DNA of 64,000 bases, from the NCBI RefSeq assembly GCF_003853705.1, contig NZ_QTQI01000019.1, forward strand, positions 1 through 64,000, given 5' to 3'. Positions within the stretch are counted from its first letter, which is position 1. Each line of letters begins with the position of its first letter. This document shows positions 1 to 64,000 of the stretch, piece after piece. The translations under genes and the position numbers were made by a program. The notes beneath the pieces are model-generated. The model was not told the origin of the DNA and searched no databases. It saw only the letters and a program-made list of their open reading frames with translations. This DNA comes from Burkholderia sp. Bp8992 (GTDB lineage Bacteria; Pseudomonadota; Gammaproteobacteria; Burkholderiales; Burkholderiaceae).

Positions 1-216
1 CGGCCGTCGCGATGCGGCTATGCTCGCCCAACAGTTGCAAATGATTCTCCATTCGGTGTGCTGAATTTACCGCTTACACTCGTCTCTTCGATGCCATCAG
101 TTGCCGCAACGCGTGCCCACCCGACTATCCGAGAACGGCACGCCGAACACTGGCAATCTGGCGAACAGTGATGCAATCCCGCGAGGTGGCATCGGTGAAC
201 AATGGCCGACGTTGTA

Positions 217-618
217 TCAGCCGATTTTGACAACCCGCTCGTCTCCGGTGACCCCGCCCTCGGAATTCGAAGTTTCACGCAACTTGTCCAGCACTTCCTG
301 ATAACTCTCATGCAGTGCCGGCCAGTCCACGCCAGGCTCAAGTGCCGCTGGATCAAGCCGACCAGAAGTCACAGCAAGGCGCACTGCCGGATGGCAGTGT
401 CCGACTTTGGCCAACCAGCCAGCACATGCGAATTCCTCCCCTTGCCGTGATTGATGACACGCAAACATACTAGCGCCAAAATCCGGTCCCATGCCCCGGT
501 GATCAGGGCACGTATCAGCCAGCTTTTCGGCTAGGTCGAGATCGAAGTTTGGAATATCTGCCGCGCCCGCGGCACGACGCCAGGGGCACGATGCACATGG
601 TTTGCCAGGTGTTTTCAT
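217..618 (-). CDS. DUF6283 family protein
   Basis: A 133-residue protein that I recognise as the DUF6283 type from its N-terminal KPCASCPWRR block and the later MFACHQS, CAGWLA and GHCHP elements. The paired cysteines and histidines suggest a small metal-binding (probably zinc) protein, but the family has no assigned function. Such proteins are common on phages and mobile elements of beta-proteobacteria. It is the last gene of a run of small minus-strand genes, and its ATG overlaps the stop of the 56-residue gene upstream by four bases (ATGA), which supports this start and co-transcription. Confidence 0.75.
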   Translation of the reverse strand: MKTPGKPCASCPWRRAAGAADIPNFDLDLAEKLADTCPDHRGMGPDFGASMFACHQSRQGEEFACAGWLAKVGHCHPAVRLAVTSGRLDPAALEPGVDWPALHESYQEVLDKLRETSNSEGGVTGDERVVKIG

Positions 619-785
619 AATCCGGCGGCTTCGTCATAAACGACCGCTACATCGATGGCATACGCCGACACCACGCGTGGGCACTTCACCAGAACCAATT
701 CCTGAGCCTTTGCTTCTTGCTCGCGCCTCGGTCGGCTACAGTCGTTCCACATGTCTTGCCCTAGTTTTGCACTCGCGGAAATCAT
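615..785 (-). CDS. hypothetical protein, 56 aa
   Basis: A small protein beginning MISASAKLGQDMWNDC and ending DVAVVYDEAAGL. I do not recognise a family. A strong ribosome binding site (AGGAGGGCGAGCG, then ATG) fixes the start at 785. A longer reading of the same frame up to 962 is unlikely, because it would overlap two better-supported small genes. The stop overlaps the start of the DUF6283 gene as ATGA, so translation is probably coupled. Function unknown. Confidence 0.55.
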   Translation of the reverse strand: MISASAKLGQDMWNDCSRPRREQEAKAQELVLVKCPRVVSAYAIDVAVVYDEAAGL

Positions 786-796
786 CGCTCGCCCTC

Positions 797-907
797 CTAT
801 CGCACTGTGCCGTTCTGGCAGTGCCCACACCACATGCCTTTGCTCGCATTGCACAATGCTGGGCGGCCACAATACTGGCAACGGATCGAGATTGCTCCGA
901 GATACAT
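797..907 (-). CDS. 36-aa zinc-ribbon mini-protein
   Basis: A very short ORF encoding a protein with two CxxC knuckles, CQYCGR and CGHCQNG, separated by about 12 residues. This is the classic spacing of a zinc ribbon. A GAGGA ribosome binding site lies about 10 bases before the ATG at 907 (an in-frame ATG at 916 is too close to it). The gene sits 17 bases after the stop of the 86-aa gene upstream and 11 bases before the next start, as expected inside an operon. It probably binds zinc and either a nucleic acid or a partner protein; the partner cannot be read from the sequence. Confidence 0.6.
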   Translation of the reverse strand: MYLGAISIRCQYCGRPALCNASKGMWCGHCQNGTVR

Positions 908-924
908 AGATAGCATTTCCTCGC

Positions 925-1185
925 TCAAAACCGGATCGTGTCAACCGGTACGTCAATCCCATGATGCATCAGGACTGCTTCACGGAAGGCACGCCATTCC
1001 TCAGTACCAGCCGCCTCGTGCGTGCAATGCAGGCACTGGTCCGCGCCGGCCAACTGCTCGGTTACGGTCCGATGTACGTCTACGCCAAAACGCTTGCTGA
1101 ATCGCCCGACACATGACCCATCATGACCTGTCACCCATACGGTGTCGCCAGCCGTCGAGACGTCAATGGTGTAAATCTGTTCCAT
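925..1185 (-). CDS. conserved hypothetical protein, 86 aa
   Basis: An 86-residue protein with the pattern GSCVGRFSKRFGVDVHRT, then DQCLHCTH, then an EWRAFRE segment, ending VDTIRF. I have seen this pattern in small conserved proteins of Burkholderia phages and mobile elements, where no function is assigned. The CLHC pair could bind metal. A GGAAG ribosome binding site lies about 8 bases before the ATG, 13 bases after the stop of the 59-aa gene upstream. It is the second gene of a five-gene run of small minus-strand genes (1378 to 217). Confidence 0.65.
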   Translation of the reverse strand: MEQIYTIDVSTAGDTVWVTGHDGSCVGRFSKRFGVDVHRTVTEQLAGADQCLHCTHEAAGTEEWRAFREAVLMHHGIDVPVDTIRF

Positions 1186-1198
1186 CAGTTCCGCTTCC

Positions 1199-1378
1199 TT
1201 AAGCGAGTTCGTACTTATCGAGCAGTTCGAGTTTTCGCATCTCTTTGCGACGTCGCTCTTGCCGCGACTCCTCGGTCGGAATGATGTCGCGCTTGGCAGC
1301 CAGCGTCGCGTCGTAGCGTTCGATTTCCGCCACGAGAGTTACGAGTTCCCTAAGTTCCGCTCGAGCTCTGGTGAACAT
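1199..1378 (-). CDS. hypothetical helical protein, 59 aa
   Basis: A short, strongly charged protein (starts MFTRARAELRELVTLV, ends LELLDKYELA). It is rich in Leu, Glu and Arg and probably forms one or two long helices or a coiled coil. The ATG at 1378 is preceded by GAAAGGAAATG, a good ribosome binding site. The gene lies 37 bases after the vapC stop and could be read from the vapBC promoter. No family recognised. Confidence 0.55.
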   Translation of the reverse strand: MFTRARAELRELVTLVAEIERYDATLAAKRDIIPTEESRQERRRKEMRKLELLDKYELA

Positions 1379-1415
1379 ATCATTTCCTTTCTCAGTGTAT
1401 TGGCCGTCGGCACGA

Positions 1416-1811
1416 TTATTTGATCAACTGCATCCCCGCGACCTTCGAGGCCGACACGTCGAAAGTAGCCGTGTACTCGCACTCGGCTACATGCCCCGAA
1501 CGCTCGATCAAGCAGTCCGCGAAATCCGCCTTTGAAGATGCTAAAACTCGAAGTGCCTTACGTACCGTGTCAGCACTTTCGACGACCAGTTCTCTGGTCC
1601 CGATCATTGATTCGACGATGTCCTTCATCTGCTCTCGTTCGACACCGTAGCAGCGCCCAAGTACCCAGACGACCTCGATTAATGCGACTTGCGAAACATA
1701 TCCCGGCCGCTCGGGCGACAGGGACTCCATCAGTGCCGTCGCCTTCTTCGACTGAATCTCGTCGTCTTGCGCGAAGTAGCGGACTAGCACGTTTGTATCC
1801 AGTCCGATCAT
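1416..1811 (-). CDS. vapC: PIN-domain ribonuclease toxin VapC
   Basis: A 131-residue PIN-domain protein, the usual VapC length. It begins MIGLDTNVLVRYF, carrying the first conserved metal-binding Asp (D5). ALIEVVWVL supplies the conserved Glu, and SKADFADCLI then CEYTATFDVSASK supply the later acidic residues. VapC toxins are Mg2+-dependent RNases that cut tRNA or rRNA until the antitoxin is lost. The ATG overlaps the stop of the antitoxin gene (ATGA), the classic coupled arrangement. The pair probably stabilises the mobile element or acts in phage defence. Confidence 0.9.
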   Translation of the reverse strand: MIGLDTNVLVRYFAQDDEIQSKKATALMESLSPERPGYVSQVALIEVVWVLGRCYGVEREQMKDIVESMIGTRELVVESADTVRKALRVLASSKADFADCLIERSGHVAECEYTATFDVSASKVAGMQLIK

Positions 1812-2053
1812 CGCGCTGATGCCCCCTGCTCGGCGATGGCCTGATTCATGTCGTCAATCGACACCGGTTTCGCGGGCTTCTTCACAATGCCCTTAAGGGC
1901 CTCGAGCGAGCGCGTGGCCGGATAGATCTCGTACCGGCCTGTCGCCTCGTTGAAGCTGAATTCGATCCGGTCGCCGGCCTCCAAACCAAGCTGATTGCGC
2001 ACGGCCACTGGAATCGTGATCTGGCCCTTTGAAGTAATAGTTGCGGCTGTCAT
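1808..2053 (-). CDS. vapB: AbrB/MazE-type antitoxin VapB
   Basis: An 81-residue antitoxin with an N-terminal SpoVT/AbrB swapped-hairpin DNA-binding domain (TITSKGQITIPVAVR, then LGLEAGDRIEF) and a C-terminal tail (KPVSIDDMNQAIAEQ) of the kind that wraps the toxin. It should neutralise the PIN toxin encoded downstream and repress its own promoter. A perfect 8-bp inverted repeat lies 15 bases upstream of the ATG (2069-2090) and is the probable operator. Confidence 0.9.
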   Translation of the reverse strand: MTAATITSKGQITIPVAVRNQLGLEAGDRIEFSFNEATGRYEIYPATRSLEALKGIVKKPAKPVSIDDMNQAIAEQGASAR

Positions 2054-2068
2054 GGTGACACCTCCCCA

Positions 2069-2090
2069 TTCCTTACTTTATGGTAAGGAA
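2069..2090. promoter_or_regulatory. vapBC operator palindrome
   Basis: TTCCTTAC and GTAAGGAA form a perfect 8-bp inverted repeat separated by 6 bases, directly upstream of vapB. AbrB-fold antitoxins bind such palindromes as dimers to autorepress, so this is the likely VapB(C) operator. Confidence 0.7.
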
Positions 2091-2344
2091 AAGCAAAAAG
2101 CAAGAGTAGCCTCCAGCCGCATCGCACCACCAATGTACCTCCCGCTGCTCGCCAAGCTCACAGCTTTGACTCCAGTGCTGCATTGGGGCCGTTGACAAAG
2201 GCGGCTTTCGGATTGCCGCCGTCTTGAGTCATTGTGCGGGCGAGGGTCGGCTACAACGAACCGGTTGGACGGTCTGACGTTCATCGTGGATAAGCGTCAG
2301 ATTGTCAGTACGGTGTGACGGCGGCGTCCGACGCACCCGACCGC

Positions 2345-2575
2345 CTACCTCGCCGGATTCGGCGTGTCTCGTTCGAAGGTAATGATGGACCGCGTGGTGG
2401 CGGGCCAGTTCGGCATCTGCCGCCATGGAGTCAGCACCTCCAGACGGTCGCCGGAGACGCGGAGCTCCCGGCACCGCATCGTGCCGATCCATTTGGGATT
2501 CCAGGCGGCCTCGACCTTGGTACACCATTGGCTGCCTTCGATTCGCTCCATTCCCTTAAGAGTTGAAGTCTCCAC
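2345..2575 (-). pseudogene. lipocalin-like domain remnant
   Basis: The 76-residue reading (GTG start, VETSTLKG) matches only the C-terminal half of the Lipocalin-like family (Lipocalin_5): a KVEAAWNPKWIGT segment, then SGDRLEVLTPWRQ, then SIITFERD at the usual C-terminus. The N-terminal half (GTW...GYLMY...) is missing upstream, so this looks like a decayed gene. Nothing nearby suggests a shared role. It may mark an old insertion boundary. Confidence 0.5.
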
Positions 2576-2790
2576 AAAATCCGGGGCGGTTCAGGTCAGG
2601 GGTATTCAGGCTCATGATCGTGGCTATTGAGCCGCCCGGCGGGGCGGCGCCTTACTGGCGATCGAGCATCATCGCCCGATGGGCCCCGCTGGAGTTGGCG
2701 ATTTAGTTACTTCGCCAACGGTACTGCACCCGGGCCGGCCAAAAATCCGAAATTCATCGTTCAATGGCAATGGCCGGATACGCTGTTTGA

Positions 2791-3231
2791 CTACCCCTTT
2801 AAAGCAGCAGCCGTGATACCCCCAACGGTAGATGACCACCAATCAAAGCCTTTACCTGAGAAAGCCAAGAACGAACCTCCAAGAAATACAGCAAAGACCA
2901 CGACCATACGGGCCGGCCTGAAATTGAATGTGAGACCAACCAGCCTGACGGCCATCACGCTTCCAGTAATCCGAGCCATACTTTCCGCGCACTGGAAAAC
3001 TGCCATCAACGCATTCGAAAGCAAGACACCCACAATCGCGGCCGTTCCAACGATGTTCTCGAACACTACGCGATGTCCGTATTCCGATAGGCCGTTCCAA
3101 AAGTCACGCGCCTGCATATGAGTTGCCATCTGAATAACGTGCCCGTCCAATCGCCCATAACCGAAGTTGAGCAAGCTCAAAACGATGATCGTAACAACAG
3201 GGTTGATAAACAATTTGACCATATCCCCCAT
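2791..3231 (-). CDS. multi-pass membrane protein of a two-gene module
   Basis: A 146-residue protein with about four hydrophobic helices: FINPVVTIIVLSLLNFG (residues 8-24), one around 60-80 (IVGTAAIVGVLL), one around 88-103, and MVVVFAVFLGGSFLAF near 110-125. A GAGGGAAC ribosome binding site precedes the ATG. The start lies inside the 3' end of the upstream gene (55-base overlap), so the two are almost certainly translated together. No family recognised. Its position behind a protein with an amyloid-like N-terminus suggests a membrane effector or channel; this is inference. Confidence 0.6.
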   Translation of the reverse strand: MGDMVKLFINPVVTIIVLSLLNFGYGRLDGHVIQMATHMQARDFWNGLSEYGHRVVFENIVGTAAIVGVLLSNALMAVFQCAESMARITGSVMAVRLVGLTFNFRPARMVVVFAVFLGGSFLAFSGKGFDWWSSTVGGITAAALKG

Positions 3232-3548
3232 GTTCCCTCTTCAGTGCGAAGTCGCCAGAGAAATCCGATGACAAGAGGCAGGATGGGCAAACTCGACAGA
3301 AGCGCAGCCTTCGTAAGGACGTCATAGATTCCATCGATGTGTCGCACGTACAGCCAGCACATGATGACCGATACCACGGCTGCGAGGACGGCAATCTCTC
3401 CACCCGCGCCCCCGCCACCGCCACTACCACCCGATCCGCCAGACCCTCCATTATTGTTAATCCGCGTGTTATTAGTAACGCTGATAGTGCGGTTACCATT
3501 TCCGACAACATTCCCATTTCCCACGATGTCAACATTTACGTGTTTCAT
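3177..3548 (-). CDS. membrane protein with tandem GNGN (amyloid-like) N-terminus
   Basis: A 123-residue protein in three parts. Residues 7-19 hold two copies of the pattern [ND]-[IV]-V-G-N-G-N, followed by an Asn-rich stretch (TNNTRINNN). Residues 34-50 are an almost pure Gly/Ser linker. The rest has two hydrophobic helices, about 51-69 and 82-100. G-x-x-N repeats of this kind resemble the RHIM-like core of bacterial amyloid-signalling motifs and also beta-solenoid repeats. The ATG follows AAGGATAACGT. It overlaps the next membrane gene by 55 bases. No family is certain. Confidence 0.55.
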   Translation of the reverse strand: MKHVNVDIVGNGNVVGNGNRTISVTNNTRINNNGGSGGSGGSGGGGGAGGEIAVLAAVVSVIMCWLYVRHIDGIYDVLTKAALLSSLPILPLVIGFLWRLRTEEGTWGIWSNCLSTLLLRSSF

Positions 3549-3669
3549 ACGTTATCCTTATTAATATGTCGATTTAAGTTCACAAAATTCAGAGTGTCGT
3601 CTCGCCCACGGCCATGAGAAGCCTGCGTGCCGTTAAGGCATCGGCAGCCCGGCACCGAGCCGTACCGAA

Positions 3670-4152
3670 TCAGGCCGCGTATGCCCGAATATCGAGCACG
3701 TCGTACCGAATGTCGAAACCGGCTATGCAATCGCTGACGTACCGATGCACTCGCCAATCCCAACCTTCGGGCCCGCCGCCGCCGATGAGCATCAATGGGC
3801 GTGCAAGCTCTGCCTCTCGATGTCGGGCGATGCCGCGTAGTGTTCGCCTGTCGAGCCAACTCATATGTGGCCTTCCATCAGGGTGCGTATGCCAGTCTCC
3901 CAGATAAACCGCGCGTCCCGATGATGCCTCGAAAATATCGTCGAGCCGATGGCACTGCCAGTCATGATCGGGGTGAAATCGCTGGCGCTTGTGCCGGGCG
4001 GCCGGTCCTGGTCCGATAATGTGCTGAACAACCGGCTCATTGTTACTGGCGACATATCCAACTAGGATGCCCCCCGTTTCGAGCGGATACGCGCGGCGAG
4101 CCTCATCAAGCATCTCGTCGAGCGCGGGCGCGTCAATCCAAAGCTGGCTCAT
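3670..4152 (-). CDS. JAB/MPN (JAMM) metalloprotease, Cap3-like deconjugase
   Basis: A 160-residue JAB-domain protein. Glu25 (LETGGILVGY) and the HTHP element with His88 and His90, followed by Ser98 and Asp101 (H-x-H-x7-S-x-x-D), form the complete JAMM zinc site, so it should be active. JAB proteases in bacterial ubiquitin-like systems cut the bond between a modifier and its target, or process the modifier precursor. The start at 4152 (MSQLWID) is chosen because its ATG overlaps the stop of the E2-E1 gene (ATGA); a longer reading to 4209 would overlap it by 60 bases. The CBASS partner Cap3 is the closest described analogue, but no cyclase gene is present here. Confidence 0.85.
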   Translation of the reverse strand: MSQLWIDAPALDEMLDEARRAYPLETGGILVGYVASNNEPVVQHIIGPGPAARHKRQRFHPDHDWQCHRLDDIFEASSGRAVYLGDWHTHPDGRPHMSWLDRRTLRGIARHREAELARPLMLIGGGGPEGWDWRVHRYVSDCIAGFDIRYDVLDIRAYAA

Positions 4153-5894
4153 ACCCGCGAGCTGCAGACCAGACAGTCCTGTCTCGCAGCCAAAACATAA
4201 GTCGTCCAATCAGGCGCAATTGACATCCCTTCTCTCTGGATATCGGCAACCGCGACGTCCCACGAAAAGTCTGGATATCCGTCATGCGCTCCCGAACATA
4301 GAGTCGCGACCGCCAAACGGCTGGCGAGGTTGGCGATCGCATCACTATCGATCCCTGCACCAATGAACGTGGGTTGGGAGCACCCGCCGGGCTGGATTTC
4401 ATCTGTACCGGCATCTGCCGGCAGTCGGATCGTCTTATCCTCGAGACCGCGAAGAAAACAATGCCAACAGCCGTTCGAACTGCCCGCCCTGATTCGACCG
4501 ACGATGCCGCCTGCAGCGCCGTGCGTCGTCGTCAGCCAAACATACGGCTTCCCGAGCTCACGAGCGAGATCTGCCAGGAAGTGACTTACCCGGTGATTCG
4601 CGGCTGCGTCAATGACGATATCTGCCTCGGTCGCCAGCTGCCGGAGGATCGCATATTCAGAAACGCGATTGTCTCCGGAGGGCACTCCGATGCGAAGATT
4701 ACAGCCACGCACGGTCGTGTATGGATACTCATTGCCGATGTGCAACGCCAGAGCGGTCGTCTTCTGGAGCCCTGCGTACTGCCATCCCAACGCCCACCGC
4801 ACCGTATTTCCGACCTGCAAGTTATCGCAATCGACGAGTTCAAGCCGGCCGATTCCTGCCCTTGCCAGTTGGAGACAGACGGGCGATCCCAAGCTGCCTA
4901 GCCCAACAATCAACGCGGCCTTGTCGCGCATCGGTGTCAAAAATGGCGCGCGCCGCAGCCAAGCTTGCTGGCCTCCCCAATCCGCTCGCACAAAGTCCAC
5001 GCGAAAGACAGCCGGACGCGATCGCTTTGCTTCTCGCGTCACACGTACGGACAAGAATATCCAGTCATCCGCGGAGTGCCGCCAGGACACTTCGTCGGGA
5101 TAAACCACACCGACTACGATGACGTCGCCCCGCTTCGCAGACGAAAGCATTTTCCCCAGTTCAGGAAGCTTAGCTTCTATCTGGCGGAATACATCTTGCG
5201 CGGCGGTCTCGAAGGAACTGACCTCCGGCCTTTTCTCCAGCCTCAGCCAAAAACCGTTCGAACGGACTGCGAAGGCCGGTATCTTCGCCGCGAAAGTCAC
5301 GAGTGGCTTGTTGTGCATGTCGCTTATCGACGCAACGACGCCATTGACGAAACACCGATCTGACCATCCGGGCGGCGCAGCACGAAGCAGTAGGTTAAGC
5401 CGCCCTGCTGACACCTCCGCCGGCGGGGTTTCGTCCGGAACGACGACCGCACATTCCACCGCATACGGCAAGAACGACGACAAAGGCTCGCCAACATGAT
5501 CCTCTGCTTTCGCGATGGCCTCAGCAGCTGCGCTACTGTTGTTAACTTCCAAAATCGCTGGCAACTGCTCCTGAATCAGCGTCGCCAGCGAATCGTGCCC
5601 GGGACGCCACTCCTCTCCCTCTCGCGCCAAAAGGCAGAGATTTTGCCCAAGAGGGTGCTGGTGGCGCTGAAACTGACCGGGATCCGTCGTCACCGCTGGC
5701 ACGAAGTATGGATACATATCCGGGTAACTGGCCGTGAGTGCCAGCACCCCATCTCCGTGCGGCACGTCAACATGTACCACCAGCTGCCCCGCCTCCATCG
5801 CAGCGGCGTCAATCGACCAACGATATCCCAGTCGCTCCAGCGCCTCCTTCTCCCTGGAGAACGCAGCCGGATAGCGGTCCCACCAGGCTTTCAT
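4149..5894 (-). CDS. E2-E1 fusion: ubiquitin-like conjugation enzyme
   Basis: A 581-residue fusion. Residues 1-115 look like an E2 (UBC-like) domain: YPDMYPYFVP, then HPLGQNLCLL with Cys87 as the candidate catalytic cysteine. After a linker domain, residues about 322-550 form a ThiF/E1 adenylation domain: GLGSLGS (331-337), VDCDN (354-358), Arg366 and Lys378. A GGCSQPTFIG segment holds Cys505, a candidate thioester cysteine. CWHC (476-479) and CLVC (574-577) can bind zinc. The order E2 then E1 matches CBASS Cap2 and related predicted systems. It should activate a C-terminal carboxylate and pass the protein to a target. It lies 2 bases after the His-rich gene and overlaps the JAB gene. Confidence 0.85.
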   Translation of the reverse strand: MKAWWDRYPAAFSREKEALERLGYRWSIDAAAMEAGQLVVHVDVPHGDGVLALTASYPDMYPYFVPAVTTDPGQFQRHQHPLGQNLCLLAREGEEWRPGHDSLATLIQEQLPAILEVNNSSAAAEAIAKAEDHVGEPLSSFLPYAVECAVVVPDETPPAEVSAGRLNLLLRAAPPGWSDRCFVNGVVASISDMHNKPLVTFAAKIPAFAVRSNGFWLRLEKRPEVSSFETAAQDVFRQIEAKLPELGKMLSSAKRGDVIVVGVVYPDEVSWRHSADDWIFLSVRVTREAKRSRPAVFRVDFVRADWGGQQAWLRRAPFLTPMRDKAALIVGLGSLGSPVCLQLARAGIGRLELVDCDNLQVGNTVRWALGWQYAGLQKTTALALHIGNEYPYTTVRGCNLRIGVPSGDNRVSEYAILRQLATEADIVIDAAANHRVSHFLADLARELGKPYVWLTTTHGAAGGIVGRIRAGSSNGCWHCFLRGLEDKTIRLPADAGTDEIQPGGCSQPTFIGAGIDSDAIANLASRLAVATLCSGAHDGYPDFSWDVAVADIQREGMSIAPDWTTYVLAARQDCLVCSSRV

Positions 5895-5896
5895 GA

Positions 5897-6088
5897 TTAA
5901 CCCACCGGCCGATGACCAGGAGGCTTCGGCGCACCGGATCCCGGGTCCGGCCGCCCCGGCGGGTTCGGCGGTGGTTGGTGGCCATGATCATGATGGCCGG
6001 GATGCGCGTGGTCACCATGGTGGCCATGCTTGGAACCGTCTTCATGGCCGCGCTGTTCGTGCGCGCCCTTCTGGTCATGCTCGCTCAT
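5897..6088 (-). CDS. His-rich mini-protein ending in Gly; candidate modifier
   Basis: A 63-residue protein, first in the E2-E1/JAB operon. The ATG at 6088 follows AGGAAAAGCGACT. Residues 1-37 hold twelve of its thirteen histidines in HG/HH/HD patterns with many acidic residues; residues 38-63 are Pro/Gly-rich and end HRPVG. It shows no ubiquitin fold, yet occupies the place where such operons encode their ubiquitin-like modifier or substrate, only 2 bases before the E2-E1 start. A C-terminal Gly is what E1 enzymes adenylate. It may be an unfolded modifier; alternatively it may bind metal, for instance zinc for the JAB enzyme. Confidence 0.6.
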   Translation of the reverse strand: MSEHDQKGAHEQRGHEDGSKHGHHGDHAHPGHHDHGHQPPPNPPGRPDPGSGAPKPPGHRPVG

Positions 6089-6194
6089 AGTCGCTTTTCC
6101 TGATAGATCGCCGGCAGCATCTGTCGATGCTGATCGGCCGCCATCCACGGCCGATGGAACTATTCTATCGGCGCGCGCAGAAAATACAACTACT

Positions 6195-6229
6195 TTTTAT
6201 GACCACATATTTTAAGCGATGACATAAAA
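6195..6229. promoter_or_regulatory. inverted repeat in the divergent WYL/E2-E1 promoter
   Basis: TTTTATG and CATAAAA form a perfect 7-bp inverted repeat with 21 bases between them, in an AT-rich stretch between the His-rich gene and the WYL regulator. A second interleaved pair, ACCACAT (6202-6208) and ATGTGGT (6246-6252), overlaps it. WYL regulators of the BrxR/CapW type bind inverted repeats in the promoters of the defence operon beside them. This is the likely operator. Confidence 0.5.
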
Positions 6230-6269
6230 TCAATCTTGGCCTACAATGTGGTGCGGAGGACTACCTTAT

Positions 6270-7118
6270 ATGAACCTGCCCCGAGACACCCAGCGCGAGC
6301 GGCTGTACTACATCGAATTTCTGGCCCTATTTTCTGGACAAGTGAGCAGGAAGGACCTGACTTTCCGGTTCGGGATTAGCGAACCTGCTGCAACCAAGGA
6401 CCTATCGCTCTACGCAGAGTTAGCCCCTTCGGTGCTGAGATACGACCTGCGCCGGAAATGCTACGTTTTTGACGGCGGACAGCCATACTTCGAACACAAC
6501 GTCGAGCAGGCCCTGCATGCGTTAGCGGGCGACGGCGCTGTCGATTTCGATCCTTCGAGAACAAAGCGAATCCCTGGTTGGGTAAGCACAAGCATCAAGC
6601 GTCAGGTTCCGCTGGAAATCGCTGCGACTCTCACCCGCGCTATCGATCAGCAACAGTTTGTTATTGCTGAGTACACCTCACTAACGACTGGATCTCACTC
6701 CCGAAAACTCTCACCGTTGGCTCTCGTGAATGACGGCCTACGCTGGCACATTCGGTGTTTCGACCACGAAAAGGAAGAGTTTCGGGATTTCGGGCTCACT
6801 CGATTCACGAGTGTCGAGGAACGTGGCAGTTCCGATGTCGACTTGTCAAAAGATCGTGACTGGAACACCGAAATAATGTTGCGTCTTACCCCACATCCCC
6901 AGGCCCTTCACCCGGAAACGACATATGCTGACTATGACATGAAAGACGGCGCCAAGACTGTCACGCTCCGTGCTTGCCTAGTGGGATATTTTTTGCGTCA
7001 TTGGCATGTTGACTACTCCCCAAACGCATCCGGCAACCCGCGCGCGCAACAGCTCTATCTCGCGAATCGGAGTGAAGTGATTGACGCCGGTACTCCGGCA
7101 TGGGCGCTGCAACCTTAG
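6270..7118 (+). CDS. WYL-domain transcriptional regulator (BrxR/CapW-like)
   Basis: A 282-residue regulator. The N-terminal winged helix (RLYYIEFLALFSGQVSRKDL, then FGISEPAATKDLSLY) is followed by a WYL domain near residues 130-210 (QQFVIAEYTS, then RKLSPLALVNDGLRWHIRCFD, then FRDFGLTRF). The C-terminal extension resembles BrxR/CapW proteins, which repress phage-defence operons until a ligand binds the WYL domain. The ATG at 6270 is preferred over 6246 because GCGGAGGA lies 9 bases before it. The gene is divergent from the E2-E1/JAB operon, across the inverted repeat at 6195-6229, and probably controls it. Confidence 0.85.
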   Translation: MNLPRDTQRERLYYIEFLALFSGQVSRKDLTFRFGISEPAATKDLSLYAELAPSVLRYDLRRKCYVFDGGQPYFEHNVEQALHALAGDGAVDFDPSRTKRIPGWVSTSIKRQVPLEIAATLTRAIDQQQFVIAEYTSLTTGSHSRKLSPLALVNDGLRWHIRCFDHEKEEFRDFGLTRFTSVEERGSSDVDLSKDRDWNTEIMLRLTPHPQALHPETTYADYDMKDGAKTVTLRACLVGYFLRHWHVDYSPNASGNPRAQQLYLANRSEVIDAGTPAWALQP

Positions 7119-7340
7119 GTGACTAGGTCGGAGCAGTTGTGAAGAATGACGCGACGTCTTCATCACCGGTAACGTAATCGCCCTTTCGGAGGCACGATGC
7201 GCTCTTGATACAATGATGTGATCAGCTCGATCTTGCTGGCTCGCCGTCGGTCCAGCAGGGAACATGCGGACGTCCCGGTACGCCGAGAAAGCACGAGATC
7301 ATCGTCTACCCAGACGCTAACGAACACTAGCCAATCAAAG

Positions 7341-7871
7341 ATGCAAGATATCGAATTCTATCGCGCAAACGAAAAACCATACGGCGTTTTCAGTAACCTG
7401 TATAAACGCGCAATCGTATTTGAAGGCATCGAGTATCCCACGTCAGAACACGCCTATCAGGCGGGCAAAGCCAGAAAGGACTCAGTTCGCGATTGGCTCA
7501 TGGCTGCGCCCTCACCCTCGCTGCTTGCGATGGCGGCGCATGGACTGTATGTGTGGGACGTTCACCCTGACTGGTCCAAAACCAAATTCGCCAGGATGAA
7601 ACAGGTACTGCATGCCAAATTCACCCAGCACCAGGACTTGCAGGAGATTCTGCTTTCGACAGGCGACGCAAGACTGGTAGAAACCGCAACGGTTGACAAT
7701 GCGGTCAATCGGCTTTGGGGACAGGTGAACGGTGTCGGGAAAAATATGCTGGGGGTCTTGCTGATGGAGGTCCGCTCAGAAATCAGGGCATCGCTTGTCA
7801 AACCGTCCCGGGCAAAGACAAAGCCCGCCCTCTCCCGCCGGAAATCAAACCGGGAAAAGCTCACAGCATAA
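7341..7871 (+). CDS. NADAR family protein (YbiA/RibX-like N-glycosidase)
   Basis: A 176-residue NADAR (DUF1768) protein: IEFYRANEKPYGVFSNLY, FEGIEYPTSEHAYQAGKA, then NRLWGQVNGVGKNMLGVLLMEVR. These are the family's conserved N-terminal, Glu-containing and C-terminal elements. Family members cleave N-glycosidic bonds of ribose-phosphate compounds: YbiA acts on early riboflavin intermediates, and others remove ADP-ribose from guanine. The start MQDIEFY at 7341 gives the normal length; the frame is open further upstream without homology. It converges with, and overlaps by 27 bases, the end of the PfkB gene. Its chemistry fits the nucleotide-sugar theme of that operon, but the link is inference. 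Confidence 0.85.
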   Translation: MQDIEFYRANEKPYGVFSNLYKRAIVFEGIEYPTSEHAYQAGKARKDSVRDWLMAAPSPSLLAMAAHGLYVWDVHPDWSKTKFARMKQVLHAKFTQHQDLQEILLSTGDARLVETATVDNAVNRLWGQVNGVGKNMLGVLLMEVRSEIRASLVKPSRAKTKPALSRRKSNREKLTA

Positions 7872-8954
7872 CTTCGCGGGCTTTCGCGGCGGGATATGCA
7901 GTCCAACGCCGGAGTACGATGACCTGCCGACCGCCTGCGCGGATTCATAAGCATCGCGCCAATCTCCGGCTTCCCAGATTGCATCTGGGTCACGGGCTTC
8001 CATCAGATCAGCCAAGGCCAGCAACTTGTCTCTTACCTCATATCGGGCCAACCCACGTGCCCCTGAATGCATGCAGTTCAGGGCGGCCAGTGCCTGACCG
8101 AACCGAAGAGACGCTGCAAGCGTTGGTGTGTTCAATTCTCGCGATGAACGGCCCCCGTATAACGCGTAAAGCAAACCGGCAGTACACCAGTCACCCGCTC
8201 CGGCCGTGTCAGCCACACGCGGGACACTGAACGCCGTCAGCGTCCGCCAACTCCCCTGCGGCATGTCGGACGCCACCCTGAAGCGAAGTCCCTGTGCGCC
8301 CAGTGTCTGAATAACCACCTCAACATCCGAGCAGTCAAACGCCGCCAGTTCCGTGATTCGTTCGTCCGCGTACTTCAGGATGTGACACGCATCGATCGCC
8401 CGCTGAAAATCCGCCGTTCTGACAGCAACGGCGGATGGCTCGAACACGACTAACGCCCCCCGACTACGGTAGTTCTCCGCCAGATTAAGCGACCAGTCAG
8501 TGACGCGATCAAAGTAGAAAACATCCGGCCGTTCGATCTGCCGCAGCACCGTATGGCAGTACGCGTCCCCAGCCTCGGACGCAAACCCCCGCTTCTGTCC
8601 ACAAAAGGGGCACGAGAAACTGAATCTGTGGGTACATTCGTGATCGCCGGGCCACTGGTAGACAACCGGCGTATGTGCATGGTCTTCGTGCCTGATGAAC
8701 CGGGTATCCGCCCGAAGAACCTCGAACTCACGGCGGATGCGCCTGCCGGCAACATCATCCCCGAGCCTCGCGACCGGGGCGCTCGACCAGCCAAGGAATG
8801 CGAGAATAGCCAGGACATTCCCTGCCGAGCCGCCCAATTCGGCCCGCACGCTGGTCCTATCCTCGCCCAGGAGGACATCCAGCGCCAGCAGACCTGTCCC
8901 CACGACGTGTGGTCGCGTGTCAGACCTTTCCGGCAAGCTCAATCGAATCGTCAT
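7845..8954 (-). CDS. PfkB/ribokinase-family kinase with Cys-rich insertion
   Basis: A 369-residue ribokinase-fold kinase. GGSAGNV (41-47) is the N-terminal PfkB signature and DTAGAGD (249-255) the C-terminal one, with Asp255 as catalytic base. It should therefore phosphorylate a sugar or nucleoside with ATP. Residues 105-120 carry an unusual insertion, HECTHRFSFSCPFCGQ, with Cys107, Cys115 and Cys118 able to form a zinc knuckle near where the lid usually lies. It is the last gene of the five-gene operon. The start at 8954 (MTIRLS) overlaps the preceding gene by 35 bases; an ATG at 8969 is also possible. Substrate unknown. Confidence 0.8.
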   Translation of the reverse strand: MTIRLSLPERSDTRPHVVGTGLLALDVLLGEDRTSVRAELGGSAGNVLAILAFLGWSSAPVARLGDDVAGRRIRREFEVLRADTRFIRHEDHAHTPVVYQWPGDHECTHRFSFSCPFCGQKRGFASEAGDAYCHTVLRQIERPDVFYFDRVTDWSLNLAENYRSRGALVVFEPSAVAVRTADFQRAIDACHILKYADERITELAAFDCSDVEVVIQTLGAQGLRFRVASDMPQGSWRTLTAFSVPRVADTAGAGDWCTAGLLYALYGGRSSRELNTPTLAASLRFGQALAALNCMHSGARGLARYEVRDKLLALADLMEARDPDAIWEAGDWRDAYESAQAVGRSSYSGVGLHIPPRKPAKLCCELFPV

Positions 8955-10035
8955 AGGGAACCCCAGCAAGCCAAACGTGCCACAAGTGGTTGGGCTTTTG
9001 AACAGTCAGCCCTGCGGGAGGTGCTGAGGCAGTAGTATACCCGATCGTCTCTACATACAGCATCGGGAGGTCCAGGTCGATCGCAGCCAGCAGCATTCCC
9101 AAACTGCCCATGCGCCAGCCGTTCGGCGAAAGCACCGTGATCGCTGTCTGCTTGGTCGCCTGAAATACCTCCTTGCGCGCGGAGTCCATCCTCGAAATCG
9201 ACTGAAAGACATCCATCGGGTCCGATTCGTGCGCGTAGATGATGTTCAGATGACTGCTCTCCCAGTCGCCAAGGAGGAGATCTCCAAACTCGAAGAGCAG
9301 ATCGTCTCCGCGCCGGGGACGCGCCGACGGAAAAGGTACAATCGGACAGACTTCCGCCACCGGAGCGTTTGCCGATAGTGCCTGAAACATGATGCTCATC
9401 TGAGGTAGTGAGCTCTCTGCCAGTTGCGGCACCCACAGCTTCAGGTTGTCAGCGCTGACATCAAGCCCCATAGTTCCCTGAAATCCGTGCATCCACTCGG
9501 CACGGTCATTGGATTCCGACTCCAGCCTGATCTCACGATGATCGTTTGTCGCCATCAGAACGTGAACGTTTGCTCCAGACTGCATGCTGCGCTCAATGGC
9601 CTGCTTGACGAGGGGAAAGCATATCCCGCGCGACATTCCTGTCGCGTCGATGACGACGTCAGCGTAATCGCCTTCGTACCAGTTGTCCGCTGCACGGGCA
9701 GCGACGCGCCCGCCGACCGTCGCACCGTCGTCGGCCACGATGCGCACGTCCTCGAACCGGAGCTGCTCCCGCGGTATTGTTCGCTCGAGGTACGCAACAT
9801 GGCTGGCGCCAATGTCATTCAACGTCTTCGAGCTATCGCGCCGTCTTTCCACCATAAAGCGGAAATCAACGCATTTTGCCGCGGCCAGCTCAGTCGCAAA
9901 ATAGAGGCTGCTCGTCTCAATCCCGACGGTCCCGATAAATAGCACGCGCCTTGAGTTCATCAGGTGTTCCGACAGAAAGGGAAGCACGTCGGCGTCGCTC
10001 TGGGCGTAGCACCTGTCGCGGGAAAAACGATTCAT
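8920..10035 (-). CDS. unrecognised protein of the PRTase operon
   Basis: A 371-residue protein without a family I can name. Residues 31-50 (VLFIGTVGIETSSLYFATEL) look like a first beta-strand, loop and helix of a Rossmann-like fold. A second strand, YADVVIDATGMSRG, sits near residue 125, and another helix-strand unit follows near the C-terminus (LLAAIDLDLPMLYVET). The overall feel is of a nucleotide- or cofactor-binding alpha/beta protein, but no catalytic motif is clear. The ATG overlaps the ATPase stop (ATGA). MNSRRVLFIG (residue 26) is an alternative start. It is probably an enzyme or sensor specific to this system. Confidence 0.7.
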   Translation of the reverse strand: MNRFSRDRCYAQSDADVLPFLSEHLMNSRRVLFIGTVGIETSSLYFATELAAAKCVDFRFMVERRRDSSKTLNDIGASHVAYLERTIPREQLRFEDVRIVADDGATVGGRVAARAADNWYEGDYADVVIDATGMSRGICFPLVKQAIERSMQSGANVHVLMATNDHREIRLESESNDRAEWMHGFQGTMGLDVSADNLKLWVPQLAESSLPQMSIMFQALSANAPVAEVCPIVPFPSARPRRGDDLLFEFGDLLLGDWESSHLNIIYAHESDPMDVFQSISRMDSARKEVFQATKQTAITVLSPNGWRMGSLGMLLAAIDLDLPMLYVETIGYTTASAPPAGLTVQKPNHLWHVWLAGVPYDDSIELAGKV

Positions 10036-11942
10036 TCACTGATACTCGCAATAAGCTCCGACAAGTGGCCCTCACAAAAGCCACCACGCCCAAACGTCAG
10101 TCCGTGCTTCAGGATCGGAAGTCCACCCAGTTGAAACAGGCACCATGTCCGTCGTTTGCATTCATAGTTCTCAGTGAGAGAAAGCGCGTTATAGGCAAGC
10201 GCGTAGTGCAAAACAACCACTAGATTGCCCCCATCCTTCTGGAAACGATCCATTTCGGACTGAGGTATCCCGAACGCATTGGCACCGTCATCCAGCGGTG
10301 CGTTCGGTTCAAGAGTGCGGCCCCTGCAGCGGGACGCGATGAATTCGACAAGCCGGCGTACTGCATCACTGTGCGGGAAATTCCAGCGTTCGATCGTCGA
10401 AGCCGCCTGCCGGACCAGGATTTCATTTTGAACCTTCGCCTCCAGTCGAGGCTCTCGCCCGCGCACAATTCTAGTTTCCACGTTGTCCACCAATGCACCC
10501 GCCAGCTGGATAAATTGCTCGATATTCTCGCTACTCGCATCGACCAAACGATCAAACCCGTAGTAGAAAGGCTTACCATAGTCATGGAGTAACTGGAGGT
10601 TGGCACCAGCAATCAACGAGGCGTTCACTGAACGTGACGCTACCGGCTCATCCGGTCGCAACTCAAGCTCCTCGGGTTCCGAAGAAAATAGCTCTGTCTG
10701 AGGGGTACGACGAGACTCGCGGTGTATCAAGATCCGGAGCAGCGCCTGCCGGGTATCATCCGGTAGTTCAGCAGGAATCCATGACCGGATGAGATCAACA
10801 CGATTTGCGGCAAACCCACTCTCATCGATCACCCTCTTGACCGCAGCAGTCAGTTGCCGCATGTCCGCGGACTGCAATACAGGATCCTTCGTCGACAGAC
10901 AGTCCTCAAGACGGATCGACTGCCTGCGCAACGTGGGCATCTGTTCGATATACCGCTTTGATATGTCCTTGACCGTCGCCTTAAACGCGCGCTTGTCCGA
11001 TGCACCTTTCTGCATGAGCTTGAGCACCCAGTCGCGGTCCCGTGTACTACCCGCGGCACTGACAGACGCCCCCTCAGGATCCGACGTCAACGCACGCCGG
11101 AAGACATCGTGGCCAATCGCATCGACGCGCGTGACCAGCCATCTGGCAACCTTCAGCTCCCGCCCCTGCAGCCACTGCTCAACATCCGCGAACTGTTCAG
11201 GATGCAATTCATGTGCATCATCGACAATTGACAGCGGCCTCATGGTGATTTCGCCGCCGTCAACCCCCGCGATGGCCGGTATGCGAATCGCTTCGATGAT
11301 CGAAAAGGCCTCATAGGAACTTTGCGGGCCGATCTCGGCCAATTGGTGCTCCGCGGGTGGCACCAGGGCAGTGACGATCCGAAATATCCGTGCCTCGACT
11401 GACCGCGCGTAGTCTCGAAAGGCAAGCGTATCTTCGGCGCGAATAAGCCTCGCCTGAACCTCAAATTGCTCACGCGCAACTATCTTGACCTGCGAAAGAT
11501 CCGCACCGGCCCCCTCAATCTTTCTCAACCATCCAAGTACTGAGCGAACCTGGATCAAGGACCGCAGAAGAGCGGACTTCACCTTGGCCGAATACGGCAA
11601 CTCCCAGATATCCCGCATATCGGGCGTTGTTGCGAGTCGAAAAGCCAGTATTCGCGGCCGAAGATCCTCAATGACCAGACACTCAGTCAAGGCACGTGTT
11701 ACGTCCTTGTGGTCTGTACTGGGCAACGACCTCAACAAGGCGACAACGGTGTCGAGTTCGATCAGTCGCGCAATCGTGGTCTTGCCGCTACCCGGTGTTC
11801 CGACCACAATGACGAGTCTGTCAAAGAACGATGCGGCGTTGCTTTCAAAGAACCGTCTGAGCGGCTCCGGGCTGAGAATAGATAGTAGCGCGCCTGGCGC
11901 ATCAAAATATTCCGTGGCGCGTTTCTTGAACGGATTATCCAT
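10032..11942 (-). CDS. P-loop ATPase, ORC/CDC6-like
   Basis: A 636-residue ATPase. Walker A is GTPGSGKTT (48-56), Walker B PLSIVDDAHE (236-245), and a possible sensor follows in RWLVTRVDA (267-275). The rest is mostly helical. The layout resembles the ORC/CDC6-like AAA+ ATPases that I recall as partners of phosphoribosyltransferases in predicted conflict systems; this cannot be checked here. It may sense nucleic acid or a ligand and control the enzymes beside it. It overlaps the PRTase gene by 8 bases upstream and the unrecognised gene by 4 bases downstream. Confidence 0.75.
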   Translation of the reverse strand: MDNPFKKRATEYFDAPGALLSILSPEPLRRFFESNAASFFDRLVIVVGTPGSGKTTIARLIELDTVVALLRSLPSTDHKDVTRALTECLVIEDLRPRILAFRLATTPDMRDIWELPYSAKVKSALLRSLIQVRSVLGWLRKIEGAGADLSQVKIVAREQFEVQARLIRAEDTLAFRDYARSVEARIFRIVTALVPPAEHQLAEIGPQSSYEAFSIIEAIRIPAIAGVDGGEITMRPLSIVDDAHELHPEQFADVEQWLQGRELKVARWLVTRVDAIGHDVFRRALTSDPEGASVSAAGSTRDRDWVLKLMQKGASDKRAFKATVKDISKRYIEQMPTLRRQSIRLEDCLSTKDPVLQSADMRQLTAAVKRVIDESGFAANRVDLIRSWIPAELPDDTRQALLRILIHRESRRTPQTELFSSEPEELELRPDEPVASRSVNASLIAGANLQLLHDYGKPFYYGFDRLVDASSENIEQFIQLAGALVDNVETRIVRGREPRLEAKVQNEILVRQAASTIERWNFPHSDAVRRLVEFIASRCRGRTLEPNAPLDDGANAFGIPQSEMDRFQKDGGNLVVVLHYALAYNALSLTENYECKRRTWCLFQLGGLPILKHGLTFGRGGFCEGHLSELIASISE

Positions 11943-13044
11943 GGTCAGCGTGTCGCTTTTTTCGGGAGAACAGTGGTCTCATCTGATGCGAGGGCGGTAC
12001 GCGGTCAGGTCCGGATGTCGCCCATAGAATCGCGACCGAGTTGTTGGGCGCATTGTGATAAAGCACGACAGGAAGTCCGCACTGTCGATATCCGTACCAG
12101 ACATTCTTCCCGAGATGCACGTCCTGAATCGAAGGGTCATAGCAGTCTTTAAGCAACTTGACCAGATCCGCGGGGCCGTCATCGTCAATCACAATGTCGT
12201 TGCTAAGCACGGCAGAAAACGTCGATTCAAACCGGAATGCTCCGGTTAGCGCCCGGAACCGTCCAATGGCATCGTCCACAGTTCCCGTCGCACGGCTGGA
12301 GCCCAGGTAGTGGTGAACGTGGATACAGCAATCCACGGTAAGCGATGTACCGAGCCGCCCCTTGTTCTGTTCGCAGAAGACAGGGATCTTCCCCTTCCAT
12401 TCACCCTTATCGTTCTGCCGGATCAGCGTGGCACCCGACGCGGTGAAATCATCGATCAGACAGACGCGTTCAAATAATGCGTCCTCGTCGCAGAAGCCCA
12501 GTTTGTCCAGACGCTCACGCAATGCCTCGTTCAACTTCTTCCACTTCTCGTTTGATATCTCGCTGGCAGCGACAACCTGCTCCGTGGAAACACGCCCTTC
12601 GTTATCCCGGCGGAAAATATCGATTTTTGCTCCGTCGCTCAACCCGACGTAAAGCGTCCGGATTCCGATCAATTCGAGGCGACGTTCAGCCGACTTGTTG
12701 CCCCATGTTCTATACAGGGGTACACCCAAATGAGTTGCCACTTCGGTGCGCATGCAACGCAGAAGCACCGGCATTGTCAGATTCACCAGATGGTGCATCT
12801 CGCCCTGACTGATAAATACAAGCCGCCGTCGAAGAAAGGAATAGGCCGTCGTGCGATCCTTGCTAGTGAACTGCCCAAGCCAGGCAAGAAGGTTGACATA
12901 GAAACGCGCTCCAGGACTATAGCCCTGGTAGTGGTCATATTTAGCGCCGACCATCAGCCGCAACCATGCAAATTCTTCCGTTGCCCGGGTCTCGTCCCAC
13001 TCCATCAGGTCTGCCAGGAGGCGCATGGCAAGTTGTGCCTTCAT
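11935..13044 (-). CDS. phosphoribosyltransferase-fold protein (PRTase-CE-like)
   Basis: A 369-residue protein with a type I PRTase signature, VCLIDDFTASGATLIR (194-209), whose DDFTASGAT is the PRPP-binding loop. An N-terminal helical segment contains YSPGARFYVNLLAWLGQF. PRTases transfer ribose-5-phosphate from PRPP to a base. It lies between the SIS-HAD fusion and the P-loop ATPase, with overlaps on both sides (ATGA upstream, 8 bases downstream), so the three products probably act together. The pairing with an ORC/CDC6-like ATPase matches the predicted PRTase-CE conflict systems I recall from comparative genomics. Activity and substrate unproven. Confidence 0.8.
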   Translation of the reverse strand: MKAQLAMRLLADLMEWDETRATEEFAWLRLMVGAKYDHYQGYSPGARFYVNLLAWLGQFTSKDRTTAYSFLRRRLVFISQGEMHHLVNLTMPVLLRCMRTEVATHLGVPLYRTWGNKSAERRLELIGIRTLYVGLSDGAKIDIFRRDNEGRVSTEQVVAASEISNEKWKKLNEALRERLDKLGFCDEDALFERVCLIDDFTASGATLIRQNDKGEWKGKIPVFCEQNKGRLGTSLTVDCCIHVHHYLGSSRATGTVDDAIGRFRALTGAFRFESTFSAVLSNDIVIDDDGPADLVKLLKDCYDPSIQDVHLGKNVWYGYRQCGLPVVLYHNAPNNSVAILWATSGPDRVPPSHQMRPLFSRKKRHADHG

Positions 13045-14984
13045 TTTGCAAACCCCGGCACTGTCAAAATTGCACGAACATGTTCGATAAACTCCGGCGC
13101 GAACCGCAACGCCCCTCCGTCGACCACAAGCGCTTTGAGGTAAAATCGCGTGCCCTGTGCGCCAATAAGGCCTTGAGGCAGAAAATTCCAGCAGGCATCC
13201 CTTGCAATTGAGACGCCACCTACACTGAGACCCAGGCCCGCATTGAGAAATTCGTAATCGTTACCCTCGATGTCACCCGAATCTCCAAGCCTGAGAATTT
13301 CGTCCTCGCGATCACAACCAACGGTCGCGGCAATGGACGAAACGACCTTGTCCTTACCTGCAGATTCGGTGACCACGTCTATCGAGTGACCTGAATAAAA
13401 AATTCGCCACCCGTCATACCCTTTGGCGTGGAGCCATTGGCGCACGTATGCCCCAACGCGGCACTTCGCCGAATGATCACGAATGCGGAGGCTCAACTGC
13501 CCTTCACCGATTTTCGGCGACGACTTCAACGCACCGAGCAGGGTTGACTCAGTCAACCACTCAGTCAACTCGACGAACCTCGGGTCAGGCTTACCCTGCA
13601 CCGGCGGTGCCTCGGCGAGACCCGATACAACCGACCCACTATAAAAACCGATCGTGATCCACTTCCACAGCTCTTCACCAAGCTTGGTCCGCAGATCGCC
13701 ATGCAGCGAATCGCCTCGACCTGTTGCAAAGCCGATCGGAAATCCGGCACCTGCGATACGCCCTATTTCCGATAGCAGGCAGGCATCAAGCCCATCAAAC
13801 CGGAGGTCCGTATTGCAGAACGTTCCATCGAAATCACATACCAGTGCACGGAATCTCGCCCGCTCAAGCCGGTCGGCGAACGCAACGCCTGCCTGCCTGA
13901 ATGTTTCGTAGGTCGCGCGGGGCGCATCCACGTTTCGTACTTTACGGACCAGAGCTGGGGGCCACCCAGCTCGTCCACGAACGGCCTCACGTACATCCGA
14001 CGCGTGCAATGCCCGCCCGAACTCCGGAACATCGGGTTGCCCTGGATCAATCCCGCGGCGTTGGGAAAGGATATCGGTTAGCAGGATTGCATCAATCACG
14101 CTCACTATTTCCGCGAGTGCGTGTTCTCCTGGCAGGTCGAGCCGAACGACAGGCACATCTGCGGGAAACGTCCCTATCGTCGCCCGCGCCAGTATCCGGT
14201 CTCGAGGTGACTCGAATGACACAAAGCACGGCGCGAGTTCCCGATTGGCCAGTTGCAGGTGACGACCGTGTGCGAACTGCCGGTAATCAACTTTCTGGAC
14301 CACACCGATCGCCGATTCGGCAATTTTTGATTCGATATCGATCGCGCCAGCTATGCCATCCCTGCCATAAAGCACGCAAATTTGACGGCCGCCAGTGACC
14401 GCGTCCTCGAGTCCCTGTTCCGCAATCTGGCGGCGACGCCGCTGAAGCCACTGCTCGTCGATTTGCTCAAGGTATCGATCCAAGCCATCAATCGCGTATC
14501 CGCGAGCGATCAGGATCATGGTCGCGATCAGGGAATTGGTCGCAAGATATCCATCTTTTCCCCACGGAGCGGCGAAAGCGGCAACCGTCGCGCCCGACGC
14601 CCGAAGCCTGTCCGCCAGCGGGCTTTCCGGTGCCAAGGTCAGAGCAAACCCAGGAATCTCCAGCGTCAGCATGTGCCGGCCGGCAGCGAGAACATCCTTG
14701 TTCTTGCCTTCGGCCGACACCAGAACGACTGCGCAGTCCTCTGGCCTGGTCTCATGCGCGAAAAGGTCGACCGGGGTTGACTGACGCGAGATCCGACCGA
14801 ACTCCGATTCATGAAGTTGGGCAAGAAAAGCCGCCGACGTCGACGACCCCCCCGAACCGACCGCAAGCAGACTTCGCCCCGAATTGCCAGCGATAACGCG
14901 AGCCAAAAGGACAACGTTTTGCTCAAGCGCCCAACGTATTGCGCTCGGCAGGTATGCAATTTCCTCGGCGAACTGCTTTCCCAT
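13041..14984 (-). CDS. double SIS domain - HAD phosphatase fusion
   Basis: A 647-residue fusion, first gene of the operon. Residues about 20-165 form a SIS sugar-phosphate domain with GSGGSSTSA (43-51). Residues 195-310 look like a second SIS unit, as in GlmS-type double-SIS proteins. Residues 378-600 are a HAD phosphatase: DFDGT (384-388, nucleophile Asp384), ATGRGDS (motif II region), Lys546 and GDSGDIEGND (567-576). SIS domains bind or isomerise phosphosugars and the HAD part should remove a phosphate. Together with the kinase and PRTase, this points to sugar-phosphate or nucleotide chemistry. The stop overlaps the PRTase ATG. The ribosome binding site is weak (CCGGGG). Confidence 0.85.
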   Translation of the reverse strand: MGKQFAEEIAYLPSAIRWALEQNVVLLARVIAGNSGRSLLAVGSGGSSTSAAFLAQLHESEFGRISRQSTPVDLFAHETRPEDCAVVLVSAEGKNKDVLAAGRHMLTLEIPGFALTLAPESPLADRLRASGATVAAFAAPWGKDGYLATNSLIATMILIARGYAIDGLDRYLEQIDEQWLQRRRRQIAEQGLEDAVTGGRQICVLYGRDGIAGAIDIESKIAESAIGVVQKVDYRQFAHGRHLQLANRELAPCFVSFESPRDRILARATIGTFPADVPVVRLDLPGEHALAEIVSVIDAILLTDILSQRRGIDPGQPDVPEFGRALHASDVREAVRGRAGWPPALVRKVRNVDAPRATYETFRQAGVAFADRLERARFRALVCDFDGTFCNTDLRFDGLDACLLSEIGRIAGAGFPIGFATGRGDSLHGDLRTKLGEELWKWITIGFYSGSVVSGLAEAPPVQGKPDPRFVELTEWLTESTLLGALKSSPKIGEGQLSLRIRDHSAKCRVGAYVRQWLHAKGYDGWRIFYSGHSIDVVTESAGKDKVVSSIAATVGCDREDEILRLGDSGDIEGNDYEFLNAGLGLSVGGVSIARDACWNFLPQGLIGAQGTRFYLKALVVDGGALRFAPEFIEHVRAILTVPGFAK

Positions 14985-15073
14985 CCCCGGTAGTCTCTCG
15001 GATTCTCGTTTATCTGCTGTCTTTGAACCGCTTACGTAGGGCCACTACATTAACATTAAATCGCGGTCTCAAC

Positions 15074-15262
15074 ATGGAAGTAAAACGATCCTTGCGCCTG
15101 CTTCCAGCGGCGGACCAACAGTGGAAGCGAGATTGGTTATCCTTTTGCGTTCGGCTAAGGCAGCCGCGATGGAACATCGCTCCGCGCTTTGCAACTTGCT
15201 GCGCAGTGCTCCAAGCGCGGGAACAACCGATAGGACTGTACGCCCTTTCGCCGCAAATGTGA
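15074..15262 (+). CDS. possible small ORF, 62 aa
   Basis: An ATG opens a frame of 62 codons starting MEVKRSLRLLPAADQQWKRD, with several Trp and Cys residues. No ribosome binding site is obvious, no family is recognised, and the opposite strand is also open. It may be a remnant at the border between the cargo operon and the conjugative backbone. Confidence 0.25.
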   Translation: MEVKRSLRLLPAADQQWKRDWLSFCVRLRQPRWNIAPRFATCCAVLQAREQPIGLYALSPQM

Positions 15263-15494
15263 GCCGTACCTGAAAAGATCGCACACGAACCTATGGGACG
15301 CCTCCCGGCGCTAACGCACCGGGACCGGGCTTTCGCGCTGCGCGCCGAGCTGCGTTCCGCGTCTCACCCCTGTCGGGCATCAATCCCTAGCGCAACCGTC
15401 AACCCCATTCATCTTCGAGTTCAGCGTGGCCTGTACGGCTACGCTGCTGCGCGGCGCCCGTGCCTGGTCAACCCGAGGCACGGCATGCACCCGA

Positions 15495-15647
15495 CTCCCA
15501 GGTTCCCGCCCTTGACCCGCGACCGTAGCCGATCGCGGGCAGGCATCAAGGGGCGCGGGACCGTGTTGCCCGCACCCCTCCCTCGCCTTTTTCCTTGACA
15601 CCTGCCCGCGATCGGCTCCTCCAGTCGCACGGGCGGGAACCCGGGAG
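15495..15647. repeat. large imperfect palindrome upstream of DUF932 gene
   Basis: Nested inverted repeats span about 153 bases. Outer arms 15495-15511 and 15631-15647 match 16 of 17. Middle arms 15528-15543 and 15601-15616 match perfectly over 16 bases. Inner arms TCAAGG (15546-15551) and CCTTGA (15593-15598) also match. The stretch 15263-15756 has no credible gene. A structure this long could be a conjugative or replication origin, a single-strand origin, or a strong regulatory RNA leader for the DUF932-parB genes. Confidence 0.7.
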
Positions 15648-15756
15648 CCTGGCGGCAGCAAAGCCAACCCCGAGTTCCACCGGAAGGTGTCCAGCCACAA
15701 CGGCAAGGCACGCCTTCTCGCCCGGTTCAGGTCCTCAACCTTGACCGGAGAAAATC

Positions 15757-16590
15757 ATGCAACTCGCTTCCTCATTCCACTACAGCGCCCCGATGCTGCG
15801 CGCGGATTCGCCGCTTTCGGATGATCAGATTCGCCTCGTTGCCCCCTCAATCTTCGCGGACGGCAAGCACGAAAGCCGTTCCGAGCGCTATACCTACATT
15901 CCCACCATCGATGTGCTGCGCGGCCTGCGCAACGAAGGCTTTCAACCATTCATGATCTGTCAGACCCGCGTACGTGACACTGGCAAGCGCGAATTCACCA
16001 AGCACATGCTCCGGCTGCGCCATGCCGACCAAATCACCGGCGAGGAAGCCGACGAAATCGTGCTGCTGAACTCTCATGACGGCACCAGCAGTTACCAGAT
16101 GCTCGCCGGCACATTCCGCTTTGTCTGCCAGAACGGCATGGTTGCAGGCGAGAACATCGCCGATATCCGCGTACCCCACAAAGGCAACGTGGTGCAGAAC
16201 GTGATCAACGGTGCGTTCGACGTGCTCGACGGGTTCGAGCTGATCCGAGAACAGAAAGACGGCATGCGCTCGGTAACGCTCGACCGCGACGAACAGCACG
16301 CATTCGCCCGCTCCGCGCTCGCGCTGCGGTATGACCGGACCGACGCCGAAGCCCCGGCTCCCATCTGCGAAAGCCAGCTACTCGCCCCGCGCCGTTTCGA
16401 GGATCGCCGCGACGATCTCTGGACTGTCTTTAACCGGGTGCAGGAGAACCTGACCAAGGGTGGCCTGCATGGCCGCTCCCGCTCGGGCCGCGCGATGTCT
16501 ACACGCCCCATTACCGGTATCGACCAGAACGTGAAGCTCAACCGCGCGCTGTGGATGCTCGCGGACGCGATGCGGCAGATGAAGGCGTAA
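15757..16590 (+). CDS. DUF932 family plasmid/ICE protein
   Basis: A 277-residue DUF932 protein. Recognisable elements are SERYTYIPTIDVLRGLRNEG, FTKHMLRLRH, LNSHDGTSSYQMLAGTFRFV and VCQNGMVAG. These proteins are very common on conjugative elements and plasmids and may be relatives of phage recombination or anti-restriction proteins; the biochemical role is not established. The start follows GGAGAAAATC. It is the first gene after the 153-bp palindrome and lies 131 bases before the parB-like gene, so the pair may share a promoter. Confidence 0.85.
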   Translation: MQLASSFHYSAPMLRADSPLSDDQIRLVAPSIFADGKHESRSERYTYIPTIDVLRGLRNEGFQPFMICQTRVRDTGKREFTKHMLRLRHADQITGEEADEIVLLNSHDGTSSYQMLAGTFRFVCQNGMVAGENIADIRVPHKGNVVQNVINGAFDVLDGFELIREQKDGMRSVTLDRDEQHAFARSALALRYDRTDAEAPAPICESQLLAPRRFEDRRDDLWTVFNRVQENLTKGGLHGRSRSGRAMSTRPITGIDQNVKLNRALWMLADAMRQMKA

Positions 16591-18046
16591 CGACTGCTAC
16601 GGGCGGCGCATCCGCGTCGCCCTGCTGTTCGGTTTTGCGCCATGACGCCAGTCGGGTCACGTCCTGACGCATCCGCACCTTACTGGCCCGGCATCTTCCT
16701 TCCTACTATCAGGAGTCGATCATGCAAGCCCAATCTGTTGAAACCGTCACATCTGACGCCGCCGAATCCTCCGCCGTGCTCGAAACCGACTTCGGCAACG
16801 AGCAGCCGGTCGTGACGGTGCCGTATTCCAGCCTGCAACGTTCACCGTTGAACGTGCGCACGAAACTACCATCCGGCATCGCTGGACTGGCAACCAACAT
16901 CCGCGCCAAAGGACTACTGCAAGACCTCGTAGTCCATGAAATCAAAAGGACACGCGGAAAGCACCGCAAATATGGCGTGTGCGCAGGTCAGCGACGCGAA
17001 GCCGCTCTCGATCTGCTGTTCGAACAGAAGCACATCGCCGCCGACTATCCGGTACCGGTGCGCATCGTCAGCGAAGGCGAAGCGCTCGCCATATCGCTGA
17101 TCGAGAACAGCGAGCGGGAAGGACTCGACCCGTTCGACGTGCTGCGCGCGTATCGAATGCTGGCCGACGAAGGTCGCAGCGTCGATTACATCGCCGCGCT
17201 CTTTTCAGCGTCGCCTATTACCGTCAAACGGCGCATGAAGCTCGCCAACGTGTCGCCCAAGCTACTGGCGCTGCTGCGCGAGGACGCAATCACGCTCGAC
17301 CAGCTTGCCGCACTCGCGCTCGCAGACGATCACGACACGCAGGAGCATCTGTGGTTCGATGCCAACGAGTGGCAACGTCAACCGCACTATCTGCGGCAGG
17401 CAATCACCCGAGCTGAGATCGATGCGAGCCGAAGTCGCCTCGTGCGCTTCGTCGGCCTCGACGCCTACGAGGCAGCAGGCGGCTATGTGCGCCGGGACCT
17501 CTTCAGCGACGACGAGCACGCGGGCTATATTGCCGATGCCGACCTGCTGCAGAACCTTGCCGCACAAAAACTCGACGCGGCAGCCGAGACGATCCGCGCG
17601 GAAGGCTGGGGTTGGACGGAAACGCGTGCCGAACGGGACGTGTTGGAGCTGAACCGTTACGGCAGACTGCACCCGGCCCAGCGCCCCTACACCGACGAAG
17701 AACAACGCGAACTAGACGCACTCATCGCGCAGCGGACCGAACTGGGCAACAAGCTCGATGCACTGGCCGATGACGACGAGGACGCCTATGACGAAGCCGA
17801 ACGCCTCGACGCCGAAAGCGATCAGGTGGAAGCCGCAATCGGCGCGCTCGAAACCCGTGCCATCGTATGGGACGCAGCGCAGATAGCAGAAGCCGGTGCG
17901 TTTGTGATCGTCGGCCCGCAGGGTGAACTGGTGATCGAGCGCGGTCTCGTGCGGCGCGAGGACAGCGCGGCACTCGATGCGGCAGGCGCGACCATAACTG
18001 GCACGCCCGAGGCAAATGCGCCGGACACGGCAGACGCACCGGCCAA

Positions 18047-18053
18047 GATCAAG
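18047..18053. repeat. left 7-bp target-site duplication of the IS
   Basis: GATCAAG, identical to 19259-19265 on the other side of the insertion. It gives the exact insertion point in the parB-like gene. Confidence 0.9.
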
Positions 18054-18098
18054 TGCGGTGGACTAGACTAAATCTGACAGTGGTTGGTTTTTCATGCT

Positions 18099-18145
18099 GG
18101 CGCGCATTGGCGCGAAGGGCGTAGCCCGTAGCGGCAATGCGCGCC
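18099..18145 (+). promoter_or_regulatory. hairpin before the transposase gene
   Basis: GGCGCGCATTG (18099-18109) pairs perfectly with CAATGCGCGCC (18135-18145), with a further GGGC-GTA-GCCC stem inside. It lies between the left IS end and the ribosome binding site. Such hairpins in insertion sequences limit transposase expression from outside promoters. Confidence 0.5.
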
Positions 18146-18166
18146 GCGAACAGCAAGGAGTCCACC

Positions 18167-19204
18167 ATGACTCAGGAGCAGAAGGTAATTCGTGCCAAGG
18201 TCGGCATACTCGAGTTGGCCCGGCAGCTCGGCAACGTCAGCCAGGCCTGTCGCGTGATGGGTTACTCGCGCGACAGCTTCTACCGATTTAAGGAACTGTA
18301 CGATCGAGGCGGTGAAGCTGCGCTGCAGGAGATTTCCCACCACCGGCCGCTGCTCAAGAACCGCGTGGATCCGCAGGTCGAGGCCGCCGTTGTCGAACTG
18401 GCCCTCGAATTGCCAGCCTACGGTCAGGTGCGAATCGCCAACGAGGTCCTCAAACGGCATGCTCTGTCCGTCTCGCCCCAAGGCGTCCGTAGCATCTGGT
18501 TGCGCCACGATCTGGAGACCATGCCGAAGCGCCTGAAGGCCTTAGAAGCCAAGTCCGCCCAGGAGGGGTTGGTGCTGACCGAGGCGCAGCTCGTCGCGCT
18601 CGAACGCGCCAAGCATGAGAAGGAAGTGCATGGCGAATTCGAATCCGAATGTCCGGGCTACTGCGGCGCGCAGGATACGTTCTATGTCGGCAGCCTCAAG
18701 GGCGTCGGCCGTGTCTACCAGCAAACTTTCGTCGATACCTACTCGAAGGTGGCGTTCGCCAAGCTCTACGATCGCAAGACACCCTTGCCGGCGGCGGACC
18801 TGCTCAACGATCGCGTTGTCCCGTTCTTCGACGGCTTCGGCATTCCGCTGCTACGCGTGCTGACAGACCGCGGCACCGAATACTGCGGCAACCCCGAGCA
18901 TCACGAATACGAGCTGTATCTGGCCTTGGAAGACATCGACCACACCCGAACAAAGGCCAAGTCGCCGCAAACCAACGGGATCGTCGAACGGCTGCACAAG
19001 ACCATGCTCAACGAGTTCTATCGCATCGTCTTCCGCAAGAAGATTTACGACTCGATCGCCACCTTGCAGACGGACCTTGATGCGTGGCTCGACCAGTACA
19101 ACAATGAACGAGAGCATCAGGGGCGCTGGTGTTACGGCAAGACGCCGATGCGCACTTTCCTCGATTCGCTCGATCTCGCCAAGGAGAAACTCATCCCCCA
19201 TTGA
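18167..19204 (+). CDS. IS481-family transposase
   Basis: A 345-residue DDE transposase. An N-terminal helix-turn-helix ([20 protein letters not shown], residues 15-34) is followed by a second one ([14 protein letters not shown]) and an rve integrase core. Catalytic residues are Asp in AQDTFYVG (or in the later FVDTYSK), Asp in [10 protein letters not shown] and Glu in NGIVERLHK. The start MTQEQK follows AAGGAG by 6 bases; an upstream ATG at 18137 lies within the hairpin. It appears intact and should be functional. Confidence 0.93.
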
Positions 19205-19258
19205 TGACTCGTTCTTTGTCGGCCCGACTACCTGTCAGATCAAGTCCCGGCTAATACA

Positions 19259-19265
19259 GATCAAG
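19259..19265. repeat. right 7-bp target-site duplication of the IS
   Basis: GATCAAG, identical to 18047-18053. The preceding base on the left (A) also matches the IS end, so an 8-bp duplication cannot be excluded. Confidence 0.9.
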
Positions 19266-20157
19266 CCAGTCCACAGCGCGACGCTCTGCCAACGGCTCAC
19301 AGCCCATCGCACCGCCGCCCTCCATGCGGAACTCGTCGTGCAGCCCGCCGTGGCACTCGCGGCCCTGTTGCAGCATCTGGTTCCGCAGGCGCTTCCGGAG
19401 CACTACGGCCACGGCTTCACGCCGCACTATCTGGCACTGTCCGGCAACAACAATCACGATGACCTGCTGCGCGCGGCGGACGACCTCCCCGTCAGCCCGG
19501 CCTGGAACTCTATCGAGACGCAGCGCACACGCTGGATCGCAGAACTGCCAGCAAGCCAAGCCGATCTGCTGCCATGGTTGCTCAGGCAGGACGCGTACAC
19601 GACCTTGCTCGACCTACTCGCGTTTTGCACAGGAACCGTGCTCGATGGTATTGCAACCTCCGAAGCGCCACACGCGATCAACGCACTGGCCGATGCACTG
19701 AATCTTGATATGGCCCGGTACTGGACACCAACGCGCACCGCGTACTTCGACCATGTCAGTAAGGCGCGCATCGCGGAAGTCGTGTCCGGTGCGGTTTCTC
19801 CCAAGGTCGCGGCGGACCTCGCGAAGATGAAAAAGAGCGACGCTGCAGCGGCGGCGGAACTGCGCCTCGCGAAGGTCGCATGGCTCCCGGAAATCCTCAC
19901 CGATCGCGAGATTCCGGCATCGCCCTCATGGGCTGTCCACGGCGACGACGCGGATGACAACGACGGCGAGGACGTCGATGCAGATGAGAACGGCGGAAAT
20001 GACCACAACCCCGTCAACCACACGCCTCACGACGCCGAGCCGTCTACCGGAACCGCCGAACAGCCGCCGTGGCCTTTCCCGACCACCGAATCGGTAACCG
20101 CTGCGCAAACTGACCCGGACGTCGCGTAACTGTTGATCCTCATCCAGTGACGCGATC

Positions 20158-20196
20158 CAGCAGACGGCAGCTCACTTCAGGGCCTGCCGTCTGCTG
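20158..20196. terminator. 13-bp stem hairpin between convergent genes
   Basis: CAGCAGACGGCAG (20158-20170) pairs perfectly with CTGCCGTCTGCTG (20184-20196). It sits 28 bases after the parB-like stop and overlaps the end of the opposing gene. There is no T tract, so it may be a bidirectional, weak or Rho-aided terminator. Confidence 0.5.
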
Positions 20197-20911
20197 ACCT
20201 GCTCTGCGCCGCTTGGCTAACCGTACCCGACGGGTGGTGCCCTGACCGCCCGTCCACCCAACCACTCGCGACCAGCACCATCAAGCAGAGGACCGTTGCA
20301 CTTGCCAACCATAGACACCGCATCGCACGTACAAAACGTCGTTCCATAGCCGTCGTCATCGTGTCCATCCGCGCCGCCGCCGTGTCCACCACTTTCTCGA
20401 ACCGCCCGGTCGTCTCATCCAGCCGCTCACGCTGTTCGCGCCCCGAAATTGCCGCCGCACCGATCATTCGATTGCCGGTCGAGCGCACAATCTGACTGGT
20501 CAGCCGTGCGCTGAACGCCGTCAGTGCGGCCTCATTGAGATTTGCCAACGCTTCCCGGTACCGCGCCTCATGTTCCTGAATCAGGTTCTCCGCCACCGTG
20601 ATCGTCGCCTTGCACCGTTCAAGCGCGCTGCGGTGTTGTTGCATCAAAGCCTCGTTCGCGCCACCAATTTCCCGCCGAGCCGCTTCGAGACTGCCCTCGC
20701 TCGCCCATCGAATACGCTCCGGCATTGCCTCATACAGGCGCGCGTAGTATTCGAGCACCGCGATGATGGACCAGAGCGCGTCGTTGTCCTGGAGATTCAG
20801 GATGCCCGATACCCGGCGCATCCGGGCCAGACTCGTGTCGTCCGGGACCTCGCCGGATATCTCCTGAAACAGGCGAATCAGTGGCTCGACTGGCCGCCTA
20901 CGGCTCATCAT
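20177..20911 (-). CDS. ICE coiled-coil membrane-anchored protein
   Basis: A 244-residue protein, mostly alpha-helical (residues about 60-190 are coiled-coil-like: EALMQQHRSALERCKATIT, then ARYREALANLNEAAL), with one transmembrane helix near the C-terminus (CLWLASATVLCLMVLVASGW) and a short polar tail. No family name is certain. The ATG at 20911 overlaps the ParA stop by 14 bases; a TTG at 20929 is also possible. Its position after a ParA-type ATPase suggests it positions or regulates the element's DNA or transfer machinery at the membrane. Confidence 0.65.
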   Translation of the reverse strand: MMSRRRPVEPLIRLFQEISGEVPDDTSLARMRRVSGILNLQDNDALWSIIAVLEYYARLYEAMPERIRWASEGSLEAARREIGGANEALMQQHRSALERCKATITVAENLIQEHEARYREALANLNEAALTAFSARLTSQIVRSTGNRMIGAAAISGREQRERLDETTGRFEKVVDTAAARMDTMTTAMERRFVRAMRCLWLASATVLCLMVLVASGWVDGRSGHHPSGTVSQAAQSRSADGRP

Positions 20912-21605
20912 TGGTCCCGGCGTTATCAATCACGGTCGAGAAGGTCATGTCGCACAGCACTCGCCAGCGCAGCAGTTCTGCCCGCTCGCCGATGTGCATC
21001 GTCTCCGACGCAACGCGAATCGACATCCGCTGACTACGCAGTTCGTCCGCGACACGATCCGCCAGATCCGGGAAGTCGAGTGTGCGTCCCCGTGCTTCGA
21101 TCGTTTTGCGTAATTGCGACGCCTGATACAGCGTGAACTTGTCCGGCGTGCCGAAATGACCGTTGCGCACGACATGGATCGTCGCCTGGGGAAATGTCGG
21201 ACTGAACGCGCGCAGTAATTCCAAACTATCGCGCTGCCGGTTGATTACCCACAGCACGGTGAGTTCGCGCCGCAGTTCGCTGAGCGTACTGGCAAGTGTC
21301 GCGCCAAAACGGGTAATGCCCGTTTGGCTGCGCGCCGCCGTGTTGACAACAATGGCTGCGTCCCGGCGTTCATCACAGAAATTGACCAGGCCGATCCAGC
21401 CTTCGGCTTCGTCCAAACTGTAGGCGACGCACGGTACCTCGTCCTGAATCGCTTTCATCACGTCGGGATTGGACGTATCGGTTTCGACCAGTGCGACAGG
21501 AAAATCACGGCGCTGGAGGTAGTCGACCAGCGCGAGCGAGACAAAGCTCTTGCCCACACCGCCCTTGCTGCCGCCCACCAGATAGATTGGATAAGTCGTC
21601 GCCAT
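20898..21605 (-). CDS. ParA/MinD-type ATPase
   Basis: A 235-residue P-loop ATPase with the deviant Walker A GGSKGGVGKS (residues 11-20), the hallmark Lys of the ParA/MinD group. VETDTSNPDV supplies the Walker A' Asp. These proteins dimerise with ATP and move or position DNA, or help conjugation. Start at 21605 (MATTYP) follows AGAGGG at 5 bases; a GTG at 21611 is also in frame. It lies 9 bases after the HTH gene and overlaps the next gene, forming a three-gene minus-strand operon. Confidence 0.85.
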   Translation of the reverse strand: MATTYPIYLVGGSKGGVGKSFVSLALVDYLQRRDFPVALVETDTSNPDVMKAIQDEVPCVAYSLDEAEGWIGLVNFCDERRDAAIVVNTAARSQTGITRFGATLASTLSELRRELTVLWVINRQRDSLELLRAFSPTFPQATIHVVRNGHFGTPDKFTLYQASQLRKTIEARGRTLDFPDLADRVADELRSQRMSIRVASETMHIGERAELLRWRVLCDMTFSTVIDNAGTNDEP

Positions 21606-21614
21606 ATGCACCCT

Positions 21615-22079
21615 CTACAGGTTCTCGGTGTCCGGCGCTATCTCGAACGAGAACGCGTCCTGAATCACCATGCCCCCCGAATTGGTCGTCGCCCTTCGAC
21701 TATCCTTTCGGTCTCGATTCTCTTTTTGATCGAGAGTCAGCGGTCTCGTTTGCCTCGACTTCTTGATTCGTGGTGACGCTGCAGCCTGACCCGGCGGCGC
21801 GGCTCTTTCCACATGCCCGACCTTGTGATCTTTCGCTACGCGCCGCATCGCGTAGCGCAAAGTGCTGGCGCTGATGTCGACGCCCTCTTCCGCCAGTTCC
21901 TGAACGATTTCTTCGAATGTGTAGCCCTTCTGTTGCGCGCCGCTTATCTGCGGCCGCATTGCGTTCACTGCCTCACGCACCGTGACGTGATGCTCGTGCG
22001 CAGGCTTTGGGGGCAGCGCGTCGAGACGGCGAGCTCCCGCGTCCCATTGCGCTTGGGTAAAGTGCTTTACGACCGGCAT
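21615..22079 (-). CDS. small HTH DNA-binding protein of the par operon
   Basis: A 154-residue basic protein. Residues about 45-75 hold a helix-turn-helix (KGYTFEEIVQELAEEGVD, then STLRYAMRRV). The tail is rich in Lys, Arg and Gln and probably disordered. Such proteins often precede ParA on conjugative elements as the DNA-binding partner or repressor. The start at 22079 (MPVVKHF) follows GAGGCGG; the longer frame to 22124 lacks support. Exact family not recognised. Confidence 0.65.
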   Translation of the reverse strand: MPVVKHFTQAQWDAGARRLDALPPKPAHEHHVTVREAVNAMRPQISGAQQKGYTFEEIVQELAEEGVDISASTLRYAMRRVAKDHKVGHVERAAPPGQAAASPRIKKSRQTRPLTLDQKENRDRKDSRRATTNSGGMVIQDAFSFEIAPDTENL

Positions 22080-23052
22080 GATCCGCCTCGACACACTGCC
22101 TGGATGCCATCTTGCTGATGGCAAGGACGACCGTCAATGCCCGAAAACAAGCCGACCTTCGCGCATCGGACCGCATGGGAACGGGCCGGAATTGAACGGC
22201 ATCACAAAATATTTTTCGTCGGCGCGCTAAGGCAACACCAACTCGCTATCGACCATGCCTTAAGTAGCAAACGACGATTGGATCCGGATGAATCCGATCA
22301 TGTGAGCAATGCTCGAGGAGCAAACCTCCGTATTCGACCGATGCGACTTACTCCGCATCCGCGTGGCCACTTACTGGCTGAGTTCGCGCTCGCACTGATC
22401 CGACCACGCTTTCCATCAATCGTTTTTGTTGCACTGTGCATGACGGCCCCGATCGCTCATGTCGCTCACAACACTCGTTTTTCGCACGTCACCTGGCCAA
22501 AGGATTGACATTACGCAACCCGTTCCTTCCGCTTTTTTTGATTACATGCGGATCGTCTTGTTGCGCGAGGCGCGCCCCTTCCTTCGCGCTGTGATCGCGT
22601 CTTTTTGCTGCCACGGCTCCATCTTTCTGCATGACCACACCACATCGTGCGTGGTAATTGACGAACGGCAAGATGAAAGAACAAAAGACAAGGGACGGCA
22701 GGATAGGCTTGCGCCGGTTTTTGGCACCATTGCAATGCTCCTCGGAAAATCAAGTCCGATCTCACGTCCAAAGTGTTTTCTAGATCAACGACTGCAGCGT
22801 GCACTACCAAGCACTCCGATGTTGTCCACATTCGTCCATTTCTTCGTTCATCGCGAGAACCTTAGCTCTCAAGCACGCGGAGATTTGCTGAACAACGACC
22901 TTCTGAAATTTACGAAGTCGAGATTGTTCATCCACGGTCTAGCCGTCTATATTGGAAGGAAGGGCAGTCGACACATCACATTTCGCTGTAGAGCTGTTCA
23001 TTTCGACAAAGGAGGCGGCCTGATCGGGCGCCACATTCTGGAGGAATGTTCC
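22080..23052. other. gene-poor stretch, no convincing gene
   Basis: About 970 bases. An open plus-strand frame from 22459 continues into the membrane gene at 23053, but its first 200 codons have no convincing coding features, and the minus strand has only short frames of odd composition. The region lies between the par operon and the relaxase operon and is a candidate place for an origin of transfer or for promoters. I could not identify a nick site. Confidence 0.4.
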
Positions 23053-23484
23053 GTGGGATTTCTTAAAATTGCGGTCGTCTTTGGCACAGTCATCGCGATT
23101 GCAAAGAGCATCCAGCTTTTTAGTCGTCACTCGCGATGCCAGTACGGTTACAGTTTCTTCACGGCACGTGGATTTTGGCTTGCCGCAGTCGGTATTAATC
23201 TCACATGGTGGGGATACATCGGATGGGGAACCGCACTACTGCATCACGAACCGACTTGGGCCGGTCTCGTCCTCATCGCAATGGGACTTGCGGTAGTTAT
23301 CCGGTTGATCTACGAAAACGTCAAGAACACGGCACCCATATACGGTGTTCCCGGGTCGATTCTGCAGCTAGTGCTGTTTTTCCCGGTGGCAGTCTACGGC
23401 ATTCCGCTTCTCGCGATCACGTTCCTGTTTCTGCTTGTCGTGACATTCAAGGCTGGACCAGCGTGGTTTTCCGATCGGGAATGA
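23053..23484 (+). CDS. multi-pass membrane protein
   Basis: A 143-residue protein with about four hydrophobic helices: FLKIAVVFGTVIAIAK, then FWLAAVGINLTWWGYIGWG, then AGLVLIAMGLAVVIRLIY, then VLFFPVAVYGIPLLAITFLF. GTG at 23053 is chosen because GGAGGA lies 7 bases before it. The open frame extends further upstream, but that part looks non-coding. It converges on the relaxase gene. No family recognised; it may be a cargo or exclusion protein of the element. Confidence 0.5.
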   Translation: MGFLKIAVVFGTVIAIAKSIQLFSRHSRCQYGYSFFTARGFWLAAVGINLTWWGYIGWGTALLHHEPTWAGLVLIAMGLAVVIRLIYENVKNTAPIYGVPGSILQLVLFFPVAVYGIPLLAITFLFLLVVTFKAGPAWFSDRE

Positions 23485-23501
23485 ACCCAACGCTGTGACC
23501 A

Positions 23502-24515
23502 TCAACGCTCCACATCCTGCCCGGCGCCGTCCGAACGCTCTACGGTACCTGGCACCTGACGATCCGGCATCTCGCGCCTGTCATCCGGCGCACGCCCTAC
23601 CATTGGTCGATCTCGTTGCACGGGCATGGACCCAACGAAGTACGCCATTTCAACGGCCATCGCGCGATCCTCACGCACACTCGACCTCGCCATTGCGTAG
23701 GCAATTTCTCGCCAGGCGGTAAATATGCCACCTTGCGCGACCCATACTGCATCGCGCTGAGCATCGGTCGGCATTGATTTCCAGTACCTCGGCGTTTCTC
23801 CACGCGCGACCACATGGACGACAGACTGCTTCGGATAGCGCTGCGTCACGCCGCGCACACGCCGAGGCGTCGCATTCGCCTCGACACCGTGCTCACGCAG
23901 TTTTTCCGCAAAACGCTCACGCCATCGCTGAAGATCCTTATGACGCGGATTCAGGCGATGTCCATCCGGACCACGTACCTGCACGCTCAGATGCACATGC
24001 GGATGCGCTTCGTCATCGTGCGCGGCGAAAACGTATGCCCTGCCGTCGCCGAACTCAAGTGCCGCGAAATCTCGCGCCGCATCGCGCACCGCTTTCCGAT
24101 CCGTTCCTGGTGGCATCGACAGCAGGATGTTAAAAGTCTCCCGGCGCGTGCTGGTCTCGGGGATACCCCACCCACCGAGTTGCCAGGTCTTCGCGAGATC
24201 ATTCAGCGCATCCTTGCCTTCAATACGGTCACCGTTCTGATCTTCCAGTTCGATCCTGCCGTTACGAGAGATATAGCGCAGATGTCGACGTACGGCTCCC
24301 ATGCCCTGCGCACTCGCCGCCTTGTTGGTGATCTTGACCATGACTTCCGGCGTGCGCCTGAGCGTGCGAGCGACCTGCGCACGCATGCGAGCGGCAGCGT
24401 TGCGAATATCCACATGTGAGAGTCGCGACGCTTGCGCATGTCGTAGCGGATCCTGAAACAGGCGATCGCCCCAGTTCACGAGCATCGCGTCGATGTAGAT
24501 TTTCGGGTATGGCAT
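23502..24515 (-). CDS. conjugative relaxase (MobA/VirD2-like)
   Basis: A 337-residue relaxase. AHDDEAHPHVHLSVQ is the three-histidine metal motif (motif III) of MOBP/VirD2-type relaxases, and MVKITNKAASAQGMGAVRRH precedes it. The catalytic tyrosine is probably among the early residues (YPKIYID). It nicks the transferred strand at oriT and pilots it through the T4SS. The start MPYPKIY at 24515 lies one base after the accessory gene's stop (TGACATG), supporting coupling; the longer frame to 24581 is not needed. Confidence 0.85.
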   Translation of the reverse strand: MPYPKIYIDAMLVNWGDRLFQDPLRHAQASRLSHVDIRNAAARMRAQVARTLRRTPEVMVKITNKAASAQGMGAVRRHLRYISRNGRIELEDQNGDRIEGKDALNDLAKTWQLGGWGIPETSTRRETFNILLSMPPGTDRKAVRDAARDFAALEFGDGRAYVFAAHDDEAHPHVHLSVQVRGPDGHRLNPRHKDLQRWRERFAEKLREHGVEANATPRRVRGVTQRYPKQSVVHVVARGETPRYWKSMPTDAQRDAVWVAQGGIFTAWREIAYAMARSSVREDRAMAVEMAYFVGSMPVQRDRPMVGRAPDDRREMPDRQVPGTVERSDGAGQDVER

Positions 24516-24516
24516 G

Positions 24517-25053
24517 TCAGCGGCTCCAGCGATCGAGGTTCGCGCGCATAATCGCGGCCACCGTACGCAGGTGTTCGTCAACGCGCTTTCGCAATTCCGC
24601 CCATTCAGACATCAAATCTCGACGCACAAGCTCGGTTTCGTCGGCACGTGCAAGTTGTCCCAACAAACGGCCAATCTCAGCAAGTCGCTGGTTTGATACG
24701 GACAGCGCACTCAATTCTGGCTCGCCCAATTGCGGTTCCCGGCTCAATTGCGCCCGAACCAGCGAGACTATCCAGCGATTACTGCGCAGACCCATTGCTG
24801 CAGCGCACCGCTCGACCGCGTTCAGCTCCGCGCTGGTCAGTCGGATTTCGATGCGATGACGCGGCTCCCCAACGATCGGTAGAGGTAAGCGACATATGGT
24901 CGTGCCGGATTCGCCGTCCGCATCGCCGCCGATAGCCGTTGCGATCAACTGACGCACGCCCTCGCCCGCCGTCAAACCTCGGCGAGCGCACCAGTCGTCC
25001 CAACGCAACCTGATTGCCCCAAGTTCGACGCACAAACGCTCGCGCACGACCAC
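24517..25053 (-). CDS. relaxosome accessory protein (MobC-like)
   Basis: A 178-residue basic protein that starts with GTG. The middle carries a ribbon-helix-helix-like MobC segment (HRIEIRLTSAELNAVERCAAAM, then NRWIVSLVRAQLS), followed by helices. MobC-type proteins help melt oriT and load the relaxase. The gene directly precedes the relaxase and lies 8 bases after the LPD7 gene, as in relaxosome operons. Family assignment comes from these features and position. Confidence 0.7.
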   Translation of the reverse strand: MVVRERLCVELGAIRLRWDDWCARRGLTAGEGVRQLIATAIGGDADGESGTTICRLPLPIVGEPRHRIEIRLTSAELNAVERCAAAMGLRSNRWIVSLVRAQLSREPQLGEPELSALSVSNQRLAEIGRLLGQLARADETELVRRDLMSEWAELRKRVDEHLRTVAAIMRANLDRWSR

Positions 25054-25061
25054 GATTCACC

Positions 25062-26585
25062 TCAGCGAGAGGGTGATGATCGCGACGGCTCAGCTGGCGT
25101 GAGCTCGAGTTCGCGGGCAGGCGTGCGTTCGGGAGCCTGCTGCTTGCGACGATTCCGGCCCGATGGCGCGCTCGGATCGAATACCTTCGGCGTCGGGACC
25201 GGAATGCTCTCGTGCTGGAACGCCGCCAGCATGCGTTCAGCGTGCTGCCGCACGCGGGTAACGGAGCGCTCGCTGAAACCCTGTTCGCGCATGGCGGCCG
25301 TCAGCACGGCTACATGCAATGCCCGTTCGCTACTTAAATGGCGCGCATCGTGACTGCCGTGCGGCACTGTTTCGTCGACTGGAGCACCGAATGAATCTGT
25401 AGATCGGGCTTGGTCATCCCGTGAATAGTTCGGCTTCTGCGAGACTGCAACGTCATGGCCCCGCTGCACAATCTCTACCTGCCAGGTATTGCGATGCACG
25501 ACCTTCTCGTCTTCTCCGATCACCCTTCCTTCGTCATCCAGGATCGGCATTCGCACGGTGACGAGACGTTTGCCGAGATTTTCGAGTATCACCTGCTGTC
25601 CGATCTCGGCATTCGCCTCGCGCACCGCACGCTCGAGATCCACACCCCACACGACTTGATCAACGCCCGCCACATCGCGAAACACGACGTAGTACGAGTC
25701 GCTGCGCGCTGGATTGTGCTGATACGGGGCGCCACCATGCTCACGCAGTTCTCCAACGTATCGCCGCGGGATATCGGCTTCGTCGTTTGCCGCACTCTGG
25801 CTGCCTTCATGAATAGACGGTTCCGATGCCGACACACGGACCGATGTGGATGATGAGTTAGGGTCGCCATTCGTGCCTACGTCGACTCGGGGCGCGCTTG
25901 AAACCATAGCCGGATTATCTGCGCGAGCCGGCCCACTCTCGGCAGTTGCCACCCCGACTTGCGCAACCACTTCGATGCGATTGTCCAGCCGCGCCTGCCG
26001 CGCATCTGTCAGACGCGCCAGATCTGCTGCTTTCGGCTCGTAGCCGCTCACTTCAATGCCACGCAGCGTGCCCTGCAACCACGCCTCGCTACGAAACACC
26101 TCATGGCCCGACACACGAATGCGCCGCCACGATTTCGCGTGCACCATGTCAATCATCGATTCGACCACATCCGGCCGGTTGTGCTCGGTGACGAGGTATG
26201 GCCCTAAATCTTCGAACGCGAGTTGATACGGCGCGTCCTTCAGGAAATACTGATTGCCCGCGCGCAAGTAACGCTTGCGTATGCGTTCGGGCGGTTGGTC
26301 GAGCGGCACACCGAACAGATCCATGTCGGCCGGCGTCCCGCTCGGTGACCGAGTCCCGGCCTTCTGCGGCGTGGTCGCATCATCACGGATGGCCCGCTCC
26401 CGCAATTTCGCCCGAGCGGCATCGAACTCACGTCGGCGCCGAGCCGATACGGCAGCTATTGCAGCCGATTCCAGCCTGCCCCGGCGTTCGTCCGACGCAG
26501 CCGGCCCGTCACTGTTGGCCGGCAAATCCTGTTCGATCACGTTGATAACCGGCTCGGCTTCGTCCGCGGATGTTCTCAGAGCCAT
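25062..26585 (-). CDS. LPD7-domain conjugation protein
   Basis: A 507-residue protein. Residues about 105-190 match LPD7 (large polyvalent-protein-associated domain 7): KRYLRAGNQYFLKDAPY, VVESMIDMVHAKSWRRIRVSG, WLQGTLRGIEVSGYEP. A second conserved segment (SYYVVFRDVAGVDQVVWGV) follows near residue 300, with long disordered linkers. These domains accompany relaxases and primases on conjugative elements and probably help process transferred DNA. It sits between the primase and MobC-like genes. Confidence 0.8.
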   Translation of the reverse strand: MALRTSADEAEPVINVIEQDLPANSDGPAASDERRGRLESAAIAAVSARRRREFDAARAKLRERAIRDDATTPQKAGTRSPSGTPADMDLFGVPLDQPPERIRKRYLRAGNQYFLKDAPYQLAFEDLGPYLVTEHNRPDVVESMIDMVHAKSWRRIRVSGHEVFRSEAWLQGTLRGIEVSGYEPKAADLARLTDARQARLDNRIEVVAQVGVATAESGPARADNPAMVSSAPRVDVGTNGDPNSSSTSVRVSASEPSIHEGSQSAANDEADIPRRYVGELREHGGAPYQHNPARSDSYYVVFRDVAGVDQVVWGVDLERAVREANAEIGQQVILENLGKRLVTVRMPILDDEGRVIGEDEKVVHRNTWQVEIVQRGHDVAVSQKPNYSRDDQARSTDSFGAPVDETVPHGSHDARHLSSERALHVAVLTAAMREQGFSERSVTRVRQHAERMLAAFQHESIPVPTPKVFDPSAPSGRNRRKQQAPERTPARELELTPAEPSRSSPSR

Positions 26586-26641
26586 GTGGCACCTCGCATT
26601 CCAGAGATCGGCGTGGTATGTCGGCGCGATGCCGGTATGCC

Positions 26642-28498
26642 TTATCGGTCAGGCATTAAACCGGCTTCGCGAGACGCTTCCTGTTCCCGCGACTTTTCCA
26701 GTGCGGCCGCACGCGCTTCACGGATGCGCGTCCAGGACCTCGCCTGCAACTGATCGAGCATCGCCTCCAGATTGGGGCTGTAATTCAACTCGCGTGCCGA
26801 CTTCTTCAGCGAACCCACCATACGTTCCAGCAGATCGCGCGCCCGGTCCCACGGATAAACCTTCGCCTGGTCGCCGTCATAACCCACTTGCAACTCGGAT
26901 CCGTTCAACCGGGCGTTTTCATCCATCCATTTCAGACGGTCGGACACAAACGTCATCCGATCTTTGCGATGGAACACGACACTGCGCGTCGCGACCTGCT
27001 GGATCAGATAGTGTTCCGTGTTGAACACCTCACCCCGATAGGGGCCGCCGTTTTCGCGTGGCGTGCCCAGTCTCAGGGGTGAGCCAAACCGATGCTCGGC
27101 CAGCGCCCTGACCTCGTTCGGAACGTCACCGACGCCAAACAGCGGCTCGCCGATTGGCGGACGCGTCGACGCAAATCGAGGCGGATCGGCAGCCGATGGC
27201 GCCGCAACGGGCAGCGTGTCAGGCAGAGCATCCACCGAGCGTGATGCCGAGCCGGATGCACGGTCCGTTGCCGGCACATCCGGCGTCGCCTGTTTCGGTG
27301 CACCGCGCTTTGAGGACCGGCGACGCGACGTACCGTCATCATCTGCCAACAGCTTTTCCTTGACGTTGCTCATCTTCCCGCCCTCCTCATACTCATTGAC
27401 ATCAACCAAGGTGAAACCGGATTCGGTGCATATTTCCGATCGACCATCTGCCCTTACAACAGAGCGGACCATGGCGCGCAGGTATTCGCCGACCGCTTCA
27501 GATCCGCTCAGCACCACCATGTCGCTGAAGTCGTTCGGCACCATGCCGTGGATGCGCGCATCTGCGGCGAATCGTGGCCAAACCAGATGCGCCCTCGCAT
27601 CTTCCGCCGCACACCGAGCCTGCGCCTCGCCACTACCCAGTTCACCTAGCACGATCAGGTCCGCGGCGGGATACTGTTCACGCAACCTCTGCGCCACCAG
27701 CCCGAGGTTCCCGCTGGACAGTGCCGCCGTTGCGAACCAGCCTGTGGCTCTCGAAGCCGCCAATGCCGTCGCCATACCCTCCGCGATCAGAACCTGCGAC
27801 GGAGCGCTGGCCGGAACCCATCTCGGCTCCGTCGTCCAATAACCTCCTCGCTTCGCGCCGCCAGCCAGGGACGATTTGCGCCCGTGTTCGTCGATCAGTT
27901 CGAGCGTCGAGATCGATCCGTTCCAGACAGGCACGATCAAAACACGTCCACTCAGCGGCACGTCCTCGCTGGCCGGCAGGTAGCCAAGCAGCGCACGCAG
28001 TTCAAGTGCATCGAGCTCGCGCAACGTGTATGCAGGGTCAAGGTGCTTACGTACAAGATAGGGATGCGCCGGGCCGACTGGCCTCGCCCACTGCCAGATC
28101 GATGCGGCCTCGTGAGCAACCGCTGCGTGACGTGCTTGCCGTTGAGCCTCCTCCCGTGCGCGCTGAGCCAATACCTCGGGCGACGCCGCCAGTACGGCGG
28201 TCACGCGATCCGGATAATTCGCCCGCTTCAGATCGAAGCCGTGCTGACGCGCCTGCCAGAAAAGCGTCGCGAGCGTCTTGCCACCTGATGCACTGGCCGA
28301 GCGCCATGTGGTCCGGGCCGCTTGCGCGTTGTAGTTGGCTGCCGTGCGGCTCCATGCGTCCCAGATTTCAAAGCCTTCGTCACCGAAGCCCTGCTTGAGC
28401 GCAAACGCCATATCGACCCAGGTCTCGTAGTCGTCGGCCGGAATCACGGCAAGCGCTGCACGTGCGCGGTCTGCGTCATTCACATAGGGTGTCGTCAT
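26642..28498 (-). CDS. conjugative primase/toprim protein
   Basis: A 618-residue protein. Residues 8-90 resemble PriCT_2 (primase C-terminal 2: ADDYETWVDMAFALKQGF, EIWDAWSRTAANYN). Residues about 115-330 look like a TraC/DnaG-type toprim module (PYLVRKHLD, IAEGMATALAASRATGW). The last 200 residues match a KfrB-like domain (YRGEVFNTEHYLIQQ, DRMTFVSDRLKWM, DGDQAKVYPWDRA). It probably primes the complementary strand after transfer. The ATG overlaps the VirD4 stop (ATGA). Confidence 0.75.
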   Translation of the reverse strand: MTTPYVNDADRARAALAVIPADDYETWVDMAFALKQGFGDEGFEIWDAWSRTAANYNAQAARTTWRSASASGGKTLATLFWQARQHGFDLKRANYPDRVTAVLAASPEVLAQRAREEAQRQARHAAVAHEAASIWQWARPVGPAHPYLVRKHLDPAYTLRELDALELRALLGYLPASEDVPLSGRVLIVPVWNGSISTLELIDEHGRKSSLAGGAKRGGYWTTEPRWVPASAPSQVLIAEGMATALAASRATGWFATAALSSGNLGLVAQRLREQYPAADLIVLGELGSGEAQARCAAEDARAHLVWPRFAADARIHGMVPNDFSDMVVLSGSEAVGEYLRAMVRSVVRADGRSEICTESGFTLVDVNEYEEGGKMSNVKEKLLADDDGTSRRRSSKRGAPKQATPDVPATDRASGSASRSVDALPDTLPVAAPSAADPPRFASTRPPIGEPLFGVGDVPNEVRALAEHRFGSPLRLGTPRENGGPYRGEVFNTEHYLIQQVATRSVVFHRKDRMTFVSDRLKWMDENARLNGSELQVGYDGDQAKVYPWDRARDLLERMVGSLKKSARELNYSPNLEAMLDQLQARSWTRIREARAAALEKSREQEASREAGLMPDR

Positions 28499-30213
28499 TG
28501 CCGGGCTCCCGCAACTGGCGGACCGCTCGCGGTTGCCTGGCGCGCAGGTTCAACAAAGTCGAGCTCAGCCACATCAAGATCATTCACGCTCAGGCAACGT
28601 CGCGCCTGCTCAACCTTACTGACTGGCATGCCCAGCAGCATGAAATGCCGCTCCACGTAGGCCACAGCCTCCTCCTCGCTGATGTCTGCGAGGTTCGGCG
28701 GCAGATCACGCGGATTCCACGCCTGCAATACTTCCAGGTACTCGTGCGGAAGATGGATGAGCCCCGCACCCTCCGGGTCGAGCTCATCAGGATGCAGGTC
28801 ACGCAACCGGCGCTCGACCACCGCAGAGAAATGCGCCATGTTCAGGGCGGGCACGGACGGCGCGGGCACGACGCGGGAGGCGAACTCGGGATCGCGCCAA
28901 TAGCAAATCTTGTCGGCCAAAATCGGCTTGGTGTTTTCGAGCAAGATGATTTCCTTATCTCGCTCCAGTTCCTTCAACTCCTGCGGCAACAGCAACGGCC
29001 GGCGCTGTTCGGATACGCTTTCGCTTGAACCACCCCGCCCGCCGAAGAATGCGTTGGGGCGGCTCACGCTGCGCGACTGGTCGGTGAACGTACCGAGCAT
29101 TTCCGAGTATTCGTTCGCGTCCTTCTGCTCGCGCGGTGCATAGAGGATCTGCATCGCGTGGTTCGTGATGATGGTACGCGCATCGGATCGCCCGTAAACG
29201 GATTCGAATTGCGCGATCGATTGCACGATCGACAGCACGCGCAGGTTGAAGCCTGGCAAATAGGCAATCGCGCGCGGAAGAATGTGGATCTTTCCGATTG
29301 CTGTCATCTCATCGAACAAAAGCAGGCACTGGAACTTGAGTGTCGGATCGGCTTCGGGCAGTTGCTTCGTGTTCAGGTTGATAATCTGCGAAAAGAGCAG
29401 GTTCACGATCAAGGCCGCTTCCGACAGATGGTCGGGCGTGACACCGATATAGATGGAAATACGTCGGCGCCGCAGATCCCGCGGATCAAAATCGCTCACG
29501 CTCGTTGCTGCGTCGACAATCGGGTTGGCCCAGATCGTCAGCGGCGCATTGAAGGTCGCCAACACGCTCGCCAGCACCTTGTCGTCATTGGACAGGAAGC
29601 GATTCAGTGCATCCACGCATTGTTGCGAGAGCAAGCCACGATGCCGGACCAGCGCTCGCTGCAAATAGGTTTTGACCGGCATGCCATTGCCCGACGATTG
29701 CCGCAGCACTTCGCCCATCGTGACGGGAAAATCGGGAGTCGACGCATCCTTGCCAGCCCGGTGCGCATCGCGCCATTCGCACAGCAGAAGCACGATGCCG
29801 AGGAACAAGTTTCGCGCCTGATCTTTCCAGAAATCGTCGTTGCCGCCTGGTGGATACAGTGCATAGCCGATCGCGAGAATGTCGCCCACCCGGAACAAGC
29901 CATCGGAGATTGCCGACAGCGGGTTGTAGCGATGTGTCCGGCCATCTTCGGCAAACGGATTGAACAGATACACCTCCTGCCCATTCGCGCGGCGGAAGCC
30001 GGCTGTGGCCGCATAGTTTTCCTGCTTGATGTCGAGCACTACCACCGAATCTGGAAAGGTGAGCAGATTCGGGATCACTACGCCGACACCCTTGCCTGAG
30101 CGGGCAGGAGCAGCAAGCAGCACAAACTGCTGACCTGCAAACCGCAGATAGCGGCCGCGCCATACCCCCACGACAATCGCAGGGGACGGATTGAGGTGGG
30201 CGTGCGTCGTCAT
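28495..30213 (-). CDS. virD4: VirD4/TraG coupling protein, ATPase part
   Basis: A 572-residue T4SS coupling ATPase. Walker A is APARSGKGVGVVIP (about residues 34-47); Walker B is LLLFDEMTAIGK. It normally begins with two membrane helices, but these are absent and lie in the ORF just upstream (30210-30584). That ORF ends with RLYGSARFANESEIRQAGLL, the sequence that in relatives continues straight into WRGRYLRF. The coupling protein is therefore split at an ATGA overlap. It links the relaxosome to the secretion channel. Confidence 0.85.
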   Translation of the reverse strand: MTTHAHLNPSPAIVVGVWRGRYLRFAGQQFVLLAAPARSGKGVGVVIPNLLTFPDSVVVLDIKQENYAATAGFRRANGQEVYLFNPFAEDGRTHRYNPLSAISDGLFRVGDILAIGYALYPPGGNDDFWKDQARNLFLGIVLLLCEWRDAHRAGKDASTPDFPVTMGEVLRQSSGNGMPVKTYLQRALVRHRGLLSQQCVDALNRFLSNDDKVLASVLATFNAPLTIWANPIVDAATSVSDFDPRDLRRRRISIYIGVTPDHLSEAALIVNLLFSQIINLNTKQLPEADPTLKFQCLLLFDEMTAIGKIHILPRAIAYLPGFNLRVLSIVQSIAQFESVYGRSDARTIITNHAMQILYAPREQKDANEYSEMLGTFTDQSRSVSRPNAFFGGRGGSSESVSEQRRPLLLPQELKELERDKEIILLENTKPILADKICYWRDPEFASRVVPAPSVPALNMAHFSAVVERRLRDLHPDELDPEGAGLIHLPHEYLEVLQAWNPRDLPPNLADISEEEAVAYVERHFMLLGMPVSKVEQARRCLSVNDLDVAELDFVEPARQATASGPPVAGARQ

Positions 30214-30584
30214 AGCAGCCCCGCCTGCCGGATTTCCGATTCATTCGCAAAGCGCGCACTGCCATACAAGCGGCGTCGACGCGAGCTCGCCCATAGCGCA
30301 TGAACGCCTAATGCCGGACCACCCAAGGACCCGAGCACAGCAAACAGCGCCGATCCCACCAGCTTGCGCCCGACGTTCGGCATCATTCCGTCTCGCCACA
30401 TCAGCACCGCATCGAGCCAACCCCACAGTCCCGCGTGCAGCGGATTAATGCGCAGGCTGGCATAGAAGAGGAATGACGCGAGCCAGAGCGACGCTGCCAG
30501 TCCAGCCACCAAGCAAGCTAGCGTGGCCAACGTCACTACAGCTATCCGAATATGCTGGCGCAAAGGAGAAGACGGATGATCCAT
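30210..30584 (-). CDS. membrane-anchor part of a split VirD4/TraG
   Basis: A 124-residue protein with two hydrophobic regions (VVTLATLACLVAGLAASLWL, then KLVGSALFAVLGSLGGPALG) and the C-terminal motif LYGSARFANESEI, which is a conserved part of VirD4/TraG just before the ATPase domain. In most relatives it is fused to the ATPase part. Here it ends with TGA overlapping the next ATG. A frameshift, a real two-subunit coupling protein, or reinitiation would all explain this. It lies 9 bases after virB11. Confidence 0.7.
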   Translation of the reverse strand: MDHPSSPLRQHIRIAVVTLATLACLVAGLAASLWLASFLFYASLRINPLHAGLWGWLDAVLMWRDGMMPNVGRKLVGSALFAVLGSLGGPALGVHALWASSRRRRLYGSARFANESEIRQAGLL

Positions 30585-30593
30585 GGCCGCCGC

Positions 30594-31712
30594 CTATACA
30601 AACGCGGTGCGTGCCTTACGCACCGGATCGAACCAGACTTCGGTTATGCCCCAGCGCCGCCCGGTCTGTTTACCCTCTACGTCGAACACCGGGCGTGATT
30701 CCATATGCGCGACGACATCGACTGTCAGGAACAGCAACCTCTTGAGTGCGGCATCGTCCCAGGCGACGGCCTCCGGATGTTCCTTTGCCATCAGCGCGAA
30801 TCGCTCGATCGCGACGGTCACATTGGGCGCGTGATAGCTCGTGATCGACCCTGCATGTCCTGTCGTCAGAAGCTTCAGGAAGTCGTAAGCTTCAGCACCA
30901 CGCAGTTCGGCCAACAGCACGCGATCCGGACGCATACGCATCGCGCTTGCAATCAGGTCCGCTGGTGTCACCTGCGCGTGACCATGCCCGCCCTTGCTGT
31001 ATAGAAGATGCACGCAGTTCTCGATGTGCCGGATGAATAGCTCCCGGACGTCCTCGATCGTCACGATCCGCTCGGTCGCAGGAATCGAGCGGCACAGGGT
31101 CTTCATGAAGCTGGTCTTGCCTGACCCCGTATTGCCAACCACTGCGATGTTGAGCCTGCCCGTGACAGTGCGCTCGAAGAATGCGCCCCAATCATGCTCT
31201 TCCAGGCACTGGACGAGCTTCCGGTCTTCGGCGCGCAAGGACGGCAGCGCTGAATCGAGTCCGTCCGGCCTGCGCCATACCGTATCGTCGAACAATCCCT
31301 CGTCGCGACATGCGTCGAGCGTCTTTTCGTCTGGGGACGGACGGCGAATCGTGACCGACACCGTCCGCGCCGGCACGACCGGCGGAACCACGATCTGGAT
31401 ACGCGCGTCGTCCGGCAACAGCGCCGACAGAATCGGATACTGCGACGATACTTCCTGATTGGTCAGGGTGGCTACCGACACCGCGAATGACATCAGCCGG
31501 TCGAAATCGAGATCCGCGTAGTCGTGGCCGTGCCAACCGACCGAGTTCTCGGTCAAAACGCGCTGCGGCCGATTGATCACCAGTTCAGTCACGTCGGGAT
31601 CGTCGAGCAGCGGCGCGAACGGTCGCATCAGTTCGCGCACGGATGCGTCGTCGGGTAACCGAGCGAGCACCGAGTCGCGCGACGCATCTAACTGGGGCGA
31701 GTGAATCATCAT
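30594..31712 (-). CDS. virB11: VirB11 secretion ATPase
   Basis: A 372-residue hexameric traffic ATPase. N-terminal domain (LLDDPDVTELVINRP), Walker A GNTGSGKTSFMK near residue 195, then the Asp box (IVTIEDVRELF), and the family His box (TGHAGSITSYHA). It switches the channel between pilus assembly and substrate transfer. The start at 31712 (MMIHSPQ) overlaps the virB10 stop (ATGA); the much longer upstream frame is a shadow of virB10. Confidence 0.92.
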   Translation of the reverse strand: MMIHSPQLDASRDSVLARLPDDASVRELMRPFAPLLDDPDVTELVINRPQRVLTENSVGWHGHDYADLDFDRLMSFAVSVATLTNQEVSSQYPILSALLPDDARIQIVVPPVVPARTVSVTIRRPSPDEKTLDACRDEGLFDDTVWRRPDGLDSALPSLRAEDRKLVQCLEEHDWGAFFERTVTGRLNIAVVGNTGSGKTSFMKTLCRSIPATERIVTIEDVRELFIRHIENCVHLLYSKGGHGHAQVTPADLIASAMRMRPDRVLLAELRGAEAYDFLKLLTTGHAGSITSYHAPNVTVAIERFALMAKEHPEAVAWDDAALKRLLFLTVDVVAHMESRPVFDVEGKQTGRRWGITEVWFDPVRKARTAFV

Positions 31713-32935
31713 TGCGTGCCCTCCGGCTGCAGGACATACACCGACCCGAAGTCGAGATCGCGCGCAATCACGATCGTGAACTCCGCGCCCTGGTTCTGGG
31801 TGAGCGTCGGTGGGATACCGATCGTGCTGTCGAGCACGCGCGTGGCCATGTCGTTGCCCTGCTGTTGCGTGCTCTGGAACACCACCGATCCGTTGGCGTT
31901 GCCGCCGCGCGTCGACAGATAGCCGATCGCGTCCTGGGTAACGCCCAACAGCATTGCGGCACCAATGCGTTGGCTCCAATGGTTGTCCACGTCGCCGTCG
32001 ATGCCCATGCGGCCGAGTGCGTCGGCCGCCGGCGAATCGATCTCGACCGTGACACCGTTGGGTGTCTTGATACGGGCCGACAGCACGAATACCCGCTTCT
32101 GTCCCGGAGACATGTTCGAGCGATACTGGCTGTTGATCTGCGAACCCCGTTCAATCAGCACGACGTGGCCGTCGTCGGAATACACGTTCTTGGTCACCGT
32201 GCAGGTCGACACGCCAGCCTCGGTTGAATCAAACGCCGTATCGCCCGCGCAGTCGATTTTGGCGCCCTGCGCAAGCATCAGACTCCGATTGCCGAGCGTC
32301 CCGGCCTGAACACGCGGTGTCACGGTCGGCATCAGCGCCTGGGCGAGCCCGCCCCCCATCTGCCCCGGATCTCGCGCTGACGCGCCTGCGCCGCCGCTTA
32401 CGCCGGCGGCAAGCGGGAAAGGTGCACTACCCGACCCCGGCACGCCTGGCGCCACGCCCGCGAGTTCCTGCCCACCGCCCGTTGCCAGCAGCGGCGCATC
32501 GTAGTAGCTGCGGGGTGTCGCAGCGTGTGCAATACGAGCAGGTGTGACCACGCCCGCACTCGATGCGGGGCGCACGGCAACTGCGCTTGCTGGTACCGTG
32601 GCCGAGGCTGCGCTACCGACCGACGACGCGGGCAGATCGTTGAACATGCGCCCCTGGGAAGACGTACCCGCCATCGAATCGCGCCGCGCCTTCGCCTCGG
32701 CATCGTGCCGCGCGAGAAATCCGTGCACGGTCCAAACGGCACCCACACCGACGATCAGCACGATTACCACGGGCGTCAGCCACCAAGCGCGCGGACGTGC
32801 ACCTCGGTATTGCCCCAACGCTGGCATACCGCGATCAGCGGAAGCATTAGATGCGCCCGCGTTCTGGCCACCTTCAGACCGACGGTCAGAGCCATCGTCG
32901 GGTTCAATCACGTTGTGCGGGGTATCGTCATTCAT
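31709..32935 (-). CDS. virB10: VirB10 core-complex protein
   Basis: A 408-residue inner-membrane protein. Cytoplasmic tail 1-50, a transmembrane helix WWLTPVVIVLIVGVGAVWTV (about 51-70), a long periplasmic region, and a C-terminal TrbI/VirB10 domain from about 210 (LAQGAKIDCAGDTAFDS, VLIERGSQINSQYR, GVTVEIDSPAADALG, HWSQRIGAAMLLG). It spans both membranes in the T4SS core. It overlaps virB9 by 8 bases. Confidence 0.93.
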   Translation of the reverse strand: MNDDTPHNVIEPDDGSDRRSEGGQNAGASNASADRGMPALGQYRGARPRAWWLTPVVIVLIVGVGAVWTVHGFLARHDAEAKARRDSMAGTSSQGRMFNDLPASSVGSAASATVPASAVAVRPASSAGVVTPARIAHAATPRSYYDAPLLATGGGQELAGVAPGVPGSGSAPFPLAAGVSGGAGASARDPGQMGGGLAQALMPTVTPRVQAGTLGNRSLMLAQGAKIDCAGDTAFDSTEAGVSTCTVTKNVYSDDGHVVLIERGSQINSQYRSNMSPGQKRVFVLSARIKTPNGVTVEIDSPAADALGRMGIDGDVDNHWSQRIGAAMLLGVTQDAIGYLSTRGGNANGSVVFQSTQQQGNDMATRVLDSTIGIPPTLTQNQGAEFTIVIARDLDFGSVYVLQPEGTQ

Positions 32936-33752
32936 CTCGATGGCTCCGCAGAATGCGCGTCACCCCGTTGACCGTCGTGCCGTCATGAGCCGGCACGCCG
33001 TCGATGTCGTAAGCGTCATTCCAAATTCCAACGACCTCCCGGGCGAGCCGCAGCACGAATCGCTTCGCCACTTCGTGCACGACTATCGTGTCACCGTCGA
33101 TGTGCTTGTCGACCACGCTTTCCGTACCGTCGTCAGCCACCCGGAAAATCGCCGGCATGCGTCGGTTGTTCGGGATACGCAGATACGTAAAACGTCCGTC
33201 GTCCCATGCGGCAGTCGGCGCGATGTCGTCGGAGTTCGGCATCACCTGCATCGAATACCGTGAGTTGCGCACGGCCGCCGGCTGTGCCAGGCGCTCCGCA
33301 ACCAACTCGACATCTGATTCCCCTGACGCCCGCTTCGCCAACTCGTCCGGATAGACGAAAGTCACGCGATACATCACGCGGTCATTGCCGAACTTCGACT
33401 TCAGCGGAAGCACCACGAGATCAAAGCTGTAGCTGTGCCGGTCGGTGCGAATTTCGAGATTCGAATCGTGGGCGGCAAGCTGCGGTTTCAGGTACACATC
33501 GTGATCGCCCTTGTTCGCCACCACCTGCCAGCCGTCTCGATCTCCAGGCGCGACCACCTGAATGTGCTCGTGGGAACCCAGCGCGATGTGCGTCGCAAAG
33601 CCGCGTTGAGCCTCCACACGCACCACCTCATCGGCTCGATAGATCACCTGGCGAACGCGCGAGTCGCCGTTCCAACCGGGCAGATCAACCGCCCTCGCGC
33701 CCCCCACGAGTAACAGACTCGCCAGCGCGATGCCGAACGGACGCACTCTCAT
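32928..33752 (-). CDS. virB9: VirB9 outer-membrane core protein
   Basis: A 274-residue secreted protein: signal peptide (RPFGIALASLLLVGGARA), then RVRQVIYRADEVVRVEAQRG and IALGSHEHIQVVAPGDRDGWQ in the N-lobe. The C-lobe contains PTAAWDDGRFTYLRIPNNR, the VirB9 domain that pairs with VirB7 and VirB10. ATG overlaps the virB8 stop (ATGA). Confidence 0.92.
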   Translation of the reverse strand: MRVRPFGIALASLLLVGGARAVDLPGWNGDSRVRQVIYRADEVVRVEAQRGFATHIALGSHEHIQVVAPGDRDGWQVVANKGDHDVYLKPQLAAHDSNLEIRTDRHSYSFDLVVLPLKSKFGNDRVMYRVTFVYPDELAKRASGESDVELVAERLAQPAAVRNSRYSMQVMPNSDDIAPTAAWDDGRFTYLRIPNNRRMPAIFRVADDGTESVVDKHIDGDTIVVHEVAKRFVLRLAREVVGIWNDAYDIDGVPAHDGTTVNGVTRILRSHRDE

Positions 33753-34444
33753 GGTGTGCCTCCTACTGCCGACGCCGACGGCGTATATTCCGCATCCCGG
33801 CTATAGGCTGTGACCTTGAAGCCGAACGGGTTGGCGATTGCCACGCTCTCACGCGTGAACACGGGCGGCCGGTAGGTATAAGCCAGCGTGATCACGAAAC
33901 GCTGGGTTGGCTCGGCATGGGCCTCGCCATTCTTGAACGACGTCCGTTCGACGTGCACGACTGCACGACCGGGTTCGTCGGGCGGCAGCGTGACCGAGAG
34001 AATCCGGATGCGCCGCTCGACACCAGCCCCCAACTGCCGATCCAGTGCATCGGGACCGCTGTAGATGCCACGGTAATCGCGAGCAACGACGTCATCGCTC
34101 ATCGTGAGCACGCTGTCGTAGTCCATCTGCAGCAGTCCCCAGTCATAGCGCTCGCGTGCGCGCACATAAGTCTCGACCCAGTGCTTGTCCTGGATTTCCT
34201 TCGTATGCACGTGGCGGGCGTCGAGCACGTCGATCACCTGGGATTCGCCCGTCAGGCGATCGACCTCGATGGGCAAAGGCACTACGCGATAGAACGGCAC
34301 CATCACTGCGAGTGCTACCGTGCTCAGCACGGCAATACCAACTGCAGCGTAAGCGACGTGCCATGCACGACGCTCGGAGCACTCCTGCAGGTGTGTCAGC
34401 GACGCCTCGATGTCAAGCACGCGGCCATAACTGTGCGAGCTCAT
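33749..34444 (-). CDS. virB8: VirB8 inner-membrane assembly protein
   Basis: A 231-residue bitopic protein. A cytoplasmic N-terminus is followed by a transmembrane helix (VAYAAVGIAVLSTVALAVMV, about 30-50) and a periplasmic VirB8 NTF2-like domain (HWVETYVRARERYDWGLLQ, then TQRFVITLAYTYRP). It nucleates T4SS assembly. It is between virB7 and virB9 with ATGA overlaps on both sides. Confidence 0.9.
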   Translation of the reverse strand: MSSHSYGRVLDIEASLTHLQECSERRAWHVAYAAVGIAVLSTVALAVMVPFYRVVPLPIEVDRLTGESQVIDVLDARHVHTKEIQDKHWVETYVRARERYDWGLLQMDYDSVLTMSDDVVARDYRGIYSGPDALDRQLGAGVERRIRILSVTLPPDEPGRAVVHVERTSFKNGEAHAEPTQRFVITLAYTYRPPVFTRESVAIANPFGFKVTAYSRDAEYTPSASAVGGTP

Positions 34445-34644
34445 GAGCGATCTCCAGCATCCGGCAACGCAGGCTGGTCCGGAGCAGCCGGCACGGTCGT
34501 TGGCACGTCAGGCACGTCTGGGACACGATTGACCGGCACGCGGTGCAGGCCGTCCGGCAATACGGGCTTGGGTGGCCCACTGCTGCAGGCGGCAAGACTC
34601 CAGGCGAGGCACCCGGCGAACGTCAGCGAGCTCAGTGTGGACAT
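34441..34644 (-). CDS. virB7: VirB7-like lipoprotein
   Basis: A 67-residue lipoprotein. The signal peptide ends in the lipobox LAAC (SLAACSSGPPK), and the mature part is Pro/Val/Asp-rich. VirB7 proteins are poorly conserved and are recognised by size, lipobox and position; this lies just before virB8. It should anchor the core complex to the outer membrane with VirB9. Confidence 0.75.
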   Translation of the reverse strand: MSTLSSLTFAGCLAWSLAACSSGPPKPVLPDGLHRVPVNRVPDVPDVPTTVPAAPDQPALPDAGDRS

Positions 34645-34653
34645 GGTGTCGCC

Positions 34654-35349
34654 TCAGTTTCCGAATGACGCGGGCACCATCTGGTCCTGGAGCCGGTTGG
34701 TCTTACCCGCTCGGCTCAGCACCAGTTCACTTTGCTGCTCGGCTACGAGCTTGTCCTCCGTCTCGGCCAGCATGCGAAAGAGCTGCAGTTTGGTCATCTC
34801 GTTGCCGACCGCGGTGGATTCGGCCTGAATGCGAGCCTGCAACTCCGCAACGCCCTTCGGGTCCTGCGTCGCGTTGATCTGTTGCGCGAGACTCTGGATC
34901 TGGTCCAGCTCCTGCAGCTCGGTCTGGTATGCCTGCAGACCGAACGCCTTGTCCTGGTAGGGCTTGTTGAGCGTGCGCCGACACACCTGCTGATCCACCC
35001 CGGTCTGGTCCTCGCAGTCGTAGATCCGGTTGGCCGAGCGCAATGCCTGCGCACTGCCCGTCAGGCCCGCGTAGCCGCCGTTCTGGATCGCGGTATAGAC
35101 GCTCTGCCAGTTCGACGGCAACGAGTTGGCGACGACCGGATTGCTCAGAAGCGCGCCGAAACCGCGCGTGCCGATCGTCGATTGGTAGATGTGCATTTCT
35201 TGCTGCACTTGCTGCTTGAGTTGGCCCACGGTGGCAATGGCCTGCACGACGCTCTGCGCGTCGTAAACCGGGATCCCTTGCGCGTGAGCGCCGATGCACC
35301 GCACCGCACACACGAATGCGACAGTGATCCATTTGCTTCGTCCGTTCAT
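34654..35349 (-). CDS. virB5: VirB5 minor pilin / TrbJ-like protein
   Basis: A 231-residue secreted protein with a signal peptide (ITVAFVCAVRCIGAHAQG). The mature part is helical (VVQAIATVGQLKQQVQQEM, TELQELDQIQSLAQQ, AELQARIQAESTAVG), typical of VirB5/TrbJ pilus-tip proteins. Start at 35349 (MNGRSK) lies 8 bases after AGGAGG; an ATG at 35355 is too close to it, and the frame to 35688 overlaps virB6. Confidence 0.88.
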   Translation of the reverse strand: MNGRSKWITVAFVCAVRCIGAHAQGIPVYDAQSVVQAIATVGQLKQQVQQEMHIYQSTIGTRGFGALLSNPVVANSLPSNWQSVYTAIQNGGYAGLTGSAQALRSANRIYDCEDQTGVDQQVCRRTLNKPYQDKAFGLQAYQTELQELDQIQSLAQQINATQDPKGVAELQARIQAESTAVGNEMTKLQLFRMLAETEDKLVAEQQSELVLSRAGKTNRLQDQMVPASFGN

Positions 35350-35365
35350 GGTCATTCCCTCCTGG

Positions 35366-36529
35366 TCAGCTGTCCTGCTGGCCCAAATTCGCGCGTGCAG
35401 CGCGCTGGTAAGCTGGGGTCCCGCCGCCGCTTGACCCAGATCTCCCGCCCGAACCCGTCCGATCACGAATTTCGCCACCGGAGGGCGGGCCTCGTCCGTT
35501 ACGGCTGAACGCCCGCCCAATCGCCGTGACGAGGCTTCGCGATGCCATGCCGGCCACAAACGCGCCGAAACCCGACAGAGTGGCGCCGCCAGACAAACCC
35601 GCTGCAACCGAAGGCAACTGCCAACCGACCATCGCGAGGAACATCCCGGTCGCAAAGAGCCCAATCGCGGCCGCCGCTGCAGCGGCATCGTCTAGGGAGG
35701 CGGAAACGGCTTGCATCAGGGCTGACGAATCGGCACCGGGTGAACCGTCCGTCACGTGGAACGAAGTGAGATCGGCCGAAAACGCCGTGAGCGCCATACC
35801 AAGGAAGGCAGCAACCAGAACCTGTAGCAACGCGTAATTGGCAACCTTCGCGGTCCACGCTTCGAAAAATCGCGCTGTGGGCGCAAACGCGGCGCACGCG
35901 ATGAAGATCGGGCCCAGTCCGAGCACGAGATCGAGCAGCATCCTTGCCATCACGACCTCGAAGGCCAGCACGATCAAAAAGATGGACCCGCCGAGCGCAG
36001 CAATGAGGCCGCAGAGGAAATCCCCAATCGCGGCGGCCAGACCGCTCGGACTGATTCCCTCATGCGTCGCCTTGTTGAAGTAGGCGTCCATCACGAGGTC
36101 GACCTGTTGGTCGTAGCAGTCGAGTGTCTGGTAAATGCTGGTCGCGGCGCCCTGTCCCGTCACGGTGCTGCCGTTGGCCGACCCGCATCCCGGGTTGCCC
36201 CCGCCCGTCGTGTTCGCCGCGTTCTGGATGGTCTGGGCCAGCCCAGCCGTCGCGCCGTTGACGGCTGTGACAACCTGCTGCTGGTAGATCCCGGCGCTCA
36301 GCGCGAACGCCAGCGTGATCGACACTTTCAGCCCTCGCCAGGCAAAGGCCGGCACCGCCTCGTGGGCTTCGCCGCGCACCACCGCGAGACCATAGGCCAG
36401 CACCCAGATCGTGACGCCCGTGGTCACGACCGGCACGAGCGCTCCGGAAAGCGCCGACGATACGGTCGTCACGTAGGTCGACATGCCGTTTTCGAGGGTG
36501 CCCCCCACGGCAGTAAAGAGGCCGCTCAT
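35366..36529 (-). CDS. virB6: VirB6/TrbL inner-membrane channel protein
   Basis: A 387-residue polytopic protein with about five to six membrane helices (LVPVVTTGVTIWVLAYGLAV, SITLAFALSAGIYQQQ, LIAALGGSIFLIVLAFEVVM, LLQVLVAAFLGMALTAF, AAAIGLFATGMFLAMVG) and a soluble Ser/Gly-rich tail. It carries DNA across the inner membrane. ATG overlaps the virB4 stop (ATGA). Confidence 0.9.
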   Translation of the reverse strand: MSGLFTAVGGTLENGMSTYVTTVSSALSGALVPVVTTGVTIWVLAYGLAVVRGEAHEAVPAFAWRGLKVSITLAFALSAGIYQQQVVTAVNGATAGLAQTIQNAANTTGGGNPGCGSANGSTVTGQGAATSIYQTLDCYDQQVDLVMDAYFNKATHEGISPSGLAAAIGDFLCGLIAALGGSIFLIVLAFEVVMARMLLDLVLGLGPIFIACAAFAPTARFFEAWTAKVANYALLQVLVAAFLGMALTAFSADLTSFHVTDGSPGADSSALMQAVSASLDDAAAAAAAIGLFATGMFLAMVGWQLPSVAAGLSGGATLSGFGAFVAGMASRSLVTAIGRAFSRNGRGPPSGGEIRDRTGSGGRSGSSGGGTPAYQRAARANLGQQDS

Positions 36530-38994
36530 CCCGCACCTCCCGGCCCGGGCGTCGGGGACAAGCGCGAGCTCGCCTGAGCCGCCCGGCGCGTCGCTAGTCG
36601 CTCATGAAAAACGGGCAGCCAGTCTTTGGGCATATCTCCGACTTCGGCACGGATCGCATCGAGCAGCTCGACGTTATCGGTCGTGCCGGACAGGACATCG
36701 AGCACATCACCAAGCCCTGCGAGATCGAGTCGGCCGATCGCGGAGCGATGGCCCTGCTTGACGAGGAACAAGCGGCTGCTCTCGCCCAGGTTGCGCACGA
36801 TATTGAATTCGGCTTCGGTCAGCTTGAAGCCATGCACGTAGTCGTCGTAGTCGGCACGCGGATTCGGCAGGAAGAAAAACGTCGCGCTCTGCTCGATCAG
36901 CGCACTGGCGATTTCGCTTCGCAATACGTCGGCCGGCGACTGGGTATCAAAAATCCCCAGCCCGTTCTGCTTGCGGATCGTTTTCTGCTTGTTCTTCGCA
37001 AAATCCGTGAAGACTGGGTCCCCGAGCCGCTTCCAGAACTCGGTCATCACATAGATGAAGCGTCGGCCGTCGATCAGGTTTTCGGTCCGATGCAGCAGGT
37101 ACATCGTCACGGGTGTCGACACCTCGGGATCGTCCAGCAGCTCGGTGTCGTCGAAACCAAACAGTTTCGCGTGCGCCAGATCGATACGGTCCGCCGGATT
37201 ATCGAGTACCCACCCCAGACGTCCGCCCGCACACCATTTGGCCAGCCGCGCATGCAAGCTGTTTTCGCCCACGTTCGGTAGGAGCTGCCGTACCATCGAC
37301 AAACGGCGCAGGGACTTGTCCATACGCGTGACCTCTCGCACAGCACGTGAGATGTCGAGTTCGTCCTTTGCAGACAATGGCTCGCCGACGTCAACGAGTT
37401 TGCGCACGAGGCGCTCCCAGAAATCGATCACCGGCTCATCCGGTGCCATCTGGAACGGATTAAGCCCGGTGGGCTCGCCGCGGCGGAACACGGTATAGGT
37501 GCCGCCCATCGCACGGATCGCGATCTCCGTGCCGCGATCCTTGTCGAACAGCACCGCCGTAAGGTCATACTTGGTCGCCATCGCGAGCAAGAACAGCTCA
37601 AGTACCGTCTTGCCCGCTCCTGCCCGGCCTATGATCTGCGTGTTGGCGAGTGCCTTCTCGTCGAGTGAGTCCTGCTTATCCGGTGTCGCGTGGAAGTTCA
37701 GATAAAGCGGCTGGCCGCTGGGTGTCTTGACGATCGTGATTGCCTCGCCCCACGGATTGCCTTCGCGCTTGCCGGTCGCGAAGTTGTGCAGGCTTGCCAA
37801 ACCGCAAAAATTGCGCGATGTGAGCTTCGCTTCGCGCGGCCGGTAGCGCCAGTTGGCCGGTAGTTGCGCAAACCAGGCCGCATCGGCCACGAGATCGATC
37901 AATGCCGTCTGGAACCCGGCGTCGGCCAGCTGCGTTCGTGCCTTCGCGATGCTGCGAGACACGTCATTCAGCGAGTCACCGAGCACCGCCAGCGAATAGT
38001 GATACTCGCCAAGAACGAAATTCCCGTTGATCAGATCATCGAGCGCGCGGTCGATCGCGTCGACCTGGGACAGGGCAACGTCCTCACCGGCAATAAGCTG
38101 ATTGCGCTGCCGCTCCAACGCCTCCTTCGCCGTGGGTTTATCCAGAATCGTGAAGCTCTGCGTCTCGATATATTCGAAGTCGCCGTACAGCAGGCCATTG
38201 AGCATGCCCGGTTCGGTGTCTTCCGGATAATCCTTGAGGTCCAGCATCGCCGCGAACCGCGTTGCCGTCGGCATGCGAATCTCGATTTTCTCGGCCCCAA
38301 CAAAGAGCCGCGAAATCGGCAGCGCCTCGCGAATCGTGCCGGCTGGCACGGGCTCAGGTTCCCAGACTCCGTTGACCAGATAGCCGAGCAGTTCCAGCGC
38401 TGACGAATAGCGGCGCGAAGTGGCCACGATGGGACTCGGCCGGCGATAGACACCGAGCGCGACCGGTTCGTAGGGTTTCAGGCTCGATTCGACCTGGGCC
38501 GCGAGCTCCGACATCATCTTCAGTGCGTCGAGTTGATCGCGCCGGATATCGTCGCGCGTGCGACGTGCCGCACGGCTGAAGACACGTCCGAGGCGGGTGC
38601 GGTTTGGCCGATAGACCACCGTCAGATACAACTCGTTGGCCATCATCCGGTATCCCGCAAAACTCGCGTAGTAGCGTGTCGCCAGTTCCTCGCAGAAGCG
38701 GTTGTCGTACTGCGTCGAGAATCGGTCCGACACCCGTCGGCGCAGACGATGCGACCACAGCGCCACATGGCCGCCCGCCAGTCCGCGCACAAATTGGTTG
38801 AATCCTTCGTGTCGCGCAAGGATGTCGGCGGGATCGGCTGCCTCGAACGCAATGCCGGCGATCTTCCAGATTTGCAGGTAGTCGCCTTCTCGCGTCTTGA
38901 TGACGTGGTCGGTCACATGCGTCGAGTACGGGATATAGCCGGCAAGCGGCACTTCCCGGCTCGCGACGGATCCGACGTGCGATTGGCGCGCCAT
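36526..38994 (-). CDS. virB4: VirB4 ATPase
   Basis: An 822-residue CagE/TrbE/VirB4 ATPase. The N-terminal domain begins PLAGYIPYSTHVTDHVIKTR. Walker A IIGRAGAGKTVLELF is near residue 465, and RFIYVMTEFWKRL carries the Walker B region. It powers pilus biogenesis and DNA transfer. It ends four bases into virB6 and starts 1 base after virB3. Length is normal. Confidence 0.93.
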   Translation of the reverse strand: MARQSHVGSVASREVPLAGYIPYSTHVTDHVIKTREGDYLQIWKIAGIAFEAADPADILARHEGFNQFVRGLAGGHVALWSHRLRRRVSDRFSTQYDNRFCEELATRYYASFAGYRMMANELYLTVVYRPNRTRLGRVFSRAARRTRDDIRRDQLDALKMMSELAAQVESSLKPYEPVALGVYRRPSPIVATSRRYSSALELLGYLVNGVWEPEPVPAGTIREALPISRLFVGAEKIEIRMPTATRFAAMLDLKDYPEDTEPGMLNGLLYGDFEYIETQSFTILDKPTAKEALERQRNQLIAGEDVALSQVDAIDRALDDLINGNFVLGEYHYSLAVLGDSLNDVSRSIAKARTQLADAGFQTALIDLVADAAWFAQLPANWRYRPREAKLTSRNFCGLASLHNFATGKREGNPWGEAITIVKTPSGQPLYLNFHATPDKQDSLDEKALANTQIIGRAGAGKTVLELFLLAMATKYDLTAVLFDKDRGTEIAIRAMGGTYTVFRRGEPTGLNPFQMAPDEPVIDFWERLVRKLVDVGEPLSAKDELDISRAVREVTRMDKSLRRLSMVRQLLPNVGENSLHARLAKWCAGGRLGWVLDNPADRIDLAHAKLFGFDDTELLDDPEVSTPVTMYLLHRTENLIDGRRFIYVMTEFWKRLGDPVFTDFAKNKQKTIRKQNGLGIFDTQSPADVLRSEIASALIEQSATFFFLPNPRADYDDYVHGFKLTEAEFNIVRNLGESSRLFLVKQGHRSAIGRLDLAGLGDVLDVLSGTTDNVELLDAIRAEVGDMPKDWLPVFHERLATRRAAQASSRLSPTPGPGGAG

Positions 38995-38995
38995 G

Positions 38996-39316
38996 TCATG
39001 CCCTCCTCTTCAGGCGCACCGGCACATAGGCGTGTGCGCCCCAGAAGCGGCGATTGACCTGACGCAACGCCACGCGGGCGCGTCGCGCGTGCTGCGCAAG
39101 CCGTTGATCGTCGTGGCGCGTCGTCACCCGCATCGCGACGAACACCGGAATCATCAAAACGAGGATCGCGACACCCAGCACAGGGCTGGCCAGCAGTGCC
39201 CAGATTGCGGGGATCAGCATGCCGCCGCCGACCATCAGGAAGGGCACCAGCGGCACCCCCCAAAGCATCGCGGGACGCGTGCAGCCTTTGAAGACGGGAT
39301 CCTTGAGAGAATGCAT
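38996..39316 (-). CDS. virB3: VirB3 membrane protein
   Basis: A 106-residue protein with the VirB3 start (HSLKDPVFKGCTRPAMLWGVP) and two adjacent hydrophobic helices (PFLMVGGGMLIPAIWALLA, then LGVAILVLMIPVFVAM) followed by a basic C-terminus. Start at 39316. It is directly before virB4, as in other VirB systems. Confidence 0.9.
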   Translation of the reverse strand: MHSLKDPVFKGCTRPAMLWGVPLVPFLMVGGGMLIPAIWALLASPVLGVAILVLMIPVFVAMRVTTRHDDQRLAQHARRARVALRQVNRRFWGAHAYVPVRLKRRA

Positions 39317-39333
39317 GGTTAGTTGCCCCCGGA

Positions 39334-39675
39334 TCAGCTCGAAGGAATCAACATGCCGGCGATGACGGTCGCGCAACCGACGAATAGACCGCCGATAAAC
39401 ACGTTCGCGATATCACCGAACCGGGCGTGCTGGAACATCATCCGAAAGCCAGCCCAGATAATCGAAATCGAACAAATCACGCCCCCGACACTCAGCAACG
39501 TCGTCTGAATCGTGTTGAGCAGCGTATTGACCTGTGATAGTTGCGCGCGGGCCGGGGCCGTGAACATCAGGGCCGAAGTGGCAAGAATGATTGCCAGTTC
39601 CGCCTTTCGGTCAGACAGAAATCGCATCGTCCGTTCGACGAATATCGATGATTTATATCGTATTCCTAAGCACAT
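39334..39675 (-). CDS. virB2: VirB2 major pilin precursor
   Basis: A 113-residue prepilin with a long signal peptide ending in TAPARAQ, then a mature part with two hydrophobic helices (LLSVGGVICSISIIWAGFRM, then IFIGGLFVGCATVIAGML-type). The start at 39675 (MCLGIRY) has a strong GGAAGGGAG site 6 bases upstream; MRFLSDRK (39627) is the alternative. Confidence 0.88.
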   Translation of the reverse strand: MCLGIRYKSSIFVERTMRFLSDRKAELAIILATSALMFTAPARAQLSQVNTLLNTIQTTLLSVGGVICSISIIWAGFRMMFQHARFGDIANVFIGGLFVGCATVIAGMLIPSS

Positions 39676-39722
39676 GATCGACTCCCTTCCGATACATCTC
39701 AATCTAATTCGTCAATGTCGAG

Positions 39723-40400
39723 TTAGAACACCACTGCACTACTGTCCGGTTTAAGAGGCTCCTCGGTAACGGGCGAAGCGGCGTTTATCACATCACGATC
39801 CCGCCGCAATAGCTGCCGAACCGCAGGTTCTGAGCGACGGGCACGAATCGACACTGCAGAACCGATCGGTACGACCGGAATGGGTGCAATCGCCGGAACA
39901 GACGAATTCGAGGAAGCTAGCGCCGCTGCGCTCTCCACGACACGCTGGACGTAGCCCGTCTGGTAGCCGGTCGAGAAATTGCCGCTCGCATAGCAGGACA
40001 GGCTCGCGCGTAATGCGGCCTGTACATCAGCCTGATAATCGGTCCCTGCGTGGAGCTTTCGGGTCGCCACCGCCGCTGTAAAACAGCGCTGCAGAATGGC
40101 TGCACCAGCAGCTAGGTTGCGACATGGCTCGAATGCGTTCTCGGCGGTCAGGCCATAGGCCAGCCAGTTCGCGCGATTCACCTGCGCGAGCCCGACACTG
40201 AAATTCCAGCCGCCTGCCTCCAGCGCGCGTACCGTCGCGACCGCTTCGGCCAAATTCGATGGCTGTCGACGCAGCCGCCCGTGAACGACGCCGATCGCGT
40301 AGGGATTGAATCCTGATTCGGTGCGCACGATCGCCGCCATCGTGGCCGGGGCGATCTGCGGCGCGCAGTCGTGCACGAGCGACAGAAAATCGAATGGCAT
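39723..40400 (-). CDS. virB1: VirB1 lytic transglycosylase
   Basis: A 225-residue lysozyme-like protein: IAPATMAAIVRTESGFNPYAIGV carries the catalytic Glu, and SVGLAQVNRANW and NLAAGAAIL complete the SLT fold. It opens peptidoglycan for the T4SS. There is no obvious signal peptide. TAATG overlap with the TrbM-like gene. Confidence 0.88.
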   Translation of the reverse strand: MPFDFLSLVHDCAPQIAPATMAAIVRTESGFNPYAIGVVHGRLRRQPSNLAEAVATVRALEAGGWNFSVGLAQVNRANWLAYGLTAENAFEPCRNLAAGAAILQRCFTAAVATRKLHAGTDYQADVQAALRASLSCYASGNFSTGYQTGYVQRVVESAAALASSNSSVPAIAPIPVVPIGSAVSIRARRSEPAVRQLLRRDRDVINAASPVTEEPLKPDSSAVVF

Positions 40401-40765
40401 TATCGATCCCCCTCTCCTGGGCGAACGACCTGCTGCAGGAGATGCACTGCCGACGTCGCGGAATAATGGGCGGAATGTATATTGTTACGTGCCGCTCCGT
40501 TCAGCGTGCCAGCCGTAGCAAGATCACAGGTTGGAAAAGGATCGCCGTCTCGCAGAGCGGCCCACAATCTCTCGATTGGCGGTACGCATTCGGCGTACTG
40601 CTCCGGGCCACCGGGGTTAGACAGACACAACATCACCTGACAACCCCAATCGTCCGCTCGTGCGACATCGGGCCACGCCATCGACGTTCCAAGCACGACC
40701 GCAAGCGACACCACACCACGCCACACGTTTTGTCGCACATCCGGAATCAACGCGGAATTATGCAT
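40400..40765 (-). CDS. TrbM/KikA-like secreted protein
   Basis: A 121-residue protein with a signal peptide (VVSLAVVLGTSMAWPDVARA) and the TrbM motif DDWGCQVMLCLSNPGGPEQ, then CVPPIERLWAALRDGDPFPTC. TrbM proteins are conserved accessory parts of conjugation loci with an uncertain role. Start at 40765 overlaps the ParA stop; GAGG is 6 bases upstream. Confidence 0.8.
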   Translation of the reverse strand: MHNSALIPDVRQNVWRGVVSLAVVLGTSMAWPDVARADDWGCQVMLCLSNPGGPEQYAECVPPIERLWAALRDGDPFPTCDLATAGTLNGAARNNIHSAHYSATSAVHLLQQVVRPGEGDR

Positions 40766-41603
40766 GGCATGCCTCGGCCATTTCCGAAGGCAATGCCGCA
40801 TCATTTGCAGAATCGAGTCGCCGTGCGAGCACGTCGAAACACGCGCTCATGGCCTGCCATTCGCGATTGGCCGCCAGACCGACTGGAATGAGATCCAGGA
40901 CCGAGGTCCCATTCGCCTGCGCCTGCGAAATGGCGTCAATCCGGGGGAGCAATAGATGGCCGCTTGGGCTCTGATCATGTGGAACCAGCCAGGTGGCCAC
41001 GCACGCCTCGAACGGCTTGAATCGGGCTTGCTGCCGCGGAGTCATCTCGACGCAGTTGGGCACGATACCGATAAAGCACAGCGACGGATTGAGCCGGGCT
41101 CGGACATTGCGCACGCCATTGCTGCCATTGACGAAATCGGCGACCTGCTCAAGCGTGTCCGGCGACAACAGAACGGGACTAATCAGCGCGTCGGCGAGCG
41201 CAGCCGCACAAATGGCACGCGCGTCAGGCCACGGCGGGCTATCGATCAAACAGACGTCAAACAACGGAGCGACCCGGGTCAACAGGTGTCGCAAGTTGGC
41301 GTAGAAATGCACGCCAGCCGGATCGGCTCGATACGCAATGCCGGCAACGGCGTCCGCCGCAAGCACGCAAATGCACGGTTCTGCCACATCAGATAGTCGG
41401 TCGGACCGAATATCGAGCGCCGCACGCTTCATCGAGCGTGCACGGGCGCCACGTGTAAGCGAAATGGCACTACACGCCGGCTCGGCCAGATCAAGCACCA
41501 ACACCCGATATCCGCGTACAAGACGAAGATAATGGGCAAACTGACACACCACTGTCGTTCTGCCTGTACCACCATGGCCCGAAGCCACAAGAAGCGATTT
41601 CAT
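40758..41603 (-). CDS. ParA/MinD-type ATPase of the T4SS operon
   Basis: A 281-residue ATPase with the deviant Walker A GHGGTGRTT (residues 8-16) and LDLAEPACSA (Walker A' position), then CLIDSPPW (Walker B). In place of the usual Lys the GxxGxxRTT form is present (GTGRTT), so nucleotide handling may differ. VirC1-like ParA proteins recruit the relaxosome to the T4SS. Start at 41603 (MKSLLVAS). It heads the virB operon. Confidence 0.8.
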   Translation of the reverse strand: MKSLLVASGHGGTGRTTVVCQFAHYLRLVRGYRVLVLDLAEPACSAISLTRGARARSMKRAALDIRSDRLSDVAEPCICVLAADAVAGIAYRADPAGVHFYANLRHLLTRVAPLFDVCLIDSPPWPDARAICAAALADALISPVLLSPDTLEQVADFVNGSNGVRNVRARLNPSLCFIGIVPNCVEMTPRQQARFKPFEACVATWLVPHDQSPSGHLLLPRIDAISQAQANGTSVLDLIPVGLAANREWQAMSACFDVLARRLDSANDAALPSEMAEACHA

Positions 41604-41725
41604 GGTCGTCACTCTTCGGATGGGGCTCCGAGCAGCGACGTGCTTTGATGAAAGTGAGAGAATCCCGGCACGAGGAAGGATCCCGACGAGTTCAACGTGC
41701 ATTCTTGAGAGCACGCCAGAAAACA

Positions 41726-41750
41726 GAAAAGCCTGCGATTACAGGCTTTC
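41726..41750 (-). terminator. Rho-independent terminator (minus strand)
   Basis: GAAAAGCCTG (41726-41735) and CAGGCTTTC (41742-41750) form a hairpin with a 6-base loop. On the minus strand the stem is followed by TTTTCTGTTTTC, a U-rich tail. It would stop transcription coming from the regulator genes before the ParA/virB operon. Confidence 0.65.
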
Positions 41751-42077
41751 TCACGAACGCTACGGCACACTACGCCATCACACAGACGTCAATGCTGCGG
41801 GGCCGCTAACGCGTACTCGGTCGTGCTGTGCACGTTGACCGGATCAGATTGTTGGCTTCACTGTAGGTCAGCTGCCACGTCGATTCAAGGGCCGACATGC
41901 GTCGACGAGATGAGACGATATCTCTATCGTGCCGTGAAGCTCCTCGCTGTTCCTATATTTATTTCGTGTTCGGGGTGAACTCGATATTGTCCGCGGCGGA
42001 CCTACACGAGGCGAGTGCGACTCACGCCGCACGAGCGGCCGTACTATGGAAGTCACCGAACATTCATTCCTCGAATG
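41751..42077. other. intergenic region upstream of the T4SS operon
   Basis: About 330 bases between the terminator and the sigma-like gene. No convincing gene is seen on either strand (open frames are short). It may hold promoter or operator sites for the ParA/virB operon, but none is clear enough to mark. Confidence 0.35.
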
Positions 42078-42371
42078 TCACTGTTTGGTCTCGCCTTCTG
42101 CAAGGGCGCGGGCAAGCGCGGACCGTGCCGCATGGAGTTCCAGATCAAAATGCTGACGTGGATGGCGGGCAATCTTCAGCCGTCGACACACGACTTCTCG
42201 ACTCGCATGCCAGAGATAGACCATGCGCAGAATATCCCGATTTCGGGGCGGCAGTGTTCGCCATGCTCGGGTCACATATTCGGCATCAACGGGATCATGG
42301 GCACCACGATTCGACTGCCCCCAGTTGCGAAGACGCTCATCGAGCGACGGCGGCGGCTTATCGTTTTTCAC
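42078..42371 (-). CDS. small sigma-region-4/antiterminator-like regulator
   Basis: A 97-residue protein. TLPPRNRDILRMVYLWHASREVVCRRLKIARH looks like a helix-turn-helix of the sigma region 4 or phage antiterminator Q kind. Similar small proteins accompany AlpA-like regulators on beta-proteobacterial elements. ATG at 42371 overlaps the AlpA-like gene's end by 14 bases, so they form one operon. Probable activator of transfer genes; inference. Confidence 0.65.
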   Translation of the reverse strand: MKNDKPPPSLDERLRNWGQSNRGAHDPVDAEYVTRAWRTLPPRNRDILRMVYLWHASREVVCRRLKIARHPRQHFDLELHAARSALARALAEGETKQ

Positions 42372-42609
42372 CGCTGCCGTCCTGCTCTTCAGGTTCGCGC
42401 GCCTGCGAAGCGCGATATCGCGCAGGATCTGCCAAGAACTGTTCGATATCGGCCGCCCGCCACCCTACCATTCGTCCGCCAAGCGCAATGGCACGAGGAA
42501 ACGTTCCGTCTTGCATGCGCTTGTAGATCGTCGACCTCGATAGACCGGTGCACTGCTCGACCTGTCGTCGGCGCAAGATTGTCCGCGTTCCGTCACCATT
42601 CCAAGACAT
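42358..42609 (-). CDS. AlpA-family excisionase-like regulator
   Basis: An 83-residue protein with the AlpA/MerR-like winged helix: ILRRRQVEQCTGLSRSTIY, KRMQDGTFPRAIALGGRMVGW, then DIEQFLADP. AlpA proteins activate integrase or excision genes. Start at 42609 (MSWNGDG) gives the usual length; the frame to 42657 has no support. It is upstream of the sigma-like gene. Confidence 0.88.
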   Translation of the reverse strand: MSWNGDGTRTILRRRQVEQCTGLSRSTIYKRMQDGTFPRAIALGGRMVGWRAADIEQFLADPARYRASQAREPEEQDGSGEKR

Positions 42610-42886
42610 GATTCGCCCTCCATACCCGGCACGAACGTGGCCGGACGTGAAGAGCATTCAAGCAGCGAAAATGACGATGGACCAAACCCGTCGTATCGAC
42701 GGGACATCCCGTCGGTTCAGCGCGGCATCTCGGTGGAATTCGCGGATGGTATGAAGGAGGCCCGCGCGCCCAAAGCGCAGTGCGAGGTCATCGCGAGTAG
42801 ATGCAGCCCTCGCGGCGGCCGACTTCGTAACTTCGCCATAGGCAGGGAAGGTGATCTCTGGGTGCTTTACGGGAGACTGGTCGGTT

Positions 42887-43345
42887 TCACGACGCCACGT
42901 TTAGCGTTGCAATGGGTGACGCGAGCTGTCCCGCCATCAATCGTTGGAGGTTTTCCCAGGCTGCGCAGTACCGGTGCATCGGCACGGCCGCCAACTGATC
43001 GTCATGAACGACCAGGATCTGCTCGATCATGGACTGCTCGCGACCAAGCAACAGCCAAGCCGCGCCCTGCTCCGCGCGTGCAATGCATGCTTCCAAAGCG
43101 GCTTCGGCTTGCCGGTACATACTCAAATCCGCGCCTGTGTCGGTCTCGCTGCGCATATAGAACGCGAGGTAGACGACTCGTAACAGACAACTGATTTGCT
43201 CTTCTCCCCCATGACCGGCCCGCACAGCGGCCAGCGCCATATGATTTTCGAGGGACAGCGCACGGACCTTCGCGGTCGGCAATGGCAAGAGGTCACCTTT
43301 CGTAAGCGGCTTGCGACCCGGGCGTCGGACTTTCTGCAAAACCAT
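42887..43345 (-). CDS. conserved hypothetical ICE protein
   Basis: A 152-residue protein: VLQKVRRPGRKPLTKGDLL, then VRALSLENHMALAAVRAGHG, then helices ending QRLMAGQL. I have seen the KPLTK...LSLENH...AAVRAGHG pattern on related conjugative elements, without a function. Start at 43345 (MVLQKV) fits it; the longer frame to 43456 is not supported. Stretch 42610-42886 before the AlpA gene holds no clear gene. Confidence 0.65.
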   Translation of the reverse strand: MVLQKVRRPGRKPLTKGDLLPLPTAKVRALSLENHMALAAVRAGHGGEEQISCLLRVVYLAFYMRSETDTGADLSMYRQAEAALEACIARAEQGAAWLLLGREQSMIEQILVVHDDQLAAVPMHRYCAAWENLQRLMAGQLASPIATLNVAS

Positions 43346-43446
43346 GAGGCATGAAGTACCCGTGATGATGTTGAGACATGATACCGCGCGCCTCACATCC
43401 AGCCGAATGCATCCTGGTCTCCACCCCAAGCAATCGCTGCACTGAA

Positions 43447-43467
43447 GGCCGGACACCCGATCCGGCC
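43447..43467 (-). terminator. hairpin after the porin gene
   Basis: GGCCGGA (43447-43453) and TCCGGCC (43461-43467) form a 7-bp stem with a 7-base loop, 28 bases past the porin stop on the minus strand. No T tract, so it is only a candidate terminator. Confidence 0.35.
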
Positions 43468-43494
43468 GTGTTCTACCCTAACGAGGTCGTACTC

Positions 43495-44532
43495 TCAGAA
43501 TTTGACCCGCATCCCGGCACCCGCGCTATTGCCCGTCGACACACCTGTGATCGTGTCATAACGCCAAGCTGCATACACATCGGTTCGCTTCGACAGCGGG
43601 TAGTCGTAACCCAACGCGACCGTCGACCAACGGATATGATCGCCTACCGACGGTCGTCGCCGTGTTCCCGCCCACGACAGCAGTACGCTTCCTAACCCTA
43701 TCCGAGCACTTGCCCCGAGCTGTACCGTATCGTCCGTGACGTGATTGTTGTTGTCCACACGTTCGTACTGTGCGAACAACTTAACCGCACGCAACCGATA
43801 CGCGCCACCGGCCATCCAGGCGGTCTGCGCGGTTGCGCCGTTGAGAAACAGCGATGCCGTGTGTAGACTCTGCACGGCGGCCGTCGCGGAAAACGGGCCC
43901 GCGAAGTACAACACGTTCGCGCTATAGTTGGCCTGCCCTGCATGGCCGGCGACGCCGGCGTTGCTGTAAAGCAGACTTCCCGACAGACCGGCCACCTCGG
44001 GTGTCTGATAAAGGAGCGAATTGTCGATCGCAGTATCGCTCTGGAGTGACGCAGCACCCATGGCCGAGCCAAGGAAACTATGCACGACGATCGGCGAGAA
44101 GACAAACGAATTGCCGAACGGATTGAACAGCAGCGTCGACACGAACAGCGGCGCGGTATTGCGCCCCAGCGTCAACTCCCCGAAATGGCCGCTCAGACCA
44201 ACGAAGGCATTTCGCCCGAAAAATGACTGTCCGGGAAACGAACCGGCCTGACCGCCGTTGATACGATAAAAGCTCTCGAGCGTGAAGACGGCCTTCATGC
44301 CACCGCCCAGATCCTCCGTACCGGACATCCCCCAATACGAAGTCGTCATCCCGCCAGAACCGACTTGCCACGCGTTGCCGGCTGCACCGGCAGGATGAAC
44401 TTCGCCAACGAATGCGTCGGCCAGCCCATAGAGCGAGACCGATGATTGCGCATGTGCGATCCCCGCACAGGTTGACATGCCTAACACCACAACCCACTTC
44501 CCTGCGTTACCCCCAAATTTCCTTAACTGCAT
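43495..44532 (-). CDS. outer-membrane porin (Gram-negative porin family)
   Basis: A 345-residue beta-barrel porin. Signal peptide (WVVVLGMSTCAGIAHAQ), then SSVSLYGLADAFVGE, a typical first strand, KAVFTLESFYRINGG and FGRNAFVGLSGHFGELTLGRN. The last residue is Phe (GMRVKF), the outer-membrane sorting signal. AAGGAG precedes the ATG at 44532; the frame to 44769 overlaps the next gene. Its neighbours suggest it admits an amide or amino-acid-like substrate. Confidence 0.9.
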   Translation of the reverse strand: MQLRKFGGNAGKWVVVLGMSTCAGIAHAQSSVSLYGLADAFVGEVHPAGAAGNAWQVGSGGMTTSYWGMSGTEDLGGGMKAVFTLESFYRINGGQAGSFPGQSFFGRNAFVGLSGHFGELTLGRNTAPLFVSTLLFNPFGNSFVFSPIVVHSFLGSAMGAASLQSDTAIDNSLLYQTPEVAGLSGSLLYSNAGVAGHAGQANYSANVLYFAGPFSATAAVQSLHTASLFLNGATAQTAWMAGGAYRLRAVKLFAQYERVDNNNHVTDDTVQLGASARIGLGSVLLSWAGTRRRPSVGDHIRWSTVALGYDYPLSKRTDVYAAWRYDTITGVSTGNSAGAGMRVKF

Positions 44533-44593
44533 GATGTCTCCTTCGTCCTTGTGATTGTCTGTGCGTGTCGTGGTGTCTTGACGTCGCCCTTGT

Positions 44594-45148
44594 TCAAACC
44601 GGACGTACCCGCGCGAGCGGCCGACCGCTGTCGGCCAGCGCGATTGCCACCACGATCTCGTTCGACGCTGGCGCATCGGCGAGCGTGAGCGATACCGCGT
44701 CGAAGTGGTCGAAGCTCCACATGTCGGTGGTGCAGTGCAACGGAATGTCCAGGCATGTGCCTGGCGCACCGCGCTTGGTCACCGACGGGATCAACGACGT
44801 GGCGCCAGGCAAGCTCTCACGCATGGCCTTGCCCATGCGGGGATGCAAAAGCGCCGCGGCACACTCGAGCGGTACCGCGCTGCCTACGAGCGCGGCCTTG
44901 CCATAGGCCTGAATTGCCGACGGCGCGACATCCAGCGCCCATCGCGCCCGTCCGGTCAGCAACGTGCCCAGCTCAGCGCCGAACTCATAGAGCGGCTCGA
45001 GCGCCGCGCGTGTCGGGTCCGCGCGCCAGTCGTCGAATTGGAGCACTGCCGCCACCACGACCTGCCGATGCGGCGGGTCGACCGGCACTTGCAGTTCGGC
45101 GCGCCGTTCAAGGAGTTGGACGACGATTTTGGTAATGGGAGGATTCAT
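44594..45148 (-). CDS. AA_synth (amino acid synthesis) family protein
   Basis: A 184-residue protein matching the AA_synth family (PF06684): ITKIVVQLLERRAE, ALVGSAVPLECAAALLHPRMGKAMRE, then SLIPSVTKRGAPGTCLDIPLHC and EIVVAIALADSGRPLARV. The biochemical role is not defined; these genes often sit with amidases and liv transporters, as here. Start 45148 overlaps the amidase stop (ATGA), which discounts the longer frame to 45352. Confidence 0.85.
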   Translation of the reverse strand: MNPPITKIVVQLLERRAELQVPVDPPHRQVVVAAVLQFDDWRADPTRAALEPLYEFGAELGTLLTGRARWALDVAPSAIQAYGKAALVGSAVPLECAAALLHPRMGKAMRESLPGATSLIPSVTKRGAPGTCLDIPLHCTTDMWSFDHFDAVSLTLADAPASNEIVVAIALADSGRPLARVRPV

Positions 45149-46563
45149 GTCCGCACCTCCGCGCCCTCCGTCTGGCCCTGCATTGCTTCTGTCGGAACCG
45201 GAAACGGACCGCGTGCGGATTCGTACGCACGTGCCACACGCAACACCAGCGCATCGCCGCCCGGTGGCCCGACGATCTGTAGGCCCGTCGGCAATCCACC
45301 TGGCAAACCACACGGCACACTCGCCGCCGGCAACCCAGTCTGGTTGCACCACGACGTCAACGGCGGTGCCATGCGCGAGCGCTCGGGCCGCCCCTCCGCG
45401 AGCGGTGGGGCGCAGTGGAATGTCGGCGTGACCAGCAGGTCGTAGTCTTCAAAGAACGCAGCCATCGCGACCGTGAGTGCGTGGCGCGCCTGAAGCGCAT
45501 CGACAAAGGTCGATGTGAGGACGCTATCGCCCGCCTCGGCCAGCGCACACACATCCGGATCGAGCTTCGGCCGCGCAGCGGGATGAAGCTGCCGGACCCT
45601 TTGTGCAAAGAACACGGCCCACTGAATGGCGTGTATGCGGCTCTCCAGATAGCCGTCAAGCGGCTTCACGTCCGTTTCCTCGACCTGTGCCCCGAGTGCC
45701 TCGAACAGGCCCACCGCATGACGGATGCTCAGGGCGATGTCGGGCTCAACCTGTACGCCCGCAGGTGCCGGACAGTAGGCGATGCGCAAACCGGCGATGC
45801 CATCATCCAGACCGATGCGCAGATCGGGACAAGCAGAAACCAGTCTTCGCGCATCGCTCTGGCGGGCCATCACGGTCAGCATCAGCGTCGCGTCGCTTAC
45901 GCAGCGCGCGATCGGCCCAAGCGTCGATAGGTGCGTCCAACTCACCGCCGCGCCGGCTGGCACCAGGTTGAACGACGGTTTCATTCCGACCACCCCGCTC
46001 CAGCAAGCTGGGACGCGGATTGAGCCGCCGCCGTCGGTGGCCAGCGACAACGGTCCCATGCCGAGCGCAACCGCAACAGCTGATCCACCGCTGCTCCCGC
46101 CGGACGTGAGACGCCGGTCCCACGGGTTACGGGTAATGCCGGTGATCGGGCTGTCCGTGACGATCTTGTTGCCAAACTCCGAGGTCGTGGTCTTGCCGAA
46201 CAGCAGCGCGCCGCCTTGTCGCAGTCGCGCGACCGCGGGTGCGTCATCGGCCTCCGGCGCACTGGGTGACGTGAGCGATCCGTATCGGGTAGGCAGTCCG
46301 CGCACGGCGATGAGGTCCTTGACCGAGACCGGCACGCCATCCAACAATCCACACGGCTCCCCCCGCATCCAGCGTCGCTCCGACTCGCGCGCGGCGGCCA
46401 GCGCGCTGTCCTCGTCGAGGCTGCACACCCCGTTGACAAAGGGATTGAAGTGCGCAACCCGGTCCAGCACCGCGCAGATAACTTCGACGGGCGAGAACGT
46501 GCGACGCCGGTAGCCGGCCATTAGCTGCTCGGCATTCATTCCCAGTACGTCATTCATATGCAA
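45145..46563 (-). CDS. amidase-signature enzyme
   Basis: A 472-residue amidase. Catalytic Lys82 (PVSVKDL), cis-Ser157 (GGSSGG) and nucleophile Ser181 (TDGGGSIR) are all present, so it should hydrolyse an amide to acid and ammonia. It lies between the AA_synth gene and the substrate-binding protein, so it probably acts on the transported compound. It is very like the second amidase at 52523-53947. Start at 46563 or 46557. Confidence 0.9.
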   Translation of the reverse strand: MHMNDVLGMNAEQLMAGYRRRTFSPVEVICAVLDRVAHFNPFVNGVCSLDEDSALAAARESERRWMRGEPCGLLDGVPVSVKDLIAVRGLPTRYGSLTSPSAPEADDAPAVARLRQGGALLFGKTTTSEFGNKIVTDSPITGITRNPWDRRLTSGGSSGGSAVAVALGMGPLSLATDGGGSIRVPACWSGVVGMKPSFNLVPAGAAVSWTHLSTLGPIARCVSDATLMLTVMARQSDARRLVSACPDLRIGLDDGIAGLRIAYCPAPAGVQVEPDIALSIRHAVGLFEALGAQVEETDVKPLDGYLESRIHAIQWAVFFAQRVRQLHPAARPKLDPDVCALAEAGDSVLTSTFVDALQARHALTVAMAAFFEDYDLLVTPTFHCAPPLAEGRPERSRMAPPLTSWCNQTGLPAASVPCGLPGGLPTGLQIVGPPGGDALVLRVARAYESARGPFPVPTEAMQGQTEGAEVRT

Positions 46564-46609
46564 TCCTTAGCAATTGAGATAAATTAGAACGCGCTCGATT
46601 CCCTCATGC

Positions 46610-47800
46610 CTATCCCTCACACTGCGGTGGAATCGGTCCGGCCGAGTCCAACACCGCGAAACTATTGTCCGCCAGTGCCCTGCCGATAAGGGTTTGGCAC
46701 AACACATGGTCACCGTCCTGGCTCACGCCCGCCTTACCACGCGGCAGGTTCAACGAAACACCCGGCATCGCGACTTTCACGCGGGCCACGTCGACGCTGC
46801 CGGCCGCCTTGACAGCCGCGGCAAACAGGCGAAGTCCCGCATACGTGCACTCACCGTGCGGTAGCACCACGGCCAACTGCCCTAATCGAGGGTCGTGTGG
46901 CCCTGCTTCATGCGCCGTGTAGCGCGCGAGAAAATCCCGGTTCTCTGGGTTGTCGACGCTCATGAAATACGAGGACACGCCGATGATCCCGGTCGACGCG
47001 CCGGTGGTTGCAATCGACAGCGACTCGTGTGCAATGTCAGTCACCAGTTGCGGTTTCATGCCGAACGAGCGGTACTGTTTGACGAAGGTGACCGGGTCGT
47101 CGCCGATGCTGTGCCAGACGATCTGTGGGCGCTGGCTGGCGATCTGCTGCAGCACCGCACCATAATCGCGCGTGCCGAACGGCAACCAATACACGTTGAG
47201 AAACTGCCCGCCGTAACGCTTCACCGCTGCCTGCAGTCTGGGGACCAGCACCTTGCGGTTGCTGCCGATGTCCGAGACTACCGCGCACACCGTGCGACCA
47301 CCCTGACGCATCAGCCAATCGATCAGTGGGTCGATGCGTTGGTTGACAGTCAGGCCCGTAGTGAACAGATTCGGATCGCAGCGCCCCTCGTCGAAGTTCG
47401 GGTAGATCACGAGCCGGCCAGCGGACTTGGCGGCCTGCAACGCTGCTTCGCGCTCTGACGGTAGCACCATGCCAGTCAGGACCGCGACCTCATCGCGCAT
47501 CAACAGTTGCCTGGCCTTCTGCAGCGTCACAGCGGTGGACATCTGGGTATCCTCGACGCTCAGTTGCAACGGGCGTCCCAGCAATCCACCGGCGGCGTTG
47601 ATTTCGTCGACGGCCAACTGCGCGCAGTTGCGGTTGGTCTCACCCACGCGGGTGAGCGGACCGCTCAGCGGTGCAAGCAAGCCAATCTTGAGCGGCGTGG
47701 TGGCCCGTACCAACGATGGCATAGCGGACGTGGTGAGTGCGCCGACGGCACTGAATAGCGCGGTTCGGGTAAAGGCACGGCGGTTCATCATGTTCTTCAT
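46610..47800 (-). CDS. ABC transporter substrate-binding protein (Liv/amide type)
   Basis: A 396-residue protein with a signal sequence having a twin-arginine-like NRRAFTR and Ala-rich h-region. Mature part: PLKIGLLAPLSGPLTRVGE, LAVDEINAAGGLLGRPLQL, then the type I periplasmic-binding fold, like AmiC/UrtA proteins that bind amides or urea. First gene after the ATPase; ATGA overlap with livF. It captures the substrate for the transporter. Confidence 0.88.
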   Translation of the reverse strand: MKNMMNRRAFTRTALFSAVGALTTSAMPSLVRATTPLKIGLLAPLSGPLTRVGETNRNCAQLAVDEINAAGGLLGRPLQLSVEDTQMSTAVTLQKARQLLMRDEVAVLTGMVLPSEREAALQAAKSAGRLVIYPNFDEGRCDPNLFTTGLTVNQRIDPLIDWLMRQGGRTVCAVVSDIGSNRKVLVPRLQAAVKRYGGQFLNVYWLPFGTRDYGAVLQQIASQRPQIVWHSIGDDPVTFVKQYRSFGMKPQLVTDIAHESLSIATTGASTGIIGVSSYFMSVDNPENRDFLARYTAHEAGPHDPRLGQLAVVLPHGECTYAGLRLFAAAVKAAGSVDVARVKVAMPGVSLNLPRGKAGVSQDGDHVLCQTLIGRALADNSFAVLDSAGPIPPQCEG

Positions 47801-48567
47801 TGGGTGGAGCTCAGGTTGGAATGCGTCGAATGTGGTGAAGAGATTGAAGACGTGTCAGACTCGGCGGCCGGCGACAGGTATTGCGCCAACGGATGAGCCC
47901 CTGCGGCACCGCTTCGCGGCTCGATGCGGCCGGCATGGGCAAGTCGCCCGTTCTTGAGCACGATGCAGCGCTGTGCGCTGCGCAGCACGAGATCGAGGTT
48001 CTGCTCGACCAGGAGCACGGCGAGCTGCGATCGGCGGCACAACGTTGGGATGACCTCGCCGATCAGTTCGACCAGATTCGGCTGCACACCGTCGGACGGT
48101 TCGTCCAGCACCAGCAGTTTCGGCCGACCGCACAGCGCGCGGGCAATCGCGAGCACCTGTTGCTCACCGCCGGACAGCGTGCCTCCGTGCTGCGAGAGTC
48201 TGGACTTGAGAATAGGGAAATATTCGAACACCTCGTCGAGAATCGCCCCACCACCCGCAGCCTGCGTGCCCATCATGAGGTTCTCGCGCACGGTCAGCTT
48301 GGGAAAAATCCAGCGCCCCTGAGGTACCAATCCGATGCCGCGTCGGGCAATCACATGGGTGCGCAAGCCGTTGATAGATTGCCCCTGAAACCGCACGTCG
48401 CCCGTCACGCGTGGCAGCAAGCCCATGATCGCTTTGACCAGGGTCGTCTTGCCCGCACCATTACAGCCGAGCACGCCAACAACTTCGTTTGGCCCGACGT
48501 CGAGGTCGAGTTGATGCAGCACCGCGACGTCGCCATATCCGGCAGACAGATTCTCAATGTGTAGCAT
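47797..48567 (-). CDS. livF: LivF-like ABC ATPase
   Basis: A 256-residue ATP-binding protein. Walker A GCNGAGKTT (about 37-45), signature LSGGEQQ, Walker B LLVLDEPSDG. A C-terminal extension of about 30 residues is Ser-rich. The start at 48567 (MLHIENL) overlaps the LivG end by 14 bases; the frame to 48693 is not supported. It powers amide or branched amino acid import with LivG. Confidence 0.9.
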   Translation of the reverse strand: MLHIENLSAGYGDVAVLHQLDLDVGPNEVVGVLGCNGAGKTTLVKAIMGLLPRVTGDVRFQGQSINGLRTHVIARRGIGLVPQGRWIFPKLTVRENLMMGTQAAGGGAILDEVFEYFPILKSRLSQHGGTLSGGEQQVLAIARALCGRPKLLVLDEPSDGVQPNLVELIGEVIPTLCRRSQLAVLLVEQNLDLVLRSAQRCIVLKNGRLAHAGRIEPRSGAAGAHPLAQYLSPAAESDTSSISSPHSTHSNLSSTQ

Positions 48568-49288
48568 GACCCGCTCCCTGACCGAGATAGATGCGCCGGA
48601 TTTCTTCATCGCGCGCGATGTCCGCATAGGAGCCTCGCCGAACGATCTGGCCGCGATGCATGACCCATGTCTCGCACTGCAGCGCCTCGACAAAGCTCAG
48701 GTCGTGCTCGATCGCGAGTACCGCGCAGCGCTCGCGCAGCCGGTGAATCAGGCGCACGAGCCGTTGCGCATCGGCGGCCGACAGGCCGGCGGCCGGTTCA
48801 TCGAGCAAGAGCAACGCGGGTTGGCACATCATCGCCATACCGATTTCCAGCCATTGGCGTTCACCATGCGGCAGGGTCATCGCACATAAGTTGGCCTGGT
48901 CCGACAGTCCTATCTCGTCCAGAATGGCGTCCGGGTTCGGCATCGGCATGTCCCGGTACGACGCAACACCGAGGCCTGCGACGACGAGGTTCTCGCGCAC
49001 GCTCATTGAAAGAAATGTGTTCGTGCCTTGGAACTTGCGAACCACGCCGCGTCGGCAGAATTGGTGCATCGGCCGCCCCGTCATGCGCACACCGGCGAGA
49101 TACAACTCTCCGGCCCCCGGCGCGATCGCACCGGACAACAGCCCGACCAAAGTGCTCTTGCCAGCGCCGTTCGGGCCAATCACGCACAGCAGGTCGCGCG
49201 AGTCAATCGACACATCGACGTTGTCGACCGCATGAATGCCGCCGAACGCGCGCTGCAACCCTTCACCCTTTATCAGCGGCGTATCCAT
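48554..49288 (-). CDS. livG: LivG-like ABC ATPase
   Basis: A 244-residue ATP-binding protein: GPNGAGKST (Walker A), LPHGERQWLEIGMAM (a variant signature with HGERQ in place of SGGQ, as in LivG/UrtD) and LLLLDEPAAGLS (Walker B). The TAATG overlap joins it to livM. Confidence 0.92.
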   Translation of the reverse strand: MDTPLIKGEGLQRAFGGIHAVDNVDVSIDSRDLLCVIGPNGAGKSTLVGLLSGAIAPGAGELYLAGVRMTGRPMHQFCRRGVVRKFQGTNTFLSMSVRENLVVAGLGVASYRDMPMPNPDAILDEIGLSDQANLCAMTLPHGERQWLEIGMAMMCQPALLLLDEPAAGLSAADAQRLVRLIHRLRERCAVLAIEHDLSFVEALQCETWVMHRGQIVRRGSYADIARDEEIRRIYLGQGAGHATH

Positions 49289-50361
49289 TACCGGCCTCCT
49301 TCCACGCGTTCGGCACGATGTAAGGGGCTACGTCCCCGTCGAATTCGCTCGATCCGACGTGCCCCGGCGATCAAGCCCCCGAGTCGTACGCCGTTGGGCA
49401 GGAACAGCACGCAGCAGAGGAACAATGCGCCGAGCAGAAGCGGCCATCCGTCAGTGGTTGCGCTCGATACCGTTTGTTTGAGCAGCGTCAACCCGACGGC
49501 GGCGAGCACCGGACCACCGAGCGTGCCTTTACCGCCGATCGCCACCCATAGAATGACTTCGGTGGCCAGCACCGGCGAAAACACATCGGGCGCCACTACC
49601 CCCGAACAGGCGGCCATCAACGATCCTGCGATAGCGGCAAGTCCGGCCGATGCAACGAACACCAGCAAAAGGTGCCCGGACGTGTGATAGCCGCACGCCT
49701 TTGCGCGCCATTCGTTCGTCGCGATCGCGGTCAGGACTTTGCCGTACCGGCTGCGGCATACGAACCAGGTCGCGACGAGCAGCACGGCAAGCACCGTCAC
49801 GACCGTGTACCAGGACCCGCGCGGTCCGCTCAAATCGAGCGTCTGCCCGACCGGTGAGAAGGACAATCCCGGAATGCCGAGGAGGCCCGTATCACCGCCC
49901 GTGACCGACTGCCAGCTTGTCGCCAATTGCTGGACGACAATCAGCACGGCCATGCTGATAATGGCGAAAAAGTGCAACCGCACACCGGCGAACAACAGGA
50001 AATAGCCCAACACGGCTGCGACGACCACGGCACAGACCAGTCCAACGATCACTCCGACGGCGGACGTCTGTCCATATTGCATGGTAGCGATTGCGAAACC
50101 GTACGCGCCGAGCCCGAAGAAAGTCGTGTGTCCGAGCGTGAGCACACCGGCCCTGCCCCACAACAGGTCGTAGCTCAGTGCCAGCAGTCCCATGATCAGC
50201 GCATCCCGCACGGTCAAAAGCAAATAGCTCCCTAGGCAAAACGGCAAGACCAATGCGGCCGCAACAATCGCGGCGCCGATTGCCATCGGAGAGATGTCTT
50301 CGATACCGATCGCTGGCTGAAACAGCCAGCGGCGCGCACTCGCAAGAAGTTGTCGGAGCAT
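49288..50361 (-). CDS. livM: LivM-like ABC permease
   Basis: A 357-residue permease with about eight to nine hydrophobic helices, including LPFCLGSYLLLTVRDALIMG, LRLHFFAIISMAVLIVVQQ-like and ELIL-type segments (SPVLATEVILWVAIGGKGTL). A basic tail follows. Forms the inner-membrane pore with LivH. 3 bases from livH. Confidence 0.9.
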   Translation of the reverse strand: MLRQLLASARRWLFQPAIGIEDISPMAIGAAIVAAALVLPFCLGSYLLLTVRDALIMGLLALSYDLLWGRAGVLTLGHTTFFGLGAYGFAIATMQYGQTSAVGVIVGLVCAVVVAAVLGYFLLFAGVRLHFFAIISMAVLIVVQQLATSWQSVTGGDTGLLGIPGLSFSPVGQTLDLSGPRGSWYTVVTVLAVLLVATWFVCRSRYGKVLTAIATNEWRAKACGYHTSGHLLLVFVASAGLAAIAGSLMAACSGVVAPDVFSPVLATEVILWVAIGGKGTLGGPVLAAVGLTLLKQTVSSATTDGWPLLLGALFLCCVLFLPNGVRLGGLIAGARRIERIRRGRSPLHRAERVEGGR

Positions 50362-50364
50362 GAT

Positions 50365-51240
50365 TCAACCTTTACCGTGGAGCTGATGGGCGGCGCTGAA
50401 ACCGGGCAACAGGCCTTGTGGCCGAAAACGGATCAGAACGATGGACAGGACCAGCACGATCGCCGAGGCGAGTGACGGATCCACGCGATAGCTGAGCAGC
50501 GTTTCAGCCGTGCCGACGAAGGCGCTGCCTAGCAGACTGCCGGCGATCGAACCGATACCGCCCAACACGATCACGAAGAACGCCTTGGCCAGATAAGCGA
50601 CGCCAAGGTGGGACTCCACCGATATCATCGGTGCGACAAGTACGCCGGCCAGCGATGCGAGTGCGGCACCGCCACAGAACGCCAGCCGGTTCAGCCGTCG
50701 CGTGTCGATACCGACCGCCTCTGCCATCGCTGGGTGCTGGATCACAGCACGCAACTGAGTTCCGAAGCGCGTACAGGCGAATAGCAGCCAGCAACCGGTC
50801 GTCACCGTCGCTGCAACGCCAATCACGAACAGCCGATACGCCGGATAGCTGCCCCCCGGCACGGGAATCGCCCCATCTATAGGCGCGTACACCAACATCG
50901 GATGTGTGCCGAAAATCAGTTCAAGGGCTTTCTGGACGATCAAGCTGATCGCGTACGTCGCCAGCAATGTGTCGAGCGGACGGTCGTAGAGCAGTCGGAT
51001 CACGAGGCGCTCAAGGAACCACCCGAGCACCGCACCAACCACCGGCGCCACAAACAACGCGAGCCAGAACGCATGCGGCCCGCCCAACGATTGCGCCACT
51101 GCTAACGTGTAGGCCCCGATCGTCACCCATTCCGCGTGTGCGAGGTTCACGATGTCCATCAAACCGAAGATGATCGCGAGACCCAGCGCGACTAGCGCGA
51201 GGATGCTCACGTAGCTGAGGATGTTCAAGATTGTCGCCAT
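50365..51240 (-). CDS. livH: LivH-like ABC permease
   Basis: A 291-residue permease: ILNILSYVSILALVALGLAI, FGLMDIVNLAHAEWVTIGAY (family signature), FFVIVLGGIGSIAGSLLGSA. The ATG at 51240 is the likely start; a TTG at 51246 is in frame. It is the promoter-proximal gene of the operon livH-livM-livG-livF-SBP-amidase-AA_synth, transcribed away from the XRE pair. Confidence 0.92.
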   Translation of the reverse strand: MATILNILSYVSILALVALGLAIIFGLMDIVNLAHAEWVTIGAYTLAVAQSLGGPHAFWLALFVAPVVGAVLGWFLERLVIRLLYDRPLDTLLATYAISLIVQKALELIFGTHPMLVYAPIDGAIPVPGGSYPAYRLFVIGVAATVTTGCWLLFACTRFGTQLRAVIQHPAMAEAVGIDTRRLNRLAFCGGAALASLAGVLVAPMISVESHLGVAYLAKAFFVIVLGGIGSIAGSLLGSAFVGTAETLLSYRVDPSLASAIVLVLSIVLIRFRPQGLLPGFSAAHQLHGKG

Positions 51241-51348
51241 CGTCAAAAGTCCGTCATGTCATGTCCGCCATGCCAATCCCGTCCAACTCGAGAAACTGCG
51301 GAGTCTCGTTTCACCAAGCGGAGAAGTCATCACTTCGCCGCCATCAGG

Positions 51349-51419
51349 CTAAGCAATTCTTAGTTTTTAGGCTAAGAGATACTTAGTAAAAATCCTGCAA
51401 TAACTAAAGAAACTCTTAG
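51349..51419. promoter_or_regulatory. operator cluster CTAAG-N5-CTTAG upstream of first XRE gene
   Basis: CTAAGCAATTCTTAG (51349-51363) and CTAAGAGATACTTAG (51372-51386) are 15-base palindromes with the same form, CTAAG-N5-CTTAG. A third, imperfect copy, CTAAAGAAACTCTTAG (51404-51419), ends right before the ATG at 51421. They lie between livH and the XRE gene and may control both. Confidence 0.7.
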
Positions 51420-51420
51420 G

Positions 51421-51771
51421 ATGCCTCGGCCCTCATCGACATCCTCTGCTTTCCCCAAGCGCCTGAAACAGGCCCGTCTGCACTCGCGCCTCACCCAGGA
51501 GCAACTTGGGATCGCAGCGGGTATCGACGAATTCTCCGCAAGCGCGCGCGTGAACCAATACGAAAGCGGAAAGCACACACCGAAGCTGCAGATCGGCCAA
51601 CGGCTGGCCAGTGCACTGCAGGTTCCGACCAGTTACCTTTACGAAGAAGACGACCTGCTCGCTAGCCTTCTCGCAACTGCTGCAAGGTTGCCTCGCGAAA
51701 AGAGAAAGGCCCTCCTCAAGAGCGCTGAAGCGTTGACGCAGACTATCGGCCTGACCTCCAAGACCAAGTAA
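51421..51771 (+). CDS. XRE-family HTH regulator
   Basis: A 116-residue phage-repressor-like protein: RLKQARLHSRLTQEQLGIAAG, then SARVNQYESGKHTPKL (helix-turn-helix), YLYEEDDLLASLLATA and a C-terminal helix. No ribosome binding site is obvious right before the ATG, since operator copy three lies there. It is a paralogue of the gene at 51836 and probably represses itself through the CTAAG palindromes. Confidence 0.85.
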   Translation: MPRPSSTSSAFPKRLKQARLHSRLTQEQLGIAAGIDEFSASARVNQYESGKHTPKLQIGQRLASALQVPTSYLYEEDDLLASLLATAARLPREKRKALLKSAEALTQTIGLTSKTK

Positions 51772-51786
51772 TTTTTAGCCTGCAGA

Positions 51787-51801
51787 CTAAGAGTTACTTA
51801 G
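51787..51801. promoter_or_regulatory. CTAAG-N5-CTTAG operator upstream of second XRE gene
   Basis: CTAAGAGTTACTTAG, the same 15-base palindrome as upstream of the first XRE gene, followed by GTAAAAAC as in the 51372 copy (GTAAAAAT). It lies 35 bases before the second XRE start. Confidence 0.7.
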
Positions 51802-51835
51802 TAAAAACGGCACGCCTTTCCCGGACACTCCGTGA

Positions 51836-52162
51836 ATGTCCAGCGATGCCACCTCTCCCTCCGTGTTTCCCAAGCGCCTGAAACAGGCTCGATTACGCTC
51901 GGGCCTTACACAGGAACAGCTCGGCATTCAGGCGGGCATCGACGAATTTTCCGCCAGCGCCCGCGTCAACCAGTACGAAAAGGGCAAACATACGCCCACG
52001 CTTCAAACCAGCCAACGTCTGGCGCGCGCGATGCTCGTTCCCACCAGTTTCCTCTATGAGGAAGACGACCTGCTCGCAAACCTTCTTGCCATCGCCGGCC
52101 GACTGAGCAAGGAAAAGAAGAGAGCACTCATTGCGAGTGCGGAAGCACTCGCGCAGGAATAG
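51836..52162 (+). CDS. XRE-family HTH regulator, tandem paralogue
   Basis: A 108-residue paralogue of the gene at 51421: FPKRLKQARLRSGLTQEQLG, FSASARVNQYEKGKHTP and FLYEEDDLLANLLAI are almost identical; the N-terminus and the end differ. It is 64 bases after its twin, with its own copy of the operator. The pair most likely arose by tandem duplication and may cross-regulate. Confidence 0.85.
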   Translation: MSSDATSPSVFPKRLKQARLRSGLTQEQLGIQAGIDEFSASARVNQYEKGKHTPTLQTSQRLARAMLVPTSFLYEEDDLLANLLAIAGRLSKEKKRALIASAEALAQE

Positions 52163-52363
52163 CGCTCAAAGTCGCTCCTCACCGGGCGCATCGCAGCACC
52201 CTCGGTGTCGGCAACGACACCACATACCCTCCCAATACGCCCCCAGTTCTCTCGAGCAAACGACGCGTCGCCGATTTCGGTGACTGGACACCTTGCGCCC
52301 CGAAATACGCGGCATGTCACGAATTCTGCGTCTCCGCTGCGGATAACGCTTGGCGCATCACCT

Positions 52364-52512
52364 ATTTATTATCATTAAATCTACGCTCGTCACGGTCACT
52401 CGTCAACGTGCCTCATCCAAGCGTTTACCCGGCAAATCTCCCTCTAACATGATGCCCCGCAGCTTGACAAACGCGGCCGGTCACGCCTACCGTTGATTTA
52501 TTATAATTAATT
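52364..52512 (+). promoter_or_regulatory. duplicated AT-rich 17-mer flanking the amidase promoter
   Basis: ATTTATTATCATTAAAT (52364-52380) and ATTTATTATAATTAATT (52496-52512) agree at 15 of 17 bases, 132 bases apart in an otherwise GC-rich 360-base gap. TTGACA (52464-52469) lies between them and may be a -35 box, with TACCGT (52488-52493) as a poor -10, or TATAAT (52502-52507) inside the second copy. The second copy touches the ribosome binding site. They look like paired operators. Confidence 0.5.
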
Positions 52513-52522
52513 GGAGGATGGC

Positions 52523-53947
52523 ATGGAAATCGACCTGTGTGAACTGACTGCGTGGGAACTTAGCGGGCTGTATGCGAACGGACGGACGTCGCCCGTCGAT
52601 GTGATGAAGACCATCTTGGAACGGATCCAGTCATTGGATCCGACGGTCAACGCATTCTGCCAAGTCGCCGATGAGGCTCTCGAATTGGCGCGGGCGTCCG
52701 AGGCGCGCTGGCAACGTGGCGCGCCCCTCAGCCAACTCGACGGCGTCCCGGTCAGCATCAAGGACAATATCGCCGTTGCCGGACTCCCCACGCGATACGG
52801 GTCGCGGGCAACGATGCCTGAAGCCGCCGCATCGGACAGTCCCAGCGTGGCGCGCCTACGTGAGGCGGGGGCAATCTGCTTTGGCAAAACGACCATGCCG
52901 GATTTCGCACACAAGATCGTCACCGACAGTCCCCTCACCGGCACCACGCGCAATCCATGGGACCGCTCGCGTACGCCGGGTGGCAGCAGCGGAGGTGCGG
53001 CCGTCGCCGTTGCGCTCGGAATGGGCCCGGTGGCCATCGGCACGGACGGCGGCGGATCCATTCGCATCCCAGCCTCCTTCACCGGCGTCTTCGGATTCAA
53101 GCCCAGTTTTGGGCGAGTACCCCACGCACCTCGCGGTCCCTTCGGTCTGCTCAGTCATGTCGGCCCGATGACACGTTGCGTCGAGGATGCCGCGCAGATC
53201 CTAACGATCATCACCCGCCCGGACAGCCGCGACTGGTACGCTTTACCGTTCGAGGGAGCAGACTATGCGCGCGGGCTGTCATGCCTTCCCGTTCCGGGCG
53301 GCATTCGTATTGCGTGCAGTCCCACGCTCGGATTGCCTGTCATCGCCGAGGCTGAAATCCACGATGCCGTGGTACGAACTGCAGCGATGTTTCGCGAACT
53401 TGGAGCACTCGTTCACGTCGCCGATCCGCCTGGCGTCGCGCAGTGCAATGCGGTCCACACAACACTTTGGCGTGCATGCTGCCGTCAGCTCACGGACGGC
53501 ATGACCGACAGGTGGGCCGAACTCGACCCGTCGCTGCAGGCATACGCGCAATCCGGCAACGGCATCTCGCGGGGGGAGCTATTGGGCGCGCTGATCGAAC
53601 GTGGAGAGTTGGGCGCCGCCGTCAATGCGTTTTTCGAGCGGCACGATCTCCTCATCTGCCCGGTATATCCCGACGTGGCCCCGTCACTTGCCGAAGTGAG
53701 TTCAAGCACAGCCTTGTTTCCGCATTTCACGGCATGGTGCAATCAGCTGGGACTGCCGGCGGCAAGCCTCTATGCCGGGATGACTGCCACGCGCCTGCCC
53801 GTCGGCATCCAGATTGTAGGCAGTCGCCATGCCGATGCGTTGGTGTTGTGGGCGAGTCATATGCTCGAACGCGCATTTGGGCGCGCCCCGTTCGCCGAGC
53901 TGACACGCGAGCTCTTCGCCTCCGCGGCCGGCGCAACCCCTGCCTAA
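52523..53947 (+). CDS. amidase-signature enzyme, second copy
   Basis: A 474-residue amidase with Lys80 (PVSIKDN), Ser155 (GGSSGG) and Ser179 (TDGGGSIR): complete catalytic triad. It closely matches the amidase at 45145-46563 (both share KIVTDSP, TRNPWDR, VAVALGMGP). The ATG at 52523 lies 6 bases after GGAGGA; a TTG at 52511 is also open. It converges on the GntR gene. The two amidases may have different substrates or regulation. Confidence 0.9.
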   Translation: MEIDLCELTAWELSGLYANGRTSPVDVMKTILERIQSLDPTVNAFCQVADEALELARASEARWQRGAPLSQLDGVPVSIKDNIAVAGLPTRYGSRATMPEAAASDSPSVARLREAGAICFGKTTMPDFAHKIVTDSPLTGTTRNPWDRSRTPGGSSGGAAVAVALGMGPVAIGTDGGGSIRIPASFTGVFGFKPSFGRVPHAPRGPFGLLSHVGPMTRCVEDAAQILTIITRPDSRDWYALPFEGADYARGLSCLPVPGGIRIACSPTLGLPVIAEAEIHDAVVRTAAMFRELGALVHVADPPGVAQCNAVHTTLWRACCRQLTDGMTDRWAELDPSLQAYAQSGNGISRGELLGALIERGELGAAVNAFFERHDLLICPVYPDVAPSLAEVSSSTALFPHFTAWCNQLGLPAASLYAGMTATRLPVGIQIVGSRHADALVLWASHMLERAFGRAPFAELTRELFASAAGATPA

Positions 53948-53966
53948 TGAGCTAAGAGCAGAAGTC

Positions 53967-53980
53967 GACCGGATCCGGTC
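53967..53980. repeat. 14-bp palindrome between convergent genes
   Basis: GACCGGATCCGGTC is a perfect palindrome 20 bases after the amidase stop and 9 bases before the GntR stop. It may be a weak bidirectional terminator; there is no T tract. Confidence 0.3.
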
Positions 53981-53988
53981 TGAATGCT

Positions 53989-54825
53989 TTAGCCGGCATC
54001 ACGATCGGAATCCAGGTCCAACTCTGAATCCAGCACCAGCTTCTGCTGCAGCGCAGCGTGCACTGTGCGCAGCTGCGAATGTGCTTCGTCCATGTGCGCC
54101 GTCATGAGCTGCGCGACCGCGTCGGCATCCCGACGTCGCGCGGCGTCCAGTATCGCGCGGTGCGCGGCAACCGTGTGCCGCCCGAATGCCTGATAGTCCT
54201 GCTGCGTCACGTTCCCCGCCACGATCACGAGCGTGTGCAGCATCTGGTTGATGATCTGGCATAGGCTACGCAGAAACGCATTCGGATGTGCTGCAGCCAG
54301 TACATCGTGGAAATGGATATCCTCGTGTCGCTGGTCGAGCGCCTCGGCGTGACGTGCTTCGAACGGCTCGCAGACGGACACACTGCGCTCGAGCGCATCG
54401 AAGTCCGCGTCGCTCAGATGGGGAACCGCACCCGCCGCCACCATGGGTTCCAGCGTGCGGCGTACCGCATAAATGTCCTCAAGCGTGATGCTCTCGAAAA
54501 ACAGATAGTTCTGCAGCGACTGGAATGCTCGGGCCAGTGGTACGCGCGTAATCGTCGCGCCGCCATCCGGCCCGGTACTCAGTCTCACGAGCCCTTGCAT
54601 CTCCAGCGCCTTGAGCGCATCGCGCATCGAACCCCGGCTGACGTTGAACATCTGCTGAAGCTCGGCCTCCTTGTTCAAGCGCTTTCCTGGCCGTGCCTGC
54701 CCGTCGTTAATCCAACGCTTGATCTGCTCGGCCACTTGGTCGCCGCGCTTGATTGCGCGCGAACCTCGTTTATCCGGCTGCGCCGGCGACATCTTCTTTT
54801 CGGTTGTCGGTTTTCGCCCTGCCAT
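53989..54825 (-). CDS. FadR/GntR-family regulator (FCD domain)
   Basis: A 278-residue regulator. An N-terminal winged helix (QVAEQIKRWINDGQARPGKR, then MFNVSRGSMRDALKALEMQG) is followed by an FCD ligand domain (LEDIYAVRRTLEPMVAAGAV, HEDIHFHDVLAAAHPNAF, AHRAILDAARRRDADAV) whose His/Asp residues can bind a metal and a carboxylate. Start at 54825 (MAGRKPT); the frame to 55005 adds no recognisable part. It diverges from the biosynthetic operon at 55057 with a 231-base gap and probably controls it. Confidence 0.88.
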   Translation of the reverse strand: MAGRKPTTEKKMSPAQPDKRGSRAIKRGDQVAEQIKRWINDGQARPGKRLNKEAELQQMFNVSRGSMRDALKALEMQGLVRLSTGPDGGATITRVPLARAFQSLQNYLFFESITLEDIYAVRRTLEPMVAAGAVPHLSDADFDALERSVSVCEPFEARHAEALDQRHEDIHFHDVLAAAHPNAFLRSLCQIINQMLHTLVIVAGNVTQQDYQAFGRHTVAAHRAILDAARRRDADAVAQLMTAHMDEAHSQLRTVHAALQQKLVLDSELDLDSDRDAG

Positions 54826-55056
54826 ATCGGTCACGTCCGTCGTTGGCCATTCACTGCTGTATCCCGGCGCCATTATCAGGCATCCGCGCCCGACACGGCC
54901 AGATTTCCAACTCCATACAAGGCTCCCTCCCAACGTTAGGAGTAGCCGGGATGGTGACCAGGACCTACGCTGCAATCCGAACACCATACGCCGAGTACCC
55001 ATCAATTCCCTGCATGTCGGTCACTCGATGTCGGTTGCCATCAGGAGAAATCCCTC

Positions 55057-56316
55057 ATGTCACAGTCGGTGAAGTCGTCTCAGATGCAATCCACGCTTGC
55101 GACCATCCGGGCCAAGCTCTCGGCCGACGGGCTGGAACTGGATCAGCTTGCTGCGCGCATGCGTTTGCACGGCCCCGAAGCCGACCGGACACGGCAGATT
55201 CCGGATGCAGTTTGTGCACCCTCGGACGTAACTGCGCTGAACTTGAATCTCGTTCCGGCCGCGTACGGCGGTTGCATAGACGTGCAATCACTGATGTCGC
55301 GCACCACACTCATGGAATATCTCGGGTACGCCGACGCGGCGCTAGCGCTCGCGCTGCCCGGCCCTGGCCTTGCAATGCCGCCCGTCCTCGCACTCGGCAG
55401 CGGCGAGCAACAGATCCGCTTCTTCAAACGATTTCGCAGCGACATACCGCGCTGGGGTGCGTTTGCCATTACGGAGCCCGACTGCGGCTCGGATGCGACC
55501 GCGATGCGGACCACCGCTCGCAAGACGGCACGCGGCTGGGTGCTGAACGGTACCAAGTGCTTCATCACCAACGGCGCACGCGCGGACGACGTGATCACGT
55601 TCGCCACCATCAATCGGCACGCTGGTCGTTTCGGCGTTCGAGCGTTCCACGTCGATCGCAATATCCCGGGCTTCTCTGTCGATCGCATCGAGAAAATGGT
55701 CGGCCTGCGCGCGAGTCAGCTTGCGGTCCTCTCTTACACCGATTGCGAAGTACCTGACGACGCGCTTCTCAGACGCAGTGACGAAAAGCCCCTCAACGAC
55801 GCGTTTTCGGGCGCACAACACGCATGGGACTACTTCCGCCCCCTACTTTCCGCGGTCATGGTCGGCGCATGTCGACGAGTACGCGACGATCTCGCGGCCT
55901 ACTTCGAAGCCGGCGGGCATCCTGTGAATCAACGCCAGCGCACTGCCGATGTGAACAACGCCTTGCTCGATATCGATCGGCAAATCACTACAGCGCAGTT
56001 GCTCTGCCGGCACGCCGCGTGGAAAACCGATCAAGGCATCGCAACTTCCACGGATTCGTCAATGGCCAAGGCGTATGCGTCACAAGTAGCCGCCCGCGTC
56101 ACCCGAGCGGCGATCGATCTCGTCGGTCTCGATGGTATCGCTGCCTTTCCCTCGCTTGACCAAAGCTATCGCGATGCGAAGGCTTTCGACATCATGGAAG
56201 GCACCGGGGACCTGCAGCGGCTCATGATCGCTCGCTCCGCACTCCGCTCGACCTCACTTCCCTGGGAGGCCATCTCTCCCGCGTCGCACCGCTGCTCAGA
56301 AGCGCATCCATCCTGA
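55057..56316 (+). CDS. acyl-CoA dehydrogenase-like flavoprotein
   Basis: A 419-residue ACAD-fold enzyme. FAITEPDCGSDATAMRTTA is the flavin/substrate signature, GWVLNGTKCFITNGARAD the beta-domain. DIMEGTGDLQRLMIAR near residue 380 holds the likely catalytic Glu (EGT). It should introduce a double bond in an acyl or aminoacyl group, possibly on the ACP encoded next. First gene of the operon; AGGAG lies 10 bases before the ATG. Confidence 0.88.
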   Translation: MSQSVKSSQMQSTLATIRAKLSADGLELDQLAARMRLHGPEADRTRQIPDAVCAPSDVTALNLNLVPAAYGGCIDVQSLMSRTTLMEYLGYADAALALALPGPGLAMPPVLALGSGEQQIRFFKRFRSDIPRWGAFAITEPDCGSDATAMRTTARKTARGWVLNGTKCFITNGARADDVITFATINRHAGRFGVRAFHVDRNIPGFSVDRIEKMVGLRASQLAVLSYTDCEVPDDALLRRSDEKPLNDAFSGAQHAWDYFRPLLSAVMVGACRRVRDDLAAYFEAGGHPVNQRQRTADVNNALLDIDRQITTAQLLCRHAAWKTDQGIATSTDSSMAKAYASQVAARVTRAAIDLVGLDGIAAFPSLDQSYRDAKAFDIMEGTGDLQRLMIARSALRSTSLPWEAISPASHRCSEAHPS

Positions 56317-56347
56317 ACCCGTCCGAAATTCGCACTGGAGATCGTTC

Positions 56348-56626
56348 ATGGCACCCAACCCCGCTTCCCCCAGCTCCGCTAGCGTGTCCGAGACAGTCAA
56401 AACCTGCTTGCTATCGGTACTTGGCAGCACCCTGAGCACCGATCTCATCGTAGACGACACCAACCTCTTCGATGTCGGCGTGGATTCAATGAATATGACG
56501 GACTTGCTGCTGCAACTCGAACAGCGCTTCGGCTTCACGCTGGCCCCCGAGGATCTGTCCGCCGATCTGTTCCTGCGTTTCGGCAATCTCGTCTCGTTCG
56601 TCGAATCCCATGCGTCCTTCGACTAA
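56348..56626 (+). CDS. acyl (or peptidyl) carrier protein
   Basis: A 92-residue ACP. FDVGVDSMNMTDLLL carries Ser47, the phosphopantetheine site. VSETVKTCLLSVLG and LEQRFGFTLAPEDL are the other helices. It carries the growing intermediate for the ligase, KASIII and dehydrogenases around it. Its last 17 bases overlap the first KASIII-like gene. Confidence 0.92.
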   Translation: MAPNPASPSSASVSETVKTCLLSVLGSTLSTDLIVDDTNLFDVGVDSMNMTDLLLQLEQRFGFTLAPEDLSADLFLRFGNLVSFVESHASFD

Positions 56627-57647
56627 CTTCACTGGCGCCGAGCCGCGCATTGTCGCCACGGCACGATATATCCCGCGGCACGATGTCCCGGCCGATGCAG
56701 ATATCGAACCATTCATGGTTTCGGGTGGGTCCGCACGAGAGGACGTGATGCAAGCCGTGTATGCCGATACGCTCCGGTGGCGCGACAGTGGTGCCCCATT
56801 CGGCGTGGCCGGTATTCCGTTGCCGCAAGCATCACGGGCTACTGATAACCGTGTCGCTGTGGAATCCAACCAGACATTGTCCGACATGGCACTTGCCACA
56901 GTGCGAACGCTGCTTGACTCGTCGCCTCAGGTCGACGCATCCACACCCGATCAAATCATCGTATGCACAACGAGCTTTGAGCATGATCTGGCATTGTCGT
57001 GTGCTTGCCGTCTCCACAGCGAACTTGGATCAAGCCGAGCACCGCTGGCGGTCGGCCAACTGCAAGGCGTGTCGTTCCTGATGGCGCTGGAGATTGCCGT
57101 GGCGATGATGGCCGCTGACATTCGACTGAAGACCGTCGTGATTGTCGCCGCGGAACGCTGGCGCCGGCCGTTCTCTCGTCGGATCGGCGCAATGATCGAC
57201 ATGGGTGACGGGGCCGCGGCCGTACTGATCGCGAGAAACCCCGGCCCGGGATGGCGCGTGAGCGGGCTCACCGTACGGACGCCCGGAATCCCACCGCTCG
57301 CAAGTGAGCGCGAACCCGTCTACACATTGACGCTCACGGACGTCATTAGCGAGACTTGCTCAGGCGCGGATTTGCAACCTGCGAATGTCGACTGGGTCCT
57401 TCCAGCGCCAATCGACACTCGACTGGCTCGCGAAATCAATACGCGTTGCGGACTGCGGCCCGAACGGGTCTGCCACATACGTATGGACGCGCCTGGCCAT
57501 TTCTGCGCCGCCGACACGCCTGCACGGCTCGACGCGCTGCTGCGGTCGATCAACCCTAGCAAGGGACAACATGCCCTCGTTTGGTCCGCCGGCTTCCAAG
57601 GACAGGCCGGTTGCGCTCTCCTTGAATATCGTGGAGGTGGATCATGA
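56610..57647 (+). CDS. KASIII-like protein lacking the catalytic Cys
   Basis: A 345-residue thiolase-fold protein (DQIIVCTTSFEHDLALS, LKTVVIVAAERW, IDMGDGAAAVLIA). At the nucleophile elbow it reads AVGQLQGVSFLMAL: Gly153 replaces the usual Cys. The His and Asn elements are also changed (LPAPIDTRL and MDAPGHFCAAD). It is probably a non-catalytic partner of the next protein, as PqsB is to PqsC. ATGA overlap with the next gene. Confidence 0.85.
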   Translation: MRPSTNFTGAEPRIVATARYIPRHDVPADADIEPFMVSGGSAREDVMQAVYADTLRWRDSGAPFGVAGIPLPQASRATDNRVAVESNQTLSDMALATVRTLLDSSPQVDASTPDQIIVCTTSFEHDLALSCACRLHSELGSSRAPLAVGQLQGVSFLMALEIAVAMMAADIRLKTVVIVAAERWRRPFSRRIGAMIDMGDGAAAVLIARNPGPGWRVSGLTVRTPGIPPLASEREPVYTLTLTDVISETCSGADLQPANVDWVLPAPIDTRLAREINTRCGLRPERVCHIRMDAPGHFCAADTPARLDALLRSINPSKGQHALVWSAGFQGQAGCALLEYRGGGS

Positions 57648-58591
57648 TCGTGTCGCAACGGCCTAGCTCGCTTGCACTGGCTGGCATCGCATTCAGTCTG
57701 CCGGATCGAACTGTGGATGCACATCGCTGGGCGGAGCGATGTGGTCAGCCGTCGATTCGCGCGCGCGCACTGATCGAAAACGGCGTAACGCAGTTCCACG
57801 ACGCGGCTGGCGAATCGCCCGTGACGCTCGCCGTTGACGCCATATCGTCCCTGCTACGCGACACCCGAATAGCGCATGAAACGATCGATGCGCTCGTGTA
57901 CACACACACGATTCAGAGCAGCGTTATCGCACCGCCTGCCAGTACTACGCAACAGATCCAGTTCCAACTGAATCTGAACCGCGCGCTCGCATTTTCAGTC
58001 ACGCAGCAGCACTGCGTCTCGCCAATGGCCGCGATCCGTGTGTTGCAGGCGCTCGCCATGCGACGGCCCTCCATCCGGCGCGCAATTGTGGTCTGCGCCG
58101 ATGTGATCGGATCCCACTGCGACCGACTGCGAGCAATTCGGGATCTTGCCCTCCATAGTGACGGTGCTTGTGCGCTATTGCTCGAACGAGACGGTCATCG
58201 AAACGCCATTGCGGGCCTGCACGTGTACGCAGACGGACGATCCTTCCGCGGCACCGACGAGGATCTGCAGCCGGTTCCCGACGACCGGTACTACTGGTCT
58301 GCATTCACGACCATGCGGGCCGCCATTCAACAAGCAGGCATCACGACACGCGAGATTACGCACGTACTGCCTCATCACGCCAATCTTCCGGGTTGGTTCA
58401 GGCTGATGACAATGCTTTCCATTCCTCGTGAGCGGCTCTTCACGGCGAACTTCGCGTCAATCGGTCACGTCTTTGGCGCGGACCCCTTCATTAACTTCCA
58501 GACATGTTCGAACCGGGAACCGGGCGGCTGGTCGCTGCTGTTCTCGTGTGGCCTCGCTGGCTGCTTCGGTGCCATGGTGGTCCGCCACTGA
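57644..58591 (+). CDS. KASIII-like condensing enzyme with Cys
   Basis: A 315-residue KASIII-like enzyme. SVTQQHCVSPMAAIRVL places Cys124 at the nucleophile position; LPHHANLPGW (His244/245) and TANFASIGHVFGAD (Asn269) complete the Cys-His-Asn triad. It should form a carbon-carbon bond or transfer an acyl group from the carrier. It is coupled to its degenerate partner by ATGA. Confidence 0.88.
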   Translation: MIVSQRPSSLALAGIAFSLPDRTVDAHRWAERCGQPSIRARALIENGVTQFHDAAGESPVTLAVDAISSLLRDTRIAHETIDALVYTHTIQSSVIAPPASTTQQIQFQLNLNRALAFSVTQQHCVSPMAAIRVLQALAMRRPSIRRAIVVCADVIGSHCDRLRAIRDLALHSDGACALLLERDGHRNAIAGLHVYADGRSFRGTDEDLQPVPDDRYYWSAFTTMRAAIQQAGITTREITHVLPHHANLPGWFRLMTMLSIPRERLFTANFASIGHVFGADPFINFQTCSNREPGGWSLLFSCGLAGCFGAMVVRH

Positions 58592-58641
58592 TCACCTGAA
58601 CGATTTCCTTTCAACGCTCGACATTCGATCCGGATACCATC

Positions 58642-60261
58642 ATGAGAAACGTCCTCGACCTCGTGCAAGCCGCTGCAAACCGCACACCTGACGCGGAAGC
58701 TCTCGTCTGCGGTTCCGCCCGAGTAACCTATCAGGACCTGACTCACCGCTCGCGAAGCATGGGCAATGCGCTCTCCGCGCTTGGATTCACGGCCGGCGCG
58801 CGCATTGCGATCTATCTGGACAAACGTATCGAAACCGTCGTGTCGATGCTTGGTGCAGCTGCCGCGCAATGCGTGTTCGTTCCTATCAATCCGCTCCTCA
58901 AACCCCAGCAGGTTGCTCACATCCTGCTCGACTCCGGTGCCGATTGCCTGATTACCAGCGCGCTGCGCGCGCGGGTCCTTGACGAACATGGTCTTACCGG
59001 CGTTTCCAACACTATCATTGTGGACGATGCAGGCTCCGCAAGCCGACATCTCCGATCAACAACGCACGTTCAAAGCTGGCCCGAGTCCGCAAGCGGAAAT
59101 CGCACGGAACGGGATAGTGAAAATCCACCACGATCACCAGCGCCAGCCAATGTCGACACGGATCTGGCCGCCATCCTGTACACCTCAGGCTCGACCGGAC
59201 TGCCAAAAGGCGTCATGCTAAGCCACCGCAACCTGCTCGAGGGTGCCTGGAGCGTTGCCCATTATCTGAACCACGCCTCATCCGATCGAATCCTCGCGGC
59301 CCTGCCGCTCAGTTTCGATGCTGGCCTGAGCCAGCTCACATCCACATGGGCCGTGGGGGCCACGGCCGTGCTCATCAACTATCTTGCACCGCAAGACGTC
59401 ATTGATGCGTGCGCGAGCGAACGTATTACAGCAATCACGGGTGTGCCGCCCTTATGGATGCAACTGGCCCGTGCGGCTTGGCCCGAAACGGCACGCCGAA
59501 AGCTGCGCTACTTTGCGAATACCGGCGGCAAGCTGCCGGCGCCCGTCTTGCAGCAACTCCGAGCATTGTTTCCACAGGCCAAACCCTATCTAATGTATGG
59601 CCTGACCGAGGCATTTCGCTCCACGTTTCTCGACCCCTCAGAGGTCGATCGTCGCCCCGACTCCATCGGGAAAGCCGTCCCTAACGCCCGAATTCTGGTC
59701 GTTCGCGATGATGGCTCGCCTTGTGGACCAGACGAAACCGGAGAACTCGTCCATGTTGGAGCCTGCGTCACGCTCGGTTATTGGAATGACGCGACGCGCA
59801 CAGCCCAGCGCTATCGCCCTTCGCCCGAGCTGAAACCCGGTGGCGCGCCGCGAGATCGTGCTGTCTGGTCAGGTGATCTGGTACGGCGAGATGCAGAAGG
59901 ATTCCTGTACTTCGTCGCGCGCAACGACGCCCAAATCAAGAGTTCTGGTTATCGCATCAGCCCGGAAGAGATCGAAGAAGTCGTTCACGACAGCGGTCTT
60001 GTCACGGAAGCGCTTGCCCTAGGCATCCCTGACGATGAACTTGGTGAAGCGATCGTCCTGTTGGTCGTGCCGGTCGCCAATGGCTTCGATGCTCAAGTGC
60101 TTCAGGCCTGGTGTGTGGAACATCTGCCGCGCTACATGGTGCCGCAGCGCATCGTGGTTCGCGACACAGTTTCGCGCAACCCCAACGGGAAATTCGATCG
60201 AGCCGCATTGCGCGCCGCCTTCTCCAATCCGGACGCCGCCGCCGAAGTGAGCCAATCATGA
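58642..60261 (+). CDS. AMP-forming acyl/amino acid ligase (exosortase-type family)
   Basis: A 539-residue ANL-family ligase: ILYTSGSTGLPKGVMLSH (P-loop, about 178-195), YLMYGLTEAFRST, AVWSGDLVRRDAEGFLYFV and Lys in RNPNGKFDR. MYGLTEAFRSTFLDPSEVDR and RRPDSIGKAVPNARILVV closely match the acyl-CoA ligases named after exosortase A clusters (TIGR03098). No exosortase is in view. It probably loads an acid onto the ACP. ATGA overlap with the decarboxylase. Confidence 0.88.
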   Translation: MRNVLDLVQAAANRTPDAEALVCGSARVTYQDLTHRSRSMGNALSALGFTAGARIAIYLDKRIETVVSMLGAAAAQCVFVPINPLLKPQQVAHILLDSGADCLITSALRARVLDEHGLTGVSNTIIVDDAGSASRHLRSTTHVQSWPESASGNRTERDSENPPRSPAPANVDTDLAAILYTSGSTGLPKGVMLSHRNLLEGAWSVAHYLNHASSDRILAALPLSFDAGLSQLTSTWAVGATAVLINYLAPQDVIDACASERITAITGVPPLWMQLARAAWPETARRKLRYFANTGGKLPAPVLQQLRALFPQAKPYLMYGLTEAFRSTFLDPSEVDRRPDSIGKAVPNARILVVRDDGSPCGPDETGELVHVGACVTLGYWNDATRTAQRYRPSPELKPGGAPRDRAVWSGDLVRRDAEGFLYFVARNDAQIKSSGYRISPEEIEEVVHDSGLVTEALALGIPDDELGEAIVLLVVPVANGFDAQVLQAWCVEHLPRYMVPQRIVVRDTVSRNPNGKFDRAALRAAFSNPDAAAEVSQS

Positions 60262-61466
60262 ACGGACTGTTTGGCGAGCGCGATGGCATCCTCACCGTCG
60301 GCGGCGTTGAAATCAATCGCCTGGCCGATCGCGCAGGGCGCACACCGTTCTTCGCCTATGATCGCGCAATGCTCGACGCGCGTGTATGCACGCTGCGCGA
60401 TACGCTGCCAGCCGGTATCGACCTCCATTACTCGATCAAGGCCAACCCAATGCCCGCGGTCGTCCATCACCTCGCGCCACAGATGGATGGGTTCGACGTG
60501 GCATCGGCCAACGAGATGGCACTTGCGCTGAATGCGGGCATGCCCGCAGAACTGATCGGCTTCGCAGGCCCAGGCAAGAGCCGCGACGACTTGCGTCGCG
60601 CCGTCGCGAGCGGTGTCAACATACACCTCGAATCGATCACCCAGTTGCACCTCGTGACAGCACTCGGCTGGGAGCTCGGCGTGCAGCCGAAGGTCGCCAT
60701 TCGAGTCAACCCGGACTTTCACGTCAATCACAGCGGCATGCGCATGGGCGGCGGCGCCACCCCTTTTGGGCTCGACGCGGAGCGGGTACCCGCGTTATTG
60801 CGCGAGCTCGATGCGAGAGAAGTGAAGCTGGCCGGTTTTCATATTTTCTGGGGGTCCCAGTGCCTGCACGCCCCGACCGTCATCGAGGCTCAACGGAAAA
60901 GCGCGGATCTCGTCGTGAGATTGGCCGCAGGCCTCTCGCCCATACCGCAATACGTGAACTTCGGAGGTGGTTTCGGCATCCCCTATTTCGCAGGGGAAAT
61001 GCCAATCGACCTCGCTGCGGTCACCGATGCCATGGATGATTGGCTCGGCCTGTTCCGCAGCCGTTTGCCGGACACGCGCGCGGTCCTGGAATTTGGACGC
61101 TATTTGGTCGGGGAAGCCGGCATCTATGTCTGCCGCGTCATCGATCGCAAGGTATCCCGCGATCGAACATTCCTGATCACCGATGGCGGACTGCATCACC
61201 ATCTGGCTGCATCCGGTAACTTCGGGCAGGTCCTGCGTCGCAATTTTCCGGTGGCCATCGCGAATCGCCAGACACAAGCCCCAACGGAGCGCTGCGACAT
61301 TGTCGGATGCCTGTGCACGCCACTTGATCGGATCGCCGACGACGTGCTGCTTCCCGAGGCTCGCATTGGAGACTTTGTGGTCGTCTTCCAATCGGGTGCG
61401 TATGGACGCTCGGCCAGCCCTAGGGACTTTCTCGGCCACCCTGATGCGATCGAGATGCTCGTCTGA
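60258..61466 (+). CDS. fold-III PLP decarboxylase (exosortase-associated type)
   Basis: A 402-residue alanine-racemase-fold PLP enzyme of the DapDC/ODC group. Lys61 (LHYSIKANPMP) binds PLP; HESITQ-like HLESITQLHL, GGGFGIPYF and CLCTPLD with a catalytic Cys are in place. ITDGGLHHHLAASGNFGQV and QSGAYGRSASPRDFLGH match the type named with exosortase A (TIGR03099). It probably decarboxylates an amino acid, free or carrier-bound. Confidence 0.88.
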   Translation: MNGLFGERDGILTVGGVEINRLADRAGRTPFFAYDRAMLDARVCTLRDTLPAGIDLHYSIKANPMPAVVHHLAPQMDGFDVASANEMALALNAGMPAELIGFAGPGKSRDDLRRAVASGVNIHLESITQLHLVTALGWELGVQPKVAIRVNPDFHVNHSGMRMGGGATPFGLDAERVPALLRELDAREVKLAGFHIFWGSQCLHAPTVIEAQRKSADLVVRLAAGLSPIPQYVNFGGGFGIPYFAGEMPIDLAAVTDAMDDWLGLFRSRLPDTRAVLEFGRYLVGEAGIYVCRVIDRKVSRDRTFLITDGGLHHHLAASGNFGQVLRRNFPVAIANRQTQAPTERCDIVGCLCTPLDRIADDVLLPEARIGDFVVVFQSGAYGRSASPRDFLGHPDAIEMLV

Positions 61467-61494
61467 CCACCCTCGTTCTTTGTGGAGGATTGTG

Positions 61495-62604
61495 ATGTTC
61501 TCCCCTGATTCCTTCCCGCCGGGGCCAGCTCCGGCGCCTTGGACACTGACCGATGATCAACGCAACCTCTATATCGCGAGCCAACGCTTCGCGCGCGACC
61601 GACTGGAGCCCTTGCTAGCCAGTTCACCCAGCGTAGCAGCGTGGCAAGAAACCGTCAGACTCGCAGCCGCAACACTTGATCTTGGAGCAATGGTTTTACC
61701 CGAGGAATCCGGCGGCCTGGGAATCGACCGTCACGGCCTGGCACTTGTTGTCGAAGCGCTCGCCGCCGGACCGCTTGAGCGTGCGTTGGAGTTGACGCTG
61801 ACAGCACCCGCGCTCATGGTGCTCCGGACACACAATGCGCTCGGTTCGGTTCTGGCTCGGCCTGTTCAAGCGTATTTCGATGGCACAGCAGCGATCGCAT
61901 TGTCCGTGCCCGGCATAGATAACGCAACGATATGGCAACTCGGTCCACTGGGCCGCACGGCGCCCCTCACCATGCGGTTAGATGACAAGCGTCGCCTCCT
62001 CCTCACCGAGCGCCCACGTGATCACCGATCCTCGAGATCGACAGGCATCGCCACGCTCGGCGCCCTCGTGTTGGAGCAATTGCATTCCGACGAAGCCGCG
62101 GCCGAAACGCTGCTCGCCGTGATTACGCGAGCCGACAGCGATGGCGCTCCTCCCGCGCAAACGTACCTGACGGAAATCGGCCTCTATCTCGCTGTGCTCC
62201 TGACGGGTGCCATGCAACATAGCATCCGGTTCGCGTTCGATTACGCGGCGACTCGGCAAGCGTTCCGAAAGCCGTTGTCAAACCATCAACTCGTCGCGGC
62301 GCGATTGTCCGACATGCTGATCGCCACCCATGGCAGCCACCTGTTTTTGCAGGCTGTCAGTACGGCTCGCCCGTCGGCGCCGGTCTCGCTGGTCCGTCAG
62401 TTACTGCGACACGTCGCGGCGGAGTCTGTCAGCGTCAGTCGCGAATTCGTGCAGCTTTGCGGCGGCCATGGTTATGTCGAAGGTCTCCCGCCGGCAGCCC
62501 GCTTCCAGACGGGCCACTGGCTTGCCTTCCTGCTGCAGCGCATCGACACAGCACTCGGCTGGCTCGCGGAGCCGCGGGTCGCGAATGAGGAGGTCGACGG
62601 ATGA
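61495..62604 (+). CDS. degenerate acyl-CoA dehydrogenase-like protein
   Basis: A 369-residue ACAD-fold protein: MVLPEESGGLGIDRHGLAL, DYAATRQAFRKPLSNHQLV and VQLCGGHGYVEGLPP (flavin-contacting part) are recognisable. The middle beta-domain is short, and the expected EGTxxIQR Glu near the end is absent. It may be a structural partner of the first dehydrogenase or act on a different substrate. GGAGGA is 8 bases before the ATG. Confidence 0.75.
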   Translation: MFSPDSFPPGPAPAPWTLTDDQRNLYIASQRFARDRLEPLLASSPSVAAWQETVRLAAATLDLGAMVLPEESGGLGIDRHGLALVVEALAAGPLERALELTLTAPALMVLRTHNALGSVLARPVQAYFDGTAAIALSVPGIDNATIWQLGPLGRTAPLTMRLDDKRRLLLTERPRDHRSSRSTGIATLGALVLEQLHSDEAAAETLLAVITRADSDGAPPAQTYLTEIGLYLAVLLTGAMQHSIRFAFDYAATRQAFRKPLSNHQLVAARLSDMLIATHGSHLFLQAVSTARPSAPVSLVRQLLRHVAAESVSVSREFVQLCGGHGYVEGLPPAARFQTGHWLAFLLQRIDTALGWLAEPRVANEEVDG

Positions 62605-63194
62605 GTGGTTGCGCCCCTACGGATGGCACGCTTCAGCCCTCGGTGGACAATGCTGCAACGCATGTAACGTCCGCCACGTGCTGGTTACGCGAACCAGGGC
62701 CGAATGACATCGACGACATCGTCGCGTGGCTCGCGCAGCCGACCATCAGTCGGTGGTTCGACTTCGGGCTCGGCCGCCAAGCCCTGCCCGCATTGGCGGT
62801 ACAAGCGATGGTCTATAGCAGACAGCATCGAATACGCGTGTTCGGTTCGGCTGGCTATCCGGTGCCGAGCGGTGTGGTCGCCGTTAGTGATGTCACGCAT
62901 CGCTTCGCGACGGGCTCATTCTGGATCCTTCGCGACCGGTTGCGGCCCGCCTGCGTCAATATGGCTTACAACGCCGCCACGCACCTCCTTCATGAAGCGT
63001 TCGTCCGTGACCGGCTGCGGTGCATCACTGCATGGGCTGTCGACTGCAATGTTCCGTCGCAACGTCTGCTCGCGCGGTTGGGTTTTCGTCTGATCGGACT
63101 GCAACGAGACTGTCATCTCGTCGATGGCACGCGCGTCGGGCGGCTCCTTTACGACCTGCTGCCCGAGGACCTCGCACTACCACGCGCACCATGA
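62601..63194 (+). CDS. GNAT-family acetyltransferase
   Basis: A 197-residue GNAT protein: CWLREPGPNDIDDIVAWLA, GSFWILRDRLR, AYNAATHLLHEAF, ITAWAVDCNVPSQRLLARLGFRLIG. This is the family's usual fold end, with the RxxGF motif; it could acylate an amine made by the decarboxylase. ATGA overlaps with both neighbours. Confidence 0.85.
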   Translation: MSGCAPTDGTLQPSVDNAATHVTSATCWLREPGPNDIDDIVAWLAQPTISRWFDFGLGRQALPALAVQAMVYSRQHRIRVFGSAGYPVPSGVVAVSDVTHRFATGSFWILRDRLRPACVNMAYNAATHLLHEAFVRDRLRCITAWAVDCNVPSQRLLARLGFRLIGLQRDCHLVDGTRVGRLLYDLLPEDLALPRAP

Positions 63195-64000
63195 ATACAC
63201 CCGTGATCACGGCACTTGCCAGCTATGTGCCGCGCACAGTCGCGGTACATCGTGAGTGCGGAATCGAGCCGACGCTCGGTGCTCCGATTCGGTCCGGTTG
63301 GCACGCCTGGGTCGCGTCGTGGAAAGCAGATTACGCCCCCCACCCCACAAAGAAAGCGGCTGCAGCCAGAAGCGCTGCAGTCAACGCACCGCCGGACGAA
63401 TTTCATTGTGTGCCAGTTGAGCGCGATACCGATCTATCCGGGCTCGCCGCGAAAGTGGCGCAGACAATATGTGCGGGGCGGCCAGTCGACGCAGCGCCGA
63501 TCGATATTGCAATGTTCTGTCACAGTAGCCTCAACGAGCATGTGTCCACAACGACCGCTGGACGCTTGCGCGCAGTAATCGGCACGCCCTGCTTCCCGTT
63601 CTCCGTCTCCCAACAGCAGGGGGCCTCCACGTTCACGGCGCTGCAGCTGGCGAGTGATCTGCTGATTGCGGAACCCGAAATCCACACCATCTTGATCGTC
63701 GCTGCAGAAAAGTGGTGTCCGCCGTTCTCGCGATGGACGGATCAGGGAATCGTGCAGGGCGACGCAGCCGGTGCCATCCTGGTGGAACGCACCAGACCCA
63801 CGTCTTGCGGACTGGTGGTGATCGACGCACGCGCCAGCCGCCTCCACCGGTTCGCGACACCCGCCCCACTCTCAAGCCTAGATATCCGCACAGATTGGGT
63901 TCCGGCGCTGCAATCGACGATCGACGCGATACTGCGCCGGCACGAGCTTCAACCGAACGACATTGGCACCGTCGTAGGAGCACGAATAGATCGGCAACTT
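63191..64000 (+). CDS. KASIII-like protein, cut by the window end
   Basis: At least 270 residues (start MNTPVITALASYVPRTVAVH) of a third KASIII-like protein. Its nucleophile region reads FSVSQQQGASTFTALQL: Gly144 stands where the second copy has Cys. ILIVAAEKWCPPFSR and VQGDAAGAILVE follow. The ATG overlaps the GNAT stop (ATGA). The protein continues past 64000, so the His/Asn sites are not visible. Confidence 0.85.
   Translation, partial: MNTPVITALASYVPRTVAVHRECGIEPTLGAPIRSGWHAWVASWKADYAPHPTKKAAAARSAAVNAPPDEFHCVPVERDTDLSGLAAKVAQTICAGRPVDAAPIDIAMFCHSSLNEHVSTTTAGRLRAVIGTPCFPFSVSQQQGASTFTALQLASDLLIAEPEIHTILIVAAEKWCPPFSRWTDQGIVQGDAAGAILVERTRPTSCGLVVIDARASRLHRFATPAPLSSLDIRTDWVPALQSTIDAILRRHELQPNDIGTVVGARIDRQL

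Follow-up and report, generated by a model that had tools for sequence, protein, structure and literature searches.

What do enzymes of phosphosugar and nucleotide chemistry do in one operon with an ORC/CDC6-like ATPase? The question is raised by five overlapping genes on the minus strand of the window, the whole 64,000-nucleotide stretch of Burkholderia sp. Bp8992 DNA that was analysed.

Composition of the operon

The five genes overlap at every junction, by 4, 8, 4 and 35 bases, as the sequence-only reading had described (Table 1). The ORF list starts the PfkB gene at a TTG (position 8969), whereas the coordinates given here are taken from the ATG. A NADAR-family gene, absent from that reading, lies beside the operon and overlaps the 3´ end of the PfkB gene by 27 bases; the ATG at 7341 is the likelier of its starts. 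Between the window copy and the copy in L006, pN is 0.11-0.26 and pS is 0.68-0.84.

Table 1. Coordinates of the operon genes and the adjoining NADAR gene in the window.
Feature	Position	Strand	Remarks
SIS-SIS-HAD fusion	13041..14984	-	647 aa; tandem SIS domains, then HAD-IIB-type phosphatase
PRTase-CE phosphoribosyltransferase	11935..13044	-	369 aa; PRPP loop kept
ORC/CDC6-like AAA+ ATPase	10032..11942	-	636 aa; with Walker A and Walker B motifs
Gene 4, CARF6-type sensor protein	8920..10035	-	371 aa
PfkB-family kinase	7845..8954	-	369 aa from ATG; 35-base overlap with the CARF gene
NADAR-family gene	7218..7871	+	convergent with PfkB; PF08719

The folds proposed from the letters alone for genes 1, 2, 3 and 5 were recovered by profile searches. 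Genes 2 and 3 belong to the Pfam families PRTase-CE (PF24390; 52.2 bits against a cut-off of 27, E=1.1e-13) and ORC-CDC6-like (PF24389; 39.8 bits against 27, with Walker A and B present), the two families for which a search had been proposed. The PfkB protein (PF00294; 58.8 bits against 25.8, E=7.3e-16) and the NADAR protein (PF08719; 99.2 bits against 35.1, E=4e-28) also pass their cut-offs. The PRTase additionally matches the PADLOC model PRTase_III-A (E=1.8e-13). HAD profiles matched the HAD part only below their cut-offs (S6PP, E=0.006), and the SIS part is related to glucosamine-6-phosphate-deaminase-like SIS chains at E=4e-5 via a family profile. The best NCBIfam models for PfkB, ribose-1-phosphate kinase (E=6e-12) and IolC, both lie far below their cut-offs. 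Searches of PDB sequences returned no relatives of the PRTase, no clear relatives of the CARF and ORC proteins and, with the limit set strictly at 1e-20, none of PfkB. Among the domains of the SIS-SIS-HAD, PfkB and NADAR proteins, none is a known DNA modifier except NADAR, whose family members act on ADP-ribosylated guanine. PRTase-CE proteins are predicted to be nucleotide-degrading effectors.

Key residues are strictly kept, including all of those named in the sequence-only reading (D384, the PRPP loop, Walker A and D255). The HAD motif residues D384, D386, T388, K544, G567 and D568 are invariant in 16/16 alignment rows, and the PRPP-loop residues D199, F200 and G204 in 18/18. In the ATPase, P50, G51, G53 and K54 (G53 and K54 in Walker A) and D241 do not vary over 17/17 rows. 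The same holds for D253, G256, G258 and D259 of PfkB (13/13 rows; alignment numbering, in which D259 corresponds to D255). Within the SIS part, K143-D144-G145 is invariant in the alignment of 16 rows. The residue three before the conserved His, which we take to be the position of the catalytic glutamate in SIS isomerases, is Q, N or S in 16/16 rows; the SIS pair may be catalytic or may act as a binder.

Gene 4, previously listed as an unknown protein, encodes a CARF protein of the CARF6 group, as both profile and fold demonstrate. It matches the PADLOC CARF6--CARF_CARF_CARF models (PDLC01910, PDLC01916, PDLC01924) with E=2e-150 over nearly its full length (residues 8-357 of 371), and its best PDB matches in a fold comparison (VIA-align) are CARF proteins that sense cyclic oligoadenylate. 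The PADLOC name implies three CARF domains; the middle third of the structural model is of low confidence. No catalytic effector domain was recognised in the protein by Pfam and PADLOC scans, in contrast to the CARF effectors of type III CRISPR systems (Can2, Card1, Csm6, Cam1 and Cad1). The PADLOC CARF6 models name the protein alone, and no system with the partners found here appears in the PADLOC output. The source of these models is said to be the CARF classification by Makarova et al. 2020, and the Pfam names PRTase-CE and HD-CE reportedly come from Nicastro et al. 2023. The operon is not described among the literature matches listed, in a search with limited cover of subscription papers, and the available portions of PMC12669027, PMC11833690, PMC4012209 and PMC7159879 contain nothing on it.

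Distribution and genomic setting

All five families are present together in 23 of 27 loci, which answers for these genes the question of co-occurrence beyond this strain. Three of the other four loci, which lack a PfkB match, form one clade, and the fourth (L064) is cut by a contig end; the SIS-HAD gene of L017 lies just beyond the sequence piece examined, and the copy in L019 is broken. A NADAR gene adjoins the operon in 15/27 loci, the window included, and was not seen in 12/27; the copies in Paraburkholderia sp. 22B1P and Methylococcaceae have six genes. Neither PfkB nor NADAR is thus strictly needed.

The operon was found in Alpha-, Beta- and Gammaproteobacteria and in an actinobacterium. 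A tblastn search of 72,556 plasmids returned 16 records for CARF, 17 for SIS-HAD and 17 for ORC; the SIS-HAD and ORC sets are the identical 17 accessions, of which the CARF set is a subset. Eight of the 16 plasmid records with the operon are typed conjugative, and the operon also occurs in a 5.4-Mb single contig of G580. In another class (385 genomes), each of the two full-length SIS-HAD matches is accompanied on the same strand by an ORC gene at a distance of 1.2 kb, which leaves room for a PRTase gene between them. The CARF gene is present in one of 41 relatives, the nearest genome (G001) itself, and the PADLOC CARF6 model, run on 369 genomes of the class, matches two: G001 and, through a weak and broken match, G048. 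Nothing close to the operon at the DNA level was found in E. coli genomes.

The mobile DNA that carries the window copy is conjugative, and a ThiF E1-type gene and a WYL regulator lie next to the operon. The sequence-only reading had proposed looking for defence islands; no large or dense island was seen around this copy. A phage origin was rejected: 50,697 phage records hold no CARF or PRTase relative, and PHROGs, scanned with all of the proteins but ORC, gave matches for NADAR alone and none for SIS-HAD, PRTase, CARF or PfkB. In IMG/VR, a CARF scan found nothing, and a scan with the PRTase alignment found four contigs, candidate viral only, that carry the operon.

Dependence on type III CRISPR is ruled out for G001 only, where the Cas10 palm has no match and hence no type III signal is seen. 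Two further genomes with the SIS-type operon, G580 and G428, score just above the Cas10-palm cut-off, and G447, which carries a sister system, matches strongly. An E. coli control matches as well, so GGDEF cross-matches are likely.

Sister loci and the methyltransferase

Eleven sister loci carry an effector, an ORC/CDC6-like ATPase and a protein matched by the CARF6 models, without the sugar genes. The effector is PRTase-CE in six of them (L051, L078-L082), HD-CE in four (L052, L054, L083, L084) and a metallophosphatase in L053. A constant ORC/CDC6-CARF6 pair therefore follows an exchangeable effector, and the pairing of PRTase-CE with an ORC/CDC6-like ATPase, which the sequence-only reading had linked to predicted conflict systems, is a recurring one.

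Of the 11 sister loci, 10 have a DNA methyltransferase next to the trio or in its vicinity, two of them without Pfam confirmation: that of L081 is known by annotation, and that of L079 by an NPPF motif together with a match to a home-made profile, a Pfam scan of its short annotated gene having returned nothing. Nine sister genes went into the home-made profiles, and counts based on these are therefore partly circular. Pfam scans, an independent check that misses L079 and L081, place an N6 or C5 methylase within 5 kb in 8/11 sister records; in L054, three genes and 3.6 kb separate the methylase from the trio. The corresponding count for SIS-type records is 0/21, G001 included (PF02384, PF00145). 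Home-made profiles found no methyltransferase in positions 1-24000 of the window; in L066, which is of the SIS type, a methylase-like ORF lies 1.3 kb from the NADAR gene on the other strand. A dGTPase and genes that PADLOC lists as defence candidates also adjoin sister trios.

The ten sister loci with a methyltransferase (L051, L052, L054, L078-L084) are the closest known relatives of the operon. They share its gene order (effector, ATPase, CARF) and its CARF6 models and, in six cases, its effector family. In contrast, the operon has SIS-SIS-HAD, PfkB and often NADAR, with no adjacent methyltransferase, and its PRTase is longer. Its ATPase falls in a clade of its own: the SIS-type ORC proteins are separated from the others by a branch supported at 100/100, by which the SIS-type variant has a single origin. 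The sequence-only reading had supposed that the SIS-HAD fusion and the fourth gene mark a distinct type. This is upheld for the fusion, which marks a distinct clade; the fourth gene encodes a CARF6 protein, as in the sister trios.

Effector, ORC and CARF make up the core unit, a trio that elsewhere occurs with DNA methyltransferases in place of the sugar enzymes. Together, the conserved gene set and the exchange among sister loci indicate that the operon is a variant, formed once, of a known predicted immune class, in which SIS-SIS-HAD and PfkB, and in part NADAR, stand at the place of the methyltransferase.

Possible functions

From its families and neighbourhood, a defence role is suggested for the operon. 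That it is a mobile immune module of the abortive-infection type, belonging to the ORC/CDC6-like and CARF6 class, is the reading we prefer, at a confidence evenly poised between yes and no. The ORC/CDC6-like ATPase, probably a ring on DNA, would survey incoming or replicating DNA and, with the CARF protein as the reader of a small nucleotide-type ligand, would tell self from invader. Upon alarm, the PRTase would be released, and PRPP would be consumed or nucleotides broken, stopping phage and host. SIS-HAD, PfkB and NADAR may constitute a self-protection or control arm that makes, maintains or clears a phosphosugar or ribosyl compound, which would silence the trio or undo its product. Two records, L009 and L017, carry two trios each, one from each deep SIS clade, with one SIS-HAD place per record by tblastn, which fits a shared control arm.

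A bolder form of this proposal, which we put forward only tentatively, is immunity resembling restriction-modification with a self mark of sugar or ribosyl chemistry rather than DNA methylation. SIS-SIS-HAD and PfkB would produce a phosphosugar or ribosyl mark or keep it in place, either attached to nucleic acid or in the form of an "all-clear" metabolite; NADAR would be its eraser; and the ORC/CDC6-CARF6 pair would read the mark before PRTase-CE kills. Metabolic enzymes would then have moved into the methyltransferase slot on a single occasion.

Within a defence system, the sugar enzymes could instead act upstream, SIS-HAD and PfkB (with NADAR) building or trimming a nucleotide or phosphosugar signal when ribose-phosphate pools are disturbed by infection; CARF would bind this signal, and the ATPase would activate PRTase-CE. 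CARF proteins bind small nucleotide signals, and the best PDB matches of this one are cyclic-oligoadenylate sensors. Since G001 has no Cas10 match, any CARF signal there must have another source, and the finding that L009 and L017 have two trios but a single SIS-HAD agrees with such a scheme. However, sister trios exist without these enzymes, so a sugar-derived signal is not generally needed by the trio. Moreover, the sugar genes have taken the slot of a methyltransferase, an enzyme that protects and does not alarm in restriction-type systems. This alternative is possible but rather unlikely.

Less probable still is a plasmid-stabilising addiction module, toxin-antitoxin-like and without an anti-phage role, in which the PRTase trio is the toxin and the sugar arm with NADAR the antitoxin. 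Addiction modules usually carry fewer than five genes; the operon is also found in the 5.4-Mb contig of G580; and the 16 plasmid records, half of them conjugative, which would favour such a role, reflect the choice of the plasmid collection searched. A further point in its favour is that NADAR proteins are antitoxins in DarT-NADAR operons, according to the accessible part of PMC11125620. The operon resembles these in having a NADAR gene next to that of a potential ribosylating or de-ribosylating enzyme, but the enzyme is of a phosphoribosyltransferase family instead of DarT, and NADAR was not seen in 12/27 loci.

The loci in which no NADAR was seen also weigh against a scheme in which the sugar arm works with the PRTase to produce a nucleotide with an altered sugar (an altered PRPP could be its source), phage replication is poisoned by this product, and NADAR destroys it as the antidote; the sister PRTase-CE loci, which have no sugar arm, weigh against it too. 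The SIS isomerase, phosphatase, pentose-type kinase and PRTase could be ordered as a path, the best NCBIfam model of PfkB (far below its cut-off) is a ribose-1-phosphate kinase, and NADAR enzymes are described as ribosyl N-glycosidases in the available text of PMC9503650; nonetheless, we regard this scheme as very unlikely. Equally improbable is a catabolic or salvage route, carried on plasmids, that would process a phosphorylated sugar or nucleoside and be regulated by the ATPase and CARF: four of the six proteins have sugar- or nucleotide-metabolism folds, but none of the five operon proteins reaches an NCBIfam cut-off naming a metabolic step, the trio without sugar genes adjoins DNA methyltransferases, a dGTPase and candidate defence genes, and CARF and ORC/CDC6 ATPases belong to defence-linked families. 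The same NCBIfam result led us to reject a gene-by-gene match to a metabolic pathway; such a match, according to the sequence-only reading, would have refuted its proposal.

The preferred reading, an immune module with a control arm, draws attention to a set of sugar-phosphate enzymes that is tied to a CARF/ORC-CDC6 core at the position where a DNA methyltransferase stands elsewhere. If the sugar arm serves self-protection, it would be a novel means of separating self from invader in immunity, and the CARF6 ligand would be directly testable in a compact, portable operon.

Gene families and setting of the operon

The positions that the sequence-only reading gave for five overlapping ORFs, which lie on the minus strand, are borne out, with overlaps of 4, 8, 4 and 35 bases (the last counted with the PfkB start as the ATG at 8954). 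Its PRTase, ORC/CDC6-like ATPase and PfkB kinase match PRTase-CE, ORC-CDC6-like and PfkB, all above the Pfam cut-offs. In the SIS-SIS-HAD protein, the HAD part is a weak Pfam match and the SIS part matched PDB SIS chains through the family profile only. Gene 4, previously called unknown, has no match in the Pfam scan but matches PADLOC CARF6 over nearly its full length (E=2.2e-150). No Cas10 match was found in G001, the genome nearest to the window. The catalytic motifs of the operon enzymes are conserved. Between the window and locus L006, six genes show pN of 0.11–0.26 and pS of 0.68–0.84, with no internal stops.

The ORFs scanned in the window include a coupling protein, VirB-type ATPases, ParB, a ParA-like protein and an integrase; judged by these, the window is conjugative mobile DNA. 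The DUF932/ParB_N/integrase-core stretch belongs to this mobile backbone, and the ThiF/E1-type gene beside the WYL regulator may form a second small conflict system.

Coordinates of the operon and of nearby features in the window and in compared loci (L-numbers)
Feature	Location	Position	Strand	Remark
Five-gene operon	window	7845-14984	-	
NADAR gene	window	7218-7871		convergent with operon
WYL regulator	window	6246-7118	+	past NADAR, adjoins ThiF gene
ThiF/E1-type protein, 581 aa	window	4149-5894	-	PADLOC E1-E2 matches
DUF932 and ParB_N genes, then integrase-core gene	window	15757-18071	+	upstream of operon
dUTP diphosphatase/dGTPase genes near trios	L078; L051	4365-5030; 5345-6721		upstream
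NOV_C-domain gene	L066	14331-15476		after CARF
Nucleoside 2-deoxyribosyltransferase genes	L013; L014	924-1799; 14944-15504		few kb from SIS-type operons

Conservation of SIS-type loci

We scanned the stretches of 27 SIS-type loci, those with a sugar arm (SIS-SIS-HAD, mostly PfkB and often NADAR), with profiles built from the window proteins. The window is counted, G001's own copies (L001, L004, L062) are not counted again, and close kin such as L014-L016 are included, so the loci are not independent. Co-occurrence of the five genes was observed in 23/27 loci: all five families lie within the stretch itself in 22, and in L017 the SIS-HAD gene (H31) sits just before it. L020, L055 and L066, one clade in the ATPase tree, have no PfkB match in 18–21 kb and are arranged NADAR-SIS/HAD-PRTase-ORC-CARF; L064 is truncated by its contig end. 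The copy in L019 is broken into several frames.

Across the 27 loci, the PRTase, ORC and CARF genes form an uninterrupted trio in this order. SIS-HAD and PfkB are located before it, after it or flanking it on either side, and NADAR adjoins operon genes in 15 loci. L009 and L017 each hold two trios, one from each of two deep clades, with a single SIS-HAD place per record by tblastn; in L009 the reading frame of the second PRTase gene is interrupted, so that it is divided between frames.

SIS-type loci are rare in the collections searched. Separate tblastn queries of 72,556 plasmid records returned 17 records for SIS-HAD, the identical 17 for ORC, and 16 of these for CARF; the neighbourhood was examined in 16 (all but CP039919). 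CARF was found in one of 41 relatives, namely G001. In the phylum sample (398 genomes), SIS-type loci occur in at least four genomes other than G001 (G580, G769, G577 and G428), a count from 12 examined regions of 83 matching genomes, with weaker matches mostly outside it. In the class of G769 (385 genomes), full-length SIS-HAD occurs in G769 and G862, each with the ATPase 1.2 kb away and the only two with it; G805 (contig start) and G936 (64 residues) hold fragments only.

Sister loci with DNA methyltransferases

In eleven sister loci, ORC-CDC6-like and CARF6 genes occur but SIS-HAD and PfkB are absent. L051-L054 came from the phylum sample and seven were hand-picked from plasmids, five from 152 tblastn records matching the sister-class ATPase (a single one of the 129 Klebsiella records was chosen) and two from a set of 4 records. 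CARF6 is the last gene; the first is PRTase-CE (L051, L078-L082), HD-CE (L052, L054, L083, L084) or a metallophosphatase (L053). dGTPase and dUTPase genes lie just upstream of the PRTase-CE trios in L051 and L078, and L054 has PADLOC candidate genes PDC-M33A/B.

A DNA methyltransferase is present in 10/11 sister loci, of N6 type in 6/6 PRTase-CE loci and of C5 type in 4/4 HD-CE loci. Eight were found by whole-record Pfam scans within 5 kb; in L054 the gene lies 3.6 kb from the trio, separated from it by three genes. The L081 assignment is based on record annotation without Pfam support. For L079, a home-made profile matches at 1e-35 and the open frame contains an NPPF motif; Pfam found nothing in the annotated L079 gene, which starts too late to include the motif. 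L053 shows no methyltransferase in 11.5 kb, its contig ending just past the CARF gene.

The same scans of 21 SIS-type records found no methyltransferase within 5 kb, the nearest on the same contig being 14.9 kb from the operon. The home-made profiles matched in 1/27 SIS-type loci: in L066, a match lies 1.3 kb away from the NADAR gene, on the opposite strand. The ATPase tree (37 sequences) puts the SIS (26), N6/PRTase (6) and C5/HD (4) types each on one side of a branch with 99–100% support; the program warned of long branches meeting between groups, whose order is unsure. The SIS-type operon is a gene alliance that formed once, is mobile and has been conserved; its arm of sugar-phosphate enzymes occupies the place held by a DNA methyltransferase in the sister class.

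A candidate immune system

According to two reports (PMC12839542, PMC10853773), conflict systems such as BREX and Ssp include ORC/CDC6 ATPases as components that associate with DNA, and a figure legend lists a PRTase among the domains of the defence systems validated in that study (Science 2026, PMC13092281). By analogy, the sister methyltransferase would mark self, the ATPase-CARF pair would sense and the effector would attack nucleotides. On the same analogy, the sugar arm may be the protective or control part. The best clue to the involvement of a ribosyl adduct is NADAR, linked in two papers to reversal of guanine ADP-ribosylation (PMC11125620, PMC9503650). With moderate confidence, we consider the operon an immune system of the ORC/CDC6-like and CARF6 class.
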